Shown piece by piece: positions 1 to 64,000 of a DNA stretch of 64,000 nucleotides (positions are counted from its first letter, which is position 1; each line of letters opens with the position of its first letter). The translations under genes were made by a program, and so were the position numbers. This stretch comes from Dyella sp. OK004. GTDB lineage: Bacteria; Pseudomonadota; Gammaproteobacteria; Xanthomonadales; Rhodanobacteraceae. The stretch spans positions 558,001 through 622,000 of the forward strand of contig NZ_FOZI01000002.1 of NCBI RefSeq assembly GCF_900114495.1. The letters run 5' to 3'. The notes under the pieces were generated by a model. That model saw only the letters and a program-made list of their open reading frames with translations. It was not told the DNA's origin and made no database searches.

Positions 1-239
1 AGGGTCACCGCATCGCAGGGCATACCCTTGTTCGCCAGCTCGGTGATGGCGCGCCAGATCAGGCGATGGTCCTTGCGATAGAAGTCCTGCTCGCTGAGGC
101 GGTCGGCTACCTTGTCCAGCGCATCCGGGGCCAGCATCAGGCCGCCCAGCACCGCCTGTTCCGCATCGATGGAATGCGGCGGCACACGCAGCGCCTCAAT
201 GGCAGCGTTGCCGGACTTGCGATCGGGTGCAAAGGACAT
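1..239 (-). CDS. dnaB: Replicative DNA helicase DnaB, N-terminal part (cut by window edge)
   Basis: The first 79 codons of the replicative helicase that unwinds DNA at the fork as a hexamer. The visible protein begins MSFAPDRKSG and contains LRVPPHSIDAEQAVLGGLML, the hallmark start of the DnaB N-terminal (primase-interacting) domain; the ATPase domain lies outside the window. The ATG at 237-239 is the only good start before the motif. It lies downstream of rplI on the same strand, as in many Gammaproteobacteria, but is separated from it by a terminator-like hairpin and two DnaA-box-like sites, so it probably has its own promoter. Identification is firm despite truncation. Confidence 0.95.
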   Translation of the reverse strand, partial: MSFAPDRKSGNAAIEALRVPPHSIDAEQAVLGGLMLAPDALDKVADRLSEQDFYRKDHRLIWRAITELANKGMPCDAVT

Positions 240-335
240 CGAGTCTCCTCGCGACGTGGCGGGCGAGTCCGACCAACGTTGGTCGTCAGACTCAGAGGAT
301 ACGCGGCGTTTTCTCATGCGGCGAGACAATAACTC

Positions 336-365
336 TGTGGATAAGCTGTGGGTCGCGGTGGATAA
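336..365 (-). promoter_or_regulatory. Two DnaA-box-like sites upstream of dnaB
   Basis: On the minus strand, 336-344 reads TTATCCACA, a perfect match to the classical DnaA box, and 357-365 reads TTATCCACC, one mismatch away. Both point the same way, 21 bp apart, about 100-125 bp ahead of the dnaB start codon. The sequence match is direct; DnaA-dependent control of dnaB is an inference. Confidence 0.55.
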
Positions 366-388
366 AACCGCGCTTGCTACCAAAGCAA

Positions 389-410
389 ACGGGCGCCCGA
401 GGGCGCCCGT
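389..410 (-). terminator. Terminator-like hairpin between rplI and dnaB
   Basis: Perfect 9-bp stem (ACGGGCGCC at 389-397 with GGCGCCCGT at 402-410) around a 4-nt loop, 28 bp after the rplI stop in the minus direction. It is followed on that strand by a T-rich stretch (TTTGCTTT). It probably ends the ribosomal-protein transcript. Confidence 0.7.
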
Positions 411-438
411 CTGGATCAAAGCAGGCGATGGGTGCGGC

Positions 439-888
439 TTACTTCTCGCCGACCACGATCACCTTGACCGAGCTCTGCACATCAGCGTGCAGCGCGATCA
501 CGACATCGAACTCGCCGGTGGCGCGGATCGGGCCTTCGCCCTGGATCACTTCGTTCTTGTGCACGTCATGACCGATGGCCTGCAGGGCCTCGGAGATCTC
601 GCGCGGACCGACCGAGCCATACAGCTTGCCTTCCGGGCTGGAATGCGCGGCGATGGTCACCGACACATCAACCAGCTTGGCCTGGCGGGCCTGGGCATCG
701 GACAGCTGCTTGTTGGCCTTGGCTTCGTACTCAGCGCGGCGCTTCTCGAAGGCTTCGAGGTTGGCGGCGTTGATCGGCACGGCCTTGCCCTGCGGCAGCA
801 GGTAGTTACGGCCGTAACCCGGCTTGACCTTGACCTTGTCGCCCAGGTTGCCGAGGTTGCGGACTTTTTCGAGAAGAATCAGTTCCAT
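439..888 (-). CDS. rplI: 50S ribosomal protein L9
   Basis: L9 of the large ribosomal subunit, 149 residues, the usual bacterial length. The N-terminal domain starts [19 protein letters not shown] and carries the conserved [13 protein letters not shown] segment that binds 23S rRNA; a charged helix (about residues 45-75) links it to the C-terminal domain, which includes [10 protein letters not shown]. It is the last gene of the rpsF-rpsR-rplI operon, about 100 bp after rpsR with a strong intercistronic hairpin between them, and ends ahead of a terminator-like hairpin. Confidence 0.98.
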
Positions 889-957
889 GGTGGTTCCTTT
901 TCGTTAGCACCGGTGTGGCCCGGCGCAGCCGTGGACGGTTGTCCGAAGGGTTGACCG

Positions 958-983
958 CCACGCCCGGCCGGGGCCGGGCGTGG
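958..983 (-). other. Strong intercistronic hairpin between rpsR and rplI
   Basis: An 11-bp perfect GC-rich stem (958-968 with 973-983) with a 4-nt loop lies in the gap between rpsR and rplI. No T-tract follows on the minus strand, so it looks more like an RNA-processing or stability element than a terminator. Confidence 0.45.
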
Positions 984-989
984 TTTCGA

Positions 990-1220
990 TCAGACGTCGT
1001 GGTTGTCGGTGTAGGGCAGCAGCGCCAGGAAGCGCGCGCGCTTCACAGCAATGGCCAGCTGACGCTGGTAGCGAGCCTTGGTACCGGTGATGCGGCTGGG
1101 AACGATCTTGCCGTTCTCAGTGATGTACTGGCGCAAGGTGTTGAGATCCTTGTAATCGATCTCTTTGACCTTTTCGGCCGTGAAGCGGCAGAACTTGCGG
1201 CGGCGGAAGAACTTGGACAT
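990..1220 (-). CDS. rpsR: 30S ribosomal protein S18
   Basis: Small-subunit protein S18, 76 residues, full length. It shows the conserved [12 protein letters not shown] start, the IDYKD segment and the [26 protein letters not shown] signature. It partners with S6 on the ribosome platform. The gene follows rpsF by 14 bp in the same operon, so the S6:S18 complex that forms in the ribosome is also made from adjacent cistrons; the leader upstream of rpsF looks able to bind that complex. Confidence 0.98.
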
Positions 1221-1234
1221 GGCTGGGCTCCTGA

Positions 1235-1669
1235 TCAGTCGTCGCTGTCGCGATCGTTGTCGCGGTCGTCACGGCCACCACGCGGGCGGTCGTCACCATC
1301 ACTGTCGTCGTCGCGGCGACGCGAGGACTTGGCGTCATCCTTTTCCTTCGACTTCAGGATGAAGGACTGCTCGGTATCAGCTTCGTCGCGCTTGACCACC
1401 AGGTGGCGCAGCACGGCGTCGTTGAAGCGGAAACCCGACTCCAGCTCGTTCAGCGCGTTCTGGCTGACTTCGATGTTGAGCATGACGTAGTGAGCCTTCG
1501 CCAGGTTCACGATCGGGTACGCCAGCTGGCGGCGGCCCCAATCTTCCAGGCGATGGATCTTGCCGCCGTCGGTTTCGATCAGCGCTTTGTAGCGCTCGAT
1601 CATGGCCGGGACCTGCTCGCTCTGGTCAGGGTGGACCAGGAACACAACTTCGTAATGTCGCAGGGACAT
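1235..1669 (-). CDS. rpsF: 30S ribosomal protein S6
   Basis: Small-subunit protein S6, 144 residues. I start it at the ATG at 1667-1669 ([20 protein letters not shown]), because the sequence upstream in frame has no S6 character and a good ribosome-binding site (AAGGAG) precedes this ATG. The ferredoxin-like core is followed by a long acidic/Arg tail ([13 protein letters not shown] and on) typical of proteobacterial S6. It is the first gene of rpsF-rpsR-rplI, with a sigma70-like promoter and structured leader upstream. Confidence 0.97.
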
Positions 1670-1703
1670 TGTTGGGTAACTCCTTGTGGATGCGGCCTTG
1701 CGG

Positions 1704-1737
1704 CCTTGCAGCCTCCCGTCGGTACGGTGAGGCAAGG
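1704..1737 (-). promoter_or_regulatory. Candidate S6:S18-binding leader hairpin of rpsF mRNA
   Basis: In the about 100-nt rpsF leader (minus strand) CCTTGC pairs with GCAAGG (6 bp). Inside this, CTC pairs with GAG and CCGT with ACGG, leaving an ACCG loop and an unpaired GCT on the 3' side. A hairpin with a bulge and CCG elements is the described layout of the S6:S18 leader motif that lets the S6:S18 complex repress its own operon. The pairing is seen in the sequence; its function is inferred from gene context. Confidence 0.5.
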
Positions 1738-1773
1738 TCCTGTCCGGGCCTCTTCAGGCTGGACAGAAGCGGA

Positions 1774-1803
1774 ATTGTAAGCGGGCGCAGGTGGTTAGCG
1801 CAA
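1774..1803 (-). promoter_or_regulatory. Sigma70-like promoter of the rpsF operon
   Basis: On the minus strand a -35-like TTGCGC (1798-1803) is followed after 18 bp by TACAAT (1774-1779). This predicts transcription starting near 1767 and a leader of about 100 nt before rpsF that contains the candidate S6:S18 hairpin. Confidence 0.55.
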
Positions 1804-1864
1804 GCGACTGAAATCATTGGGGAGGGGGCCACCCTAAATGGGCGACCCTGGCCGTATCAGCGCC

Positions 1865-2191
1865 TCAGGCGACGGTGAAACTCTCGCCGCAACCACATTC
1901 CCCGGTGGCGTTGGGGTTGTGGAACACGAAGCTGGCGTTCAGTCCCTGGCGCTGGAAGTCGATCACGGTGCCGTCCACCAGGGGCAGACTCTTGGGATCG
2001 ACGATCAGGCGCACGCCATCGACCTCCACCATCTGGTCGTCGGCGGTCACGGCGTCGGCCAGGTCCACCACATAGGCGAAGCCGGAGCAGCCAGTGCGCT
2101 TCACGCCGAAACGTACGCCGGCCGCAGCAGGCGTATTGGCCAGGAACTGACGCATGCGTTCGTTGGCGGCGGGTGTGATGGTGATGGTCAT
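1865..2191 (-). CDS. erpA: A-type iron-sulfur cluster carrier (ErpA/IscA family)
   Basis: A 108-residue HesB/IscA-family carrier that binds Fe-S clusters and passes them to apo-enzymes in the cytoplasm. The three cluster-binding cysteines are present in the right arrangement: CSGFAY in mid-protein and the C-terminal GECGCGESF. I start at ATG 2189-2191 (MTITITPAANERMRQFL); upstream in-frame residues do not resemble the family. It stands alone, divergent from asnS, not inside an isc or suf operon, which favours ErpA, though IscA-like naming cannot be excluded from sequence alone. Confidence 0.88.
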   Translation of the reverse strand: MTITITPAANERMRQFLANTPAAAGVRFGVKRTGCSGFAYVVDLADAVTADDQMVEVDGVRLIVDPKSLPLVDGTVIDFQRQGLNASFVFHNPNATGECGCGESFTVA

Positions 2192-2354
2192 GGGTGTGAG
2201 TGTGATCTGAAGTGCGGAAATAACCGCCGGAACCGTCGCGGTTCGGGCAAAGCCTACATTATCATGCCGGTTTGCCCCGAAATGACCTGCCTCGCAGCGC
2301 ATTTCGTCCCGGTTCCACGTGCCAGATGCGGCGCATAAGCAGGAGTTTCAATCC

Positions 2355-3755
<1,401 letters not shown>

Positions 3756-3769
3756 CAACGACCCGAGTC

Positions 3770-4648
3770 ATGCTCCAGCGCCAACCGGTACTTACCCTAC
3801 TACTGCTTGTCCTCACCTTGCTGCTTGGCGCCTGCCATACCGCAAAAATCCTGGTGCCGCCCAATCTGCGGCCACCGGAGGAAAACAGCTCCTCACTGGA
3901 CCAGGCGCGCACAGCACTGCAGCAGGCCACGCCCTGCTGCAGCAGCTTCGCGGATTTCTCGTTCCAGACGCCCCTGCCCTGGCGGCCCAAGGAATTCGAA
4001 CTGGGCCCGGGCAGCCTGGTGGCTAGCATCAACGGCGAGCGCAGCTATTTTCTGGCCTTCCGCCTGCCCTCCGATACCAAGCTGCCATACCGCGTGGCCC
4101 TGAAGTCGGAATTGAACGGCCGCTGGCTGCGCGCCAGCTATCTGTTCGCCCCTACCGTCACCCTGCTCGATGAAGCCTTTCAGCCGATCAACACGGAAGA
4201 CGTCGGCCTGTGCGAGCACATGGGCTGGACCAGCGAGACCACGGGTGCGTTCGGCAGTATCAAAGTGACCAACAAGCAGGCGCGCTATCTGGTGCTGTAC
4301 AGCTCGGCCAAGCAGCAGTCCGGCAGCACGTATTGGGAGCAGTCGCCGGCCGCGTTCTCCGCCGAAGCGCCGGTGAAGATGGCAGCCGCCGGAAACTTCC
4401 GCATTCCGCACGGTCCTGACGGCTCGGTGTGGATCGGCCTAATGAACAAGACTTACGCCGACGCTGTGGACAACGCGATCTGCGCCAAGGCACAGAAGGG
4501 CGAGGGCGTACTGAATACCTTGCGCACCGCCCTCCCTCTCGCGCCACTATGGCCGGGCACCGGCCCCACCACCGACGACAAATCGGCGACGGAAACCAAA
4601 CCAGCCGGCCAGAGCGGCGACAGCAAGCCCGGCGACGCCAGTAACTAG
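3770..4648 (+). CDS. MalM-family lipoprotein
   Basis: A 292-residue predicted lipoprotein. The start at ATG 3770 gives an N-terminal hydrophobic segment ending in the lipobox LLLGAC, so it should be anchored in the envelope. The region with CCSSFADFSF, then an all-beta stretch, resembles the periplasmic maltose-operon protein MalM, whose biochemical role is poorly defined. There are no maltose transport or amylolytic genes nearby: it sits between asnS and a small membrane protein. The C-terminal 40 residues are low-complexity (Lys/Asp/Ser/Gly). The family call is moderate and function is unknown. Confidence 0.65.
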   Translation: MLQRQPVLTLLLLVLTLLLGACHTAKILVPPNLRPPEENSSSLDQARTALQQATPCCSSFADFSFQTPLPWRPKEFELGPGSLVASINGERSYFLAFRLPSDTKLPYRVALKSELNGRWLRASYLFAPTVTLLDEAFQPINTEDVGLCEHMGWTSETTGAFGSIKVTNKQARYLVLYSSAKQQSGSTYWEQSPAAFSAEAPVKMAAAGNFRIPHGPDGSVWIGLMNKTYADAVDNAICAKAQKGEGVLNTLRTALPLAPLWPGTGPTTDDKSATETKPAGQSGDSKPGDASN

Positions 4649-4672
4649 CTGGCTTCCAGGAAACAGAACCGC

Positions 4673-4990
4673 ATGATCACGCTTTACCTATCACTGCTGT
4701 TCGCCGGCGTGATGTTCTTCCTGCTGCACTTCCTCGCGCAGTACCGCATCGCCGTGTTGATGCGCACGCGGCACGCGGCGCAGTGGCAGATCATCGCCGA
4801 ACCCGAAGGCAACCAGAAACCAGGCCTGCTACGCATATGGATGAGGCTGCAGCTCGCGCTGCGCTCGCCGATCCTGCCGGCACTGGAAGACACTGCCATC
4901 ACCCGCTGGCGACGCGTGTGGCGTTATTGTCCTTGGGCTGCCTGGGTGTGCTGGTTCGCCGCGTTGAGCATGCAGTGGATGGCACGCTAA
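4673..4990 (+). CDS. Small membrane protein of unknown function
   Basis: A 105-residue protein with a hydrophobic N-terminal helix (MITLYLSLLFAGVMFFLLHF) and a second, Trp-rich one near the C terminus (WAAWVCWFAALSMQW), with a basic cytoplasm-like middle. It has a plausible ribosome site (AGGA about 10 nt upstream) and sits tightly between the MalM-like gene and the SDR gene, so it is probably expressed with them. I do not recognise a family. Confidence 0.6.
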   Translation: MITLYLSLLFAGVMFFLLHFLAQYRIAVLMRTRHAAQWQIIAEPEGNQKPGLLRIWMRLQLALRSPILPALEDTAITRWRRVWRYCPWAAWVCWFAALSMQWMAR

Positions 4991-5014
4991 CCCGCAATCG
5001 ACAGGAGTAACACG

Positions 5015-5806
5015 ATGCAGTTGGATTTGAGCGGACGTCACGCCCTGGTCTGCGGTGCCTCACAAGGCATCGGCCGCGCAACCGCCATCGAGCTGGCCCA
5101 GCTCGGTGCCAACGTCACCGTGTTGGCACGCTCCGCCGACATCTTGAAAGCACTCGTCGACACCCTGCCGCGCACGCACGCCGAGCAGCAGCACCGCTGG
5201 CACGCCACCGACATGCTCGACACCGCGCGCCTGCTCACCGCCGCCACCGACATCGCTGCCATCGAGCCGGTGCAAATCCTCATCAACAATACCGGCGGCC
5301 CGCCGGGTGGAGCCGCGCATACGGCCGATCCTGCCGCGTTCGAGGCAGCCTTCCGTCAGCATGTGCTGGCCGGCCAGGCATTGGTGCAGTCCGTACTGCA
5401 CGGCATGCGCGCCAGCGGCTACGGCCGCATCGTCAACGTGATCTCCACGTCGGTGAAAGAGCCGATCCCCGGCCTGGGCGTCTCCAACACCATCCGCGCC
5501 GCGGTGGCGGCCTGGGCCAAGACCCTGTCCGGTGAACTCGCCGCCGACGGCATCACTGTCAACAACGTACTGCCCGGCTATACCCGCACCGGCCGGCTGG
5601 ATGGCCTGCTGGAAGCCCAGTCCGCCAGCACCGGTCGCAGCAAGGAAGAACTCGCGCGCGGCATGCTCGCCACCGTGCCGGCCGGCCGCTTCGGCGAACC
5701 CGAAGAAATCGCCGCGGTAATCGCCTTCCTGTGCACTCCCGCTGCGGCGTACGTCAATGGTGTGAGCATTGCGGTGGACGGCGGGCGCACGCGAGCGCTG
5801 AGCTGA
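5015..5806 (+). CDS. Short-chain dehydrogenase/reductase-like protein with altered catalytic motif
   Basis: A 263-residue Rossmann-fold SDR with the cofactor motif GASQGIGRATAIELA near the N terminus, NNTGGPPGG at the expected NAG-like position and PGYTRT after the active-site helix. The usual YxxxK pair is not there: the equivalent stretch reads VSNTIRAAV, so Tyr and Lys appear replaced by Ser/Asn and Arg. Such SN-xx-R variants form a subgroup of SDRs. It opens a four-gene set with the semialdehyde dehydrogenase, carbonic anhydrase and RidA protein, suggesting a role in the same aromatic/amino-acid breakdown route. AGGAG precedes the start. Confidence 0.82.
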   Translation: MQLDLSGRHALVCGASQGIGRATAIELAQLGANVTVLARSADILKALVDTLPRTHAEQQHRWHATDMLDTARLLTAATDIAAIEPVQILINNTGGPPGGAAHTADPAAFEAAFRQHVLAGQALVQSVLHGMRASGYGRIVNVISTSVKEPIPGLGVSNTIRAAVAAWAKTLSGELAADGITVNNVLPGYTRTGRLDGLLEAQSASTGRSKEELARGMLATVPAGRFGEPEEIAAVIAFLCTPAAAYVNGVSIAVDGGRTRALS

Positions 5807-5866
5807 CCGGACCGCATACGGCGGCGTCCGGTGCAATCGCCGGCCTCAGGAATTAAGCTTGCACGG

Positions 5867-7318
5867 ATGCCAAGCCTGCGCCTCGCCAACCTCATCGACG
5901 GTCGCCTGCAGGCGCCGCGCCAGGATCGTTGGCTCGACGTGTTCGAGCCGGCCACCGGTAAGGTTTTCGCGCATTGCCCCGATTCCGATGCCGACGATGT
6001 CGCCGCTGCCGTAGCGGCCGCACAGCGTGCTGCATCTGCATGGGCCGCGACCTCCACCGAACAGCGCGCCCATTTGCTGCATCGGCTGGCCGATCTGATC
6101 GAAGCTCGCGTCGACGAGTTCGCCGCGCTGGAATCGCGCGACAGCGGCAAGCTGCTAAGCCTCGCGCGCAGCCTCGACATTCCCCGTGCGGTGAGCAACC
6201 TGCGCTACTTCGCTGCTGCCGTTGTGCCCTGGAGCAGCGAATCCCACGCCATGGAGCTGGGTGCGATCAACTACACGCTGCGCCAGCCGCTCGGCGTAGT
6301 CGGCTGCATCAGCCCGTGGAATCTGCCGCTGTATCTGTTCACCTGGAAGATCGCGCCCGCCCTGGCTGCCGGCAACGCGGTAGTGGCGAAGCCTTCCGAA
6401 ATCACGCCCTGCACGGCTGCCCTGCTAGGCGAGCTGAGCATCGAAGCCGGCTTTCCCGCAGGCGTGTTGAATATCGTGCAGGGTCACGGCCCTATCGTGG
6501 GCCAGGCCATCGTGGAGCATCCCGGAATCAAGGCGGTATCGTTCACCGGCAGCACCCGAACCGGCGCGCAGATCGCCACGGCAGCTGCGCCACACTTCAA
6601 GAAACTCTCGCTGGAACTCGGCGGCAAGAATCCCGCCATCGTATTTGCCGATACCGAACTCAGCGAAGCCAACCTCGACACCATCGTGCGCTCCGGTTTC
6701 GCCAACCAGGGCGAGATCTGCCTGTGCGGCTCGCGCCTGCTGGTGCAGCGCGCGATCTACGACAGCTTCCGCGAGCGCTACCTCGCGCGCGTTCGCGCAC
6801 TGCGCGTCGGCGATCCGCTCGATACCTCAAGCGATCTTGGCGCGCTCGTTTCGCAGCCACATTTCGACAAGGTGATGGCTTGCATCGCGCAAGCGCGGGA
6901 CGAAGGCGGCCAGGTCCTCTGCGGTGGCAAGGCCATCACACTACCCGGCGCTCACGCTGGAGGCTGGTATGTCGCCCCCACCGTCATCGAAGGCTTAGCG
7001 CCCGATGCGGTCACCAACCAGCAAGAAATCTTCGGCCCGGTGGTCAGCCTGATTCCGTTCGAGGATGAGGCCGAAGCACTCGCCATCGCCAACGGCACCG
7101 GCTACGGCCTGGCCGCCTCGCTATGGACTACCAATCTTGCACGCGCACATCGCTTCGGCGCGCAGCTCGACTTCGGCATCGTGTGGATCAATTGCTGGCT
7201 GCTGCGCGACCTACGCACGCCTTTCGGCGGCACCAAACAATCCGGGCTCGGTCGCGAAGGTGGCGTGGAAGCGCTGCGCTTCTTCACTGAGCCAAAAAAT
7301 ATTTGCATCCGTTACTGA
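5867..7318 (+). CDS. Aldehyde dehydrogenase, 2-aminomuconic/2-hydroxymuconic semialdehyde type
   Basis: NAD(P)-dependent aldehyde dehydrogenase, 483 residues from the ATG at 5867 (MPSLRLANLIDG); a GTG at 5831 would add 12 residues. It has the fold signatures SPWNLPLYLFTWK, FTGSTRTG, the general-base Glu in LELGGKNPA and the catalytic Cys in NQGEICLCGSR. The C-terminal WLLRDLRTPFGG...GREGG...FFTEPKN pattern is what I associate with muconic semialdehyde dehydrogenases of the kynurenine and meta-cleavage routes. The downstream RidA protein, resembling 2-aminomuconate deaminase, supports the 2-aminomuconate substrate. Substrate is inferred. Confidence 0.88.
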   Translation: MPSLRLANLIDGRLQAPRQDRWLDVFEPATGKVFAHCPDSDADDVAAAVAAAQRAASAWAATSTEQRAHLLHRLADLIEARVDEFAALESRDSGKLLSLARSLDIPRAVSNLRYFAAAVVPWSSESHAMELGAINYTLRQPLGVVGCISPWNLPLYLFTWKIAPALAAGNAVVAKPSEITPCTAALLGELSIEAGFPAGVLNIVQGHGPIVGQAIVEHPGIKAVSFTGSTRTGAQIATAAAPHFKKLSLELGGKNPAIVFADTELSEANLDTIVRSGFANQGEICLCGSRLLVQRAIYDSFRERYLARVRALRVGDPLDTSSDLGALVSQPHFDKVMACIAQARDEGGQVLCGGKAITLPGAHAGGWYVAPTVIEGLAPDAVTNQQEIFGPVVSLIPFEDEAEALAIANGTGYGLAASLWTTNLARAHRFGAQLDFGIVWINCWLLRDLRTPFGGTKQSGLGREGGVEALRFFTEPKNICIRY

Positions 7319-7328
7319 GAGCATCCCT

Positions 7329-7997
7329 TTGAAAAGCCCTTTGCAAGACCTGATCGACAGCAACCGCCGCTGGTCGGCGGCCGTGCGCGCGGAAGATCCG
7401 CGCTTTTTTGAGCGCCTCGCCCAGCAACAAGCCCCCAGGTATCTGTGGATCGGCTGCTCCGACTCGCGCGTGCCGGCCACGCAGATCGTCGACCTGCCAC
7501 CCGGCGACATCTTCGTGCAGCGCAATGTCGCCAACGTGGTATCGCACACCGACCTCAACTGCCTCAGCACCATCCAGTTCGCCGTGGACGCGCTCAAGGT
7601 GGAGCATATTCTCGTGGTGGGCCACTACGGCTGCGGCGGTGTACAGGCCGTGCTGGATGATCGCCGCCTGGGCCTGGTCGACAACTGGCTTCGTCACGTG
7701 GGCGATGTCGCGCAGAAGCACACGGGCATGCTGGCATCGCTTGACCTGATGCACCTGCGCAACAGTCGCCTGTGCGAACTCAATGCGATCGAGCAGGTGG
7801 TCAACGTCTGCCGCACCACGATGGTGATGGACGCGTGGGAGCGCGGCCAGAAACTGTCGGTGCATGCCTGGTGCTACAGCCTTTTCGACGGCCATATAAA
7901 TGACTTGGGCATGCACGTCAGCTCGCGTGAGGAACTGCTTCCTGCTTACGAGCAGGCCCTGCAGCGGCTGACGCAAGTACAGGAACCCTTGCGATGA
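7329..7997 (+). CDS. can: Beta-carbonic anhydrase
   Basis: Zinc enzyme interconverting CO2 and bicarbonate in the cytoplasm; 222 residues, very like E. coli Can (220). Zinc ligands and catalytic dyad are visible: Cys43, Asp45 and Arg47 in WIGCSDSR, His99 and Cys102 in VGHYGCGG. No ATG is available near the true N terminus; I infer a TTG start at 7329 (MKSPLQDLIDSN...), preceded by a GAGAG element overlapping the end of the dehydrogenase gene. The next gene's ATG overlaps its stop (ATGA at 7994-7997), implying coupled translation with the RidA gene. Confidence 0.93.
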   Translation: MKSPLQDLIDSNRRWSAAVRAEDPRFFERLAQQQAPRYLWIGCSDSRVPATQIVDLPPGDIFVQRNVANVVSHTDLNCLSTIQFAVDALKVEHILVVGHYGCGGVQAVLDDRRLGLVDNWLRHVGDVAQKHTGMLASLDLMHLRNSRLCELNAIEQVVNVCRTTMVMDAWERGQKLSVHAWCYSLFDGHINDLGMHVSSREELLPAYEQALQRLTQVQEPLR

Positions 7998-8422
7998 GCA
8001 ACGTCGTGCGCACCGACAGCGCACCAGCGCCGGTCGGCGCGTATCCACATGCGCGGCGCGTGGGCCAGCTGCTGTTTCTCTCTGGTGTCGGCCCGCGCAC
8101 GCCCGGTAGCAATGCGATTCCCGGCAATGTGTATGACACCGATGGAAAACTGACTGGTTATGACATGGAAGCACAATGCCGGCAGGTGTTCGCCAATGTG
8201 CGTGCTGTGCTCGAAGCCAGCGGTGCGCGCTGGGAAGACCTGGTCGACGTGACGGTGTATCTCACCGACATGGCGCGCGATTTCTCGACCTACAACCGCC
8301 TCTACGCCGAATACTTCGCGGGCGTCGACGCCTGCCGCACCACGCTGGGCATCACAGCGCTGCCCACACCGATCGCGATCGAGCTGAAGTGCATCGCCGC
8401 CCTGCCGTCGGCAGTGGACTGA
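7994..8422 (+). CDS. RidA-family protein, probable 2-aminomuconate deaminase
   Basis: A 142-residue RidA/YjgF-family trimeric deaminase. It has the family signatures (NVYDTDGKLTGYDMEAQ, VTVYLTDM, ACRTTLGI and ALPTPIAIELKCIA), and its length equals that of Pseudomonas 2-aminomuconate deaminase rather than the shorter (about 128) RidA enamine deaminases. Together with the upstream semialdehyde dehydrogenase it suggests lower kynurenine (tryptophan) degradation through 2-aminomuconate. It starts by ATGA overlap with can and is followed by a bidirectional terminator. The family is certain, the substrate probable. Confidence 0.82.
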   Translation: MSNVVRTDSAPAPVGAYPHARRVGQLLFLSGVGPRTPGSNAIPGNVYDTDGKLTGYDMEAQCRQVFANVRAVLEASGARWEDLVDVTVYLTDMARDFSTYNRLYAEYFAGVDACRTTLGITALPTPIAIELKCIAALPSAVD

Positions 8423-8425
8423 TCA

Positions 8426-8461
8426 AACAAAAAGCCACGCCGGTTTCGCCGGCGGGGCTTT
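8426..8461. terminator. Bidirectional terminator
   Basis: AAAGCC (8431-8436) pairs with GGCTTT (8456-8461) and, inside, CGCCGG with CCGGCG around a TTTCG loop. A-rich sequence on the left gives a T-run on the minus strand, so it can end both the RidA operon (plus) and the small exported-protein gene (minus). Confidence 0.75.
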
Positions 8462-8482
8462 GAGTACAGCGTACAGGCTCGA

Positions 8483-8725
8483 TTACTTGCCAGCGGCCGG
8501 AGCGGCATCGGCAGCCGGAGCGGCGGCAGGAGCAGCAGCGTCGGTGGTGGCCGCAGCGGCCTTCTTATGGTGCGCACCGCTCTTCTTGTGATGCGGCTTG
8601 GCGGCGTGGGTCGCCGACTTGGTCGCCGGTGCCGCCTGCGGCGCAGCCGCAGCGTCCTGGGCGAACACAGAACCGGAAAGAGCTACGCCGGCAACGAGCA
8701 GAGAAGCGATCGCAAGTTTACGCAT
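8483..8725 (-). CDS. Small Ala/His/Lys-rich exported protein
   Basis: An 80-residue protein starting MRKLAIASLLVAGVALSG with a clear Sec signal peptide and likely cleavage after VFA (about residue 22). The mature part is low-complexity: Ala/Pro stretches flanking His/Lys clusters (PHHKK, AHHKK). I chose the ATG at 8723-8725 because it gives the signal peptide directly. A second protein of this style is encoded at 38326-38721. The His clusters suggest metal or polyanion binding, but nothing in the sequence proves a function. Confidence 0.75.
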   Translation of the reverse strand: MRKLAIASLLVAGVALSGSVFAQDAAAAPQAAPATKSATHAAKPHHKKSGAHHKKAAAATTDAAAPAAAPAADAAPAAGK

Positions 8726-8915
8726 GTTGGTGAGCCTCGAAACGAATGATGGCCGCGGACCCGGCCGGAACCCGGCGACACGGGCGGCGCGGCGGGAGCA
8801 ACATTGCACGTTTCGCGGCATATCGGAACTGAATATTTTGAGCGTTGTCCGCATGTTTTCGCCACACGCTTATTGACTTTCCGCGGCGGCGATTTCATCT
8901 CGAAATTACTTGCGA

Positions 8916-9695
8916 TCACTCAAGGCAAAGTTGCAGCAGATGCCCGATCAACGCCTGCAGCTGCGGAGCTTTGGCTTCGTCGTAGGCAAAGCTGTCCTCG
9001 TCCATGTAGTTGAGCTGCGCTAGCTCGAGCTGGACGGTCTGCACACCCTGTTCGGGCTGCGCATAGCGCCGGGTGATATAGCCGCCCTTGAAGCGGCCAT
9101 TGATGACGAAACGGTAATCGGACTGCGCTTCCAGCCGGTCCCGCAGACGTTGCTGCAATGCCGCGCCGCAGCTGGACCCATCGGCCGTACCCAGGTTGAG
9201 ATCGGGCAGTTGTCCCTCGAACAACATCGGCACGCGGCTGCGGATGGAATGCCCCTCCCACACCACCACGCGGCCATGGGCCTGCTTGAGTCTCGCAATT
9301 TCCTGCGATAACGCTTGGTGATAAGGCTTCCAGAATTCGTTTACTCGCCGTTGAACTTCGGCGGCATCCGGCTCGGCGCCGTCCAGATACAAAGGCTCGC
9401 CATCGAAACCGATGGTGGATACCAGGCCGGTTTCCCGCTGCCCCGGATACAACGCATGCCCATCCGCCGGTCGATTGAGGTCGACCACATAGCGTGATGC
9501 CTGAGGTCGCAGCAGGCTGGCGCCAAGCGCTTTCGTCAGCGGCTCATACAGCCGGCCCACGTGCCAGTCGGTATCTGGCGAACGCTGCGCGTAGGGATGC
9601 ATGCGCGCGGCGATGTCCGGCGGAATGAAACTGCCGTCATGCGGCAGGCTGATCAGCAGCGCTGCGCTGCCCTCGTGCAGGGTGTAGGTTTCCAT
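8916..9695 (-). CDS. hutG: N-formylglutamate amidohydrolase family protein (HutG-like)
   Basis: A 259-residue member of the N-formylglutamate deformylase family, which releases formate and glutamate in the last step of one histidine-degradation route. Recognisable segments are LLISLPHDGSFIPPDI near the N terminus, DLNRPADG, VVVWEGHSIRSRVPMLFEG and FKGGYITRRYA. Other hut genes (hutH, hutU, hutI) are not in the window, so histidine use is unproven; related proteins act on other N-formyl amino acids. It ends about 25 bp after the start side of the glutathione reductase gene on the same strand. Confidence 0.85.
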   Translation of the reverse strand: METYTLHEGSAALLISLPHDGSFIPPDIAARMHPYAQRSPDTDWHVGRLYEPLTKALGASLLRPQASRYVVDLNRPADGHALYPGQRETGLVSTIGFDGEPLYLDGAEPDAAEVQRRVNEFWKPYHQALSQEIARLKQAHGRVVVWEGHSIRSRVPMLFEGQLPDLNLGTADGSSCGAALQQRLRDRLEAQSDYRFVINGRFKGGYITRRYAQPEQGVQTVQLELAQLNYMDEDSFAYDEAKAPQLQALIGHLLQLCLE

Positions 9696-9721
9696 CTGCG
9701 CAGTTTAGCGGCGCTGCGCCG

Positions 9722-11065
9722 CTACATCAGCACCAGTTCTTCGGCGGAACTCGGATGGATGGCCACCGTGGCATCCAGATCGCGCTTGTGCAGCCCCATC
9801 TTCAGCGCCACTGCAAAGCCCTGCAGCATCTCGTCCGCGCCCGGCCCAAGGATATGGATGCCGACCACGCGCTGCTCGTCGCCCACGCATACGAGCTTCA
9901 TGAAGCTCTTCCCATGATGGCCGGCGAGCGCCCATTGCATCGGCGTGAAACGGCTGCGGTGGATCTGCACTTGTTCACCGTATTGCTCGCGCGCCTGCGC
10001 CTCGGTCTGGCCGACTCCGGCAAGCGGCGGCTCGGAGAACACCACGCTGGGCACGCCGTCGTAGTCCAGCCGCGCATCGGCCTGGCCGCCGAACCAGCGG
10101 TCGGCCAGACGCCGCCCCGCCGCCACCGCTACCGGCGTCAGCGCGAGACGGCCCGTGACGTCACCCAGCGCCGCAATGCCCGGCACATTGGTGTTCTGCC
10201 ATGTGTCGGTCAGCACATACCCCTTCGCATCGAGCTGGACGTCTGCGGCATCGAGATCCAGCCGTTCGGTATTCGGCACGCGACCCAAGGCCCACAGCAC
10301 CGCATCGTAGGGACCGGTATCGCCATGTGTTTCGTCTTCGAGCACGATGGCGTCGTCAACGCGGCGCGCGGCGCGGATACGCGACGGACACATCACGCGG
10401 ATACCCTGCTCGCGCATCTGCTGCTCCAACGCCGCGACCTGCTCCTCATCGAAGGACCGCAACAGGCGCTCGCGCACATGCAGGCAAACCTCACTGCCCA
10501 GCGCCCGCAGCAAGCCGGCGAACTCGACCGCGATATAGCCTGCGCCAACTACCGCGATGCGCCTGGGCAATTCGCGCAGGGAAAACATATCGTCGGAGAC
10601 CAGTCCCAGTTCAAAACCCGGGATATCCAGCCGCTGTGGCCGCGCACCAGTGGCGATCACGATCTGCGGCGCGCGCAGCTCCGCGCCGCTGCTCGTGGCG
10701 ATGGTGTCGGTCGCGACGAAGCGTCCCGCCTCGCGCAACAATTGCACGCCCGCTTCGGCTAGGCGTGTTTCGTAGCGCTGTTTGATCCCATCGATATAAC
10801 CGAGCCGGCGCAGACGAAAGTGCTCCCAGTCCAGCGGCCCGTGCACGCCAGCGAAACCGTAGGCTTCGGCAAGTGACTGCGCCTGCGCGAGCTGCGCTGC
10901 GAACCACAGCGCCTTCTTCGGCACGCAACCGACATTGACGCAGGTGCCACCCAGCGGGCCGGGATCGAGCAAGGCCACGCGCGCGCCGTATCTGGCTGCG
11001 CGGAACGACGCGGCCAGTCCGCCCGAACCGGCGCCCAGCACGATCAGATCGAAAGTCTCAGCCAT
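9722..11065 (-). CDS. gor: Glutathione-disulfide reductase
   Basis: FAD-dependent pyridine-nucleotide disulfide oxidoreductase of 447 residues that keeps glutathione reduced with NADPH. It shows the FAD motif GAGSGGLAASFRAA, the redox-active disulfide GGTCVNVGCVPKK, the NAD(P)-binding GAGYIAVEFAGLL, the second FAD motif ALGDVTG and a C-terminal dimer/active-site segment with IHPSSAEELV, including the catalytic His-x4-Glu. The Arg-rich NADPH-binding stretch (HVRERLLRSFD) supports NADPH. It also fits the peroxide-defence genes elsewhere in the window (ohr, fghA). Confidence 0.92.
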   Translation of the reverse strand: MAETFDLIVLGAGSGGLAASFRAARYGARVALLDPGPLGGTCVNVGCVPKKALWFAAQLAQAQSLAEAYGFAGVHGPLDWEHFRLRRLGYIDGIKQRYETRLAEAGVQLLREAGRFVATDTIATSSGAELRAPQIVIATGARPQRLDIPGFELGLVSDDMFSLRELPRRIAVVGAGYIAVEFAGLLRALGSEVCLHVRERLLRSFDEEQVAALEQQMREQGIRVMCPSRIRAARRVDDAIVLEDETHGDTGPYDAVLWALGRVPNTERLDLDAADVQLDAKGYVLTDTWQNTNVPGIAALGDVTGRLALTPVAVAAGRRLADRWFGGQADARLDYDGVPSVVFSEPPLAGVGQTEAQAREQYGEQVQIHRSRFTPMQWALAGHHGKSFMKLVCVGDEQRVVGIHILGPGADEMLQGFAVALKMGLHKRDLDATVAIHPSSAEELVLM

Positions 11066-11132
11066 CAGTACAGCTTCTCCATGGGAACCGACACGCTAAC
11101 GGCCGCGGCTTTAAGAGCGTGTCAAAAACCGG

Positions 11133-12392
11133 CTAGAGCCGGAACCGTGCCGGCGCATAAGGCGACGGATCGATCGATGGTGTACGTCCATTCACTAGAG
11201 CGTCCACCAACTCGCCCGTGGCGGCGGACATGCTGACGCCGAGCATGCCGTGTGCCGTAGCCAACAGCAGGTTCGACCAGCGCGTGCTCTGCCCGATGAT
11301 TGGCACTTCGTCCACGCTCATCGGCCGCCAGCCCCACCATTCTTCCAGCAGCTCGGGGCCCTCGGGTTCGTGCAAAGCGGCCGCGGCGCCACGGCGCAAT
11401 GCATCCAGGCGGGTGCGATTGAGGCCTTCGGCGTAGCCGGAAAACTCCATCGTGCTGCCTAGCCGGTAGCCACTGCCCCAGGTGGTGACGCACACCGCCG
11501 CCTCGCGCAACACCAGGGCCTGCCTTGGTGCGCGCACGGGCCGAGTATAGGTAAGTGAATACCCTTTGCCGGGCTGCATCGGCAAACGCAAATCCAGCAT
11601 GCGCCCAAGCAGTGGCGACCAGGCGCCCAGCGCCATCACCACCCGCTCGCCCTGAAATACGCCGCGCGTCGTGCGCACATGCGAGACGCGGCCATCCTGC
11701 GTACCGAATTGGTCGATCCGCGCACCGCTTTCGATCACGCCGCCCAGTTCGCGTACGCGACGCGCCAGCTCGGCCGCATAGCGATCCGGACGCAGCTGGG
11801 CATCGCCCGGATGAAACAGCCCACCGGCCACACCCGGTTTCAACGCGGGCTCGGCCGCCTCCACTTCATCGCCGCGCAGGCGTCGTACCTCGACACCGAG
11901 CCGGTCGAGCACCTGGGCGTGGTGAAGCTCATCCGCCGCCAGCATGGCCGGCGTGCGGTAAACGTACAGCTCGCCCGGATTGACGAACTCGCAATCCAGC
12001 CCGTCGCCGCGCACCAGCGATTCCAGCAAGCCGCGCGAGCGCTGCAGGATCGCCGAGCGCGCGACCGCGGCCCGTTCGAAGTCGCGCCAGTTGCAGCGGC
12101 GCGCAAAACCAAGCAGCCAACGCAGGCGCTCCAGGTCGGGGCGGGGGTTGAGATAGAGCGGCGCATCGCCGCGGAACATCGAGCGCAGCGCCACGCCCAG
12201 CATGCCCGGCATGGCCAGCGGCGCGGCATGGCTGGGCGTAATCGTGCCGCAGTTCCCATGCGAACTGCCGCAACCCGGCGTACCCTGCTCCAGCACCCGC
12301 ACGGAGGCACCGGACTTCAACAAATAATAGGCACAGGCGAGGCCGATGACGCCGCCGCCAAGAACAAGTACATCACTGCGCGAAGCATCCAT
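11133..12392 (-). CDS. FAD-dependent D-amino-acid dehydrogenase-like oxidoreductase (DadA family)
   Basis: A 419-residue DAO-family flavoprotein. The N-terminal dinucleotide fold (VLVLGGGVIGLACAYYL) follows the ATG at 12390-12392, and GCGSSHGNCGTITPSHAAPL and the C-terminal TAHGMLGVSMSAATGELV match DadA-type small subunits that oxidise D-amino acids (D-Ala, D-hydroxyproline) and pass electrons to the respiratory chain. There is no racemase or hydroxyproline gene nearby, so the substrate is open. It is divergent from the ChaN/EreA-like pair. Confidence 0.85.
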   Translation of the reverse strand: MDASRSDVLVLGGGVIGLACAYYLLKSGASVRVLEQGTPGCGSSHGNCGTITPSHAAPLAMPGMLGVALRSMFRGDAPLYLNPRPDLERLRWLLGFARRCNWRDFERAAVARSAILQRSRGLLESLVRGDGLDCEFVNPGELYVYRTPAMLAADELHHAQVLDRLGVEVRRLRGDEVEAAEPALKPGVAGGLFHPGDAQLRPDRYAAELARRVRELGGVIESGARIDQFGTQDGRVSHVRTTRGVFQGERVVMALGAWSPLLGRMLDLRLPMQPGKGYSLTYTRPVRAPRQALVLREAAVCVTTWGSGYRLGSTMEFSGYAEGLNRTRLDALRRGAAAALHEPEGPELLEEWWGWRPMSVDEVPIIGQSTRWSNLLLATAHGMLGVSMSAATGELVDALVNGRTPSIDPSPYAPARFRL

Positions 12393-12457
12393 CGGGTTAT
12401 TGTAGCCACGCCGAAGGTTCTTCCCGTCTTCTGCCCTCATCCCCAAGGGTACGAGTC

Positions 12458-13759
12458 ATGGAAATTGCCGATGCCTTATTCGCAATACGTTTCCGCGCCC
12501 TGATCCTGGGTGCCTTGCTGCCGTGCCTGTTCCTGCCTTGCCAGGTCATGGGCACAGAGCAGGCCGGCGCTTCCACGGCGCAGCCCCCGCCTCGCGATTT
12601 CCTCAGCGACATGCAACCGCTGAAGAATGACCTGCAGCGCTATCGCTACCTCGCCGACATACTTGTGCGCCTTCCGCTGGAGCAGCGCCTTATCGCGCAA
12701 CAGCTGCTTGCCACGGCCGAGAACGAGCTCGGCCTGTACGACGAGGCTGTGCGCGACTTCCCCTTCGACAACCGCGTCCCGTTCAAGGGCGACCTGCCCC
12801 AGCCGGACGAATGGCAGGCCGACGATGCCGTGGATGCCATCACCAAGCTGGCCGCCGACCGCCGCATTGTGATGATCAACGAGGCGCATCACGACGCCCA
12901 CACGCGCGCACTCACCCTCGCCCTGCTGCCGCGTCTGCGCGCAGAGGGCTTCACCCACTTTGCCGCAGAAGCGCTGAGCGATAGCGACACCGGCCTGATG
13001 CAGCGTGGCTACCCCGTCGTCGCCAGCGGCAGCGAATACCTGCACGAACCGCTGTACGGAGAAATCGTGCGCCAGGCGATCAAGCTTGGCTTTGTAGTAG
13101 TGCCTTACGAATCCGAAGGCGGCGACCTGGCCGAACGCGAGGCCGGCCAGGCGCGACAGCTCTATCGCAAGGTATTCCAGGCCGACCCCAAGGCGCGCTT
13201 GTTCGTGCACGCCGGCTACGCGCACATCGACAAGACAGCAGGCAATCTGGGCGGCAAGGTGCAGCCCATGGCCATGCTGCTCAAACGCCTCAGCGGCTTC
13301 GACCCACTGACGATCGACCAGACCCGGTGGCGCGATATCGGCTCCGATATCGGCAGCAACAACTACCGGCAGCTGATCGCCCTTTATCAGCAGCAGGTGC
13401 CTGTGGTGCTGCGAAGGCGTAGCGACGGCACGCCATGGAGCGCGGACCCGGCTGCCCACGATCTCGACGTGCTGCTGCCTCCCGTCGGCCATCAGCGCCG
13501 CCCACGCTGGCTGGCACTCGACGGCCAGCGCACGTCGCACCTGATCACCACCGAACTCTGCACCAACCACATCCCTTGCGTCGTTGAGGCCCGCTACACC
13601 CAGGAAAGCGAGGATGCCATCCCTGCCGACCGCTACACCTTCCTCAACGTGGACAGCATGAACAGCCTCTACCTCTATCCCGGCTCCTACCACCTGCGCA
13701 GCTGGGATGCCGACGGCCGCACGCTGACCCAGCGCAACATCACCGTACCCAAGCCATGA
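12458..13759 (+). CDS. Secreted ChaN/EreA-superfamily-like protein, copy 1
   Basis: A 433-residue protein with an N-terminal hydrophobic export signal (RALILGALLPCLFLP). It carries NEAHHDAHTR (141-150), EAL (171-173) and HAGYAH (251-256), a Glu/His layout like that of the erythromycin-esterase/ChaN/TIKI superfamily, whose members are hydrolases or haem/metal binders. Residues 40-100 form a helical, TPR-like preamble. The C-terminal 130 residues hold two Cys close together (LCTNHIPC). AAGGG lies 9 nt before the start. It is directly followed by a paralogue. I do not know its substrate. Confidence 0.7.
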   Translation: MEIADALFAIRFRALILGALLPCLFLPCQVMGTEQAGASTAQPPPRDFLSDMQPLKNDLQRYRYLADILVRLPLEQRLIAQQLLATAENELGLYDEAVRDFPFDNRVPFKGDLPQPDEWQADDAVDAITKLAADRRIVMINEAHHDAHTRALTLALLPRLRAEGFTHFAAEALSDSDTGLMQRGYPVVASGSEYLHEPLYGEIVRQAIKLGFVVVPYESEGGDLAEREAGQARQLYRKVFQADPKARLFVHAGYAHIDKTAGNLGGKVQPMAMLLKRLSGFDPLTIDQTRWRDIGSDIGSNNYRQLIALYQQQVPVVLRRRSDGTPWSADPAAHDLDVLLPPVGHQRRPRWLALDGQRTSHLITTELCTNHIPCVVEARYTQESEDAIPADRYTFLNVDSMNSLYLYPGSYHLRSWDADGRTLTQRNITVPKP

Positions 13760-13815
13760 GTTTCTTGCTGCGCCGCGTTTGCGCTAGGTTCCGTTTTATT
13801 CCAGGGGGGGAATAC

Positions 13816-15153
13816 ATGATCATAGTCAGACGTGCCGCAACAATCCTGTGCATGGCCGCGCTAGCGTTTGCTACAGCCAGCCACGCCCGTGGCGTCGATC
13901 CGTCCACACAGGAATTGTTCAAAGCCATTCGCCCGCTGACGGATGACCTCGCGCGCTATCGCTACCTGGCCGGCGCCATGCGCAAGCTGCCGCCGGACGA
14001 CCGCATGGTGGCGCGACAACTCCTGGCCACTACCGAGAACGAACTCGGCATGTACGCCGAAGCGCTGGCTGAGTTCCCCATCGACAGCCGCAAGGTCTAC
14101 ACCGGGCCGCTGCCGCAACCTGGCGAATGGCAGGCGGTGGATGCCGCCGAAGCCATCGCGCGACTGGCGGCGGAACGTCGCGTGGTGATGGTCAACGAAG
14201 CCCACCATGATGCGCATACGCGGCAACTCACTCTGGCATTGCTACCACGCCTGCGCGCGCTCGGCTTTACTCATTTCGCATTGGAAGCGCTTGGCGACCG
14301 TGACGAGACACTCGCCGCGCGCGGCTATCCCACCTGGAGCAGTGGCAGCGAATACATGCACGAGCCCGTGTTTGGCGAGATCGTGCGCAAGGCCATCGCA
14401 CTCGGCTTCATCATCGTGCCCTACGACGCCGACAGCGATACAGCACAAGGGCGCGAAAGCGGACAAGCCAGAAATCTCTATCAACGCGTACTCACCGGAC
14501 ATCCCGAAGCGCGGCTGTTCGTGCATGCCGGCTATGCGCACATCGACAAGACCAAGGGGCGGCTGGGCGATGCGTCACCCATGGCGGCGCAACTGAAGGA
14601 ACTGAGCGGCATCGAACCGCTCTCTATCGACCAAACTCAGTTCCGCGAAGCCAATCCGCGCCTGCCGCTGTTTGCCTACGATCAACTTGTGGCCTCGTTC
14701 CAGCCTACCCAGCCGATCGTGTTGCTTCATCGCGGCGACGATCATGCCTGGAGTTCGGAACCCTTGCTGCACGACATCAGCGTGATCCTGCCGCCAGACA
14801 AGAACGCTGCCGATATCGGCAAGGAGCAACCCAGCTGGTACACGCTCGACGGCCAGGCCGTCGCCGCTAAATCATGGGCCAGCAGCGGCTTGCGCCCCGA
14901 CTGGCTTTCGCTGCAGGGACAGCGCTACCCGATGCCGATCAACACCACGCTGTGTGGCGGCACACTGCCGTGTGTGGTTGAGGCTTATTACCAACGCGAA
15001 CCGTATGAGGCCGTAGCAGCCGATCGTTACGCGTTTTTGCAGCCCGACACCAAGAGCATGCTCTATCTATTTCCCGGTACGTATCGGCTGCGCGCAAAGA
15101 ACGCCGATGGCAAGACGCTGAGCGAGCAGACGGTCTCCATCACCGCGCGCTGA
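13816..15153 (+). CDS. Secreted ChaN/EreA-superfamily-like protein, copy 2
   Basis: A 445-residue paralogue of the preceding gene, aligning along its whole length. A strong ribosome site (AGGGGGGG, 13803-13810) fixes the start at 13816, giving a signal peptide ending near ATASHA. The same motifs recur: NEAHHDAHTR (127-136), EAL (157-159) and HAGYAH (237-242), and the C-terminal Cys pair (LCGGTLPC). It has a longer insert before the C-terminal domain (DKNAADIGKEQPSWYTLDG...). The pair probably arose by tandem duplication and is co-transcribed (57-bp gap). Function is unknown. Confidence 0.7.
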   Translation: MIIVRRAATILCMAALAFATASHARGVDPSTQELFKAIRPLTDDLARYRYLAGAMRKLPPDDRMVARQLLATTENELGMYAEALAEFPIDSRKVYTGPLPQPGEWQAVDAAEAIARLAAERRVVMVNEAHHDAHTRQLTLALLPRLRALGFTHFALEALGDRDETLAARGYPTWSSGSEYMHEPVFGEIVRKAIALGFIIVPYDADSDTAQGRESGQARNLYQRVLTGHPEARLFVHAGYAHIDKTKGRLGDASPMAAQLKELSGIEPLSIDQTQFREANPRLPLFAYDQLVASFQPTQPIVLLHRGDDHAWSSEPLLHDISVILPPDKNAADIGKEQPSWYTLDGQAVAAKSWASSGLRPDWLSLQGQRYPMPINTTLCGGTLPCVVEAYYQREPYEAVAADRYAFLQPDTKSMLYLFPGTYRLRAKNADGKTLSEQTVSITAR

Positions 15154-15270
15154 TCACCCGCACCAACCCAGAACCAAGCCAGATCCTGCTCCAGCTCAAC
15201 CTGACGCACCCTTATCACGACAGAGCTTCGTCCAAATCCTGAAGACTTCAATCCAACTCATTGATTTGAT

Positions 15271-15298
15271 AACCTCGGCGCCAACTTGTGCCGAGGTT
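15271..15298 (+). promoter_or_regulatory. Hairpin sequestering the NlpC/P60 gene's ribosome-binding site
   Basis: AACCTCGGC (15271-15279) is perfectly complementary to GCCGAGGTT (15290-15298), with a 10-nt loop. The only Shine-Dalgarno-like element of the next gene, GAGG at 15293-15296, lies inside the 3' arm, 7 nt before ATG 15304. In the mRNA it would therefore be hidden when the stem is closed, suggesting translational control. Confidence 0.5.
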
Positions 15299-15303
15299 GT
15301 CAT

Positions 15304-15879
15304 ATGCGCTTGGGTCCCGCCGCCAGCACCGCTTCCCAGCCGGCATCACTGCACACCTTGCGCATCGCCCTGCTGGGGGCCGCACTGCTCCTGCTGGCGG
15401 CCTGTTCCAGCGCACCGCGCCGGCCGCAACCGACGTACAAAGATTCGCGTTCTTCGTTGGCCGGCCTGCCTGCGCGGGCACCGTCGGCGGCCAGCACCGG
15501 CACTGCCAACGACGTGCTGTTCCGCGCCATCGCGCTGGTCGGCACACCGTATCGCTGGGGCGGCAATACGCCGGACGGCGGTTTTGATTGCAGCGGGCTG
15601 GTCGATTACATCTACCGCCAGGCCGCCGGACTGCAGCTGCCGCGCACCTCGCGCGAGATGTCGGCGATGGACGGGCGCAAGGTCAGCCAGATGACTGAGC
15701 TGGCCAGCGGCGATCTGGTGTTCTTCGGCAGTCGCAGTGGTATCAGCCATGTCGGCGTGTACGTGGGCAAGGGCCGCTTTGTGCACGCGCCGAACAGCGG
15801 CGGCACCGTGCGGCTGGATGACATCGACGGGCCGTACTGGAAGGACCACTTTGCTTACGGCAAGCGCCTGCTGGACTGA
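15304..15879 (+). CDS. NlpC/P60 family lipoprotein endopeptidase
   Basis: A 191-residue envelope lipoprotein: lipobox LLAAC near residue 35, a low-complexity linker, then an NlpC/P60 cysteine-peptidase domain. Catalytic residues are visible as Cys in DCSGLVDYIY, His in ISHVGVYVG and a polar third residue in VHAPNSGG. Such proteins (Spr/MepS-like) cut stem peptides in peptidoglycan. The start at ATG 15304 is preferred to 15286 because GAGG is correctly spaced before it; that site is enclosed in a stem-loop. Confidence 0.9.
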   Translation: MRLGPAASTASQPASLHTLRIALLGAALLLLAACSSAPRRPQPTYKDSRSSLAGLPARAPSAASTGTANDVLFRAIALVGTPYRWGGNTPDGGFDCSGLVDYIYRQAAGLQLPRTSREMSAMDGRKVSQMTELASGDLVFFGSRSGISHVGVYVGKGRFVHAPNSGGTVRLDDIDGPYWKDHFAYGKRLLD

Positions 15880-15939
15880 CCCGGCGCTCCTCCCCCATCT
15901 CCTTTGAAGCCGCCGCCTATCGCATCGATTGGAAATTTC

Positions 15940-15964
15940 AATTGTACACAATTTAATTTTGTAC
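15940..15964 (+). promoter_or_regulatory. OhrR-operator-like overlapping palindromes
   Basis: AATTGT-AC-ACAATT (15940-15953) is a perfect inverted repeat. It overlaps GTACACAAT...ATTTTGTAC (15944-15964), an inverted repeat with one mismatch. These AT-rich, TACAATT/AATTGTA-like palindromes stand out in GC-rich DNA, lie right before ohrR, and resemble known OhrR binding sites, so autorepression relieved by organic peroxide is likely. Confidence 0.65.
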
Positions 15965-15978
15965 TCATGATGGCTCTC

Positions 15979-16431
15979 ATGAAACGCACCCCGCCCTCCT
16001 CGGTACTGCTCGATCAACAGCTCTGCTTCGCGCTGTACGCAGCGTCGCGCTCGGTGACCGCCGCCTACCGTCCGCTACTGGAATCGCTGGGGCTGACCTA
16101 TCCACAGTACCTGACCATGCTGGTGCTGTGGGAACAGGACGGGCTGACCGTGCGCGAACTCGGTGACCGCCTGCAGCTGGATTCCGGCACGCTGACGCCG
16201 CTGCTCAAGCGGCTGCAACAGGCCGGGCTGGTCAGCCGCCAGCGCCGCCGCAGTGATGAGCGCGAAGTGGAAATCCGCCTGACCGCCGAAGGAGAAGCGC
16301 TGCGCGAGCCCGCTAAAGCTGTGCCGGAGTGCATGGCGGCACGGCTGTGCCTCAGCAGCGAAGACATGCAACGCCTGCGCGACGAACTTAAACAACTGGC
16401 CGCGCAGTTATCCCAGCCCACCCAAGTCTGA
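15979..16431 (+). CDS. ohrR: Organic-hydroperoxide-sensing MarR-type repressor OhrR
   Basis: A 150-residue MarR-family winged-helix regulator. The redox-sensing Cys lies in LDQQLCFALYAASR, the OhrR hallmark, and further cysteines (PECMAARLC) sit where Xanthomonas OhrR has its disulfide partner. DNA recognition helix: LDSGTLTPLLKRLQQAGLV; wing: RQRRRSDEREV. Starts at 15967, 15970 or 15979 are possible; I prefer 15979 (MKRTPPSS...) by length. It lies 23 bp ahead of ohr and behind an operator-like palindrome. Peroxide oxidation of the Cys should release DNA and induce both genes. Confidence 0.92.
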   Translation: MKRTPPSSVLLDQQLCFALYAASRSVTAAYRPLLESLGLTYPQYLTMLVLWEQDGLTVRELGDRLQLDSGTLTPLLKRLQQAGLVSRQRRRSDEREVEIRLTAEGEALREPAKAVPECMAARLCLSSEDMQRLRDELKQLAAQLSQPTQV

Positions 16432-16454
16432 CTCCCCACCAAGGACATCCGCAC

Positions 16455-16883
16455 ATGAGCATCAACAAGATCCTCTACACCGCCACCGCCACCGCCAAGG
16501 GCGGCCGCGAAGGCCATATCCACAGCAGCGACGGCGTCCTCGACTTTGACCTGAAGGTGCCGAAGGAACTCGGCGGTCCGGGCGGCGCCGGCAGCAATCC
16601 GGAGCAACTGTTTGCAGCTGGCTATGCGGCTTGCTTCGAAGGCGCGGTGCGGTACGTCGCCCGCGAGAAGAAAGTGGCGCTGACCGAAGCATCCGTCACT
16701 GGCCACGTGGGTATCGGTCCGCGCGAACCGAGCGGTTTCGGCATCGCGGTGCAGCTGGAAGTAAGCCTGCCAGGCATCGATCGCGCGGTTGCTCAGGAGC
16801 TGGTGGATGTGGCGCATCGGGACATCTGCCCGTATTCGCACGCCACCCGCGGCAATGTGGATGTGAAGATCACATTGGTCTGA
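16455..16883 (+). CDS. ohr: Organic hydroperoxide reductase Ohr
   Basis: A 142-residue thiol peroxidase of the Ohr/OsmC family that reduces fatty-acid and other organic hydroperoxides, using lipoyl dithiols in known members. Both active cysteines are present: the peroxidatic one in YAACFEGAVRY and the resolving one in ICPYSHATRGN. The catalytic Arg/Glu partners are expected from KGGREGHI and the preceding helix. It sits directly behind ohrR and ends at a strong terminator hairpin. AAGGA precedes the ATG. Confidence 0.96.
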   Translation: MSINKILYTATATAKGGREGHIHSSDGVLDFDLKVPKELGGPGGAGSNPEQLFAAGYAACFEGAVRYVAREKKVALTEASVTGHVGIGPREPSGFGIAVQLEVSLPGIDRAVAQELVDVAHRDICPYSHATRGNVDVKITLV

Positions 16884-16906
16884 TCCTCCTCGCTCGCGCA
16901 AACGAC

Positions 16907-16928
16907 AACGGCGCCTTTCGGCGCCGTT
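16907..16928 (+). terminator. Terminator after ohr
   Basis: AACGGCGCC (16907-16915) pairs perfectly with GGCGCCGTT (16920-16928) across a TTTC loop, followed by TGTGTTATT. It ends the ohrR-ohr transcript and could also act for slyD from the other strand. Confidence 0.75.
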
Positions 16929-16952
16929 GTGTTATTCCGGATTTAAATGCGC

Positions 16953-17438
16953 TCAGTGCGCTTCAGCACCCGGCGGATGCGCGTGGCCGTGCTGGATCTC
17001 TTCTTCGGTGCCATCTCGCACTTCGTTGATGGTCACGTCGAAGTGCAGCGACTTGCCGGCCATCGGGTGATTCATGTCCACGTCGACCGTGGTCATGCCG
17101 ACCTTATGCACCACCACTGCGCGGTGACCGCCTTCCTTTAGCGCCAGCACCGTGGTCATGCCCGGCTTGAGCTTGGCAGCCTGCTGGAAATACTTCTTCG
17201 GCACGCGCTGGATCATGCCTTCCTGACGTTCGCCATAGCCTTCGGCCGGCGCCACTTCCACCTGCAGATTCTCGTCGGCGCCGTGGTCTTCCAGCGCCTT
17301 CTCCAGACCGGGGATCAGCTGGCCATGGCCCAGCAGCACCCACAGCGGCTCGTTGCGATCGAGCGAGCTCTCTACCTTCTCGCCGTCCACCGTAAGGGTG
17401 TAGTGCAGCGAGATGACCTTGTCCTTGCCAGCCTTCAT
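16953..17438 (-). CDS. slyD: FKBP-type peptidyl-prolyl isomerase SlyD
   Basis: A 161-residue SlyD-type folding helper: FKBP half-domain (VISLHYTLTVDGE... LGHGQLIPGLEKAL), inserted IF flap (about residues 70-130, EGYGERQEGMIQRVPKKYF and on) and return to FKBP (NHPMAGKSLHFDVTI). The C-terminal tail is His-containing (HGHAHPPGAEAH) but much shorter than the metal-binding tail of E. coli SlyD, so a nickel-storage role is doubtful. It is transcribed alone, convergent with ohr. Confidence 0.92.
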   Translation of the reverse strand: MKAGKDKVISLHYTLTVDGEKVESSLDRNEPLWVLLGHGQLIPGLEKALEDHGADENLQVEVAPAEGYGERQEGMIQRVPKKYFQQAAKLKPGMTTVLALKEGGHRAVVVHKVGMTTVDVDMNHPMAGKSLHFDVTINEVRDGTEEEIQHGHAHPPGAEAH

Positions 17439-17490
17439 TGCCTGTCTCGTGATGTGTACAAAGCGGCGATTCTAGCAGTTTCGCCGCCAG

Positions 17491-18726
17491 TCACTCGGCC
17501 CGCTTCCCGCCGAAGCCTACGCCCCGGGCCTCTGGCCCCAGCCAGACCAGCAAAGCCAGAACCAGCGCGATACCGGCAATCCAGGTGCTCATGGCAAAGG
17601 CCAGATCGCCGCCGTGCCAGGAGGCGATCTGATTTTGCGCATTGGCCGTATACGCGGCCAGCAGATTGCCTAGCTGGTAGGCCACGCCCGGCAGCGTGCC
17701 GCGCACCGCGTCCGGCGACAGTTCGTTCAAATGCGTCGGCACTACACCCCAGGCACCCTGCACCATCACCTGGATCAGGAACGCACCCACCGCGAGCCAC
17801 AGCATGGAGCCGCCATACATCCATAGCGGTATCACCGGGATCGCCAGCAACGCCGCCGTGATCATTGTCCGGCGCCGCCCGATACGTTCGGACAAGGCGC
17901 CGAAGAACAGGCCGCCCACCATCGCGCCCAGATTAAGCATGGCCACCAGCAGGAAAGCCGCGCCCGAGCCGCTGGGCAAATGCAGATTCACTTCCTCGAA
18001 GGTGTGATACATATCCTGCGAGCCATGGCTGAACATGTTGAACGCGGCCATCAGCAGTGTGAGGTAGAGCGCCAGCTTCCAGTGCCCGCGCATTTCCTCG
18101 AACAGACCGCGCTTCTTGCGCTCTTCCTTGCTGGCCTGCCACACCGGCGACTCCGGCACACTGCGGCGGATATAAAGCACCAGCAATGCAGGTGCGGCGC
18201 CAACGATAAACAAGCCGCGCCAGCCGATGTGATCCACCAGCAGCCAGTTCACCAGCGCACCGAGAAAGAAGCCGCAGGGATAGCCACTCTGCAGCAGGCC
18301 GGAAACCAAGCCGCGCGCCTTCGCCGGAATCGTCTCCATCGCCAGCGATGCGCCCAGCCCCCATTCACCGCCCATCGCCACGCCAAACATGAAGCGCAAC
18401 ACCAGGAACACGCTGAGCGATGGCGCGAACGCGGTCGCCAGCTCGAACACTGAAAACAGAATCACATCGAGCATCAGGATCGGCCGGCGCCCGTAGCGGT
18501 CGGCCAGACGTCCAAACAGCAGCGCACCGAGTGGCCGCGCCGCCAGAGTGAGGAACAGGCCGTAGATCACGTCGGCCTTGTCCGCACCAAACTCCTTCGA
18601 CACCGCCACGATCACAAAGGTGAGCAGGAAGTAGTCGAACGCATCCAGCGTCCAGCCCAGGAAGCTCGCCAGCACGGTGTGGCGCTGGGTGGCATTCAAT
18701 TCCTTCAAAGGCGCGAGCAAGGACAT
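17491..18726 (-). CDS. MFS transporter, SHS (lactate/carboxylate) family
   Basis: A 411-residue 12-helix major-facilitator carrier. The start at ATG 18724-18726 (MSLLAPLKELNATQRH) is followed by GWTLDAFDYF. The A-motif GRLADRYGRR, GGEWGLGASLAMETIP and the mid-protein FNMFSHGSQDMYHTF are typical of the sialate:H+/lactate (SHS, Jen1-like) branch, which brings monocarboxylates in with protons. No lactate dehydrogenase gene is adjacent, so the substrate is inferred from family only. Confidence 0.85.
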   Translation of the reverse strand: MSLLAPLKELNATQRHTVLASFLGWTLDAFDYFLLTFVIVAVSKEFGADKADVIYGLFLTLAARPLGALLFGRLADRYGRRPILMLDVILFSVFELATAFAPSLSVFLVLRFMFGVAMGGEWGLGASLAMETIPAKARGLVSGLLQSGYPCGFFLGALVNWLLVDHIGWRGLFIVGAAPALLVLYIRRSVPESPVWQASKEERKKRGLFEEMRGHWKLALYLTLLMAAFNMFSHGSQDMYHTFEEVNLHLPSGSGAAFLLVAMLNLGAMVGGLFFGALSERIGRRRTMITAALLAIPVIPLWMYGGSMLWLAVGAFLIQVMVQGAWGVVPTHLNELSPDAVRGTLPGVAYQLGNLLAAYTANAQNQIASWHGGDLAFAMSTWIAGIALVLALLVWLGPEARGVGFGGKRAE

Positions 18727-18858
18727 CGGAAGGCTCCGCTTGGCTGGCAGCAAGTGGCACACGAGACACCAACGAACGCGAATGCGCAAGGGTTGTTCTC
18801 GTGTGGCATCTCCATGTGGTCGGCGCTAGGCTGCGGACATAGCCTGCATCTGCCGAGG

Positions 18859-19518
18859 ATGATGGAACGCCTCCCCCGCCAGCGCATCGCCGACTTCTAC
18901 GACGGCTACATCCAGCGCAGCTATGTGCGCGGCAAACTCGCCTCCGATCCGGTGTATGCCGCCACCGCCGAAGCCCTCAACGGCACGGCACTGCCGTTGC
19001 TCGACATCGGCTGCGGCATCGGTCTGCTCGGCCTCTATCTGCATAGCCAGGGCGCACTACCGCAATATCTGGGCCTGGACCACGACGAGCGGAAGATCTA
19101 CGCCGGCATGATCGCCGTACGTCGCGCCGGACTCGAGCATGTGATGGAACTGCGCCAGGCCGACGCCGAAGCGATGCCTCCAGTGCAAGGCCATGTCGCC
19201 CTGCTCGACATGCTGCATTACCTGTCGCGCGACGCGCAGCAGTCGCTGCTGGCGCGCAGCGTGCAACACCTGGCGCCGAACGGTGTGCTGGTGATCCGTA
19301 GCGTGCTGCGCAATTCGAGCTGGCGCTTCCATGCGACCCGCGCCGAAGAGGTGTGGCTACGCCTGAGCGGGCGCATCCGGGGCGGTGCGCAGCACTTCCC
19401 TCGCGCCGAAGAACTGAGCCTGCCGCTGGAAGCCGCCGGCCTGACCGTTACCATCGAGCCCCTGTTCGGTTCTACGCCGTTCAACAGCTATCTGGTGCTC
19501 GCGCGGCGGCTCAGCTGA
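18859..19518 (+). CDS. Class I SAM-dependent methyltransferase
   Basis: A methyltransferase of about 219 residues with motif I LLDIGCGIGLLGLYL, a following acidic residue (YLGLDHDERKI) and a motif IV-like ALLDMLHYL. ATG codons at 18859 and 18862 are the plausible starts, but the GAGG ahead is too close for comfort, and an in-frame ATG at 18814 would add 15 residues. It stands between a divergent MFS gene and rhlE. The substrate is not recognisable; loosely similar small-molecule methyltransferases occur in lipid and pigment pathways. Confidence 0.78.
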   Translation: MMERLPRQRIADFYDGYIQRSYVRGKLASDPVYAATAEALNGTALPLLDIGCGIGLLGLYLHSQGALPQYLGLDHDERKIYAGMIAVRRAGLEHVMELRQADAEAMPPVQGHVALLDMLHYLSRDAQQSLLARSVQHLAPNGVLVIRSVLRNSSWRFHATRAEEVWLRLSGRIRGGAQHFPRAEELSLPLEAAGLTVTIEPLFGSTPFNSYLVLARRLS

Positions 19519-19534
19519 ACCATCCTGGCGAGCT

Positions 19535-19565
19535 TTGGCAGAAAAGTCCCTATTTAAGCTATACT
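19535..19565 (+). promoter_or_regulatory. Probable rhlE promoter
   Basis: TTGGCA (19535-19540) and TATACT (19560-19565) are separated by 19 bp, in an AT-rich patch between the methyltransferase gene and rhlE. The spacing is longer than ideal. It predicts an approximately 75-nt leader. Confidence 0.45.
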
Positions 19566-19648
19566 TGCCGGCGCGGCACCTGCCGCCTCTCCCCTACTGA
19601 ACACTGCAACGCGGTTCGAATACGCTCCGGGTTGCCCTAGGAGCTTCC

Positions 19649-20959
19649 ATGTCTTTCGAATCGCTGGGCCTTGCGCCCGCGTTGTTGCGTGCGCTTGCCG
19701 AACAAGGCTACGCCAACCCCACCCCGATCCAGGCCGGCGCCATTCCGCTGGTGCTGGAAGGCCACGATCTGCTTGCTGCCGCGCAAACCGGCACCGGCAA
19801 GACCGCTGCCTTCGCCCTGCCACTGCTGCAGAAGCTTTCCACCGGCCGCGAGACCCAGACGCGCCGCCCGCGTGCGCTGATCCTCACCCCGACGCGCGAG
19901 CTGGCCGCCCAGGTCAACGACAACCTGCGTGACTACGGCAAACACATCCGCGTGAGCACCACCACCATCTTCGGCGGTGTCAGCATGGGCCCGCAGATGC
20001 AGGCGCTGCGCCGTGGCGTGGACGTAGTGATCGCTACGCCGGGCCGCCTGATCGACCACATGCAGCAGCGCTCGGTGGATCTCTCCGGCGTGGAAGTGCT
20101 GGTGCTGGACGAAGCCGACCGCATGCTCGACATGGGCTTCCTGCCCGCGCTCAAGCGCATCCTCAGCGCGCTGCCGCGTCAGCGTCAGACCCTGCTGTTC
20201 TCCGCTACCTTCGCACCGCCGATCAAGGCGCTGGCCATGCAGTTCATGCATGAGCCGCGTGAGGTTTCGGTAACGCCCGCGAACACAGTCGCGACCACGG
20301 TGAGCCATCACGTGCACCCGGTGGACGCAGCGAAAAAGCGCGACTTGCTGCTGCACATGCTGTCGCAGGACAGCCGCCGCCAGACCCTGGTGTTCAGCCG
20401 CACCAAGCATGGTGCCGACAAGCTGGTGCGCTTCCTGGAAGTCGGTGGCCTGCGCGCCGCCGCCATCCACGGCAACAAGAGCCAGAACGCCCGCACCCGT
20501 GCGCTGAGCGACTTCAAGAACGGTCGCGTCACCGTGCTGGTCGCCACCGACATCGCCGCGCGCGGCATCGACATCGATCAGCTGCCCATCGTGATCAACT
20601 TCGATCTGCCGATGGTCGCTGAAGATTACGTGCACCGCATTGGCCGTACCGGCCGCGCCGGTGCCGAAGGCCTGGCCGTATCGCTGGTCAGCCACGATGA
20701 ATCCGGCCTGCTGCGCGACATCCGTCGCCTGCTCAAGCAAGAGATCGCGATTGCCGAAGTGCCCGGTTACGAGCCTTCGCATCCGCTGCGCCTGGATGCC
20801 GGCGCACCGCGCCCGGTGCAGGGCCAGCGTCAGCCGCGTCCTGCGCGCACCCCGTCGCATCGCCCGCATGGTCATGCGCAGCAAGGCAATACCGAGCGCG
20901 CCAGCGAAGGCAACCGCAAGCGCCGCCCGCGCCGCCGCAATCCCGCCGCCAAGGCCTGA
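19649..20959 (+). CDS. rhlE: DEAD-box RNA helicase, RhlE type
   Basis: A 436-residue ATP-dependent RNA helicase with the full motif set: Q-motif ([19 protein letters not shown]...PTPIQ), I AQTGTGKT, Ia [14 protein letters not shown] (VLDEADRML), [17 protein letters not shown] and [11 protein letters not shown] basic, low-complexity tail ([14 protein letters not shown]) probably binds RNA. RhlE acts in ribosome maturation and RNA turnover. GGAG precedes the ATG. A perfect hairpin lies just after the stop. Confidence 0.93.
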
Positions 20960-20967
20960 TGCAGCGA

Positions 20968-20999
20968 GGATCGGCTAGACCCCATGGTCTAGCCGATCC
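20968..20999. other. Perfect 14-bp hairpin after rhlE
   Basis: GGATCGGCTAGACC (20968-20981) and its exact complement (20986-20999) flank a CCAT loop. Nothing like a T-tract follows on either side, so it is either a T-less terminator, an RNA-stability element or a protein-binding palindrome. Confidence 0.5.
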
Positions 21000-21062
21000 G
21001 ACAAATACCGCACACGCAGTCACCTGCCGATCATGAGCCGCTCGCCTTCAAAGAGCGGCTCC

Positions 21063-21464
21063 ATGCATCCAGTGTTTCAGTGGTCGTTGATCGTTCTACG
21101 CGTCGCCTTCGGCACGCTGTTCGTCTTCTCCGGACTCAACGACTTCTTCCACTTCTGGCAGCCGCCAGCGCCCACGACCCCACAATCGCAGATCTTCATG
21201 CAAGGCCTGCAGGGCAGCGGCTACCTGATCCCGTTGCAAGGCGCCGTCTACACCCTCAGCGGACTGGCCCTGATCGCCAACCGCTTCGTCCCCCTCGCCT
21301 TGGTAGTACTCGCGGCCCCGACCGCCGTCATCGTCGGCTACCACGCCGTGATGGAGTGCCACCCACTGGGCCCAAGCCTGATCGTCCTGGCCACGCATCT
21401 GCTGCTCGCATGGCAACAGCGCAAGACACTGTCAGTACTGTTCCAACCGCGGCCTTCGGTTTGA
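21063..21464 (+). CDS. DoxX-like membrane protein
   Basis: A 133-residue, four-helix integral membrane protein (MHPVFQWSLIVLRVAFGTLF...; GSGYLIPLQGAVYTLSGLAL; LALVVLAAPTAVIVGY; SLIVLATHLLLAW) with the length and layout of DoxX/DUF-type small membrane proteins. The start at 21063 is chosen because the helix begins there; an ATG at 21033 would add 10 polar residues. Role unknown: DoxX relatives are linked to redox or quinone functions. Confidence 0.65.
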   Translation: MHPVFQWSLIVLRVAFGTLFVFSGLNDFFHFWQPPAPTTPQSQIFMQGLQGSGYLIPLQGAVYTLSGLALIANRFVPLALVVLAAPTAVIVGYHAVMECHPLGPSLIVLATHLLLAWQQRKTLSVLFQPRPSV

Positions 21465-21842
21465 AACACATCATCCGCTCTTCACATGCGATGCAAAGTG
21501 AGCCTGTAACTGGCTCCGGTGCGATGGTGAGGGCTAGACCAAGTCCTGAAGAGAACTATCCCGACGCCTGACACTGGAAAAGGCACGACTACAGAGCGCA
21601 CCGCCTGCTCTGAGGCCATTTCTCTTTGGTTACTTTCTCTTTGGGCCAGCAAAGAGAAAGTGACTCCGACCGCGGCAGCGGTTCGAAAGCCCGCGGCAGG
21701 CGAGCCAGGGCACGCAGACGCTAAAACCGAGCGACAACGCCACTGGATCCCTGCCTACGCAGGGATGACGAAGTAGGGAAAGATGTCGCAAGCGCCGAAC
21801 CCTCACCCCAACCCTCTCACGAAGGAAGAGGGCGCAAGAGCA
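21465..21842. repeat. Intergenic block of hairpin repeats
   Basis: This 378-bp gene-free stretch carries three repeat-like pieces: a perfect 12-bp stem ACTTTCTCTTTG (21632-21643) / CAAAGAGAAAGT (21650-21661); an 8-bp stem ATCCCTGC (21747-21754) / GCAGGGAT (21759-21766); and a pyrimidine-rich CCCTCACCCCAACCCTCTC piece (from about 21800). All three resemble dispersed intergenic repeats I associate with Xanthomonadaceae genomes. Nothing coding is supported. Confidence 0.6.
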
Positions 21843-22394
21843 TCACTCCGACGCGCTAACCAACGCCGTCAACACATGATCCTCCCACACCCCCGCAATC
21901 TGCAGATACCGCCTCGCATACCCCTCCCGCTCAAACCCAAGTCCCTCCAACAAACGCCCACTACGCTCATTACGCGGCATGTAATTCGCCATCACCCGAT
22001 GCAGCCCGAGCCCGTCAAACGCCCACGCCAACCCGGCAACCAACGCCTCCCGCATGATCCCCTGCCCCTGCCAGCGTGCAGCCACGCCATAACCCAGATG
22101 GCAGGCCTGGAAAGCACCACGCACCACGTTGGACAGATTGAACGTCGCCAACACCTCCCGCTCGTCGGCGTCGAACACTAGAAAGGGATAGCTGCGGTCC
22201 AGGCGTACGAACTCGCGCAACTCGGCGATGGTCTGCGCGCAATACGCCAGAGTGAAGTAGCGCTCCTCGCGCTGCGGCTCCCACGGCGCGAAATGCTCGC
22301 GGTTCTCTATGCGATAGCGCAGCAGCGCCGGCGCATCCGCTTCCGTCATCACACGACAAACGGTGCGCACCGTTTCCAGACGCGGCTCGATCAT
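21843..22394 (-). CDS. GNAT acetyltransferase, RimJ/RimL type
   Basis: A 183-residue GNAT N-acetyltransferase of the RimJ/RimL group that acetylates protein N termini (RimJ: ribosomal protein S5). It begins with the group's VCRVMTEADAPALLRYRIENREHFAPWEP, and has the acetyl-CoA loop GYGVAARWQGQGIMREAL and HRVMANYMPRNERSGRLLEGLGFEREGYAR. Its ATG overlaps the stop of fghA (22391-22394), so the two are translated together; the functional link is not obvious. Confidence 0.87.
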   Translation of the reverse strand: MIEPRLETVRTVCRVMTEADAPALLRYRIENREHFAPWEPQREERYFTLAYCAQTIAELREFVRLDRSYPFLVFDADEREVLATFNLSNVVRGAFQACHLGYGVAARWQGQGIMREALVAGLAWAFDGLGLHRVMANYMPRNERSGRLLEGLGFEREGYARRYLQIAGVWEDHVLTALVSASE

Positions 22395-23239
22395 CCCAGC
22401 GCCCGCGCGTGATGCCGCAGATGATCGTCCATGAAACTGGCGATGAAGTAATAGCTGTGGTCATAACCTGCATGGCGGCGCAGCTGCAGTGACTGCCCCG
22501 CTTCGGCACAAGCCTGGTCGAACAGTTCGGGCCGCAGTTGCTCGGTAAGAAACCGGTCGGCTTCGCCCTGGTCGATCAGGATGGTGCCCGGGAACGTTTG
22601 CTGCCGCACCAGTTCGCAGGCGTCATACGCGACCCATGCCTCTGGCCGGTCGCCGAGGTAGCACGGCAATGCCTTCTGCCCCCATGGCACCTGGCTCGGC
22701 GCCACGATCGGCGCGAAGGCAGAGACCGAGCGATAACGCTGCGGATGCTTCAGCGCGATGGTCAATGCACCATGTCCGCCCATCGAATGGCCGCAAATGC
22801 CACTGCGCGCCGGATCGATCGGGAAGTTCGACGCCAGCAAGGCCGGCAACTCATCCACGACATAACTGTGCATGCGGAAGCGTTTCGACCACGGCGCCTG
22901 CGTGGCATCGACATAAAAGCCCGCGCCCTCGCCGAATTCCCAATCGCCCGTCGCACCTTCGATACCGGTGTCGCGTGGGCTGGTGTCGGGCATGACCAGA
23001 ATCAGGCCCAGCTCAGCGGCCAGGCGTTGCGCGCCGGCCTTGATCGTCGCAGTTTCCTCGGTGCAGGTAAGGCCCGCCAGAAAGTACAGCACCGGACACG
23101 AGCCGTTCGCCGCCTGCGGTGGCTGGTACACCGCGAATCGCATCGAACCGCCGCAGGCCTCCGAAGCATGGCGATAAAACCCCTGCACACCACCGAAGCA
23201 CGCCTGCTCGGAAATTGTTTCGATTGCACTCATGGTCAT
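22391..23239 (-). CDS. fghA: S-formylglutathione hydrolase
   Basis: A 282-residue alpha/beta-hydrolase completing glutathione-dependent formaldehyde detoxification (S-formylglutathione to formate and glutathione). The nucleophile elbow GHSMGGHGAL, the oxyanion segment YFLAGLTCTEE, a catalytic Asp in IDQGEADRFL and His in GYDHSYYFIASF are all visible. AGGTG precedes the ATG at 23239; a second ATG lies two codons in. The usual partner, class III alcohol dehydrogenase, is not in the window, although glutathione reductase is. Confidence 0.95.
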   Translation of the reverse strand: MTMSAIETISEQACFGGVQGFYRHASEACGGSMRFAVYQPPQAANGSCPVLYFLAGLTCTEETATIKAGAQRLAAELGLILVMPDTSPRDTGIEGATGDWEFGEGAGFYVDATQAPWSKRFRMHSYVVDELPALLASNFPIDPARSGICGHSMGGHGALTIALKHPQRYRSVSAFAPIVAPSQVPWGQKALPCYLGDRPEAWVAYDACELVRQQTFPGTILIDQGEADRFLTEQLRPELFDQACAEAGQSLQLRRHAGYDHSYYFIASFMDDHLRHHARALG

Positions 23240-23296
23240 ACTTCACCTGCACGTCCGGACCGCGATAATAATCGCCGCACGATCTGCTTTCGCAAC

Positions 23297-24046
23297 TCAG
23301 CGCTCCTGATCGGTAGGACGCAGCAGCACTTCGTTGATGCACACGTGCGATGGCCGCGTGACGCAGAACAGGATGGTGTCGGCGATGTCTTCCGGTTGTA
23401 GCTGGCGCATCTCCGCCACGCGCGCCTCCACCGCCTGTCGCGCACCGGCATGACCGATGTGCTCGCGCAACTCAGTGGCCACCATGCCCGGCTCGATCAC
23501 GCTGACGCGGATGTTGTCCTTGTACACCTCGCGGCGCAGCGATTCGGAAAAGCCTACGACGCCGAACTTGGTCGCCGCATACGCCGCCGCGTTCGGATTC
23601 GCCACGCGCCCCGCCACCGATGACACGTTGACGATATGGCCGTCGCGACGCGCGCGCATCCCAGCCAGCGCAGCCTGGCTGGCAGCGATCAGACTGAGCA
23701 CATTGAGCTCCAGCATCTGCCGCCAGCGGCCCAGATCGGCCTCGGCCACCGGCTCCAGGTACATCACGCCGGCGTTGTTGACCAGGATGTCCAGCCGGCC
23801 GTAATGCGCTTCAGTTTCCGTCACCACGCGCTGGGCTTCGGTTTCGGAGACCAGATCGGCGGTCAGCACCAGTGGCTCGGCACCGAGCGGTGCCAGCCGG
23901 GCGGCCAGGGCGTCCAGCCGGTCGCGCCGCCGGGCAGCGATGGCCACGCGAGCGCCGGCCTCAGCCAATGCCAGCGCCGTGGCCTCGCCGATACCCGAAG
24001 AGGCTCCTGTGACCAGGGCGACCCGGCCCTCCAGACGCTTTTGCAT
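23297..24046 (-). CDS. SDR family NAD(P)-dependent oxidoreductase
   Basis: A 249-residue classical short-chain dehydrogenase: cofactor motif TGASSGIGEATALAL, Arg pair AARRRDR favouring NADPH, NNAGVMYLEP, catalytic Ser in VNVSSVAGR and intact YAATK active site. It ends with a VIEPGMVATEL segment and an LFCVTRPSHVCINEV tail typical of YdfG/3-hydroxy acid dehydrogenase-like SDRs. The start at ATG 24044-24046 (MQKRLEGRVALVTG) fits the family. It is divergent from deaD; substrate not predictable. Confidence 0.88.
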   Translation of the reverse strand: MQKRLEGRVALVTGASSGIGEATALALAEAGARVAIAARRRDRLDALAARLAPLGAEPLVLTADLVSETEAQRVVTETEAHYGRLDILVNNAGVMYLEPVAEADLGRWRQMLELNVLSLIAASQAALAGMRARRDGHIVNVSSVAGRVANPNAAAYAATKFGVVGFSESLRREVYKDNIRVSVIEPGMVATELREHIGHAGARQAVEARVAEMRQLQPEDIADTILFCVTRPSHVCINEVLLRPTDQER

Positions 24047-24165
24047 ACGAATTCCTTGAAATAATTGAAGGTTCGGCTCGATCGAAGCTCGGCCCGGGCC
24101 TACCGGGCTGCTACAATAGCGACCATTCTCCTGCATGCCGTCGTGCATGCCATGTCGAGGTTCCC

Positions 24166-26031
24166 ATGTCCTCCCCGTCTACGGATTCCACACCGGCAGC
24201 CGCTGGTTTTGCTGCGCTTGGGCTTCCCCCCGAAGTGCTACGCGTTCTGGCCGATGTCGGCTACGAGTCGCCATCGCCGATCCAGGCCGCCACCATTCCA
24301 CCGCTGCTGCAAGGCCGCGATGTGCTCGGCCAGGCGCAGACCGGCACCGGCAAGACCGCCGCTTTCGCACTGCCGATCCTTTCGCGCATCGAACTGAAGC
24401 CCGGCAAGCCGCAGGCGCTGGTACTGGCGCCCACGCGCGAATTGGCCATCCAGGTGGCTGAAGCGTTCCAGCGCTATGCCGCGCATATGCCTGGCCTGCA
24501 GGTGCTGCCGATCTATGGTGGCCAGAGCTATGGCCCGCAGCTGCACTCGCTCAAGCGCGGCGTGCAGATTGTGGTCGGCACGCCCGGCCGTGTGATCGAT
24601 CATCTGGATCGCGGCACGCTGGATCTGTCCGAGCTGAAATTCCTCGTGCTCGATGAAGCCGACGAAATGCTGCGCATGGGCTTTATCGACGACGTGGAAA
24701 AGGTGCTGCAGGCCACACCGCCGTCGCGCCAGGTGGCGCTGTTCTCGGCCACCATGCCGACGCAGATCCGCAAGATCGCGCAGCATCACCTGAAGGATCC
24801 GGTCGAGGTGACGATCAAGTCATCCACCACCACCGCCGCCAACATCCGCCAGCGCTACTGGTTCGTCAGTGGCCTGCACAAGCTGGATGCGATGACCCGC
24901 ATCCTGGAAGCCGAGCCGTTCGACGCGATGATCATCTTCGCGCGTACCAAGCAGGCCACTGAAGAGCTCGCCGAGAAGCTGCAGGCGCGCGGCCTCGCCG
25001 CCGCCGCGATCAACGGCGACATCGCGCAGCCGCAGCGCGAGCGCGTGATCCAGCAACTGAAGGACGGCAAACTCGACATCCTGGTCGCCACCGACGTAGC
25101 CGCGCGTGGTCTCGACGTGGAACGCATCAGCCACGTGATGAACTACGACATTCCGTACGACACGGAAAGCTACGTGCACCGCATTGGTCGCACCGGCCGC
25201 GCCGGCCGCAGCGGTGAGGCGATCCTGTTCGTCACCCCGCGCGAAAAGGGCATGTTGCGCGCGATCGAGCGTGCCACGCGCCAGCCGATCGAAGAGATGA
25301 AGCTGCCCACCGTCGAAGCGGTGAACGATCAGCGCATCAACAAGTTCAAGCAACGCATCAGCGACACGCTGGCAGTCGGCGAACTGGCATTTTTCCAGCA
25401 GCTGATCGAGCAGTACGAGCAGGAACACAACGTGCCGGCGATCGAGATCGCCTCTGCGCTGGCGAGCATCGCCCAGGGCGACCAGCCGCTGTTGCTGACA
25501 CCGCCACCGAAGCGCGAGTTCGCACCGCGTGAACGCGATGATCGTCGCCCCACCGAACGTGACAGCCGCGAAAGCCATGACCGTGGCGCACGCGAACACA
25601 AGCCACGCGAGCGCGACAGCGCACCGCGCGAGTTCGGCACGCGCCCGGTGCGTCCGCACCACACCGAGGAAGGCAAGCGCACCTATCGCGTGGAAGTCGG
25701 CCACGAGCATGGCGTGAAGCCGGGCAACATCATCGGCGCCATCGCCAATGAAGCCGGCCTGGAAAGCGGCTTTATCGGCCGCCTCAGCATCCGCGGCGAA
25801 TACAGCCTGATCGACCTGCCCGATGGCATGCCGGCGGAAGTGTTCGAGCACCTGAAGAAGGTGTGGGTGAGCCAACAGCAGTTGCGCATCAAGGAATGGG
25901 ATGGCAACGACAGTGGCGCGGCCGACACCCCGCCGCACAAGCCGGGCGGCTTTCGTCCGGGCGGCGGTGGCTTCAAGGGCAAGCCGCGTCCGCATGGCGC
26001 GGGCGGCGGCAAGCCGTTCAAGAAGCGCTGA
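24166..26031 (+). CDS. deaD: DEAD-box ATP-dependent RNA helicase DeaD/CsdA
   Basis: A 621-residue cold-shock type RNA helicase. The helicase core (1-380) has [38 protein letters not shown] and HRIGRTGR. It is followed by a dimerisation-like helical region, an acidic/basic linker rich in RD/RE repeats, a DbpA-like RNA-binding domain (TYRVEVGHEHGVKPGNIIGAIANE...) and a Gly/Pro/Lys tail. It helps ribosome assembly and mRNA decay at low temperature. A TACAAT -10-like hexamer lies at 24112-24117. Confidence 0.95.
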   Translation: MSSPSTDSTPAAAGFAALGLPPEVLRVLADVGYESPSPIQAATIPPLLQGRDVLGQAQTGTGKTAAFALPILSRIELKPGKPQALVLAPTRELAIQVAEAFQRYAAHMPGLQVLPIYGGQSYGPQLHSLKRGVQIVVGTPGRVIDHLDRGTLDLSELKFLVLDEADEMLRMGFIDDVEKVLQATPPSRQVALFSATMPTQIRKIAQHHLKDPVEVTIKSSTTTAANIRQRYWFVSGLHKLDAMTRILEAEPFDAMIIFARTKQATEELAEKLQARGLAAAAINGDIAQPQRERVIQQLKDGKLDILVATDVAARGLDVERISHVMNYDIPYDTESYVHRIGRTGRAGRSGEAILFVTPREKGMLRAIERATRQPIEEMKLPTVEAVNDQRINKFKQRISDTLAVGELAFFQQLIEQYEQEHNVPAIEIASALASIAQGDQPLLLTPPPKREFAPRERDDRRPTERDSRESHDRGAREHKPRERDSAPREFGTRPVRPHHTEEGKRTYRVEVGHEHGVKPGNIIGAIANEAGLESGFIGRLSIRGEYSLIDLPDGMPAEVFEHLKKVWVSQQQLRIKEWDGNDSGAADTPPHKPGGFRPGGGGFKGKPRPHGAGGGKPFKKR

Positions 26032-26146
26032 ACTGATGCACAGCGTTGCCCATCGTTCTGATCGGGCAACGCTTCGTTCCAGTACACACGGCTTATAAGC
26101 CAGCGCGACGCCCTTACTCTATGGCGGTCCCTTCGAGGTTACCGCC

Positions 26147-26935
26147 ATGTCCGCCCTGCCCAGCCTGTACATCTCCCACGGCTCGCCGATGACCGCGCTA
26201 CATCCCGGTCAGGTCGGTGTGCGCCTGGCCGAGCTGGCTCAGGCCATCGCGCGGCCCAAGGCCATCGTCATCGCTTCCGCGCACTGGCTGGCACGCCAGG
26301 TGTCGGTGGGCGGCGCGGTGCGCCCGGAAACCGTCCATGATTTCTACGGCTTTCCGCGCGAATTGTTTGATCTCCGCTATCCCGCGCCCGGCGCACCGGC
26401 GCTTGCCGCGCACATTGTCGAACTGCTGGACAAGGCCGGCCTTCCCACCATGCTCGATCCACAGCACGGACTCGATCACGGCGCGTGGGTACCGCTGCGC
26501 CTGCTCTATCCCGATGCCGACATTCCGGTCGTGCCGCTATCCATCCAGCCCGAACTCGGCCCGGCGCATCAGTACGCTGTCGGCCGCGCGCTCGCGCCGC
26601 TGCGCGACCAGGGTGTGCTGGTGATCGGCTCCGGCAGCATCACCCACAACCTGCACGATTTCCGCGAAGGCTATAGCGAAGAACGCGAAGCACCTTACGT
26701 GCGCCCTTTCATTGGATGGATCGAGCAGAAACTGCAGGAAGGCGATACGCAAGCTCTGCTCGACTATCGCCGGCAGGCGCCTTTCGCACAGCGCGCGCAT
26801 CCCACCGACGAGCACCTGCTGCCACTGTTCGTAGCACTGGGCGCGGCCGGCGAACAGCCGACCGCGCAACGCATCGATGCCGGTATCGATCTCGGCTTCC
26901 TGGCCATGGATATCTACCGCTTCGACAGCCACTGA
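26147..26935 (+). CDS. ygiD: DODA-type extradiol aromatic-ring-opening dioxygenase (YgiD-like)
   Basis: A 262-residue member of the LigB-type class III extradiol dioxygenase superfamily. Metal-ligand-like residues are seen in LYISHGSP, SAHWL, GLDHGAWVPL and GSGSITHNL. E. coli YgiD and plant DODA convert DOPA to 4,5-seco-DOPA; this protein has the same length and motifs. It is monocistronic and convergent with the cupredoxin gene (1-bp gap). The physiological substrate is unknown. Confidence 0.88.
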   Translation: MSALPSLYISHGSPMTALHPGQVGVRLAELAQAIARPKAIVIASAHWLARQVSVGGAVRPETVHDFYGFPRELFDLRYPAPGAPALAAHIVELLDKAGLPTMLDPQHGLDHGAWVPLRLLYPDADIPVVPLSIQPELGPAHQYAVGRALAPLRDQGVLVIGSGSITHNLHDFREGYSEEREAPYVRPFIGWIEQKLQEGDTQALLDYRRQAPFAQRAHPTDEHLLPLFVALGAAGEQPTAQRIDAGIDLGFLAMDIYRFDSH

Positions 26936-26936
26936 T

Positions 26937-27263
26937 TCATTGCACGACGATGGTGCCAACCATCGTCGGGTGGATCGTGCAGTAGTACGCATAGGTGCCC
27001 GGCTTGGAGAACGTCACGGCATAGGTGTCACCGGTGTCCAGGGCTCGCGAAGGTGTGAACATCGCGCCTGCGCTGGTAACCACATGCGGCTCCTCGTCGC
27101 GGTTGGTCCACACCACTTTGGTTCCCGCTGGCACCGTGAGCGTCTTCGGCGAGAACGCGAAGTTGGTGATTTCCACGCGCGAATCCTTGGCCGCCGCGTG
27201 CGCCACGAAGGCGGGCTGGATCGCAAGAAGGCACAGTCCCAACACCCACGCCGTGTGCGTCAT
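26937..27263 (-). CDS. Periplasmic cupredoxin (type 1 copper protein)
   Basis: A 108-residue blue-copper protein with a signal peptide (cleavage near AHA, residues 21-23) and a plastocyanin-like fold. The four type-1 copper ligands are in place: His60 (EEPHVV), Cys95, His98 and Met101 (YYCTIHPTM). Its ATG overlaps the stop of the upstream phosphoesterase gene (27260-27263), so the two are one translational unit. It may shuttle electrons or buffer copper in the periplasm. Confidence 0.88.
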   Translation of the reverse strand: MTHTAWVLGLCLLAIQPAFVAHAAAKDSRVEITNFAFSPKTLTVPAGTKVVWTNRDEEPHVVTSAGAMFTPSRALDTGDTYAVTFSKPGTYAYYCTIHPTMVGTIVVQ

Positions 27264-28213
27264 GACAGCACCTCGTCGGTTACCGCGAGCACCTGTTTGC
27301 CCTGCACATGCTTCACGTCGCGAATGCCCAGATACGTGTGCAGCGCGTTGGGCGCCACGTCTTTCATGGGCCCCGGCGCAGGGGCCGCTCCAGGTGCCGG
27401 TTGCGGATATGCCGTCGAACGTGCCGTGTAGAAGGTGATGGTTCCTTCCACTTTCTGCTGGATCTGGTGGATATGCCCGTTGAGCACGCTGACCGAACCG
27501 AAGCGGCGCAAATAACCCATCGCCTCCGCACTGTCATCCGTGCCCCAGCCCCATTCCGGATACAGCGACCACAGCGGCATATGCGCAAACACCACCACTG
27601 GCGTCTCGGCCGATAACGGCGCCAGGTCCTTCTTCAGCCAGACCAACTGCTCTGTGCCAAGCGAGCCCAGGCCACCGGCTTTCAGATTGAGCACATTGAT
27701 CAGCCCGACGAAATGCACGCCGTGGTGATCGAAGCTGTACCAGCCGCCTGATTGCTGGCGCTCGCCGAAACGGCGGAAGAATTCGGCGCCGTTGTCGCCA
27801 ATCACGTCGTGCTCGCCCGGTACGTAGAACGTGTGGCTGGCACGCGCTTCGCGCATCACTTCGGACAAGGTGTCGAACTCCTCCGGCCGCGAGAGATGGG
27901 TGAGATCGCCGGTATGCAGCAGGAAATCAGGACGCGCCTGCTGTGCGTTGATCTTCGCCAGCGAGGCGCGCAGGGTACCCACCACGTCCATGTTCGGCGC
28001 CTTGTGGAAGCCTATATGCGAATCGCTGATCTGCACGAAGCTGAAGCTGGCATCCTTCGCCGCGGCGGCGGCGCCATCCAGCGGCTGCGCATGCAGCACC
28101 CCGCCTTTCATCAGCCATAGCGTGCCCGCCCCGGCCCAGGCCATGCATTTGAGGAACTGGCGTCGCCCGCCGTCCTGGTTGTCACCGACTTGGTTAACGT
28201 TGTCATCTTGCAT
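27260..28213 (-). CDS. Tat-exported metallophosphoesterase
   Basis: A 317-residue calcineurin-like phosphoesterase. From ATG 28211-28213 the N terminus contains the twin-arginine signal GGRRQFLKCMAWAGAGTLWL. Metal ligands follow the usual order: QISDSHIGFH, HTGDLTH, YVPGEHDVIGDNG, a distal VVFAHMPLWSL and SVLNGHIHQIQQ. It precedes and overlaps the cupredoxin gene and is divergent from an ECF sigma/anti-sigma pair 161 bp away, which may control it. Substrate unknown. Confidence 0.87.
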   Translation of the reverse strand: MQDDNVNQVGDNQDGGRRQFLKCMAWAGAGTLWLMKGGVLHAQPLDGAAAAAKDASFSFVQISDSHIGFHKAPNMDVVGTLRASLAKINAQQARPDFLLHTGDLTHLSRPEEFDTLSEVMREARASHTFYVPGEHDVIGDNGAEFFRRFGERQQSGGWYSFDHHGVHFVGLINVLNLKAGGLGSLGTEQLVWLKKDLAPLSAETPVVVFAHMPLWSLYPEWGWGTDDSAEAMGYLRRFGSVSVLNGHIHQIQQKVEGTITFYTARSTAYPQPAPGAAPAPGPMKDVAPNALHTYLGIRDVKHVQGKQVLAVTDEVLS

Positions 28214-28318
28214 GTGGATTCGCTCCGCGCAGGGCGAATGGCCTGGATGGCCATCGCAGTCATGGACGTCCGGCACGCGCCGGGGTCTCTTCCTGCATTA
28301 CCTGGCGAAGGAGCTGCC

Positions 28319-28369
28319 TATTCCGCCTTTCGAGCCCTGGGAATAAAGTCGTGGAAGTGGAGGTATTCC
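28319..28369. promoter_or_regulatory. Three GGAATA/TATTCC elements in the sigma/phosphoesterase intergenic region
   Basis: GGAATA occurs on the plus strand at 28340-28345 and, as TATTCC, on the minus strand at 28319-28324 and 28364-28369. GGAAT-type hexamers are common -35 elements of ECF sigma factors. The minus-strand copy at 28319-28324 faces the phosphoesterase gene; the plus copy faces the sigma gene. A matching -10 is not obvious, so this is a candidate only. Confidence 0.35.
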
Positions 28370-28374
28370 TTCTT

Positions 28375-28947
28375 ATGCCCACTGGATCGACCAGCCCGAC
28401 ACCTGCCTTCGACGCGCGTTTCGAAACGCAGGTATTGCCGTGGCTGGACGCGGCCTACAACCTGGCGCGCTGGCTTGCGCGTGATGACGCGGATGCGCAG
28501 GACGTAGTGCAGGAATCGCTGCTGCGCGCACTGCGGTATTTCGACAGTTTTCGCGGCGGCGACGCGCGGGTGTGGCTGCTCGCGATCGTGCGCAACACCT
28601 TCTACACCTTGCGCAGCAAGCTGCCACCGGACCACCTGCGCGACGAGCTGGACGACGATGCCCATCCGCTGGTCGACGAGCATCCTTCGCCAGAAGCGCT
28701 TGCGCTGCTCGCGGTGGACGTCGGCTCCCTGCGGCTTGCGCTGGAACGCCTGCCGCATCCGCTGCGTGAAGTCATCGTGCTGCGCGAGCTGGAGGAATGC
28801 TCGTACAAGCAGATCGCTTCGATCACCGGGCAGAAGATCGGCACTGTCATGTCGCGGCTCGCACGCGCCCGCGAGCGCCTGAAAGCCGAGCTCACCCATC
28901 ACCCAAGCCATCACACCGGGGAGGCGCGCCGCCATGACGTGCGATGA
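28375..28947 (+). CDS. ECF RNA polymerase sigma factor (with zf-HC2 anti-sigma)
   Basis: A 190-residue extracytoplasmic-function sigma factor. Region 2 (LDAAYNLARWLARDDADAQD, VVQESLLRAL) and region 4 (LPHPLREVIVLRELEECS, YKQIASITGQKIGTVMSRLA) are both clear. GGAGG at 28359-28363 supports ATG 28375 over an upstream GTG. The anti-sigma gene overlaps its 3' end by 14 bp. It probably also controls the divergent phosphoesterase-cupredoxin operon. Confidence 0.92.
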   Translation: MPTGSTSPTPAFDARFETQVLPWLDAAYNLARWLARDDADAQDVVQESLLRALRYFDSFRGGDARVWLLAIVRNTFYTLRSKLPPDHLRDELDDDAHPLVDEHPSPEALALLAVDVGSLRLALERLPHPLREVIVLRELEECSYKQIASITGQKIGTVMSRLARARERLKAELTHHPSHHTGEARRHDVR

Positions 28948-29692
28948 CGCCAGGCTGCTACTGCACGCTTATCTGGACGACGAACTGGACGCCTCGCAGA
29001 GCGCGGCCATGGCCCGCCATCTGCAAGGTTGCGGAACCTGCGCCGCCAGCTATGGCGACCATGCGCGCCTGCGCAAGGCGCTGGCACAGTCGGAGCTTTA
29101 TCAGCGCGCGCCCGAGGCATTACGCCAACGCTGGACGACCGCCAGCGCCAAGCCCGTAGCGCGCCCGCATCGCGCACGCTGGCCCCTGGCCATGGCCGCC
29201 GGCTTCGCAGGCGCCTTGCTGCTCACCAGCCCCGCCTGGATCACCGCCCTGCGGCCCCATGATCCAGGTCAGGAACTGGTGGTCGGCGAAGCCATCGCCG
29301 GCCATCTGCGCTCTCTGCAGCCGGAACATTTGATGGACGTGGTCTCCACCGACCAGCACACGGTGAAACCGTGGTTCGAGGGCAAGCTCGACTTCGCACC
29401 AAAGGTGAAAGACCTGGCCGGCGAAGGCTTTCCGCTGGCTGGCGGACGCCTGGATGCCATAGACGGGCACAGCGTCGCTGCGCTGATCTACAAGCGCCGG
29501 TTGCACGTGATCAACCTGTACCAGTGGCCGGTGGAAAGCGCGGAAACCGCACCGATGCAGGCGCAGCGGCATGGCTATACGGTGATCGGCTGGGCCGCCG
29601 CGGGCATGCGCTATGTGGCGGTTTCCGACGTCAACGAAGGTGAGTTGAAGCAGTTCGTGTTGGCGTTTCAGAACGACGCCGCAGCGCACTGA
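28934..29692 (+). CDS. Membrane anti-sigma factor with zf-HC2 zinc finger
   Basis: A 252-residue protein with an N-terminal zinc-binding anti-sigma domain: His29, Cys33 and Cys36 in the H-x3-C-x2-C arrangement (RHLQGCGTC). One membrane helix (about residues 82-103, PLAMAAGFAGALLLTSPAWI) and a periplasmic C-terminal domain of about 150 residues follow. This is the usual layout for a factor that holds its sigma at the membrane until an envelope signal arrives. It overlaps the sigma gene by 14 bp, ensuring matched synthesis. Confidence 0.9.
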   Translation: MTCDDARLLLHAYLDDELDASQSAAMARHLQGCGTCAASYGDHARLRKALAQSELYQRAPEALRQRWTTASAKPVARPHRARWPLAMAAGFAGALLLTSPAWITALRPHDPGQELVVGEAIAGHLRSLQPEHLMDVVSTDQHTVKPWFEGKLDFAPKVKDLAGEGFPLAGGRLDAIDGHSVAALIYKRRLHVINLYQWPVESAETAPMQAQRHGYTVIGWAAAGMRYVAVSDVNEGELKQFVLAFQNDAAAH

Positions 29693-29699
29693 CTAGACG

Positions 29700-29742
29700 T
29701 AAGCCCCTCTCCCTACGGGTCGCTGAAGGGAGAAGGCATTGA
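29700..29742. repeat. Imperfect hairpin repeat after the anti-sigma gene
   Basis: CCTCTCCCT and AGGGAGAAG flank a 12-nt loop, an imperfect inverted repeat of the pyrimidine-rich type also seen near 21800. It could end the sigma/anti-sigma transcript. Confidence 0.35.
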
Positions 29743-29774
29743 TGACCAAGTGCTTCGCAATGGGCAGCGAGCTC

Positions 29775-30161
29775 TCAGGCGCTCTGCGGCAACGGCGGCG
29801 TCTCCGCACCCGGCGGATCGAGCCAATCCTCCGGCGTCAGCAACTGCAAGCCATGGGCGAGACGTGCCTTGTCGCACTGCAAGCTGGGTGCACCGGATTC
29901 CCAGGAGGGCACCACCTCCCGGCACACCGATGGCCGCCGCTCGTAAATCCCGCAGCTCACTGCTTCGCCCACGGTGCCATGCAAAGCAGCGCAGCGCGGC
30001 TGCGAGGCCTGAGTGCCACGCATCACCAGGCGGTGCGGATCCAGCGTCTCGGCAAGTTCCGGCGGCACCGTGCCGCCCAGGAATGCCTCGGCTTCGGACC
30101 AGTGGAAGGCCACACGAAAATGGGCGCAGCAGGCACCGCACCGCTGACAAGGATGGGCCAT
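29775..30161 (-). CDS. YkgJ-family cysteine-cluster protein
   Basis: A 128-residue protein of the YkgJ/CxxCxxCC family (Pfam zinc/iron-chelating domain). It starts MAHPCQRCGACCAHFRVAF, and further cysteines follow (PRCAALHG, VSCGIYERRPSVCREV, LQCDKAR), eight in the family pattern that binds a metal or Fe-S cluster. Members are often annotated as Fe-S oxidoreductases without proof. It stands alone on the minus strand. Confidence 0.85.
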   Translation of the reverse strand: MAHPCQRCGACCAHFRVAFHWSEAEAFLGGTVPPELAETLDPHRLVMRGTQASQPRCAALHGTVGEAVSCGIYERRPSVCREVVPSWESGAPSLQCDKARLAHGLQLLTPEDWLDPPGAETPPLPQSA

Positions 30162-30216
30162 GGAGAGTTGACTGAGCGCACCCCAAGGCGCGCAGCGAGC
30201 GGATTCTAGAACGGCG

Positions 30217-30240
30217 AAGGCCCGCTTTGCAGCGGGCCTT
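30217..30240 (-). terminator. Terminator-like hairpin after ypfJ
   Basis: AAGGCCCGC (30217-30225) pairs perfectly with GCGGGCCTT (30232-30240), 24 bp after the metallopeptidase stop in the minus direction. The downstream T-run is weak. Confidence 0.6.
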
Positions 30241-30264
30241 CTGGGCTATATCCGGAACGGTCGC

Positions 30265-31131
30265 TCAGGGCGTGCCGCTGAAGGTGTTGCAGCTCCCCAC
30301 GTTGCCGCTGTCGAAGCCGGTGCGGAACCACTTCACGCGCTGGGCCGAGGTGCCATGGGTGAACGAATCCGGCACCACGCGCCCGCGCGCCTGCTCCTGC
30401 AGGGCGTCGTCGCCGATCTTGCTGGCAGCGTTGAGGGCGGATTCGATATCGCCCGCCTGCAGCCACTGCAGGCGCTGCTGGCTATGGTTGGCCCACACGC
30501 CGGCGAAGCAATCAGCCTGCAACTCCTGGCGCACCGACAGGCCATCCGCGCCTTCCATGCGGGCGCCCTGGCGACGCGCCTTCTCCACCTGATCGAACAC
30601 GCCGAGCAGGTTCTGCACGTGGTGGCCGACTTCGTGGGCGATCACATAGGCGCGCGCGAAATCGCCCGCCGCGTTAAAACGGTTCTGCAATTCCTGAAAG
30701 AACTGCACGTCCAGGTAGACCTTCTGGTCGCCCGGGCAATAGAACGGGCCCACTGCGGTGGAAGCCGCGCCGCAGGCGGTATTCACGCCGCCGCTGAACA
30801 GGTCCAGCTTGGGGTCCACGTATTGCTTGCCGTTGGCGGCAAAAATGTCTGCCCAGGTCTTCTCGGTGGAGCCGAGCACCGCGCTGACGAAATCTTTCTG
30901 CTGCGGGTCGACTTGCGCCGGCTGCCCGCTGGGTGCGGCGACCTGGCCGCCGCTGGTGTCGACCTGGCTGAGCAGTGCGGTCGGGTCCTTGAAGAACACC
31001 AGGCCCAGGATCGCCAGGATCACGATGCCGCCGATGCCCATGCCGCGGCCGCCGCCGAAACGCGGACCGCCACCACCGCCGCCGCTGTCGACCTCGACGT
31101 TCTGACTGCGTTCGCCTTTCTGCCAGTCCAT
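30265..31131 (-). CDS. ypfJ: YpfJ-type neutral zinc metallopeptidase
   Basis: A 288-residue membrane-anchored protein of the YpfJ/KPN_00809 family. N-terminal residues 1-30 are Gly-rich (DSGGGGGGPRFGGGRGMG), then one membrane helix (IGGIVILAILGLVFF) and a metallopeptidase-like domain with HEVGHHVQNLLG (HExxH zinc motif) and a downstream Asp/Glu-bearing ELQADCFAGVWAN. No substrate is known. The start at ATG 31129-31131 (MDWQKGERSQNVEV) matches the family start. Confidence 0.9.
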   Translation of the reverse strand: MDWQKGERSQNVEVDSGGGGGGPRFGGGRGMGIGGIVILAILGLVFFKDPTALLSQVDTSGGQVAAPSGQPAQVDPQQKDFVSAVLGSTEKTWADIFAANGKQYVDPKLDLFSGGVNTACGAASTAVGPFYCPGDQKVYLDVQFFQELQNRFNAAGDFARAYVIAHEVGHHVQNLLGVFDQVEKARRQGARMEGADGLSVRQELQADCFAGVWANHSQQRLQWLQAGDIESALNAASKIGDDALQEQARGRVVPDSFTHGTSAQRVKWFRTGFDSGNVGSCNTFSGTP

Positions 31132-31257
31132 GCGAGCCTCACCCTGCCGATTGGCACCGCCACCGGCGCCGCGTCGCGACGATAGCGCCTGCCAAGGCCT
31201 CCGCCAAGCATGCGCCAAGCTTTACAGTAGGCCACTTTTCAGCAAGGTTCCTCCTTC

Positions 31258-31653
31258 ATGTCCCAGCATCTGCCTGCCGTGGTCGTCCTGCTTGCCGTAT
31301 TGCTTCAGCTCGGCACCATGTTTGCCGTGGGGCGGGCCCGGATGCGCTATGGCGTCAAGGCACCGGCCACCAGCGGCCATCCGGATTTCGAGCGTGCCTT
31401 CCGCGTGCAGATGAATACGCTGGAAGCCGTGCTGGTGTTCCTGCCTTCGCTGTGGCTGGCGGTTCACTATGGCTCGCCGTTGTGGGCGGGATTGGCCGGG
31501 TTGGTATGGGTGGTGGGCCGCGTGTGGTATGCACTGGCCTACCTGAAAGATGCCGCCAAGCGCGAAGGCGGTTTCATGCTGGGTTCGATCGGCTGGCTGG
31601 CGACCCTGGCAATCGGCGTGATCGGGTTGGCCCGCGCGATCTTCGCCGGCTGA
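31258..31653 (+). CDS. MAPEG family membrane protein
   Basis: A 131-residue, four-helix membrane protein of the MAPEG family (microsomal glutathione transferase relatives). The group signature FERAFRVQMNTLEAVLVFLP is present, as is VGRVWYALAYLKDAAKREGGFMLG. Bacterial members may conjugate glutathione to hydrophobic electrophiles. It is convergent with the methyltransferase gene, 4 bp away. Confidence 0.87.
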   Translation: MSQHLPAVVVLLAVLLQLGTMFAVGRARMRYGVKAPATSGHPDFERAFRVQMNTLEAVLVFLPSLWLAVHYGSPLWAGLAGLVWVVGRVWYALAYLKDAAKREGGFMLGSIGWLATLAIGVIGLARAIFAG

Positions 31654-31657
31654 TCGC

Positions 31658-32425
31658 TCAGCCAGGCGCGACGGCGCTCAATACCCACACGCAATGCGGC
31701 ACCGCCATCGGTTCGACCGGATGGCGACTCGCGAGCCATTCCGCCAGCTCGGCATCGAAACGCGCGACGCCCGACGGGTCCAGCGAAGCGCCGACTCCCG
31801 CGCTTGCACGGATGCGTCCGCGCCAGTCCACATGGCTATACGGCACGGCCACGTCGTAAGAGAAGGTGCGCACCTCGGTGAAGCCGTTCTCGCGCACTTC
31901 CTTGAACCAGGCGGGATACAGACCAGTGCCGCCGCCCAGCTTCCATGCCGGGTTGTGCGCACGGATCAGCCGCTCAGTGTCGTCAACCATGTTGCCGGCG
32001 ATCGGCAACCAATCGAAGTGCGCAATCACCAGGCGTCCGCCGGGCCGCAGCCAGCGCCGCACCAGCGCGGCAGTGCGCGGCCGGTCGAACCAGTGCCAGC
32101 ATTGCCCAGCGGTGATCAGATCGAAGCTTGCCTCAGGCAGGTCCGCCTCTTCCACACGCGACTGCACTTGTCGCACCTGCACGCCATCGGCGCGATCCAG
32201 CTCGGCAGCCTGTGCCAGCAGCGCCGCCGAAGGATCCAGGCCAGTGACGGCGCAACCACGCAAGGCCAGCCCGCGCGCCACCGTGCCGGTACCGGTACCG
32301 ATATCCAGTGCGATGTCGCCCACGTGCGCCAGATCTTCGTCGAACAGGCGCTGGAAAAAGGAATCCGGAAAGCCTGCACGATGCCTGGCGTAATCGCCGG
32401 CGGTCTTACCGAAGTCGATCTGCAT
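31658..32425 (-). CDS. Class I SAM-dependent methyltransferase
   Basis: A 255-residue methyltransferase. The N terminus MQIDFGKTAGDYARHRAGFP is typical of a family annotated as class I SAM methyltransferases (methyltransf_11). Motif I is ALDIGTGTGTVARGL, with GLDPSAALLAQA, and motif IV-like LITAGQCWHWFDRP. It is close to TerC-CBS-CorC on the same strand (30-bp gap). The substrate is unknown. Confidence 0.85.
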   Translation of the reverse strand: MQIDFGKTAGDYARHRAGFPDSFFQRLFDEDLAHVGDIALDIGTGTGTVARGLALRGCAVTGLDPSAALLAQAAELDRADGVQVRQVQSRVEEADLPEASFDLITAGQCWHWFDRPRTAALVRRWLRPGGRLVIAHFDWLPIAGNMVDDTERLIRAHNPAWKLGGGTGLYPAWFKEVRENGFTEVRTFSYDVAVPYSHVDWRGRIRASAGVGASLDPSGVARFDAELAEWLASRHPVEPMAVPHCVWVLSAVAPG

Positions 32426-32454
32426 ACTGATCCCGATCCGAAAGGGCCAGCGGC

Positions 32455-34008
32455 TCAGTCCGCCGGTATGACCTTCAAGCGCTCAATGCGCGCACCATCC
32501 ATCGCCATCACTTCGAATTGCAGCCCTTCGCTAGTGAAGCGATCACCGGCGCTTGGCAGGCGACCCAACTGCTCAAGCACATAACCGGCCAGCGTGGAAA
32601 AACTGCCATCGCTGGTGAGCTGGCGATCCAGCAGGTGCTCCACCCGGCGCAGATCCAAACTCCCGTCGAGCAACCAGGTACCGTTGGTTTCCTGTACAGC
32701 GGCGGGGTCGCCGCTGTCTTCATCGGGAAACTCGCCGGCGATCACTTCGAGCACATCGGTGGGTGTGACTAGGCCGAGCACACTGCCGTATTCGTCCACC
32801 ACCAGCGCCACCTGCAAGGGCGAGCGACGGAATTCGTCAATGAGGCGCAGCACGCTGAGTGATTCCAGCACGGTCATCGGCTTGCGCACTACATTGTCGA
32901 CGTCGACGCGGCCGTGCTCCAGCAAGCTTGCCAACAGATCGCGCGAGGATGCCACGCCGATCAGCTGATCCAGATCATCGCCGGCCACCGGCAACCAATG
33001 ATGCGTGGACGAAGTCACTTCGGCGCGCAGAATCTCCGCACTCTCGCGCGGATCGATCCAGCTGATCTCCGGACGCGGCGTCATGATCGAGCGCACCGGC
33101 CGGTGCGCCAGATCCAGCACGCCCTGCACCATCGCCAGCTCATCTTTGCCGAACACCGCCATGCCGGTTTCCGCCACGGTCGATGTGGCCTTGGGTACGT
33201 CCTCTTCCTCTTCGCCACCCGCGCCCAGCAAACGGAGTACGGCACGCGCGGTGCGATCGCGCAGGTTGCGCGGACTGCTGAACAGCACGCGCTGGCGATT
33301 GCGGCGCATGGTTTGGTTGAACGCCTCGATCATGATCGAGAAGCCAATCGCCGCGTACAGATAGCCCTTCGGAATGTGGAAGCCCAGGCCTTCGGCCACC
33401 AGGCTGAAGCCGATCATCAGCAGGAACGACAGGCACAGGATCACCACAGTCGGCCGCGCGTTGACGAAAGCGGTAAGCGGCTTGCTGGCACTGATCATCA
33501 GCACCATCGCGATCACCACAGCGACCATCATGACGGAAAGCTGGTCAACCATACCCACCGCGGTGATCACCGAGTCGAGCGAGAACACCGCGTCGAGCAC
33601 CACGATCTGCGTCACCACCAGCCAGAACCGCGCCTGCGCGCGGTTGGCGGATTCATTGTCGTCGCCGGCCTCCAGTCGCTCATGCAATTCCAGCGTGGCT
33701 TTGAACAGCAGGAACACACCGCCGAGCAACAGGATGATGTCGCGCCATGAAAGCGAAAAGCTCTGCCAGGTCAGGATCGGCGTGGTGAGTTTCACCAGCC
33801 ACGACATCGCGCCAAGTAGCAGCAGGCGCATCACCAACGCCATGGTCAGGCCCATGATGCGAGCCCGGTCGCGCTGATGCGCCGGCAATTTGTCGGCGAG
33901 GATGGCGATGAAGACGAGGTTGTCGATGCCGAGCACGATCTCCAGCACCACCAGGGTGAGAAGACCTGCCCAGGCAGTGGGATCGGCCAGCCAGTCGAAA
34001 GCGAACAT
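32455..34008 (-). CDS. TerC-family membrane protein fused to CBS and CorC domains
   Basis: A 517-residue membrane protein like YoaE/YegH. Residues 1-230 form the TerC transporter-like domain with the acidic signatures [11 protein letters not shown] and [11 protein letters not shown], linked in other family members to metal (Mn, tellurite) handling. A CBS pair (about 310-420, [45 protein letters not shown]) and a CorC-type transporter-associated domain ([14 protein letters not shown]...) follow. A TTG at 34029 preceded by AAGGAGG is an alternative start adding seven residues. A -10-like TATAGT lies at 34055-34060 on the minus strand. Confidence 0.88.
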
Positions 34009-34178
34009 GGGTAGGCGCCTTAGCGCCAACTTCCTCCTTAAAAGATTTGGTCACTATACAGGCTGGTTCCGCAGCGACCATGCCGAAGGGCAGGATTGCG
34101 CGTGTGCGATCACGCCCTTAGCGTGTCCAGTGTCGGGAGACGGATGCCTTCGCCTGCCCTGCATACAGGACCCGCCCG

Positions 34179-34994
34179 ATGGATGCCTCGCGCCTTGACC
34201 CCGTTTTCACGTCCTCCAGGCCGCCGCGCCTGCCGACGTTGTGGGCGGCGCTGGGGCTGATCGCGCTGTATTTTTTGCTGCAGCTTGCGATGAGCGTGGT
34301 AACGGGTCTTGTCATCGGGCTGGTGCTCGGCTTTCGCCAGGGCATGCACGGCGGCGATGTAATGGCGCAGATGCAAGGCCTGCTCATGCGCCCCGACGTC
34401 AACGCGACGATGGTGATACTGACCTTGGTGATCGCCGCCGGTGTGACTGTCCTGCTTGCCCGGCGTCTGTGGCCAACGTTGTGGACGCTGACGACGCCAC
34501 CCGGCTTTGGCTTTGCAGCGCCAAAGCAACCATCGTTCTACGCCATCGCGTTTCTGCTCGGCCTGATCCTGCCTTTTGCCGGCGGTCTGCTGACCCAATG
34601 GCTCGCGCAAGGACACGAGGTAAGCCAGGACATCAAGCAGCTCGGTGCGCAAGCTTCACCGCTGCTACGTTTCCCGCTCGCACTTTTGGTGGTTACCGCG
34701 GGACCATTGGTGGAGGAGTTGCTATTCCGTGGCGTGCTGCTGTCGGCAGCGATGCGCTATGTCCCCGCAGGCACCGCTTCCTTCGCTACGGCGCTGCTGT
34801 TCGCCTGTGTGCATTTGCCCGATCTTGGTTTTCTCTGGTACGCCCTGCCCAATCTGCTATTGCTCGGGCTGATCCTGGCGTGGCTGCGTCTTCAGTCGGA
34901 ATCGATCTGGCCGGCGGTGATCGCACACAGCGTCAACAATGCGCTGGCTGTGGTGTCGTGGTTTGTAATAGCTCCACCGGGCGCCACCTTGTAG
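34179..34994 (+). CDS. CPBP family intramembrane metalloprotease
   Basis: A 271-residue, multi-helix membrane protein of the CPBP (CAAX protease/bacteriocin-processing, Abi) family. Motif 1 (VEELLFRGVLLSA), motif 2 (a helix with FACVHLPDLGFLW) and motif 3 (IAHSVNNAL) carry the Glu/His residues of the active site. Bacterial members process peptides or act in self-immunity, but context gives no hint here. The stop codon TAG (34992-34994) lies inside a REP element. Confidence 0.87.
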   Translation: MDASRLDPVFTSSRPPRLPTLWAALGLIALYFLLQLAMSVVTGLVIGLVLGFRQGMHGGDVMAQMQGLLMRPDVNATMVILTLVIAAGVTVLLARRLWPTLWTLTTPPGFGFAAPKQPSFYAIAFLLGLILPFAGGLLTQWLAQGHEVSQDIKQLGAQASPLLRFPLALLVVTAGPLVEELLFRGVLLSAAMRYVPAGTASFATALLFACVHLPDLGFLWYALPNLLLLGLILAWLRLQSESIWPAVIAHSVNNALAVVSWFVIAPPGATL

Positions 34995-35013
34995 GAGCGC
35001 ACCCTGTGCGCGA
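34990..35013 (+). repeat. Single REP element
   Basis: TGTAGGAGCGCACCCTGTGC followed by GCGA; the core GCGCAC-CCT-GTGCGC folds into a hairpin. It is identical to the left half of the REPIN at 56939 and close to that at 43042. It overlaps the 3' end of the CPBP gene, supplying its stop codon. Confidence 0.85.
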
Positions 35014-35031
35014 AAGCCCTGAGTGAGCAGG

Positions 35032-35598
35032 TCAGCCCGGGGTGATGCCGAAGTCACGCAACAGTCGCGCCGTTTCGAACACGGGCAATCCCATGACACC
35101 GGTGAAGCTGCCTTCCAGATGCTCGATCAAGGTCGCACCGCGCCCTTGGATGGCATACGCACCCGCTCTGCCGAACGGTTCGCCACTGGCGACATAGGCG
35201 GCAATATCCTCATCGCTTAGCGCCGCGAAGCGCACGCGCGACACGCAGGTTTCACTTTGCGCACGCTCGCCCTGCACTGCCCATACCACCGAGATCGTTT
35301 CGTGCGTGCGCCCGGACAGTTTGCGCAGCATCGCGGAGGCATCCGCAGCATCGGCAGGTTTGCCGAAGACCTCGTCATCGAGCACCACTTCGGTATCCGC
35401 GCTCAACACCACAGCACCGTTGCCCAGGCTCGCCATACCGGCGCGCGCCTTGTCGCGCGCAACGCGGCTGACGTATTCGACCGGCGATTCGCCAGCGGCG
35501 CGTTGCTCCGGCACGTCCACATCAACCGGGGTGAAAGCGACGCCGATCTGTTCCAGCAATTGCCGCCGGCGCGGCGACTGCGAAGCAAGGTAAAGCAT
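35032..35598 (-). CDS. maf: Maf nucleoside-triphosphate pyrophosphatase (dTTP/UTP type)
   Basis: A 188-residue Maf protein that hydrolyses non-canonical or dTTP/UTP nucleotides to monophosphates. The signature LASQSPRRRQLLEQIG, the VARDKARAG helix, ADTEVVLDD and AYAIQGRGATLIEHLEGSFTGVMGLP are diagnostic of the YhdE (dTTP/UTP) subgroup. It belongs to the rsfS-rlmH-maf housekeeping set, although a GNAT gene now lies between rlmH and maf. Confidence 0.95.
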   Translation of the reverse strand: MLYLASQSPRRRQLLEQIGVAFTPVDVDVPEQRAAGESPVEYVSRVARDKARAGMASLGNGAVVLSADTEVVLDDEVFGKPADAADASAMLRKLSGRTHETISVVWAVQGERAQSETCVSRVRFAALSDEDIAAYVASGEPFGRAGAYAIQGRGATLIEHLEGSFTGVMGLPVFETARLLRDFGITPG

Positions 35599-35627
35599 GG
35601 GCGAATATCCTTGAAGAGAAAGACCGA

Positions 35628-36077
35628 TCAGAGCGTCAGGCTGTATTCGCGGAATGCCTCGTCACGCACCCAGCCCATCGATTCGTAGAGGCGCTGTGCC
35701 GGGTGATTGTCGTGCGCCGTAGAAAGCGAAAGCCCCGAAACACCCATCGCCCGCCCATGTGCTGCCGCGGCCTCAAGCAAAGCACGCGCAACGCCGAGCT
35801 TCCGTGCAGAAGGCACCACGAACAGATCGTTGAGCAGATACTTCCGCGTGGCGCGCACTGAGGAATACAAGGGATACATCTGGGTGAAGCCCACGCCCTG
35901 CCCCTGCCCGTCAAGCGCCAACAGAATCACCGACTCGCGATGCTGGAAACGCTCGGCGAGAAAGCGACGCGCCAACGGCAGATCCGACGGCTGCTGATAG
36001 AACTGGCGATACGCATCGAACAGCGGTGCGACGGTATCGAGGTCGTGAATCGTGGCCTGGCGAACAGTGACGGACAT
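35628..36077 (-). CDS. GNAT family N-acetyltransferase
   Basis: A 149-residue single-domain acetyltransferase. The start at ATG 36075-36077 (MSVTVRQATIHDLDTVAPLF) fits the usual GNAT beginning. Acetyl-CoA-binding strand and loop: LFVVPSARKLGVARALLEAA, and the end HPAQRLYESMGWVRDE is typical. It resembles small aminoglycoside- or polyamine-type GNATs, but the substrate cannot be named. It interrupts the rlmH-maf pair. Confidence 0.83.
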   Translation of the reverse strand: MSVTVRQATIHDLDTVAPLFDAYRQFYQQPSDLPLARRFLAERFQHRESVILLALDGQGQGVGFTQMYPLYSSVRATRKYLLNDLFVVPSARKLGVARALLEAAAAHGRAMGVSGLSLSTAHDNHPAQRLYESMGWVRDEAFREYSLTL

Positions 36078-36138
36078 GGGAAACCCGGCGGCGTGGGGAC
36101 GTACCGCCGAGCATAGCAAGCACACGTGGGACCACTCA

Positions 36139-36609
36139 CTAGGCGCGGTGGTAAGGATGTCCCGCCAACAAGGTAGTGGCCCGGTACAACTGCTCCGCCA
36201 GCACCAGGCGTACCAGCATATGCGGCAAGGTCAGCGGACCCAGCGACCAGCGCTGATCGGCGCGCGCCAGCACCTCGGCTGCATGGCCGTCCGGCCCACC
36301 GATCAGAAACGCCAGATCGCGCCCCGACATGCGCCACTTCGCCAATTGCTCGGCGAGTTCTTCGCTGGACCAGGTCTTGCCACGTCCATCCAACGCAACC
36401 ACATGGATGTCACGCGGCAGGGCGGCGAGGATCGCCGTGCCTTCATCCTGGATCGCGCGCGCGTCATCGCGTCCTTTGCCGCGTACACCGGGCTTGAGTT
36501 CGACCAGCTCCAGCGGCAGCTCGTGCGACAGCCGCTTGCGGTATTCGGCAAAGCCTTCCGCCACCCAGGCGGGCATGCGTTCACCAACGGCGATCAGGCG
36601 TGCGCGCAT
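36139..36609 (-). CDS. rlmH: 23S rRNA pseudouridine-1915 N3-methyltransferase RlmH
   Basis: A 156-residue SPOUT methyltransferase that acts on helix 69 of 23S rRNA. The beginning MRARLIAVGERMPAWVAEGF, VVALDGRGKTWSSEELAEQL, the knotted SAM site FLIGGPDGHAAEV and the end HMLVRLVLAEQLYRATTLLAGHPYHRA, cut into its conserved parts, leave no doubt. It follows rsfS by 85 bp in the conventional order. Confidence 0.97.
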   Translation of the reverse strand: MRARLIAVGERMPAWVAEGFAEYRKRLSHELPLELVELKPGVRGKGRDDARAIQDEGTAILAALPRDIHVVALDGRGKTWSSEELAEQLAKWRMSGRDLAFLIGGPDGHAAEVLARADQRWSLGPLTLPHMLVRLVLAEQLYRATTLLAGHPYHRA

Positions 36610-36694
36610 TCGGACCGGGAAAAAGAGAGCGAAAAAGAAACACCGCGCGCGTCAGAACGACGTCGCGCCGCAGTCATCGCACGTCAGCGGGCGA

Positions 36695-37084
36695 TCAGCC
36701 CGCGTTGACGGCTTCGTTGTCGGCTTCGCGGTCGCCCACGGTCCACAGCCGCTCCAGGCCGTAGAACTCGCGGATGCGCGGGAGCATCACGTGGACGATC
36801 ACGTCGCCCAGATCCACCAGCACCCATTCGGCTTCCTGCTCGCCTTCCACGCCGAGCGGCATCACGCCCGCCTTCTTGGCGAACTTGACCACTTCGTCGG
36901 CAATGGATTTGACGTGGCGTGCGGAGGTGCCGGAGCAGATAACCAGCAGATCGGCGATGGAGGTTTTGCCGCGGACGTCGATCTCGCGGACATCCTTGGC
37001 TTTCAGTTCGTCCAGCGCGTTGAGCACGTGCTGGCGGAGGGATTCGGCGTTGGCCGTTTTGCTACGTTGTAGGGTCTGACTCAA
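36695..37084 (-). CDS. rsfS: Ribosomal silencing factor RsfS
   Basis: A 129-residue RsfS/Iojap protein that binds L14 of the large subunit and blocks subunit joining when nutrients are scarce. The core is VLNALDELKAKDVREIDVRG, DLLVICSGTSARHVKSIADEV, EWVLVDLGDVIVHVMLP and REFYGLERLW. Normally it directly follows nadD; here nadD is about 6 kb upstream. It leads rlmH and maf. Confidence 0.96.
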   Translation of the reverse strand: MSQTLQRSKTANAESLRQHVLNALDELKAKDVREIDVRGKTSIADLLVICSGTSARHVKSIADEVVKFAKKAGVMPLGVEGEQEAEWVLVDLGDVIVHVMLPRIREFYGLERLWTVGDREADNEAVNAG

Positions 37085-37159
37085 GTGCGTGTGCCTCGAT
37101 GCGATATCGATGCGCGGGATGGCGCGGGCGCAGTATAACGCTCCAACCTGAAACCCGCG

Positions 37160-38227
37160 TCAAGCCAAGGCTTTACGGGCCTTGGCGTATTCCTCCATGA
37201 GCACCTTCACCAGTTCTCCCGCTGGCATGGCACGCACCATGCCGACACCCTGCCCGCACCACTCCGAAAGCAGGTCGCCACGACCTGCTGCGGCGGCGGC
37301 CCGGCGCAGCGGGGAGGTCAGGGCATTGGTCGCCGGGTAAGCCGGCAGGCTGGCTTCGTAAGGCTGCATAGCTTCCACATAGGTGTTCCGCAAGCCGCGC
37401 GCAGCGCGGCCGGAGAAGCTGCGGATGGTGGTCACCTGGTGCTCCGCCGCCTTGGGCAGGTCACGTTTCCAGGCCTCGGCGGCGCCGCATTCCGGGCAGG
37501 CCAGGAAGGCGGTGCCCAGTTGGCTGGCCGCGGCGCCCAGCACTTCCGCTGCCAGTATGCCGCGACCGTCCATGATGCCGCCGGCGGCGATCACCGGGAT
37601 GTTCAGCGCGCGCACCGCCAGCGGCAGCAGGGCAAACAGGCCGATCAGGGCCCGCTCCGGCTCATGCAGGAAAGTGCCACGATGGCCACCCGCCTCCGCG
37701 CCTTGCAGGCTCACCGCGTCCGCGCCCAGTCCGGCCCAGGCGCGCGCTTCGTCCACGGTGGTGGCGGTGCCGATCACGATGATGCCGAGCTGCTTGAGCT
37801 GGCGCATCTGCGCCGGCGTCAGCAGATCGAAGGCGAAGCTGGCCACGGCGGGACGCGCCTCGCACAAAGCGGCGAACTGATCTGCGAACGATGGCGCCCA
37901 GCGTTCCGGTCGCACCGTCCGCATGGCCAGGCCCTCGCGCTCCATCAGATCATCGAGATGTTGGCGTGCCGAGGCGACAGCCGCTTCGTCGACATCAAAT
38001 GTTTCCGGCAGCACAAACAAATTGATCGCAAAAGGCCGATCACTCAGCGCGCGTACCTGTGCGGCCTGCTCAAGGATGGCTTGCGGCTCCAGATAACCCG
38101 CGCCCATCGAACCGAGTCCGCCGGCATTCGATACAGCGGCAACCAGGGCGGGCGTGGTAGAGCCGGACATCGGCGCCTGGATCAGGGGATGCGCGATACC
38201 GAGACGCGCAATAAAGGGAGACGTCAT
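37160..38227 (-). CDS. Nitronate monooxygenase-type flavin oxidoreductase
   Basis: A 355-residue FMN-dependent TIM-barrel enzyme of the 2-nitropropane dioxygenase/NMO family. The start at ATG 38225-38227 gives LGIAHPLIQAPMSGSTTPAL; GAGYLEPQAI, VSLQGAEAGGHRG (His of the nitronate active site), PVIAAGGIMDGRGI and GAAASQLGTAFLACPECG are typical. It would oxidise toxic alkyl nitronates such as propionate-3-nitronate. It lies at the 3' side of the block inserted between nadD and rsfS. Confidence 0.88.
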   Translation of the reverse strand: MTSPFIARLGIAHPLIQAPMSGSTTPALVAAVSNAGGLGSMGAGYLEPQAILEQAAQVRALSDRPFAINLFVLPETFDVDEAAVASARQHLDDLMEREGLAMRTVRPERWAPSFADQFAALCEARPAVASFAFDLLTPAQMRQLKQLGIIVIGTATTVDEARAWAGLGADAVSLQGAEAGGHRGTFLHEPERALIGLFALLPLAVRALNIPVIAAGGIMDGRGILAAEVLGAAASQLGTAFLACPECGAAEAWKRDLPKAAEHQVTTIRSFSGRAARGLRNTYVEAMQPYEASLPAYPATNALTSPLRRAAAAAGRGDLLSEWCGQGVGMVRAMPAGELVKVLMEEYAKARKALA

Positions 38228-38276
38228 GGTGTAGCTCCGCAGTTCATCCACGGCATTACACCACAGCAAAATAAAA

Positions 38277-38304
38277 CGGCCCTCCCCGTCGCCGGGAAGG
38301 GCCG
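38277..38304 (-). terminator. Terminator of the repeat-containing exported-protein gene
   Basis: CGGCCCT/AGGGCCG plus an inner CCC/GGG pair (one C-A mismatch) form a stem at 38277-38304, followed on the minus strand by TTTTATTTT, a classic intrinsic terminator 21 bp after the gene's stop. Confidence 0.8.
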
Positions 38305-38325
38305 CTTCAAATCAGACCGCTAAGA

Positions 38326-38721
38326 TCAGGTACCGCTGCTCGACGCTGCTGCCGGCGCGGCTTTCTTCGAGTGCTTCTTGTTGTGATGACCCTTGGTGTG
38401 TGCGGGCTTGGTGGAGGTATCTGACTTCATCGAGGTATCCGACTTCATGTCGTCGGACTTCATTGAGGTGTCGGATTTCATCGACGTATCCGACTTCATG
38501 CTGTCGGACGACTTCATGCTGTCAGAAGACTTCATGCTGTCAGTGGTCGACTTCATCGCATCTTTGCCAGCGCTCTGCGCGGACTTCATTGCGTCCTTGC
38601 TGGCGTCTTTCGTCGCCTGGGCCGCAGCGGCGCCGGCGTCCTGCGCTATCGCCTGGCTTGCCGCGAAGCCGGTGGCGAGCGCGATAGAGAGGGCGAGTAC
38701 GGCGTAACGTGAAACTTTCAT
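38326..38721 (-). CDS. Exported low-complexity protein with SMKSD repeats and His/Lys tail
   Basis: A 131-residue protein with a Sec signal peptide (MKVSRYAVLALSIALATG..., likely cut after AIA near residue 26). Residues 35-58 are Ala/Lys/Asp-rich, residues 59-103 are a tandem array of five- to six-residue SMKSD(T) units, and the end is HTKGHHNKKHSKKAAP, like the His/Lys clusters of the protein at 8483-8725. The repeat is rich in Met, which could act as an oxidation sink or metal ligand. It lies beside the sigma-NrsF/dipZ-msrB genes. No known family is recognised. Confidence 0.75.
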   Translation of the reverse strand: MKVSRYAVLALSIALATGFAASQAIAQDAGAAAAQATKDASKDAMKSAQSAGKDAMKSTTDSMKSSDSMKSSDSMKSDTSMKSDTSMKSDDMKSDTSMKSDTSTKPAHTKGHHNKKHSKKAAPAAASSSGT

Positions 38722-39152
38722 GGGTACGTTCTCCTTCATCGGTGAGGTGACCGTGCGGCGATAGCCGCACTTCCATGGAGCTGCCGACGCACCCCGTCCC
38801 GGGTTGCCTCAGCGATACCAGTCCCGGCGCAACACCGGTTCCGGTCACGCCACATCAAGCCCCTGCTTGCCCGATGTGCAACGGTTCGTCCCTGGGCCCG
38901 CGAAACCCTTCGGCTATAACGACATAGCCGATAGGTTTTAAGCGTATACCCGTGCTCAAGACAGGCAAGCGGCCTGCGTTGTTATCGTTCAGCATTAATA
39001 TCGTCTCGCGCGCCGTTGCGCGGCACACATGCTGCAATGCCCACAAGACGGAATGAGATTCGGCGGCGCCTCCGCCGCTTCTTTCGTGCCGGATGCTGCG
39101 ACGCGCCATCCGCGCGTCAGCGTGAAGCAAGCGGGAACTTATTTCGCGTTGG
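38722..39152. other. Gene-free stretch between nrsF and the exported-protein gene
   Basis: No convincing coding region is seen in these 431 bp. It holds an inverted repeat CGGCTAT (38911-38917) / ATAGCCG (38924-38930) next to an AT-rich patch that may carry a promoter for the minus-strand exported-protein gene. I found no GTAAC-N16-CGAA motif here, so that gene may not belong to the adjacent sigma regulon. Confidence 0.5.
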
Positions 39153-39806
39153 TCAACGCGGCTGTAGCAATCGGCCACCCATGGCGGCATTTGCGCCGAT
39201 CACCAGAGCCACCGCCAGCACGTGCATCAGCAGATCCGTCACCGCCGCGTCGAAGGCATGGCAGATCTCCAGCAGACTGGCCGAAGCCGCCGCGCTGGCG
39301 AGACCAATCATCACCGCCGTCAACACCGGCCGCAGTGGGAAAGCCCGCCGCAGCAGCCATACCAGGCATGCCGACAACGGGATCGAGAAGCTGACGATGA
39401 ACACCAGGCAGTCGTTGACTTCGTGGATACCCGCCACATGGGTCTCGGAAGGGATCCATGTGCGCAGACAGCCGACACCGCTGGCGCCAATCCATAGCAA
39501 CGCTGGCGGCAGCGGCAGCCAGGCCCAGCGCTCGCTCCGCCCCGGCACGCCAAGGGAAAACGCGGCCCACGCAGCCGCAATCGCGGTCAGCACCGCACCG
39601 ATACCGGCCCAGGCCAGATCCGGTGCGCTGGTCCAGCGTCGGAGCATGCCGGTAATGCCGTAGTGCATCAGCAACCCCGCGGCGATGACCGCCACCACCG
39701 ACAGCCAGCCGAGCGCACGCAGCCACGGCGCAGGCAAACGGCGCACCGGCACCAGCTCGGCGCCGAGCGTGTCGATTAAAGCTTCGTGGCGACGCGGATC
39801 GGACAT
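39153..39806 (-). CDS. nrsF: NrsF-type (DUF1109) membrane anti-sigma factor
   Basis: A 217-residue polytopic protein of the NrsF/DUF1109 family, known in Caulobacter to hold the ECF factor SigF inactive at the inner membrane. It has a soluble N-terminal part (MSDPRRHEALIDTLGAELVPVRRL) and six predicted helices; two cysteines (GVGCLRTWIP, EVNDCLVF) lie at positions where family members have conserved redox-sensitive Cys. It follows the sigma gene by 5 bp. Signals are expected to be oxidants or metals reaching the envelope. Confidence 0.88.
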   Translation of the reverse strand: MSDPRRHEALIDTLGAELVPVRRLPAPWLRALGWLSVVAVIAAGLLMHYGITGMLRRWTSAPDLAWAGIGAVLTAIAAAWAAFSLGVPGRSERWAWLPLPPALLWIGASGVGCLRTWIPSETHVAGIHEVNDCLVFIVSFSIPLSACLVWLLRRAFPLRPVLTAVMIGLASAAASASLLEICHAFDAAVTDLLMHVLAVALVIGANAAMGGRLLQPR

Positions 39807-39811
39807 GGCGC

Positions 39812-40474
39812 CTACGGTTCTCCGTGAATGCGGTTGCGCAGCGCTTTCAGCGCGCGGTGCAGATTGACCTTGAGCGCGCCAGCATTGCGGCCGGTGTGCT
39901 GTGCCGCTTCGGCAAGCGAGCGCTCCTTCAGCGCCAGCTGCTCGACCGCTTCACGCTGTCCCGGTGGCAAGGTGGCAATGGCGTCGCGTAACTGCTGTGC
40001 CGATTGCTCGCGCTCGGTTTCGCGGGTGGCGTCGTCACGATCGGGATGGGTTTCCAACGCGTACTCGTCGTGCAGTTCGCGACGGTCGCGCCGGCCATGA
40101 CTGCGCAGCGCGTCGATGGCGCGGCGCGCAGCAATGGCGGCCAGCCAGGCGTCGTAGGAACGCGAGGGATCGTAGGTATGGCGTACCCGATGCACGGTAA
40201 GCAGGGTCTCCTGCACCACATCGTCCACCGCGTCCGGCGCCACGCCCTGCCGGCGCGCCACCGCGCGGATCAGCCCCACCGAGTCGGCCAGCACGCGCTC
40301 GTAGGCCCGGCGATCGCCCGCCTGGGCAGCCGCCATCAACGCCGCACGGCGCTGATCGGCCTCTTCATTGGCACGAATGGTGGGTTCGGCGGACAAGATG
40401 GCTCGGAGCTGCAGGCCAAGGGAAAGGCCGTCATCTAGAACCATCATGCCGCCCGCGGTCAAGCTCAACGACAT
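39812..40474 (-). CDS. ECF sigma factor, SigF-like (NrsF partner)
   Basis: A 220-residue ECF sigma factor. Region 2 is AQAGDRRAYERVLADSVGLI, VDDVVQETLLTVHRVRHTYD and SYDAWLAAIAARRAIDAL; region 4 is LPPGQREAVEQLALKERSLA and EAAQHTGRNAGALKVNLHRA. A GAGG 5 nt before ATG 40474 supports this start over the ATG pair at 40447/40444. It is paired with a DUF1109/NrsF gene and diverges from dipZ-msrB. Its own promoter matches GTAACC-N16-CGAA, implying autoregulation. Confidence 0.92.
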   Translation of the reverse strand: MSLSLTAGGMMVLDDGLSLGLQLRAILSAEPTIRANEEADQRRAALMAAAQAGDRRAYERVLADSVGLIRAVARRQGVAPDAVDDVVQETLLTVHRVRHTYDPSRSYDAWLAAIAARRAIDALRSHGRRDRRELHDEYALETHPDRDDATRETEREQSAQQLRDAIATLPPGQREAVEQLALKERSLAEAAQHTGRNAGALKVNLHRALKALRNRIHGEP

Positions 40475-40507
40475 GGGCGCCTCGCGCGGGGAGGTTATGT
40501 CAAGCGT

Positions 40508-40533
40508 TTCGCTGGCGGCAGCACCGGGGTTAC
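40508..40533 (-). promoter_or_regulatory. SigF-type promoter of the sigma-nrsF operon
   Basis: On the minus strand GTAACC (40528-40533) and CGAA (40508-40511) are exactly 16 bp apart, fitting the Caulobacter SigF consensus as I recall it. Transcription would start near 40502, about 28 nt ahead of the sigma start codon. Confidence 0.75.
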
Positions 40534-40602
40534 GCCAGTACCTGATAACCGGCCTGGCGCTATCGCGCCGAGTCCGAATTGCGCTGTACTGGTCCCGGGC
40601 AG

Positions 40603-40628
40603 GTAACTCCCGCCGTCGCCACGCCGAA
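40603..40628 (+). promoter_or_regulatory. SigF-type promoter of dipZ-msrB
   Basis: GTAACT (40603-40608) and CGAA (40625-40628), again 16 bp apart, lie 32 bp before dipZ and face it. With the minus-strand promoter this forms a divergent pair separated by about 70 bp between the -35 elements. Confidence 0.72.
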
Positions 40629-40659
40629 TAGCAGTCACATCTCCAAGGGCCTCCCTTCC

Positions 40660-42381
40660 ATGATCGTGTTGATCCTCGCCTATCTCGGCGGCGTGCTGAC
40701 CATCCTCAGCCCCTGCATCCTGCCGGTGCTGCCGTTTGTGTTCGCCCGCGCCGACCGCCCCTTCATGCGCAATGGCCTGCCGATGCTGCTGGGGATGGCA
40801 CTGACGTTTGCGCTGGTGGCTACGCTGGCGGCGTTAGGTGGCGGCTGGGCGATACGCGCGAATCAGTATGGCCGCCTGATCGCCCTGGCGGTGCTGGCGG
40901 TGCTTGGACTCACGCTGTTGTCCAGCCATGTCGCGGAATGGGTCAGCCGTCCGTTTGTGGCTCTGGGCAATAAGTTGTCGCAGCGCTCGGACGCGGAAGG
41001 CGATTCGGTGTTTTCCGCTGCCGGCCTGGGCATCGCCACGGGTCTGCTATGGGCACCGTGCGCAGGCCCCATCCTAGGCCTGCTGCTCACCGGCGCGGCG
41101 CTCAATGGCGCTAGCGTGCAGACCACGCTGCTGCTGCTCACCTACGCCGCAGGCGCAGCGACTTCGCTGGCGCTGGCGCTGGTGGTCGGCGGCAAGGTCT
41201 TCTCCGTGATGAAGCGCTCGCTGGGCGCAGGCGAATGGGTGCGTCGCGCGCTGGGCGCGCTGGTGCTGTGCGGCGTCGCCGCGATCGCGCTGGGACTGGA
41301 TACCGGCCTGCTCACACGTGTGTCGCTGGCCAGCACCGGTGGTATCGAGCAGCGCCTGATCAACGCGGTGAAGCCCGCTCCCGCACCGCAGCCGATGCTA
41401 AAGCAAGGCGACCCGCTGCCGGTGGAAGGCGAGATGCCTTCGCTCAGCGGCGCCACCGCATGGCTCAACAGCCCGCCGCTGACCGCGATGTCGCTGCGCG
41501 GCAAGGTGGTGCTGGTGGATTTCTGGACGTACTCCTGCATCAACTGCATCCGCGCCCTGCCCTATGTCCGCGCCTGGGCCGACAAGTACAAAGACCACGG
41601 TCTGGTCGTGCTCGGCGTACATGCGCCGGAGTTTGCCTTCGAGAAGGATCTGGGCAACGTGACCAAGGCGGTGAAGGATCTGGGTGTGACCTATCCCGTG
41701 GCACTGGATAACGACTACGCGATCTGGAAGGGCTTCCACAACGAATATTGGCCTGCGCATTACTTCATTGACCCCAAGGGCCAGATTCGCCATCACCACT
41801 TCGGCGAGGGCGAGTACGAGCAAAGCGAAGACGTGATCCGCCAGCTGCTCACGGAAGCCGGTCAGACCAACCTGCCGGGCGGTTACGTGAACCCGAACGC
41901 ACAAGGCGCGGAAGCCGCCGGCTCGGGCGACTACAACCGCTCATCGGAAACCTATGTGGGTTATGCGCGCGCGCAGAATTTCGCCGGCGGCCAGATCGCC
42001 CACGATGACAGTTGGACCTATCGCGCACCATCCACACTGCTTCCCAACCAATGGACGCTGGACGGCCAGTGGAGCGTGCATGACGAAAGTGCACAGCTCG
42101 ACCGCGCGGGCGGCCGCATCATCTACCGCTTCCGTGGCCGCGACCTGCATCTGGTGCTGGGCCCGGGCAGCGATGGCAAACCCGCGCGCTTCCGCGTGCG
42201 CATCGATGGCAAGGCGCCGGGTGCCGATCACGGCATGGACATCGATGCCGGCGGCAATGGCAGCGTGACCTCGCAGCGTTTGTATCAACTGGTACGTCAG
42301 GCCAATGGCTCCGGCGAGCGTCTGTTCGAGATCGAATTCCTCGACCCGGGTGTGCGCGCCTACGCCTTCACCTTTGGCTGA
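40660..42381 (+). CDS. dipZ: DipZ-type thiol-disulfide relay: CcdA-like membrane domain fused to TlpA-like thioredoxin
   Basis: A 573-residue fusion. Residues 1-240 are a CcdA/DsbD-beta-like membrane domain with a Cys in each half (ILSPCILPVLPF; LLWAPCAGPILG). A periplasmic thioredoxin-like domain follows with CINC (Cys293/Cys296 in YSCINCIRALPYVR), and a C-terminal beta domain of about 180 residues ends the protein (DIDAGGNGSVTSQRLYQLV, the DipZ C-terminal family). It should pass electrons from cytoplasmic thioredoxin to periplasmic thiols, here most likely to the MsrB encoded next, 29 bp on. Start at ATG 40660. Confidence 0.88.
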   Translation: MIVLILAYLGGVLTILSPCILPVLPFVFARADRPFMRNGLPMLLGMALTFALVATLAALGGGWAIRANQYGRLIALAVLAVLGLTLLSSHVAEWVSRPFVALGNKLSQRSDAEGDSVFSAAGLGIATGLLWAPCAGPILGLLLTGAALNGASVQTTLLLLTYAAGAATSLALALVVGGKVFSVMKRSLGAGEWVRRALGALVLCGVAAIALGLDTGLLTRVSLASTGGIEQRLINAVKPAPAPQPMLKQGDPLPVEGEMPSLSGATAWLNSPPLTAMSLRGKVVLVDFWTYSCINCIRALPYVRAWADKYKDHGLVVLGVHAPEFAFEKDLGNVTKAVKDLGVTYPVALDNDYAIWKGFHNEYWPAHYFIDPKGQIRHHHFGEGEYEQSEDVIRQLLTEAGQTNLPGGYVNPNAQGAEAAGSGDYNRSSETYVGYARAQNFAGGQIAHDDSWTYRAPSTLLPNQWTLDGQWSVHDESAQLDRAGGRIIYRFRGRDLHLVLGPGSDGKPARFRVRIDGKAPGADHGMDIDAGGNGSVTSQRLYQLVRQANGSGERLFEIEFLDPGVRAYAFTFG

Positions 42382-42410
42382 GCCAACGCCTTTTGTTGCG
42401 GAGAACCGCC

Positions 42411-43034
42411 ATGACGACACGATCGATCAAAACCATCCAGAACGCACAACGCCGCGACTTCCTGCGCGTGGCCGCGCTCAGCGGCGCCGCCGTCGCCCTG
42501 GGCGGCCTGCTGTGGCCGCGGCGAGGTCCGGTGATGGCGGCGGTCAGTGCGCCTGCTGCCGCGGCGGCTTCGCGGGATCTGTTGCTCGAATGCTTTGCCG
42601 ATGCGGATGGCCGTCATCTCGGCCCCTGTCATGTGCAGAAGCTGGTGCTCACGGACACCCAGTGGCGCCAGCGCCTCTCCGCGGAAGCGTTCGAAGTGAT
42701 GCGCCGCGAAGGCACCGAGCGCGCTTTCAGCGGCCAGTACGGCAGCCTGCATGCGAAAGGCCTGTTCCGCTGCGTCGGTTGCGACACCGCGCTGTTCGAT
42801 GCATCGACCAAGTTCGAATCCGGCACCGGTTGGCCCAGCTTCTGGCAGCCCATCGCCAAAGCCAACGTGATCGAAACCACCGACCGTAGCTTCGGCATGG
42901 AACGCATCGCCGTGAGTTGCGCAGGCTGCGATAGCCATCTGGGACATGTGTTCGATGACGGCCCGAAGCCGACCGGGCTGCGCTATTGCATGAACTCGGT
43001 GGCGCTGCGCTTTGTGGCGCGCTCGACCACCTGA
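42411..43034 (+). CDS. msrB: Tat-exported methionine (R)-sulfoxide reductase MsrB
   Basis: A 207-residue MsrB with an unusual N-terminal extension: QRRDFLRVAALSGAAVALGG is a twin-arginine signal, so the enzyme should be exported folded. The catalytic domain has the two zinc CxxC pairs (CVGC, CAGC), FESGTGWPSFWQP, HLGHVFDDGP and nucleophile Cys193 in RYCMNSVALRF. It reduces methionine-R-sulfoxide in proteins. It is coupled to dipZ (29-bp gap), which can regenerate it in the periplasm, and the operon has a SigF-type promoter. Confidence 0.93.
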   Translation: MTTRSIKTIQNAQRRDFLRVAALSGAAVALGGLLWPRRGPVMAAVSAPAAAAASRDLLLECFADADGRHLGPCHVQKLVLTDTQWRQRLSAEAFEVMRREGTERAFSGQYGSLHAKGLFRCVGCDTALFDASTKFESGTGWPSFWQPIAKANVIETTDRSFGMERIAVSCAGCDSHLGHVFDDGPKPTGLRYCMNSVALRFVARSTT

Positions 43035-43041
43035 AACCCCA

Positions 43042-43116
43042 TGTAGGAGCCCACTCTGTGGGCGACCTTTGGCGCATCACTCTGTAGGTTTTTCGCGCAC
43101 AGGGTGCGCTCCTACA
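43042..43116. repeat. REPIN (inverted REP pair) between msrB and nadD
   Basis: A left REP (43042-43065, with hairpin GCCCAC-TCT-GTGGGC) faces an inverted right REP (43093-43116, GCGCAC-AGG-GTGCGC type). The arms differ at a few compensating positions, and both share the TGTAGGAGC end. It fills the gap between the convergent msrB and nadD genes. Confidence 0.82.
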
Positions 43117-43125
43117 TTGAGCGGT

Positions 43126-43761
43126 TTAGCGCGTGCGATACGGTGCGAGCAAAGTCGGATCGTCGAACAGCCCGCAAGGCAGCAGGTAACGCGGATCGCG
43201 TCCCGCGGCAAGCAATTGGCGAATCCGCGTTGCGGAAATCTCCAGCGGCGTCACCGCCAGCTCGATCACTTTGCCTGCGGGCAGCGCGCGCAACACGCCG
43301 ACATCATCGACACGCCTCGCGTCGATCTCGGCCCACAGCTGGTGTGGCAATTCCACTTCGACACCGGGTCGGCTGAGCACACCCAGGTGCGCCACCTCGA
43401 ACAGCTCTCGCCAGCGATGCCAGCTCGGCAAACCGGCGAAGGCGTCCACACCCAAAAGCAGCACCAGCGGACGGTCGCCCTGCTCCGCGCGCAGCTCGCA
43501 GAGCGTGTCATAGGTATAGGAAGGTCCGTTCCGGCGCAGCTCGCGGGTGTCCACCGTCAACCGCGACTGCCGCTGCAGGGCAGCGTGCAGCATCGCCACG
43601 CGTTGCTCCGCATTGGCCATCGGCGCGGGACGATGCGGCGGCACGTTGGCCGGCATCAGGCGCACTTCGGCATCGAGCAGTTCGGCAGCTTCCCAGGCCA
43701 CGCTGAGGTGGCCCAGATGCACCGGATCGAAGGTGCCCCCGAACAAAGCGAGTGGCTTCAT
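43126..43761 (-). CDS. nadD: Nicotinate-nucleotide adenylyltransferase
   Basis: A 211-residue nucleotidyltransferase forming deamido-NAD from nicotinate mononucleotide and ATP. It shows the ATP-binding GGTFDPVHLGHLSVA, the VPPHRPAPMANAEQRVAML segment, LLLGVDAFAGLPSWHRW and the ISATRIRQLL motif. Its start overlaps the holA stop by ATGA (43758-43761). It is the last gene of leuS-lptE-holA-nadD; the expected next gene, rsfS, lies 6 kb further. Confidence 0.96.
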   Translation of the reverse strand: MKPLALFGGTFDPVHLGHLSVAWEAAELLDAEVRLMPANVPPHRPAPMANAEQRVAMLHAALQRQSRLTVDTRELRRNGPSYTYDTLCELRAEQGDRPLVLLLGVDAFAGLPSWHRWRELFEVAHLGVLSRPGVEVELPHQLWAEIDARRVDDVGVLRALPAGKVIELAVTPLEISATRIRQLLAAGRDPRYLLPCGLFDDPTLLAPYRTR

Positions 43762-44780
43762 GCGAGTGCGCTTGCTGCCCGCGGCTCGGCGATGGCGGCG
43801 ATCAAACGCTCGGCCTCCAGCCAGGGCTCGCCTGCTTCACGCCCCTTGGCCATGCGATCGATACGCGCGGCACGCGCCAGGCATTGCAGCCAATGCTCGC
43901 GCGGTGCGCGGCGAAGCGCCTTGCGGAACAGTTGCTCACGCGCCGGCCACAGGCGCTCGGCGCGGGCCTGCGCGGCGAAGTCGCGCGCATTGGCCAGGCG
44001 CAACGCCAGCTGCAACTGATTCACCAACCAGCCCATCAAAGCGATCAACTCATCACCCTCCGAACGCAGGCCGGCAAGGATGTGCAAAGCACGGCCGCCG
44101 TCGCCGGCAAAGGCGGCGTCGGTAAGTTTGAAAGCGTCGTAGCGCGCGCTGTCGGCGACCAGGTTTTCCATTGCGGCAGCGTCGATGCGCGAAGCACTGC
44201 CGTCCTGCCCGCGCAATACCACAAGTTTGTCGATCTCTTGCGCAGCCGCCAGCAGGTTGCCTTCTACGCGCTCGGCCAGCAGCGCCGCGGCATCAGGCGT
44301 CGCGCTGAGTCCGCGCGAGGCCAGCCGCGCGCCGACCCAGGCTGCCCACTCATGCGGTTTGGGCGCGTTGAATACCACCAGCGCGCCGGCAGCGTCCAGG
44401 TTCTTGGTCCAGGCGCCTTCGTGCTTGTTGCTCCATTCGGTAGCGGTGATCAGCAGCGAGACATCCGGCGGCGGGTTGGCGCAAAACTCGTTGATGGCCT
44501 TGGCGCCCTCGGTGCCGGGACGGCCGGTAGGCAGACGCAGGTCCAGCAAGCGGCGCGTGGCGAACAGCGACATGCCGGCCGCAGCACGGGCCAGGTCGTT
44601 CCAGTCGAAATGGTTGCCGACATCGAGCACTTCACGCTCGGTATAACCGAGCTTGCGCGCTTGCGCACGCAACGCATCAGCGGCTTCCAGCACCAGCAAT
44701 TCCTCGCCGGCCAGCAGATAGACCGGCAGCAGGTGGTCCGCCGTCAGCGCTTTCTGCCATTGGGCGGCATTGAGCGGCAC
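43758..44780 (-). CDS. holA: DNA polymerase III delta subunit
   Basis: A 340-residue clamp-loader subunit that opens the beta sliding clamp. The N-terminal YLLAGEELLVLEAADALR and the sequence RRLLDLRLPTGRPGTEGAKA are recognisable HolA signatures, as is the C-terminal LWPAREQLFRKALRR. It sits between lptE (3-bp gap) and nadD (4-bp overlap) in the usual proteobacterial order. Confidence 0.94.
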   Translation of the reverse strand: MPLNAAQWQKALTADHLLPVYLLAGEELLVLEAADALRAQARKLGYTEREVLDVGNHFDWNDLARAAAGMSLFATRRLLDLRLPTGRPGTEGAKAINEFCANPPPDVSLLITATEWSNKHEGAWTKNLDAAGALVVFNAPKPHEWAAWVGARLASRGLSATPDAAALLAERVEGNLLAAAQEIDKLVVLRGQDGSASRIDAAAMENLVADSARYDAFKLTDAAFAGDGGRALHILAGLRSEGDELIALMGWLVNQLQLALRLANARDFAAQARAERLWPAREQLFRKALRRAPREHWLQCLARAARIDRMAKGREAGEPWLEAERLIAAIAEPRAASALA

Positions 44781-44783
44781 GAC

Positions 44784-45326
44784 TCAGTTCGCCGAGCTGG
44801 CGTGCGCCGGTTCCACAGTGCCGCCGTGTTTCTGCGCGGCCTGCAGGCGGAACAGGATCGCCTGCACCATGTCGTCGTTGAGGCTGCGCTGGATCTCTTC
44901 GACCTGCGCCGTGCTGCCGACGGTGTTGCTGGCGTCGTAGCTGAATTCGCGCGACATGTTGATGGTCTGCTGCGGCACCAGCGACTGGCCGCCGCCGTCG
45001 TTCACTGAGAACTGCACCTGGTAGTGCACCGCGTATTCGGTGACGCGTGCATAGCCGCTCACGGTCAGCGTGTCGGTGCTGAAGTTGGCCACCGGGATGT
45101 GCAACTCCGCGATACCCGCCCCCCCCGCATCCTCCACGGTGACACCGGAACCTTCCAGGGCGCGCGTCAGGTTGCGCGCCAGGTCACCGCCGCCGCCACT
45201 CAGATGCATACGTTGCATTGACGGCGGCAGGGCCGCGCTCTGGCGGAGATGAAATCCGCACGCTGTCAGCGCGAGGGCGGACACCAGCATCAGCGAAGCT
45301 TTGAACATACGGCTCGTGGAGCTCAT
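44784..45326 (-). CDS. lptE: LPS-assembly lipoprotein LptE
   Basis: A 180-residue outer-membrane lipoprotein that plugs LptD and helps insert lipopolysaccharide. The signal peptide ends in the lipobox ALTACGFHLR, the usual LptE start; LPPSMQRMHLSG, then EYAVHYQVQFSV and REFSYDASNTVGS are family-like. It lies directly after leuS in the usual order (10-bp gap). Confidence 0.93.
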   Translation of the reverse strand: MSSTSRMFKASLMLVSALALTACGFHLRQSAALPPSMQRMHLSGGGGDLARNLTRALEGSGVTVEDAGGAGIAELHIPVANFSTDTLTVSGYARVTEYAVHYQVQFSVNDGGGQSLVPQQTINMSREFSYDASNTVGSTAQVEEIQRSLNDDMVQAILFRLQAAQKHGGTVEPAHASSAN

Positions 45327-45336
45327 AGAGAGGTTC

Positions 45337-48051
<2,715 letters not shown>

Positions 48052-48067
48052 CTAGCAGATCGGGACC

Positions 48068-48712
48068 TTACCCGGGCGGGCAAGTGGCTGTTTGCCCCGC
48101 CCCAAGCACCTGCGCCACTGAGGCGATTTGCGCCGCCAGCTGATCCACCGCGCGCTGATGGCCCTGCACCAGGGCGTCATAGCCCTGCCCCACGGTTTCC
48201 TGCACCCGGCTGGTACAGGACAACGCGGCACTGCCCTTGAGCGGACGCACGCTCCACGCCGCATCGATCAGCGCGTAGCCGCCCGGCACCGAATCGAAGC
48301 GACGCAGGTCCACCTTGATCCGCACGACCGGCTTGCCGCTGGCCGGCAAGCCGCTGACATCCTGGGTGTGCAGCTGACGCGCGAGATCGGCTGACAGCGC
48401 GCTGCGTACCTCATCGCCCAACGGCGCGATCCAGCGCTGCCCGTCCAGCACCGCCACGCCCTGCCCGCCCTGCCGCACCACCAACTGCGGCTGATCGACC
48501 TGCGCCGGCACGCTCACCGACAACAGCTCGAACTGGAACGATGCCGGCGGCGCGGTAATGGCCGCCTGAGTGGCGGTAGGCACATAGCCATCGGCCGGCG
48601 GCACCAGCGTGTAGTAACGCACCGGCACCGAGCCACCGCAGCCCGCCAGCGTCAGTGCGGCGGCCGCGGCCACGAGAGGCCATCCCTTGTAAATGACACC
48701 CTTGCGGATCAT
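48068..48712 (-). CDS. pqiC: PqiC-type ABC transport auxiliary lipoprotein
   Basis: A 214-residue lipoprotein (lipobox LTLAGCGG) of the PqiC/YmbA family, matching DUF330 with RYYTLVPPADGY at the N terminus and a ligand domain including VDLRRFDSVPGGYALIDAAW. It anchors the MCE tunnel PqiB at the outer membrane. Its ATG overlaps the stop of pqiB (48709-48712). Confidence 0.9.
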   Translation of the reverse strand: MIRKGVIYKGWPLVAAAAALTLAGCGGSVPVRYYTLVPPADGYVPTATQAAITAPPASFQFELLSVSVPAQVDQPQLVVRQGGQGVAVLDGQRWIAPLGDEVRSALSADLARQLHTQDVSGLPASGKPVVRIKVDLRRFDSVPGGYALIDAAWSVRPLKGSAALSCTSRVQETVGQGYDALVQGHQRAVDQLAAQIASVAQVLGAGQTATCPPG

Positions 48713-50379
48713 GGCTTGCTCCCTTGTTGCGTGGCGGCCGGCGGCGCGGGTTGCACCGGTGCCGGATCGGCCTTGCGGCCGCGCAGCAACGCGTCCGGAT
48801 GGCTGCCCAGATAGTCGGTAAGTACGCGCAGCGAACGTGCCGAACGCTGCAATTCCTGCAGAGTGCCGCCCAGGTTCTGTTGCAGCGGCGAATCTGGAGA
48901 GAACGCGTTGTTGGCGGTACCCAGCGTCTGCTGCGCACCCTGCAGCGTGGTCTTGAACTCCGGCAGCACGTCGCCGTTGACCTTCTTGAGCGTGCGGTTC
49001 AACTCGCCAAGCGTCTGGTCGAGATTGCGGCCGATGCTGTCGAACGGGATCTTCTGCACCTTGTCCACGATCTCCGCCATCTGCTCCTGCAGCTTGTCGA
49101 AGCTGCCCGGCACGGTCGGAATCTCCATCGGCTTGGCGGCCGGGTCGAAGGCCACCTTCGGCGCCTTGGGATCGAAGTCCAGTGCGATATAGAGCTGGCC
49201 GGTGAGCAGATTTCCGCTGCGGGCTTGGGCGCGCAGGCCATGCTCGACCAGACTCCGCATCATCTGCGAGAGCTGCGCGTCGTCGCCGCGCGCCTTGGCC
49301 AGCGCCACCAGCTTGTCGTGCGCGCGACCGAGCCGCTGCGGATACACCACTGCGCCCACCAGCACCGGGAATTTCTGGGTCTTCTCGTCGAAGTCCAGGT
49401 TCACCGACACCACGCGGCCAAACGGAATGCCGAGGAACTCCACCGGCGCATCCACTTTGAGTCCACGCAGCGACTGATCGAAACGCATACGGATGTATTT
49501 CGGCTCGCCGTCCGGCGGGGCCATCGCGATGGTCTCGTCCTTGAACAGACGGAACTCGGCATTCTCAGCCGCGGGCGTCTCCTCATGCGGCCCCATTGGC
49601 TCCTGGAAGGCCACACCGCCGGCCAGCACGGTCGCCAGCGATTGCGTATTGAGTTTGATGCCATCCGCGCCCACCGAAACATCCACGCCGCTGGCGTTCC
49701 AGAAACGGCTGGTCTTGGAAACGAACTCATCGTTCGGACTGTCGACGAAGATCTGCAGCGACACAGCCTTGCCGTCTGGATCCAGTTGGTAGGTCACCAC
49801 GCGGCCCACCTGGATGCGCCGGTAGTACACCGGCGAACCGATATCCAACGAGCCCAGATCATCGGTGTGCAGGGTGAAGGTTTTGCCCGGCGCGCCATGC
49901 GTTACTGCCGGCGGCGACTCCAACCCCTTGAACTCGTCTTCCGGCTCTTTCGACTCACCCACGTCGGCGCCGATAAAGGCACCGGACAACAAGGTATCGA
50001 TACCTGATACACCACCAAGGCCGATGCGCGGGCGCACTATCCAGAAGCGCGTATCCGCCGTGGCGAAACCTTCCGCGCTCTTCTCCAGCGACACTTTGGC
50101 GGTGACGTGGCTGCGATCCTTGCTCAGGCGCACCGAAGTGACCCGGCCGATCACCACGTTCTTGTACTTCACCGGGGTCTTGCCCGGGTCCAGGCCTTCC
50201 GCGCTCTGGAAGCTGATGTTGATGGTGGGTCCCGCCTGCATCCAGGCGTTGATCACCAGCGACAGGCCGACCAGGGCGGCCAGTACCGGGATCAGCCAGA
50301 CAAACGAAGCGTTGATGCGCGGACGGTGCACCACCGGCTCGGGCAAATCGGCGTTACCCGGTTTCAAGTCGTCAGTCAT
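48709..50379 (-). CDS. pqiB: MCE-family intermembrane transport protein PqiB
   Basis: A 556-residue single-pass protein with three successive MlaD/MCE domains (beginning near INISFQSAEGLDPGKTPVKY, FTLHTDDLGSLDIGSPVYYR and YIRMRFDQSLRGLKVDAPVE), then a helical C-terminal needle. It builds a syringe-like lipid channel across the periplasm. The start at ATG 50377-50379 follows CAGGGA; it overlaps the second pqiA gene by 8 bp. An ATG at 50394 would add five residues. Confidence 0.93.
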   Translation of the reverse strand: MTDDLKPGNADLPEPVVHRPRINASFVWLIPVLAALVGLSLVINAWMQAGPTINISFQSAEGLDPGKTPVKYKNVVIGRVTSVRLSKDRSHVTAKVSLEKSAEGFATADTRFWIVRPRIGLGGVSGIDTLLSGAFIGADVGESKEPEDEFKGLESPPAVTHGAPGKTFTLHTDDLGSLDIGSPVYYRRIQVGRVVTYQLDPDGKAVSLQIFVDSPNDEFVSKTSRFWNASGVDVSVGADGIKLNTQSLATVLAGGVAFQEPMGPHEETPAAENAEFRLFKDETIAMAPPDGEPKYIRMRFDQSLRGLKVDAPVEFLGIPFGRVVSVNLDFDEKTQKFPVLVGAVVYPQRLGRAHDKLVALAKARGDDAQLSQMMRSLVEHGLRAQARSGNLLTGQLYIALDFDPKAPKVAFDPAAKPMEIPTVPGSFDKLQEQMAEIVDKVQKIPFDSIGRNLDQTLGELNRTLKKVNGDVLPEFKTTLQGAQQTLGTANNAFSPDSPLQQNLGGTLQELQRSARSLRVLTDYLGSHPDALLRGRKADPAPVQPAPPAATQQGSKP

Positions 50380-50995
50380 CGGAATCCCTGCCATCCCAGA
50401 TCAGCCTGGGGTCAAAACTCATCGAAGCAAACATAGTGAGCACCACCGTGAGGCCGAAGAACACCACCCCTGGCAGCGGTTCCACCAGGCTCAGCAAACC
50501 AAACTGCACTAGCGCTGTAAGCAGCGCCACCACAAACACATCCAGCATCGACCAATAACCGATCACCTCCACCAGCCGATACAGCTTGGCACGCTGCCGC
50601 CGCGCCCAGCCGCTGCTGCGGTGCGAACTCCACAACAGCGTCCCCAGTGCGAGGAACTTGAGCATCGGCACCACGATGCTGGCGGTGAACACGATCACCG
50701 CCAGATCCGGCGAGCCTTTTACCCACAACTCCACCACGCCGCTGAGGATGGTGTTGTCGTCCACATCGCCCACGCTCACCGTGCGCATGATCGGCAGCAG
50801 GTTGGCTGGGATGTAGAGAATGAAGGCGGCGATCAGCAGCGCCCAGGTACGCGAATAGCTCGCCTTCTTGCGGCGATGCAGCGCCGAGTGACAGCGCGGG
50901 CAATGCGCACCTTCCACACCCGTGTCGCGGCACACCAGCCCGCACACGTGGCAGCCGAGTAGGCCCAGCTCACTGGCGCGCGGCAAGGCGCTCAT
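50372..50995 (-). CDS. pqiA: PqiA-like membrane protein, C-terminal-half gene
   Basis: A 207-residue protein equal to one half of E. coli PqiA. It has a rubredoxin-like cysteine pair set (LLGCHVCGLVCRD, HCPRCHSALHRRK) and four helices with YIPANLLPIMRTVSVGD and LLWSSHRSSGW. It starts by ATGA overlap with the preceding gene (50992-50995) and runs 8 bp into pqiB. PqiA is the inner-membrane partner of the MCE tunnel. Confidence 0.9.
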   Translation of the reverse strand: MSALPRASELGLLGCHVCGLVCRDTGVEGAHCPRCHSALHRRKKASYSRTWALLIAAFILYIPANLLPIMRTVSVGDVDDNTILSGVVELWVKGSPDLAVIVFTASIVVPMLKFLALGTLLWSSHRSSGWARRQRAKLYRLVEVIGYWSMLDVFVVALLTALVQFGLLSLVEPLPGVVFFGLTVVLTMFASMSFDPRLIWDGRDSDD

Positions 50996-51675
50996 GGCCT
51001 GCTCTCCGATACCGTGCTCTGCGATGACCTGCTCTCCGATGACGAGTCCTCCGGCACCATCTCCCACAGCCGGCGCAGATCGATACCGGCGAAAACGGTG
51101 ATCAATAGCGTCAGCACCGCGTAGGCGAAGATGCCGGGATTGAGGATCACGTCGAAATACACATGCGCCTTCACGATGGCCACCATCGCGCCGAGCACGA
51201 ACACTTCGCTCATCGTCCACGGCCCCACCCGATACAGCGCCACCATGGCTAGCCGGAACCCCGGCGCGCGCCGGCCGAGGCGCGCGTAGAACAGCACCCA
51301 GCCCAGCAGCAGCATCTTGCTCAACGGAAAGAAAAACAGCGTGCCCGCCGCCAACAGCGACACCACCTGCGAATGCTCGCGCCACATCATCACGATGGCA
51401 CCCCACAGCGTGGTGCTGATCAGGGTGCCGTTGAAACCGAGGGTGACGATCGGCCACACATTGGCCTGGATGAACACCACCAGCGCAGTCAGCACCAGGG
51501 CCAGCATGCCGTTCACGCCTAGCCTGTGATAGCGCTCCAGCACCGCATCGCAGCGCTGGCAGCGGGCTACCTCGCCACAGCACAGCTCGCGCCGGCGATA
51601 CACGGTGTCGCAGTGCTCGCAGATCAGCAGCGGCGCAGCGGCCATGCGGGGGGTGCCTGGGTCGTGGCTAGTCAT
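50992..51675 (-). CDS. pqiA: PqiA-like membrane protein, N-terminal-half gene
   Basis: A 227-residue protein representing the other PqiA half. Its zinc-ribbon-like cysteines are LICEHCDTVYRRREL and ARCQRCDAVLERYHRLG, followed by four helices with VVFIQANVWPIVTLGFNG and FFFPLSKMLLLGWVLFYARL. The first ATG at 51673-51675 and a second at 51643 are possible starts. The two halves are fused in E. coli PqiA; here they are separate, overlapping genes. Confidence 0.9.
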   Translation of the reverse strand: MTSHDPGTPRMAAAPLLICEHCDTVYRRRELCCGEVARCQRCDAVLERYHRLGVNGMLALVLTALVVFIQANVWPIVTLGFNGTLISTTLWGAIVMMWREHSQVVSLLAAGTLFFFPLSKMLLLGWVLFYARLGRRAPGFRLAMVALYRVGPWTMSEVFVLGAMVAIVKAHVYFDVILNPGIFAYAVLTLLITVFAGIDLRRLWEMVPEDSSSESRSSQSTVSESRP

Positions 51676-51818
51676 CCGGTCGATTCTCGCAAATCTGTCG
51701 TCGCGGCGCTTTAAACGCTCTTAAAGAATGCTGCGCCGTCATCTGGCGATGCACCAGCCCTTGATATGCTTCGCCGAGCCCTGATCTGAAACCGATTCGT
51801 TAGCCCGGAGTTCCGCCT

Positions 51819-52682
51819 GTGACCGCCAGTGACGCCACCACCCACGTCTTCGACGTAGACCAGGACAATTTCGAAGCCGAGGTGCTGCAGGCCTCGCTGA
51901 CCACCCCCATCCTGGTGGACTTCTGGGCAACCTGGTGCGGCCCCTGCAAAACACTCGGCCCGATGCTGGAAAAGCTCGCCACCGAGTTCAACGGCGGCTT
52001 CCGCCTGGCCAAGGTGGATGTGGACAAGAACCAGCAGCTGGCTGCCATGTTCGGCGTGCGCAGCATCCCCACCGTCATGCTGGTGAAGGACGGGCAGATC
52101 CTGGACGGCTTCGCCGGCGCATTGCCGGAAGGCCAGCTGCGCGAGTTCTTGCTGCGCCACGTACAGCCGGCCGAAGGCACCACTGCCGAAAGCGCGCCGG
52201 TGGTTCTCGAGACACCCGAGCAGGCGATCGACCGCATCCAGCAGTCCATCGCCGCCGAACCTGGTAACGCCGAGCTGAAACTCGACCTGGCCCTGGCCCT
52301 GATGCGTGCCGGCCAGGCCGACGCGGCCGAAACCGAACTCACCGCGCTGCCCGCCAACCTCGCTACCGACAGCCGCGCCGTGCGCCTGCGCAGCCAGCTT
52401 GACCTGGCCCGCGCACTCAACGGCGCGCCGTCGCTGCCCGAGCTGCAGCAGCGCGTGCAGGTCGACGCCGCCGACTGGCAGGCGCGCGACCTGCTCGGCG
52501 TGCGCCTGCTGCTGGCAGACGATGCCGCTGCCGGTCTGGAACAGTTCCTCGCCATCCTCGAACGTGCCCGCGACTGGAACGACGGCGCCGCCAAGAAGCG
52601 TCTGCTCGCCGCCTTCGCCACGCTGGACGACGCCGAGCTGGTCGGCCGCTATCGCCGGCGCATGGCTTCGTTGCTGTTCTGA
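51819..52682 (+). CDS. cnoX: Thioredoxin-TPR chaperedoxin (CnoX/YbbN type)
   Basis: A 287-residue protein: N-terminal thioredoxin domain (1-115) and four TPR-like helical repeats. The active site reads WATWCGPCKTLGP, with both Cys as in classical thioredoxin; E. coli CnoX has lost this pair, so here redox activity is likely. CnoX holds proteins under hypochlorite stress and hands them to GroEL. The start is a GTG at 51819 after CGGAG. The next gene begins inside its stop codon (TGATG). Confidence 0.88.
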   Translation: MTASDATTHVFDVDQDNFEAEVLQASLTTPILVDFWATWCGPCKTLGPMLEKLATEFNGGFRLAKVDVDKNQQLAAMFGVRSIPTVMLVKDGQILDGFAGALPEGQLREFLLRHVQPAEGTTAESAPVVLETPEQAIDRIQQSIAAEPGNAELKLDLALALMRAGQADAAETELTALPANLATDSRAVRLRSQLDLARALNGAPSLPELQQRVQVDAADWQARDLLGVRLLLADDAAAGLEQFLAILERARDWNDGAAKKRLLAAFATLDDAELVGRYRRRMASLLF

Positions 52683-53134
52683 TGAGCCCTTCCACTTTCC
52701 GGCGGCTGATGAACCTGTGGCCGCCGTTCCTGTGCAACAGCATCCGCGTGCAATCGCTCAGCGACGACTGGAGCGAAGCCAGCGTGGTGCTGCGCCTGCG
52801 CCCGTGGAACCGCAACTACGTCAAGAGCCAGTTCGGCGGCAACCTGTTCGCCATGACCGATCCGCTGTGGATGCTGCTGGTGATGCATCAGCTGGGCAGC
52901 GAGTACTACGTGTGGGACAAGGCCGGCGCGATCGACTTCGTCGCGCCGGGCCGTGAAGACGTCTACGCGCACTTCAAGCTGGAGCCGTCAGTGGTCGATG
53001 AGCTGCGCACTGCTGCCGCGAATGGCGAAAAAGTGCTGCGCTGGTTCGAGACCGAGATCAAGACTGCCGGTGGCGAAGTCGTCGCCAAGGTGCGCAAGCA
53101 GATCTACGTGCGGCTGAAACCGAGGGCACGCTGA
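52682..53134 (+). CDS. DUF4442 (hotdog-fold) protein
   Basis: A 150-residue protein of the DUF4442 hotdog-fold group, distantly like acyl-CoA thioesterases. Typical pieces are RLMNLWPPFLCNSIRVQ, LRLRPWNRNYVKSQFGGNLF and GAIDFVAPGREDVYAHF. Its ATG shares the last base of the cnoX stop, so the two are translationally coupled. Enzymatic activity is not established for this family. Confidence 0.85.
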   Translation: MSPSTFRRLMNLWPPFLCNSIRVQSLSDDWSEASVVLRLRPWNRNYVKSQFGGNLFAMTDPLWMLLVMHQLGSEYYVWDKAGAIDFVAPGREDVYAHFKLEPSVVDELRTAAANGEKVLRWFETEIKTAGGEVVAKVRKQIYVRLKPRAR

Positions 53135-53141
53135 CGCGCCT

Positions 53142-53798
53142 TCATTCCTGCTCGAAGCGCGCTATCTCGTTGATCGCCGCCTGCGCGCGGCGAATGCTCC
53201 CGCCCGTCGTGCTTTCATCTATCCGGCGCCCCAGTTGCGCGCGCTCGGGCCGGTGCGACCAGCGATAGAACCACCACGTTCCGAGCAAACCCACGACACC
53301 GACCGCCAGCTGGATCCAGATGGCCGAAGGCGCCCGGTCCATCACTACGCCGTGACTTAGCGCGACCAGCAAAGGCGCGGTCAGGAACCACCACGGCAAA
53401 CCAACGACCCATGCACCGACAACAGAGTAGGTGCGCCGCAGGCGCCACAGCTGCCGTTGTATGACCAGGACCGGCGCGCCGTAGTCGATGCGCGCCACCT
53501 GCGCGAGCACAACCGCGCCCACCACGATCAGGCCGATGCAATAAAGATGCATCACCAAACCGGACATCCACACCGCCGGTTCATGCAGGTGCGCGATCCA
53601 GATCGGCGCAAACGCCATGGCGCCCAAGGCACCCACCAGTATCTGGATCACCTGCCCCCACACCAGCGGTCGCAGTCCGTGGCGCAGCCTGTCCAGCCGG
53701 CTGTCGCGGAACAGCTGCAGATTCAGCGCGTGCTGCTGCTCCAGCCGACGATCGAGCACCTGCCACGCCTGTTTGAAATCGTCGAGTTCCATGTTCAT
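53142..53798 (-). CDS. Membrane protein coupled to an ECF sigma factor
   Basis: A 218-residue protein. The soluble N-terminal part (MELDDFKQAWQVLDRRLEQQHALNLQLF) is followed by four predicted helices (LVWGQVIQILVGALGAMAF; GLVMHLYCIGLIVVGAVVL; VGAWVVGLPWWFLTAPLLV; WIQLAVGVVGLLGTWWF) and a basic tail. It overlaps the sigma gene by ATGA (53795-53798). That arrangement suggests an anti-sigma or sensor role, but I do not recognise a known anti-sigma domain. Confidence 0.7.
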   Translation of the reverse strand: MNMELDDFKQAWQVLDRRLEQQHALNLQLFRDSRLDRLRHGLRPLVWGQVIQILVGALGAMAFAPIWIAHLHEPAVWMSGLVMHLYCIGLIVVGAVVLAQVARIDYGAPVLVIQRQLWRLRRTYSVVGAWVVGLPWWFLTAPLLVALSHGVVMDRAPSAIWIQLAVGVVGLLGTWWFYRWSHRPERAQLGRRIDESTTGGSIRRAQAAINEIARFEQE

Positions 53799-54328
53799 GC
53801 CCTCGCGGTGCGGTTCGGCGCGGCGGTCATCTGTCCGCGCAATTTTTGTTTGATGCGGTTGATCTTGGTGGCGACATTGGTTTCGCTGATGCCGAGAATG
53901 TCGGCGATCTCGACGTAACTGCGATCCTCCAGATACAACAGGATCAGTGCGCGGTTGAGCACGTCGAGCTCAGCAATGAAGGCGTACAGCGCCACTAGTC
54001 GCTCGTCCTGCTCGACCATCCCTTCATCGCCGCCGATCGTTTCCAGATGATGCTCGTCCAGCGATTCGATGCGCGTGCTGAGCGAACCTCGCTCGCGCCG
54101 CGCCTGCGAAATAGCCACGTTCAACGCGATGCGATACATCCAGGTGGAGAACTTTGCGCGTTGCTCGTCGTAACCGTTGAACGAACGCCACAGTTGCGTG
54201 CAGATCTCCTGGGCAAGGTCGCGCCGATCCTCTGCGTGGCGGGCATAGACACCCGCCACTTTGAAGACGATCTTCTGGTGCTCGCGAAGAAGCACCTCAA
54301 AGCGCTGCTGTAGCTGTCGGTTCGCCAT
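53795..54328 (-). CDS. ECF RNA polymerase sigma factor (third in window)
   Basis: A 177-residue ECF sigma factor. Region 2: YARHAEDRRDLAQEICTQLW, KFSTWMYRIALNVAISQARR; region 4: LDVLNRALILLYLEDRSYVE, IADILGISETNVATKINRIK. I use ATG 54326-54328 (MANRQLQQRF...); a GTG at 54352 would add eight residues but lacks a clear ribosome site. The downstream gene for a four-helix membrane protein overlaps it by 4 bp. Confidence 0.9.
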   Translation of the reverse strand: MANRQLQQRFEVLLREHQKIVFKVAGVYARHAEDRRDLAQEICTQLWRSFNGYDEQRAKFSTWMYRIALNVAISQARRERGSLSTRIESLDEHHLETIGGDEGMVEQDERLVALYAFIAELDVLNRALILLYLEDRSYVEIADILGISETNVATKINRIKQKLRGQMTAAPNRTARA

Positions 54329-54473
54329 TGCCGCCCGTATCCCCTCGTTCACCTCATGATTCGCGGCGCGCCGGAAAAAATCACAACTCGCGCGAAAGGG
54401 CCGAACGTCACGCCCTGCCTGCTGCCACCTCCCCCTACAATGCCGGTCTCCCCGCTACCGAATGGCCCGTCCC

Positions 54474-55151
54474 ATGCGGCGACTGCGCATCAAACGCTAC
54501 CTGATCACCGGCCTGCTGACCTTTATCCCACTGTGGGTGACCTGGCTGGTCTTCAAGTTCGTACTGGGCATGCTGGCCGGCATCGGCGCGCCGCTGGTCG
54601 GAGCCTTTGTCGGCGCTATCTCGCGGGCCTGGCCCGGCCTGGGCGAGTCGCTCAACCGCGGCTGGCTGCTCTTCATTCTGGCCCTGGTGCTGACCCTGGG
54701 CGCGCTCTATCTGCTGGGCTGGCTGGCCAACCGCGTGATCGGCCAGCGCCTGCTGGATGGTTTCGACGCCCTGCTCGCGCGCATTCCACTGGTGCAGACC
54801 ATCTACGGCGGCACCAAGAAGCTGATGGCTGTGCTGCAGCAGAAACCGACGGGCGTGCAGCGCGTGGTGCTGGTCGACTTCCCGCGCAGGGGTATGAAAG
54901 TCGTCGGCTTCGTCACCCGCGTGATGACCGAAGAAGGTACCGGCCGTGAGATGGCGGCCGTCTATATCCCGACCACACCCAATCCCACCGGCGGCTATCT
55001 CGAAGTGGTGCCGCTGGACGAACTGACGCCCACCGACTGGACCATGGATCAGGCCATGGCCTTCATCATCTCCGGCGGCGCCGTGGCACCCGACACGCTG
55101 CCAGCCTCTGTCACCGCCCTGCCCCGCGACGACGCCAAGGATCACGCATGA
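54474..55151 (+). CDS. DUF502 family membrane protein
   Basis: A 225-residue protein of the DUF502 family. It has an N-terminal basic stretch and two helices (ITGLLTFIPLWVTWLVFKFV; WLLFILALVLTLGALYLLGW), then a soluble domain with IPLVQTIYGGTKKLMAVLQQ and VYIPTTPNPTGGYLEVVP, the family's best-conserved piece. Plant relatives (LIKE COV) affect development; bacterial function is unknown. ATG 54462 is an alternative start. The M14 peptidase gene overlaps its stop by ATGA. Confidence 0.88.
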   Translation: MRRLRIKRYLITGLLTFIPLWVTWLVFKFVLGMLAGIGAPLVGAFVGAISRAWPGLGESLNRGWLLFILALVLTLGALYLLGWLANRVIGQRLLDGFDALLARIPLVQTIYGGTKKLMAVLQQKPTGVQRVVLVDFPRRGMKVVGFVTRVMTEEGTGREMAAVYIPTTPNPTGGYLEVVPLDELTPTDWTMDQAMAFIISGGAVAPDTLPASVTALPRDDAKDHA

Positions 55152-56932
55152 CCACGCGCCATCTTCTGTTTGCCTTGCTGGGAACCGTTGCCATGTCCAC
55201 GCATGCCACCGACTGGACGACACCGGCCGAAGCCACGCACTTCCGCACCACGCCGAGCTACGCGGACACGCAGGCTTATCTACAGAAGTTGGCCGACGCC
55301 GCGCCGGGTAAGCTCAAACTGGAAACCTTCGGCACGTCGCCACAGGGCCGTCCGATGACGGTGGTGATCGCCAGCGGCGACGGCACCTTTACGCCAGAGG
55401 CTGCGCGCAAAGCCGGCAAGCCCATCGTGCTGCTACAGGCAGGCATCCATCCGGGCGAGATCGAGGGCAAGGACGCCGGCCTGATGCTGCTAAGCGACTA
55501 CGCCGTCACCGGCAAACTGCCGCACCTGCTCGACAAGGTGGTGCTGGTCTTCATCCCGGTGTTCAGCGTGGACGGTCACGAGAACACCAGCCCCTATCAC
55601 CGCATCAACCAGAATGGCCCGGACAGCATGGGCTTCCGCGGCCAGGCGCAGTACCTCAATCTCAACCGCGACTACGTCAAGGCCGACGCGCCGGAAGTCC
55701 GCGATTGGCTGAAGCTGTGGCAGCACTGGCTGCCTGACCTGTTCATGGACATCCACACCACCGACGGTGCGGATTATCAATACGACCTCACCTGGTACAC
55801 CGAAGACCCGCACAAGCTTGATCCTGGTGTGAGTGCCTGGCAGCAGGCGCTGATGACCGATCGCGTGATGCCGGCCTACGAAAAGCGCGGTCATCTCGGC
55901 TCGATCTATCTGGAATTCAAAGACGGCCGCGACCCGCGCAAGGGACTCACCAACTTCGGCTCGGGTCCGCGTTTCTCCACCGGCTATGTCGCGCTACAGA
56001 ATCGCCCCGCGCTACTGGTCGAAACGCACATGCTCAAGTCGTACGAGACCCGCGTGCGCGGCACCTACGACCTGGTCGAACTGATGCTGGAGAACATCGG
56101 CAATGACGCGGCGACCCTGATCGCCGTGAACCGCAAGGCCGATGAAACCGTGGCGGCACGCGCCGCCGATCCAAAAGCGCAGGTCGCGGTGACCTACAAG
56201 CCCGATCCCAAGTCCACTCCGTTCGAGTTCAAGAGTTTCGCTTTCAGCGTCACCCACAGCGATATCTCCAACAGCGACTGGATCCAGTACGACCCCAGCA
56301 AGCCGCAGAGCTACCCCATACAGAACTGGAACGGCCTGTTGCCCGATACCTCCATCACGCCGCCAGCCGCTTACGCGATCCCGGCGCAGTGGACACAGAT
56401 CATCGAGAAGCTCGATATCCACGGCATTACGTACCGCCGCCTGCCGCATTCGCTGAAAATCAAGGCCGACGCCTACCAGTTGGACAATCCGCAATGGGCC
56501 AGCAAGCCCTTCGAAGGCCACCTGATGCTGCGCGACTTCGGCCAGACCAGCGTCACGCGCGAGATCGAACTGCCTGCCGGCTCGGTGATCGTGCCGATGA
56601 ACCAGCGCAGCGCCAACGTCGTCATCAACCTGCTCGAACCGCAGGCACCGGATTCGCTGCTGCGCTGGGGCTATCTCAACGCGATCTTCGAGCCAAAGGA
56701 ATACGGCGAACCGCGCGTGGTGGAAAAACTGGCGCGCGAGATGCTGGTGAAAGATCCGGCGCTGAAGACGGCGTTCGACAAAAAGCTGCATGACGACCCG
56801 GCCTTCGCCGCCAGCCCGGGCGCGCGGCTGCAGTTCTTCTTCGAGCATTCGCCGTGGTACAGCGCGCAGGCAGTCGGGGCCTACCCGGTACTGCGCCTGG
56901 ATGCCGCCACCCTCCAGAAAACCGGCCGGTAA
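55148..56932 (+). CDS. Exported M14-type zinc carboxypeptidase-like protein
   Basis: A 594-residue secreted protein with a short signal peptide (LLFALLGTVAMSTHA). The peptidase M14 domain has the zinc motif HxxE in IHPGEIEGKD (from about residue 101), an active-site-region HRINQNGPDSMGFRGQAQYL, the second zinc His in FMDIHTTDG (about 200) and the catalytic Glu in VETHML (about 291). About 270 more residues form a C-terminal domain without an obvious match. It is coupled to the DUF502 gene and followed by a REPIN. Confidence 0.85.
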   Translation: MTTRHLLFALLGTVAMSTHATDWTTPAEATHFRTTPSYADTQAYLQKLADAAPGKLKLETFGTSPQGRPMTVVIASGDGTFTPEAARKAGKPIVLLQAGIHPGEIEGKDAGLMLLSDYAVTGKLPHLLDKVVLVFIPVFSVDGHENTSPYHRINQNGPDSMGFRGQAQYLNLNRDYVKADAPEVRDWLKLWQHWLPDLFMDIHTTDGADYQYDLTWYTEDPHKLDPGVSAWQQALMTDRVMPAYEKRGHLGSIYLEFKDGRDPRKGLTNFGSGPRFSTGYVALQNRPALLVETHMLKSYETRVRGTYDLVELMLENIGNDAATLIAVNRKADETVAARAADPKAQVAVTYKPDPKSTPFEFKSFAFSVTHSDISNSDWIQYDPSKPQSYPIQNWNGLLPDTSITPPAAYAIPAQWTQIIEKLDIHGITYRRLPHSLKIKADAYQLDNPQWASKPFEGHLMLRDFGQTSVTREIELPAGSVIVPMNQRSANVVINLLEPQAPDSLLRWGYLNAIFEPKEYGEPRVVEKLAREMLVKDPALKTAFDKKLHDDPAFAASPGARLQFFFEHSPWYSAQAVGAYPVLRLDAATLQKTGR

Positions 56933-56938
56933 CACCCC

Positions 56939-57008
56939 TGTAGGAGCGCACCCTGTGCGCGATCTCCTACGTGGTGAGGCCTGGTCGCGCACAGGGTGCG
57001 CTCCTACA
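56939..57008. repeat. REPIN (perfect inverted REP pair)
   Basis: The 24-bp REP at 56939-56962 is repeated exactly in inverse orientation at 56985-57008, with 22 bp between. Each carries the GCGCAC-CCT-GTGCGC hairpin. The left arm is identical to the single REP at 34990-35013. Confidence 0.9.
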
Positions 57009-57185
57009 GAGGTAGGGCGCGCCGCAGGCCTGTTGCGAAATGCTCCCCTGACCTTTGACACTGTGCCGACCATGACCAATGACCTAGCGTGAAAAGTCAT
57101 GACCACGATCCGGGCGGCTCCGCGCGCGATCGCCAATCAGCCGCTAATCCGCCCTGACGGGCACCACATCATGAGAGGGAAATCC

Positions 57186-59321
57186 ATGACCAAGCCGTAT
57201 CTGAAGCCGCTCGCCCTTGCGGTGAGCCTCGCCCTGACCCTGACCGCCTGCGGCAAGCAGGAATCCGCCGAGCAGGCCGCACCTGCCAAGAGCAGCAGCG
57301 CCCCGGCCGCCGCCAGCACCGTCGCCGCCGCACCGGTCGCCAAGAAGAGCCCGTTCGACGTCAGCGAGCTGGATACCGGCATCAACGCCTGCCAGGACTT
57401 CAACGGCTTCGTTAACTCCAAGTGGGTCGCCGCCAACCCGATTCCGGAAGACCGCACCCGCTGGGGCGCCTTCGACCAGCTGGCCGAAACCAGCCTCAAC
57501 ACCCAGCACGACATCGTCGATGCCGCCGCCAAGGGCGCCGCGCAGGCGCAGGCCGGCTCGATCGAGCAGAAAATCGGCATGTTCTATCAGGCAGGCATGA
57601 ACGAAGACGCCATCGAGAAGGCCGGCTTCGACCCGATCAAACCCAAGCTCGACGCCATCGCCGCGCTGAAGAACGGCGCCGACGTGGCCGACTACATCAC
57701 CAAGGCCTACGCCGAAGGCGACGGCCAGGTGTTCTCGTTCAGTTCCGGCGCCGACTTCAAGCACGCCGATATGCAGATCGCCTACGCCAATCAGTCCGGT
57801 CTGGGCCTGCCCACCAAGGACTACTACACGGATGCCAAGTACAAGGACATCCGCGATGCCTACGTGGCGCACATCGCCAAGGCGCTTCAACTCACCGGCG
57901 TCTCCGAAGCCGATGCCAAGACCCAGGCTGATGACGTGCTGAAGTTCGAGACGCAGCTCGCTGCCGCCTCGCTGTCCCCGGTGGAAGAGCGCGACCCGAA
58001 GAACCAGTACCACTTCGTCAGCGTGAAGGAGGCCGACAAGGTCACTCCGCACTTTAACTGGGAGAAGTTCTTCAGCGCCCAGGGCGTGACCGTCGACAAG
58101 GGCTTCTCGCTGTCGCAGCCGAAATTCTTCGCCGAGTTCGACAAGCTGCTCGCCAGCACGCCGGCTGCCACGTGGCAGGCCTACCTGCGCTTCCACACCA
58201 TCGACGACGCTTCGCCGTATCTCAGCAAGGCGTTCCAGGACAGCAAGTTCGACTTCTACGGCAAGACGCTTGCCGGCCAGCCGCAGCAGAAGCCGCGCTG
58301 GAAGCGCGTGCTCGGCACCCTCAACGGTGGCACGGGCATGGGCGAGGCGCTGGGCCAGCTGTATGTGGCCAAGGTATTCAAGCCGGAAGCCAAGGATCGT
58401 GCGCAGGAGCTGGTCGACAACGTGCGCAATGCCCTGAAGGCGCGCATCGAGAAGCTCGACTGGATGAGTCCAGCAACCAAGGAAAAGGCCATCGCCAAGT
58501 GGAACACTTTCCTGCCCAAGATCGGCTACCCCGACAAGTGGCGTGACTGGTCCGGCCTGAACATCAGCGGCGACAACTACTACGGCGACGTGATGGCCGC
58601 CGCCAAGTTCAACTACGACTACGACATCGCCAAGGTCGGCAAGCCGACCGACCGCAAGGAATGGGGCATGACCCCGCAAACGGTCAACGCGTATTACAAC
58701 CCGACCGACAACACCATCAACTTCCCGGCCGCGATCCTGCAGCCGCCGTTCTTCGACGCCGCGGCCGACGACGCCATCAACTATGGCGGCATCGGCGCCG
58801 TGATCGGCCACGAGGCCAGCCACGGTTTCGACGACGAAGGCAGCCAGTTCGACGGCGCCGGCAACCAGGAAAACTGGTGGACCAAGGACGACCGCACCAA
58901 GTTCGACGGCCGCACCGACAAGCTGGTGCAGCAGTTCAACGACTACGCGCCGATCAAGGACAAGCCGGATGCACACGTCAACGGCAAGCTGACCCTGGGC
59001 GAGAACATCGCCGACCTCGGCGGCATGAACGTGGCTTACGACGCGCTGCAGACCGCGCTGTCCAAGACCCCGGGCTCCACCGAGCAGAAGGTGGAAGGCT
59101 ATACGCCCGACCAGCGCTTCTTCCTCAACTGGGCCCGCGTGTGGCGCGGCCACGTGCGCGAGAAGCAGGCTCTGCTCTCGCTCAACACCGATCCGCACGC
59201 ACCGGCCTCGCTGCGCGCCATCGGCGCACCGTCCAACATGGAAGCCTTTGCTGCGGCATTCCAGTGCAAGCCGGGCGATGCGATGGTTCGTCCGGCCGAC
59301 AAGCAGGTGAAGATCTGGTGA
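57186..59321 (+). CDS. M13 family (neprilysin-like) lipoprotein metallopeptidase
   Basis: A 711-residue zinc endopeptidase of the PepO/neprilysin family. The start at ATG 57186 follows AGAGGGA and gives a lipoprotein signal (LALTLTACGKQ). Conserved parts are DFNGFVNSKWVAANPIP, NAYYNPTDNTINFPAAIL, the zinc site IGHEASHGFDDEGSQFD, LGENIADLGGMNVAYDA (third ligand Glu) and the C-terminal FFLNWARVWR and CKPGDAM...VKIW. It should cut peptides in the periplasm or at the outer membrane. A strong terminator follows. Confidence 0.95.
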   Translation: MTKPYLKPLALAVSLALTLTACGKQESAEQAAPAKSSSAPAAASTVAAAPVAKKSPFDVSELDTGINACQDFNGFVNSKWVAANPIPEDRTRWGAFDQLAETSLNTQHDIVDAAAKGAAQAQAGSIEQKIGMFYQAGMNEDAIEKAGFDPIKPKLDAIAALKNGADVADYITKAYAEGDGQVFSFSSGADFKHADMQIAYANQSGLGLPTKDYYTDAKYKDIRDAYVAHIAKALQLTGVSEADAKTQADDVLKFETQLAAASLSPVEERDPKNQYHFVSVKEADKVTPHFNWEKFFSAQGVTVDKGFSLSQPKFFAEFDKLLASTPAATWQAYLRFHTIDDASPYLSKAFQDSKFDFYGKTLAGQPQQKPRWKRVLGTLNGGTGMGEALGQLYVAKVFKPEAKDRAQELVDNVRNALKARIEKLDWMSPATKEKAIAKWNTFLPKIGYPDKWRDWSGLNISGDNYYGDVMAAAKFNYDYDIAKVGKPTDRKEWGMTPQTVNAYYNPTDNTINFPAAILQPPFFDAAADDAINYGGIGAVIGHEASHGFDDEGSQFDGAGNQENWWTKDDRTKFDGRTDKLVQQFNDYAPIKDKPDAHVNGKLTLGENIADLGGMNVAYDALQTALSKTPGSTEQKVEGYTPDQRFFLNWARVWRGHVREKQALLSLNTDPHAPASLRAIGAPSNMEAFAAAFQCKPGDAMVRPADKQVKIW

Positions 59322-59368
59322 TGTTCCTGCCACCGCGGCTTCGGTCGCGGTGGCTCTTCGCAAAACAG

Positions 59369-59403
59369 AAAGCGTCGCGCGCAAGCGCGGCGCTTTTTCT
59401 TTT
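59369..59403 (+). terminator. Intrinsic terminator of the M13 peptidase gene
   Basis: A 12-bp stem (59369-59380 with 59385-59396, one G-T pair) closed by a GCAA tetraloop and followed by TTCTTTT. A further 8-bp hairpin (59330-59337 / 59346-59353) precedes it, immediately after the stop codon. Confidence 0.88.
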
Positions 59404-59754
59404 GGGGCATTAAACCTCCCGCGTAACTGCATCCAAACGTAGTCAGCGTCATTGCGATGCGCCACATTCGCTTCGATCACTGGAAAATTGGCAAACAGGC
59501 CGCCCCGTGGCCTGAGGCAAGCCAACACAGAGCCCCCGCTGGCAAGTTGCGAACTACCACGTCACCTTTCCTCTGCCGCACTCACCCGATGGGTATCACT
59601 TCTAGCCAATAGCCCCGACACAGCATCCGTGCTGGACTCGTCCACTGCGGCTTACCGCCGTCGGGGAGATCGACAAGCCAAGGGCAAACCCTCGACCCAG
59701 CCAGCTGGGCGGGGCGTGCCAGGCCCTTGCCTTATATCGTCGGGAGGCTTGCAC
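59404..59754. other. Gene-free leader region before the patatin gene
   Basis: The reading frame of the patatin gene is open through most of these 351 bp, but the encoded residues have no patatin or signal-peptide character. A strong ribosome site (GGGAGG, 59742-59747) lies just before the ATG pair at 59755/59758, so I treat the stretch as promoter and leader. I could not pick out a convincing promoter. Confidence 0.5.
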
Positions 59755-62700
59755 ATGATGGCGAGCGATAACGGGGCCAAGGATTCACGCGTTCCGCACG
59801 AAATAGACGTCTATAACAAGCGCCGTGAGCGCGCGGGCATTGATCGCCACGAGCCCGCAATCGGGCTGGCGCTGTCGGGCGGCGGCATCCGCAGTGCCAC
59901 TTTCTGTCTCGGCATCCTGCGCGCGATGGCGAAGAACAAAGTGCTCCACCGCATCGACTATCTGTCGACCGTGTCGGGCGGCGGTTACATCGGCGCGAGC
60001 CTGGGCCGCTTGTTCAAAGACAAGGCACGCACGCCCCGCGAAGTCGAACAGGGATTGGCAAGCGATCATTCGCTGCTGCTCTGGTGGCTGCGCAACAACG
60101 GCCGCTATCTGACGCCTGCCGGGGCCAACGATGTGATCATGGCCGTTGCCGGACAAGTGCGCAGCTTTCTGGTGACACAGTTTGAAGTACTGATGCTGGC
60201 CCTGGTGCTGGCGTGCATCGTCACCTTCCCGCACCTGCTGGCCAGCCTTTGGCTAAGTCCAGGTCAGACCCTGTTCTTCGCGGGCAGCCCGTGGTGGTGG
60301 CTGTTGCTGCTCCCTGCCGCGCTGGCACTCACCGCCGCCTACGCTTACTGGTTCCTGGGTCGCAACCGCCTACCGGATCTGCTCACCGCTTTGCTCGCCG
60401 CCATCGTGGGCATCTATGCCATGCATGTCGCTATGGCTGCCTTCGCCGCAACGGACGACGCCGTGTCCAACGATTCGGTGATCACGGTGCTGGCCTACTT
60501 CGCGACGGTCCTGGCGATCGGCTTTCTGCTCTCGCCGCTGGGCTGGATCTGGGCCAGGTTCATGATGGGCCGACCGGAGAATGACGACAAGCGCCGGCTC
60601 ATGCTTACTCATGTGCTCAGCCATTGCCTGCGCGCCAGCCTCGCCCTCGCTTTGCTCGGTGCGATGGATCTGTTCAGCTGGTATCTGGGTTATCTCTTCA
60701 TGTCGGTCTTGAGCGGCCAGCTCAGTTTCCAGCTGGGCGTGAGCTTCAGCGTGGTGACGCTGGTGGTGGTGGTGGCACGCAATGCACTGCCGATCGTCCA
60801 GGCGAACATGGCCGCGGCGAAACGGCTGCCGCTCACACAGATCGCCAACATCCTCGGCCTGCTCCTGATCATGTTCATCGCCCTGCTCTGGCTCGCGCTG
60901 GTGCAGGTCTTCGTACTCTCCAAGAACGACAACTTCGCTGGAACGCCGCTGCCGGGCGCGCTTGGTCGATGGCTGTGTGTATTCGGTGCCGCCGCGGTGT
61001 TCCTGCTGATCAATGGCTCCGTCCTGCAGCAACTGAATCGGTCGTCCCTGCATTTTTTCTACCGGTCGCGATTGGCGCGCGCTTACGTTTCGGTAGGCAA
61101 TGACGAACTGCACAGCGGCGACGCGCACGGCGGCGACAAGCCTCGCTTTCCCGCTTCCGTGCTGGCGAAACGACGCCGCGACATCACCGATGCGACCGCA
61201 CAGGTCGCCGACCTGCTGAACGGCGATGACGTGGCGATGAAGGACTATCAACCGGCGACATCCGGCGGCCCCATCCATCTCATCAACTGCTGCATCAATC
61301 AGACCGAAGACGACCGCACCGGCAACTACAACGCCGACCGCAAGGGCGTGAACCTCACGGTGAGTGCGCTGGGTGTGGAGACAGGCACGCATGGTCCAGT
61401 GCAGCCCGGGCATGCGGCCTGGGAAAAGACCACGCTGGCCGAATGGATTGCCATCTCCGGTGCGGCGGTCGGCTCGGGCATGGGCTCGCTGACCAAGCCC
61501 GGCATGGCCGCCATGATCTTTTTGAGCGGACTGCGCCTGGGTTATTGGCAGCACAACCTCACGAAGCAAGCGTCCGCCGGCTTCCACCTGTTGCAGAAAT
61601 ATCAGGCTATGTGCGGCGAAATGTTCGCGCGCTTTCCCGGCCTGAGGGCGCCGCGCTGGTACCTTTCAGACGGCGGCCATTTCGATAACACCGGCGTATA
61701 TGCGCTGCTCAAGCGCAAGTTGCCAGTGATCATCCTGGCCGACTGCGGAGCCGACCCGGACTATGCGTTCGGCGACGTGGAGAACCTGATCCGCAAGGCC
61801 CGCATCGATCACGATGCCATCATCCGCTTCATCGATCCGGAGAGCCTGCCGCCATTGGCCGGCGGGCTGAGCGCGTTCTTCGGCACACCCGACAGCATCC
61901 AGCCCGGCACCAGCAACGAATACCTGCTGCTGGCGCAGATCACCTACAGCGACGACTGCACCGGCGCACTGCTGATCATCAAGCCCCGCCGCACCGAGGA
62001 CATGCCACTCGACGTCGCCGGCTATGCCGCACGCAACGCGAGCTTCCCCCAGCAAAGCACCGCCAACCAATTTTTCAGCGAGGAAGAATGGGAGAGCTAC
62101 TGCAATCTGGGGCTGACGCTGGGCCGCGTCCTCACCACCAAGTTCCTGCATGACCTCCACCCGTGGATCAACACGGGAACCACCATTGGCACCAACAACG
62201 CCACACTCACGCCGCCAATCACGCGCATGACGCGCAATCAGCGCATCGCGACCACCCTGGGCACGTCGATTGGCATCGGCGCCATCCTCACCGGCCTGCT
62301 GGCAGGCTGGCAGGCCTGGAACACCCGGCAGGACAAGGACAGCCAGCAACTATCGGCCTTCGCCACCGAGGCACGCACGATACTGGCGGATATTTCTTCG
62401 CCAGAGCGCCAGCACAAAGGCTTCGATCAGGCACTCGACGCCAAGATCGATCTGTTGAATTCGATCGCCCACACCTTCCCCGTCAACAGCGATCAGCAAC
62501 AGGTCATGCAGGATATTGCCGAGCCGCTACAGAACTTATGCCCACCCTACGGCCAAGCGCTGTTCAACCGATGCGCGGCCGACGTCGTCACCCTCAACGC
62601 CGGCGCGCGATCCAGCATGCACTGGGATGAGGCGATGGCCAGCTACAGTGGCTTTGCCACCAATGCGCCCCTTCTGGCAGGCGAAGGTCAGCAGGCGCTT

Positions 62701-63345
62701 GCGACGACATCTGCAGCGACACCCAAAGAGAATAGCGCGGGCACGCCATCCACATCGATGCCGAGCCCGCCGCCACCGCCACCGAGTTCGGTTCTGCCGT
62801 CCGAACCCGTCGTGGTCACCGCCCAGCGACAAAGCGAGGCGAATGCCGTTGCGGCAGCTCCTGAGCACTACATGCCGAATCCGGCCAGCGTGGTGACGCA
62901 AGCCGCGCCGACCCGGCAATCCTTACCGCCTTCGGCAACGCCGCAAAACAAGTCAGCATTTGATCGCGCGAAGGCGGCCTGCGTCACCAAGAGCTCGCAA
63001 TCGTTCGTGCTGTACACGCAGATCTACGACGAGGCCCAACGGGCACCGTTGTCTGCCGTACTGACTGATATCCGCAGCCTTGGCATCGCCACGCCCGGCG
63101 TAGAGAACGTGACGGTTACCGCCAAGCGCAACGGCAACAACTCACCAGCGCGGTGGAACCAGCCTACGATCCTCTACCGCGCAGAAGGCCAGGATTGCGC
63201 ACAAGCTTTGGCCATCTATCTGACGCCCTTCGGCTCGGCGCGACAGGCTGTGCGCGCGTTTCCTCTGCCACGTGCGCTCAATGGCGCGGCGAACATCCTG
63301 GAGTTGTGGATTCCCAATCCGTCCGACGCCACCGGTACGAAGTAG
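59755..63345 (+). CDS. Large patatin-like phospholipase with internal membrane domain
   Basis: A 1196-residue protein. A patatin catalytic domain begins with the oxyanion-hole motif LSGGGIRSATFCLG (about 40-53) and the nucleophile Ser74 in STVSGGGYIG; the catalytic Asp639 lies in SDGGHFDNTG. Between them, residues 140-430 contain seven or more membrane helices, so the acyl hydrolase is split by a membrane domain. After residue 700 come another helix (IGIGAILTGLLAGW), a Pro/Ser-rich linker and a small C-terminal domain (FVLYTQIYDEAQ...) recalling SPOR/LytR_C-like folds. It probably acts on membrane lipids; its substrate is unknown. Confidence 0.82.
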   Translation: MMASDNGAKDSRVPHEIDVYNKRRERAGIDRHEPAIGLALSGGGIRSATFCLGILRAMAKNKVLHRIDYLSTVSGGGYIGASLGRLFKDKARTPREVEQGLASDHSLLLWWLRNNGRYLTPAGANDVIMAVAGQVRSFLVTQFEVLMLALVLACIVTFPHLLASLWLSPGQTLFFAGSPWWWLLLLPAALALTAAYAYWFLGRNRLPDLLTALLAAIVGIYAMHVAMAAFAATDDAVSNDSVITVLAYFATVLAIGFLLSPLGWIWARFMMGRPENDDKRRLMLTHVLSHCLRASLALALLGAMDLFSWYLGYLFMSVLSGQLSFQLGVSFSVVTLVVVVARNALPIVQANMAAAKRLPLTQIANILGLLLIMFIALLWLALVQVFVLSKNDNFAGTPLPGALGRWLCVFGAAAVFLLINGSVLQQLNRSSLHFFYRSRLARAYVSVGNDELHSGDAHGGDKPRFPASVLAKRRRDITDATAQVADLLNGDDVAMKDYQPATSGGPIHLINCCINQTEDDRTGNYNADRKGVNLTVSALGVETGTHGPVQPGHAAWEKTTLAEWIAISGAAVGSGMGSLTKPGMAAMIFLSGLRLGYWQHNLTKQASAGFHLLQKYQAMCGEMFARFPGLRAPRWYLSDGGHFDNTGVYALLKRKLPVIILADCGADPDYAFGDVENLIRKARIDHDAIIRFIDPESLPPLAGGLSAFFGTPDSIQPGTSNEYLLLAQITYSDDCTGALLIIKPRRTEDMPLDVAGYAARNASFPQQSTANQFFSEEEWESYCNLGLTLGRVLTTKFLHDLHPWINTGTTIGTNNATLTPPITRMTRNQRIATTLGTSIGIGAILTGLLAGWQAWNTRQDKDSQQLSAFATEARTILADISSPERQHKGFDQALDAKIDLLNSIAHTFPVNSDQQQVMQDIAEPLQNLCPPYGQALFNRCAADVVTLNAGARSSMHWDEAMASYSGFATNAPLLAGEGQQALATTSAATPKENSAGTPSTSMPSPPPPPPSSVLPSEPVVVTAQRQSEANAVAAAPEHYMPNPASVVTQAAPTRQSLPPSATPQNKSAFDRAKAACVTKSSQSFVLYTQIYDEAQRAPLSAVLTDIRSLGIATPGVENVTVTAKRNGNNSPARWNQPTILYRAEGQDCAQALAIYLTPFGSARQAVRAFPLPRALNGAANILELWIPNPSDATGTK

Positions 63346-63390
63346 TTGCCGTTGCGCACTGCACTGACCTGCGAATGCGCAAGACGCGCG

Positions 63391-64000
63391 CTAGGCGCTT
63401 CGCGCGCGCCTGGACTCGTAGGCTTTCAGATGCGTATAGGCCACGCGCAACATCGGCAACGCGGCATCGGCAGGTTTCGCCCGCGCGAGAAGATCGCCAA
63501 CGACGTGATCTGCTTCGATGGCACCACCTTGCTCCAGGTCGCGCATCATTGAGGCGCTGAGCGAAGAGCCTGCTTCGGTGAGCACACCGCTCGCCCGCGC
63601 CAGCACAGCATCGCTGGGCGCGTGCCCGTTGGACTCGGCCACACGCCGGCAATCCTCAAGCAAGCCTAAAGTGGCCTCCAACCCTCCGGGCGCGGCGACG
63701 ATGTCGCCGACCGGTGCGCGCATCAGGCAAGTAATACCGGCAAGCGAGGCGAGGAACACCCATTTGTCCCACATGTCCTGCAGGATCATCGTGCTGAGGC
63801 GCGGTTCGAATCTGACGTTCGCCATGGCTTGCGCGATGCGTTCCACACGCTCCGAACGCGAGCCATCGCGCTCTCCATAAGTAAGGCTGTGCGACTGGTT
63901 CAAGTGGTGCACAACGCCCTCTGCACTCAGCGTCGCCGCGATCACGCACTGGCCGCCAAGCACATGGGCCGGACCGAAGCGCGCATCGAGCAGATCCAGA
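63391..64000 (-). CDS. 2-dehydropantoate 2-reductase-like protein, C-terminal part (cut by window edge)
   Basis: The C-terminal 200 or so residues of a ketopantoate reductase (PanE/ApbA family), which makes pantoate for coenzyme A with NADPH. Visible parts are CVIAATLSAEGVVHHLNQSH, the helical domain with WDKWVFLASLAGITCLMRAP and SSLSASMMRDLEQGGAIEADHVVG, whose Ser/Asp/Glu bind the substrate. The N-terminal Rossmann fold lies beyond 64000. Many genomes have several PanE-like paralogues acting on other 2-oxo acids, so the symbol is left open. Confidence 0.87.
   Translation of the reverse strand, partial: LDLLDARFGPAHVLGGQCVIAATLSAEGVVHHLNQSHSLTYGERDGSRSERVERIAQAMANVRFEPRLSTMILQDMWDKWVFLASLAGITCLMRAPVGDIVAAPGGLEATLGLLEDCRRVAESNGHAPSDAVLARASGVLTEAGSSLSASMMRDLEQGGAIEADHVVGDLLARAKPADAALPMLRVAYTHLKAYESRRARSA

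Follow-up and report, generated by a model that had tools for sequence, protein, structure and literature searches.

A divergent promoter pair at a sigma-F/NrsF-type locus of Dyella sp. OK004 that very probably serves extracytoplasmic methionine repair

The window analysed here, a 64-kb stretch of the 4.96 Mb genome of Dyella sp. OK004, contains a compact locus in which genes for a sigma factor and its presumed anti-sigma factor lie back to back with a dipZ-msrB gene pair. The relevant features are:

38326-38739, minus strand: gene for a Met-rich repeat protein, 3′ of nrsF (MKSD/MKSS repeats, signal-like N-terminus)
39153-39806, minus strand: gene for an NrsF-type six-helix membrane anti-sigma factor of Cys113/Cys133/His183 type (PF06532, 76.1 bits, cut-off 26.8)
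39812-40474, minus strand: ECF sigma factor gene, sigma-F/ECF16-like (Sigma70_r2 and r4_2)
40533-40508, minus strand: candidate promoter P-sigma, -35 GTAACC (40533-40528), N16, -10 CGAA (40511-40508)
40603-40628, plus strand: candidate promoter P-dipZ, -35 GTAACT (40603-40608), N16, -10 CGAA (40625-40628)
40660-42381, plus strand: dipZ-like gene (Pfam: DsbD_TM, thioredoxin-like (AhpC/TSA), Thioredoxin_10)
42411-43034, plus strand: msrB (SelR and TIGR00357, both above cut-off)

The sigma factor consists of regions 2 and 4 only, its gene is adjoined downstream by that of a six-helix DUF1109/NrsF anti-sigma factor, and (T/C)GTAAC-N17-CGAA precedes it and its candidate targets, three traits that characterise ECF16 or sigma-F-NrsF systems. 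The base 5′ of GTAAC is C in P-sigma and G in P-dipZ, so that only P-sigma has the leading T/C. On the basis of domains and pairwise identity we call the sigma factor sigma-F/ECF16-like. The PF06532 score bears out the assignment of the neighbouring protein to the NrsF family, which had been made by an earlier sequence-only reading of this DNA; in one scan, from which records of the same genome may have been left out, the closest named relative of this NrsF came from Dyella subtropica (82% identity). On the opposite strand, the dipZ-like gene encodes all three of its domains within one protein, a set that we take to define DipZ. MsrB combines its SelR domain with an export signal, a twin-arginine motif (RRDFLR) being readable at its N-terminus, and is predicted to be exported. 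The Met-rich protein contains 8% methionine beyond its first 30 residues.

Scanning both strands of the window for GTAAC-N17-CGAA, the same pattern as GTAACN-N16-CGAA, returned P-sigma and P-dipZ as the sole matches. The sequence-only reading had described GTAACC-N16-CGAA facing sigma and GTAACT-N16-CGAA facing dipZ-msrB, with no further equally spaced copy, and both observations held. The Caulobacter SigF consensus that it gave, GTAACC-N16-CGAA, agrees with that in PMC3511200. Dinucleotide shuffles of the window contained a mean of 0.12 matches. The -10 elements end 33 bp from the sigma ATG (40474) and 31 bp from the dipZ ATG (40660), and 69 bp separate the back-to-back -35 boxes.

A genome-wide scan, which the same reading had proposed, was informative only in part. 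GTAACY-N16-CGAA occurs 9 times in the genome compared with 12 times for the reversed control; the count alone is not enriched, and the significance of the motif comes from placement and conservation. We therefore rejected the pattern count as sole proof. Beyond the window pair, the genome contains seven more copies. One (L108, C2:154717) leads into a membrane-anchored catalase-like gene that is followed by a cytochrome b561 frame. The copies in contigs C1 and C3 and at C7:213047 were not considered further as promoters, since they fall within apparent genes. The copy at C7:405685 (L112) falls in the end of an upstream ORF, ~80-100 bp ahead of dsbD (Pfam), which is unproven as a target. The gene for an AraC-type regulator, in which Pfam identifies a cupin domain (L113), also has the motif, as does such a gene in another genus (L155).

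Of 117 genomes of the Rhodanobacteraceae, 59 have an NrsF match, which in 57, including the genome of the window, is a close orthologue. From the resulting set (the window and 56 relatives) one locus was dropped because a contig end cuts its sigma gene, leaving 56 readable loci; four distant loci (L074-L077) were excluded from the promoter counts. Every one of the readable loci (56/56) has GTAAC-N17-CGAA at most 300 bp from the sigma start, and a divergent target is preceded by the motif in all 56 as well (dipZ in 51, msrB in 5), the relatives being non-independent samples. The motif ahead of dipZ (51/51) has an N17 spacer in 48 loci and N16 in 3, and in the 5 loci where dipZ was not found there, it precedes msrB in every case. 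When spacer lengths from 12 to 23 were scanned, only one match fell outside lengths 16 or 17. The spacers between the boxes are themselves poorly conserved across loci, so the -35 and -10 boxes seem to be kept by selection. Five loci carry 1-2 kb between sigma and dipZ, and each gene has kept its own promoter. In one genus (L048, L059, L060), outer-membrane-protein-like frames occupy the interval between sigma and dipZ, with the promoters still beside their genes. Of 299 genomes of the order, 7 contain an exact divergent pair with a gap of 55-85 bp, in six cases at the sigma-nrsF locus, and the control gave 1 of 299; the low number reflects the narrow gap range. Across the phylum, a relaxed pattern (GTAAC-N15..18-CGA) is present ~610-650 nt 5′ of nrsF, at the sigma start, in 26 of 30 loci with canonical NrsF. 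One of the excluded distant loci (L077:6001-6112) also has a divergent motif pair, with a 36%-identical ECF sigma gene ~750 bp away.

The motif also marks genes unlinked to the locus. In the window's genome, an msrA gene at C6:298888-299595, whose product has a signal-like N-terminus, has the motif 36 bp ahead. Starting from the gene rather than the pattern, we found the exact motif within 300 bp of secreted msrA at 30/30 loci from NrsF-positive genomes (34 genomes including the window's own, 33 matched, 30 loci used) versus 0/29 loci in NrsF-negative genomes (34 genomes, of which 26 matched), a difference with a Fisher p value of 1.7e-17, uncorrected for relatedness. One NrsF-negative genome with a motif-less msrA (G055) comes from a genus that has NrsF-positive members. 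A membrane-anchored catalase-like gene behaves similarly: the motif precedes it in 28 of the 34 NrsF-positive genomes of the test, 7 further matching genomes lying outside this count, and in 0 of 16 NrsF-negative genomes, one of which (G089) has a weak NrsF-like match. The six NrsF-positive genomes lacking the motif at this gene are all from two genera. The msrA and catalase-like motifs occur alongside NrsF and are missing from genomes that lack it, which ties them to the NrsF-linked sigma factor.

Copies of dipZ located elsewhere served as negative controls. Among 17 dipZ-like copies away from sigF (6 full-length paralogues, 3 full-length copies in NrsF-less genomes and 8 partial copies, with 19 weaker off-locus rows left out), none had the motif directly upstream, and the 6 motif-less full-length paralogues are 77-82% identical. 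A motif 2.9 kb ahead of one partial copy (L130) and another inside a paralogue (L115) were not counted as upstream. Together with the conserved promoter pairs and the retention of promoters by their genes in the five split loci, these controls support the prediction, also made in the sequence-only reading, that the sigma factor would switch on itself and dipZ-msrB. The remarks of that reading did not extend to the unlinked msrA and catalase-like targets, to the Met-rich gene 3′ of nrsF or to the unusual NrsF cysteines. The promoter sequences, their conservation, the gene content and the co-occurrence with NrsF are direct observations.

A pattern-first scan of 41 NrsF-positive genomes gives a view of the wider regulon. 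GTAACC-N16-CGAAT matched 128 times versus 24 for the reversed control, with 53 matches at the sigF locus and 75 elsewhere (60 newly read, 3 already in the set and 12 outside the reading). Among the 60, 39 lie ahead of recurring target types: secreted MsrA (21), a small secreted thioredoxin (7), a cytochrome b gene (7; the four read further continue into a YedY-like molybdopterin gene), the catalase-like gene (2), a Met-rich secreted peptide (1) and an AraC-type regulator (1). One MsrA-like case was dropped (L138; the protein lacks a signal, and the motif, 101 bp from the gene, lies within an ORF), reducing 22 MsrA-like cases to 21 secreted ones. The other 21 matches fit no recurring target and look like chance or single cases.

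Met-rich peptides form a variable part of these loci. Downstream of nrsF, 18 of 56 relatives encode a secreted Met-rich peptide whose gene has an exact motif of its own, 2-279 nt after nrsF; many of these peptides contain MKHDAM-like repeats. No exact SigF-type motif lies ahead of the window's Met-rich gene (38326-38739), and we rejected this gene as a SigF target in the window's genome. Genes like it occupy the same place in several relatives, where the exact motif is again absent except perhaps in L071, a similar locus with a motif 170 nt 3′ of nrsF. At a locus of another family (L304:1923-2255), a Met-rich secreted frame lies between a motif (1919) and the sigma gene, perhaps as part of one operon.

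The unusual part of the system is the anti-sigma factor, which, as judged from alignment, lacks the canonical second sensor cysteine and carries an invariant Cys113. In Rhodanobacteraceae NrsF, the first conserved position (Cys129 of OsrA, the Bradyrhizobium japonicum anti-sigma factor) is Cys133 in 57/57 proteins, whereas the second canonical position (OsrA Cys179) is His183 in 57/57, so that the two-cysteine arrangement is not found. Cys113 is invariant (57/57), and Cys182, adjoining His183, is present in only 49 of 57. Conversely, 30 canonical NrsF proteins, taken from loci of the phylum-wide search as best matches to the Pfam model, have cysteine at both aligned positions in 30/30 and Cys113 in 0/30; OsrA and Caulobacter NrsF are outside the alignment, and the cysteine equivalence rests on position in the family. 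The Cys113/Cys133/His183 combination also occurs in eight lower-scoring NrsF proteins of other families (L304-L311), in the second copy of one genome (G105, L074) and in a Rhodospirillales MAG (L303), and four others (L075, L316, L318, L322) have neither Cys113 nor Cys183. Sigma factors encoded beside Cys113-type NrsF are 42-59% identical to the window sigma (no match in L311), compared with 31-42% for those beside canonical two-cysteine NrsF, suggesting that the former tend to be its closer relatives.

A structure model of the window NrsF (pLDDT 81, pTM 0.79) contains six long helices and gave no match at E<=0.001 in a PDB fold search. Helix 99-117 carries Cys113 close to its end and helix 127-152 carries Cys133 close to its start; His183 immediately follows helix 160-182, and the loop that connects Cys113 to Cys133 is weakly predicted. 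Should the N-terminus lie inside, these helix positions would put Cys113, Cys133 and His183 at the outer face. We tentatively propose, with somewhat less than even confidence, that this NrsF represents a separate anti-sigma branch in which the partner cysteine has moved: Cys133 would pair with Cys113, helices 3 and 4 being neighbours whose outer ends carry the two residues, and no longer with the canonical cysteine after helix 5, which is now an invariant histidine. Oxidants might then be sensed by a relocated disulfide (or a Cys-Cys-His site) tuned to methionine-oxidising chemistry. Secondarily, the close back-to-back promoters might be set in helical phase so that two polymerases could interact. 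Short -35 to -35 gaps in relatives are 2, 13-16, 23-26, 28, 35 and 41 bp, and within several genera they differ by ~10-11 bp. For the 17 short gap states to which 48 loci reduce, periodicity had p=0.003 for a period of 10-11 bp and p=0.02 for any period of 7-15 bp, these periods having been chosen after the data were seen; five loci with 1-2 kb inserts, three with N16 dipZ promoters and two second-motif rows were left out. Stepping of the short gaps by about one turn of DNA is thus a post hoc and statistically weak hint.

Taken together, the evidence makes it very probable that this is a regulon of sigma-F/NrsF type serving extracytoplasmic methionine repair. With a probability of about 0.9, we propose that the adjoining ECF sigma factor reads both promoters and is held by NrsF until an oxidant frees it to transcribe its own operon and methionine repair genes. 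Sigma binding, release by oxidation, electron flow and the signal are what we infer. P-sigma and P-dipZ would serve as -35/-10 elements for the adjacently encoded sigma factor, whose activity NrsF would block at the membrane. NrsF would be altered by an oxidising signal from outside the cytoplasm, and the freed sigma would transcribe its own operon, the DipZ-MsrB operon, the unlinked gene for secreted MsrA and, in the majority of the relatives tested, the membrane-anchored catalase-like gene. DipZ would pass electrons from cytoplasmic thioredoxin across the membrane to its periplasmic thioredoxin domain, which would reduce exported MsrB (R-sulfoxide) and probably MsrA (S-sulfoxide). MsrA and MsrB each act on one of the two methionine sulfoxide isomers, and through a shared sigma promoter the two would be co-induced from separate loci. 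Self-activation may be modest, as in Caulobacter, where metal stress elicits only weak autoregulation of sigF (PMC3511200). Sigma-F genes of that organism were not induced by ROS generators in the same study, and its msrA homologues were unchanged; the inducer in Dyella should therefore not be assumed.

Other readings of the same data deserve consideration. It is scarcely credible that the motifs are chance matches, or conserved sequence with another role: the bare pattern is indeed not enriched across the window's genome, yet two matches arose in none of 100 shuffles of the window, both sides of the locus are conserved throughout the readable relatives with fixed spacing, and the msrA motif divides 30/30 against 0/29. 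A more serious possibility, which we still regard as unlikely, is that these are real promoters at which another ECF sigma factor acts too or even predominates, the NrsF-linked sigma merely contributing. Such cross-talk has precedent, since the Caulobacter sigF promoter is still active in a sigF mutant, so that another factor may read it (PMC3511200), and the authors of the Brucella study suggest the same for bcrS (PMC8315932). That the msrA and catalase-like motifs track the presence of NrsF argues for the NrsF-linked sigma instead.

The system could also serve the homeostasis of disulfides or copper instead of the repair of methionine sulfoxide, with DipZ as the main effector and MsrB as a passenger. 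DipZ could act as a general reductant carrier, and in one relative (L072:6634-9198) the motif and a DUF2282-MbnB-like-DUF2063-DoxX operon come after nrsF, an operon like the one that sigma-F controls in Caulobacter. We consider this quite improbable, as the promoter stands ahead of msrB in all five loci without dipZ and the most constant unlinked target is secreted MsrA. Methionine repair under the NrsF-linked sigma factor is the reading that we prefer.

Control of Msr enzymes by an NrsF-linked sigma factor, self-activation and the promoter sequence are already known. In open-licence PubMed Central (titles and abstracts, among the matches listed), we found no NrsF-linked sigma factor with DipZ-MsrB in Rhodanobacteraceae and nothing on Cys113-type NrsF; the version with DipZ-MsrB and secreted MsrA, the strict co-occurrence with NrsF and the relocated cysteine were likewise not found there among the matches listed. 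A promoter pair read by eye has become a regulon that can be tested in Gammaproteobacteria of soil, where genomes with and without it are clearly told apart. The findings suggest that an NrsF-linked sigma factor can drive thioredoxin-fed MsrA/MsrB repair via DipZ, and not quinone-fed MsrPQ, and the cysteine swap lets oxidant sensing by NrsF proteins be probed by single-residue changes in soil bacteria that are harmless.

The closest parallel in function is EcfF-OsrA (ECF16) of Bradyrhizobium japonicum, in which an ECF sigma factor with a six-helix DUF1109 anti-sigma and an autoregulated GTAAC-type promoter controls Msr enzymes together with a DsbD-like membrane protein and a thioredoxin anchored in the membrane, which are proposed to feed the enzymes (PMC3420878). 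The EcfF regulon includes three Msr genes; unlike the divergent dipZ-msrB operon of the window, its targets are described there as separate genes and loci, and its consensus differs, GTAAC(g,a)-N14-15-(c,t)CG(t,a) (PMC3420878). In OsrA, Cys129 is needed for sigma binding and Cys179 for release on H2O2 (PMC3420878), whereas the window NrsF has His183 at the second position and the new Cys113. Caulobacter crescentus SigF-NrsF shares the promoter sequence and an anti-sigma of the same family in one operon with sigF, whereas its targets are DUF2282/DUF692/DUF2063/DoxX operons and YedY (PMC3511200). Caulobacter NrsF has Cys131/Cys181, unlike the window NrsF.

Two further ECF16 pairs place an Msr operon with a Met-rich peptide under similar control: BcrS-AbcS of Brucella melitensis, beside the HOCl-inducible bcrXQP operon with its sacrificial peptide (PMC8315932), and SigF with yedYZ-mrpX in Azospira suillum (as cited in PMC8315932). 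Both use quinone-fed MsrPQ (PMC8315932), in contrast to the DipZ-MsrB and MsrA of Dyella, for which thioredoxin feeding is predicted. Finally, RpoE2-HrsE of Haemophilus influenzae likewise sets an ECF sigma factor, linked to HOCl, over periplasmic MsrAB, with a 67-aa cytoplasmic anti-sigma factor, HrsE, in place of NrsF (PMC7907618).
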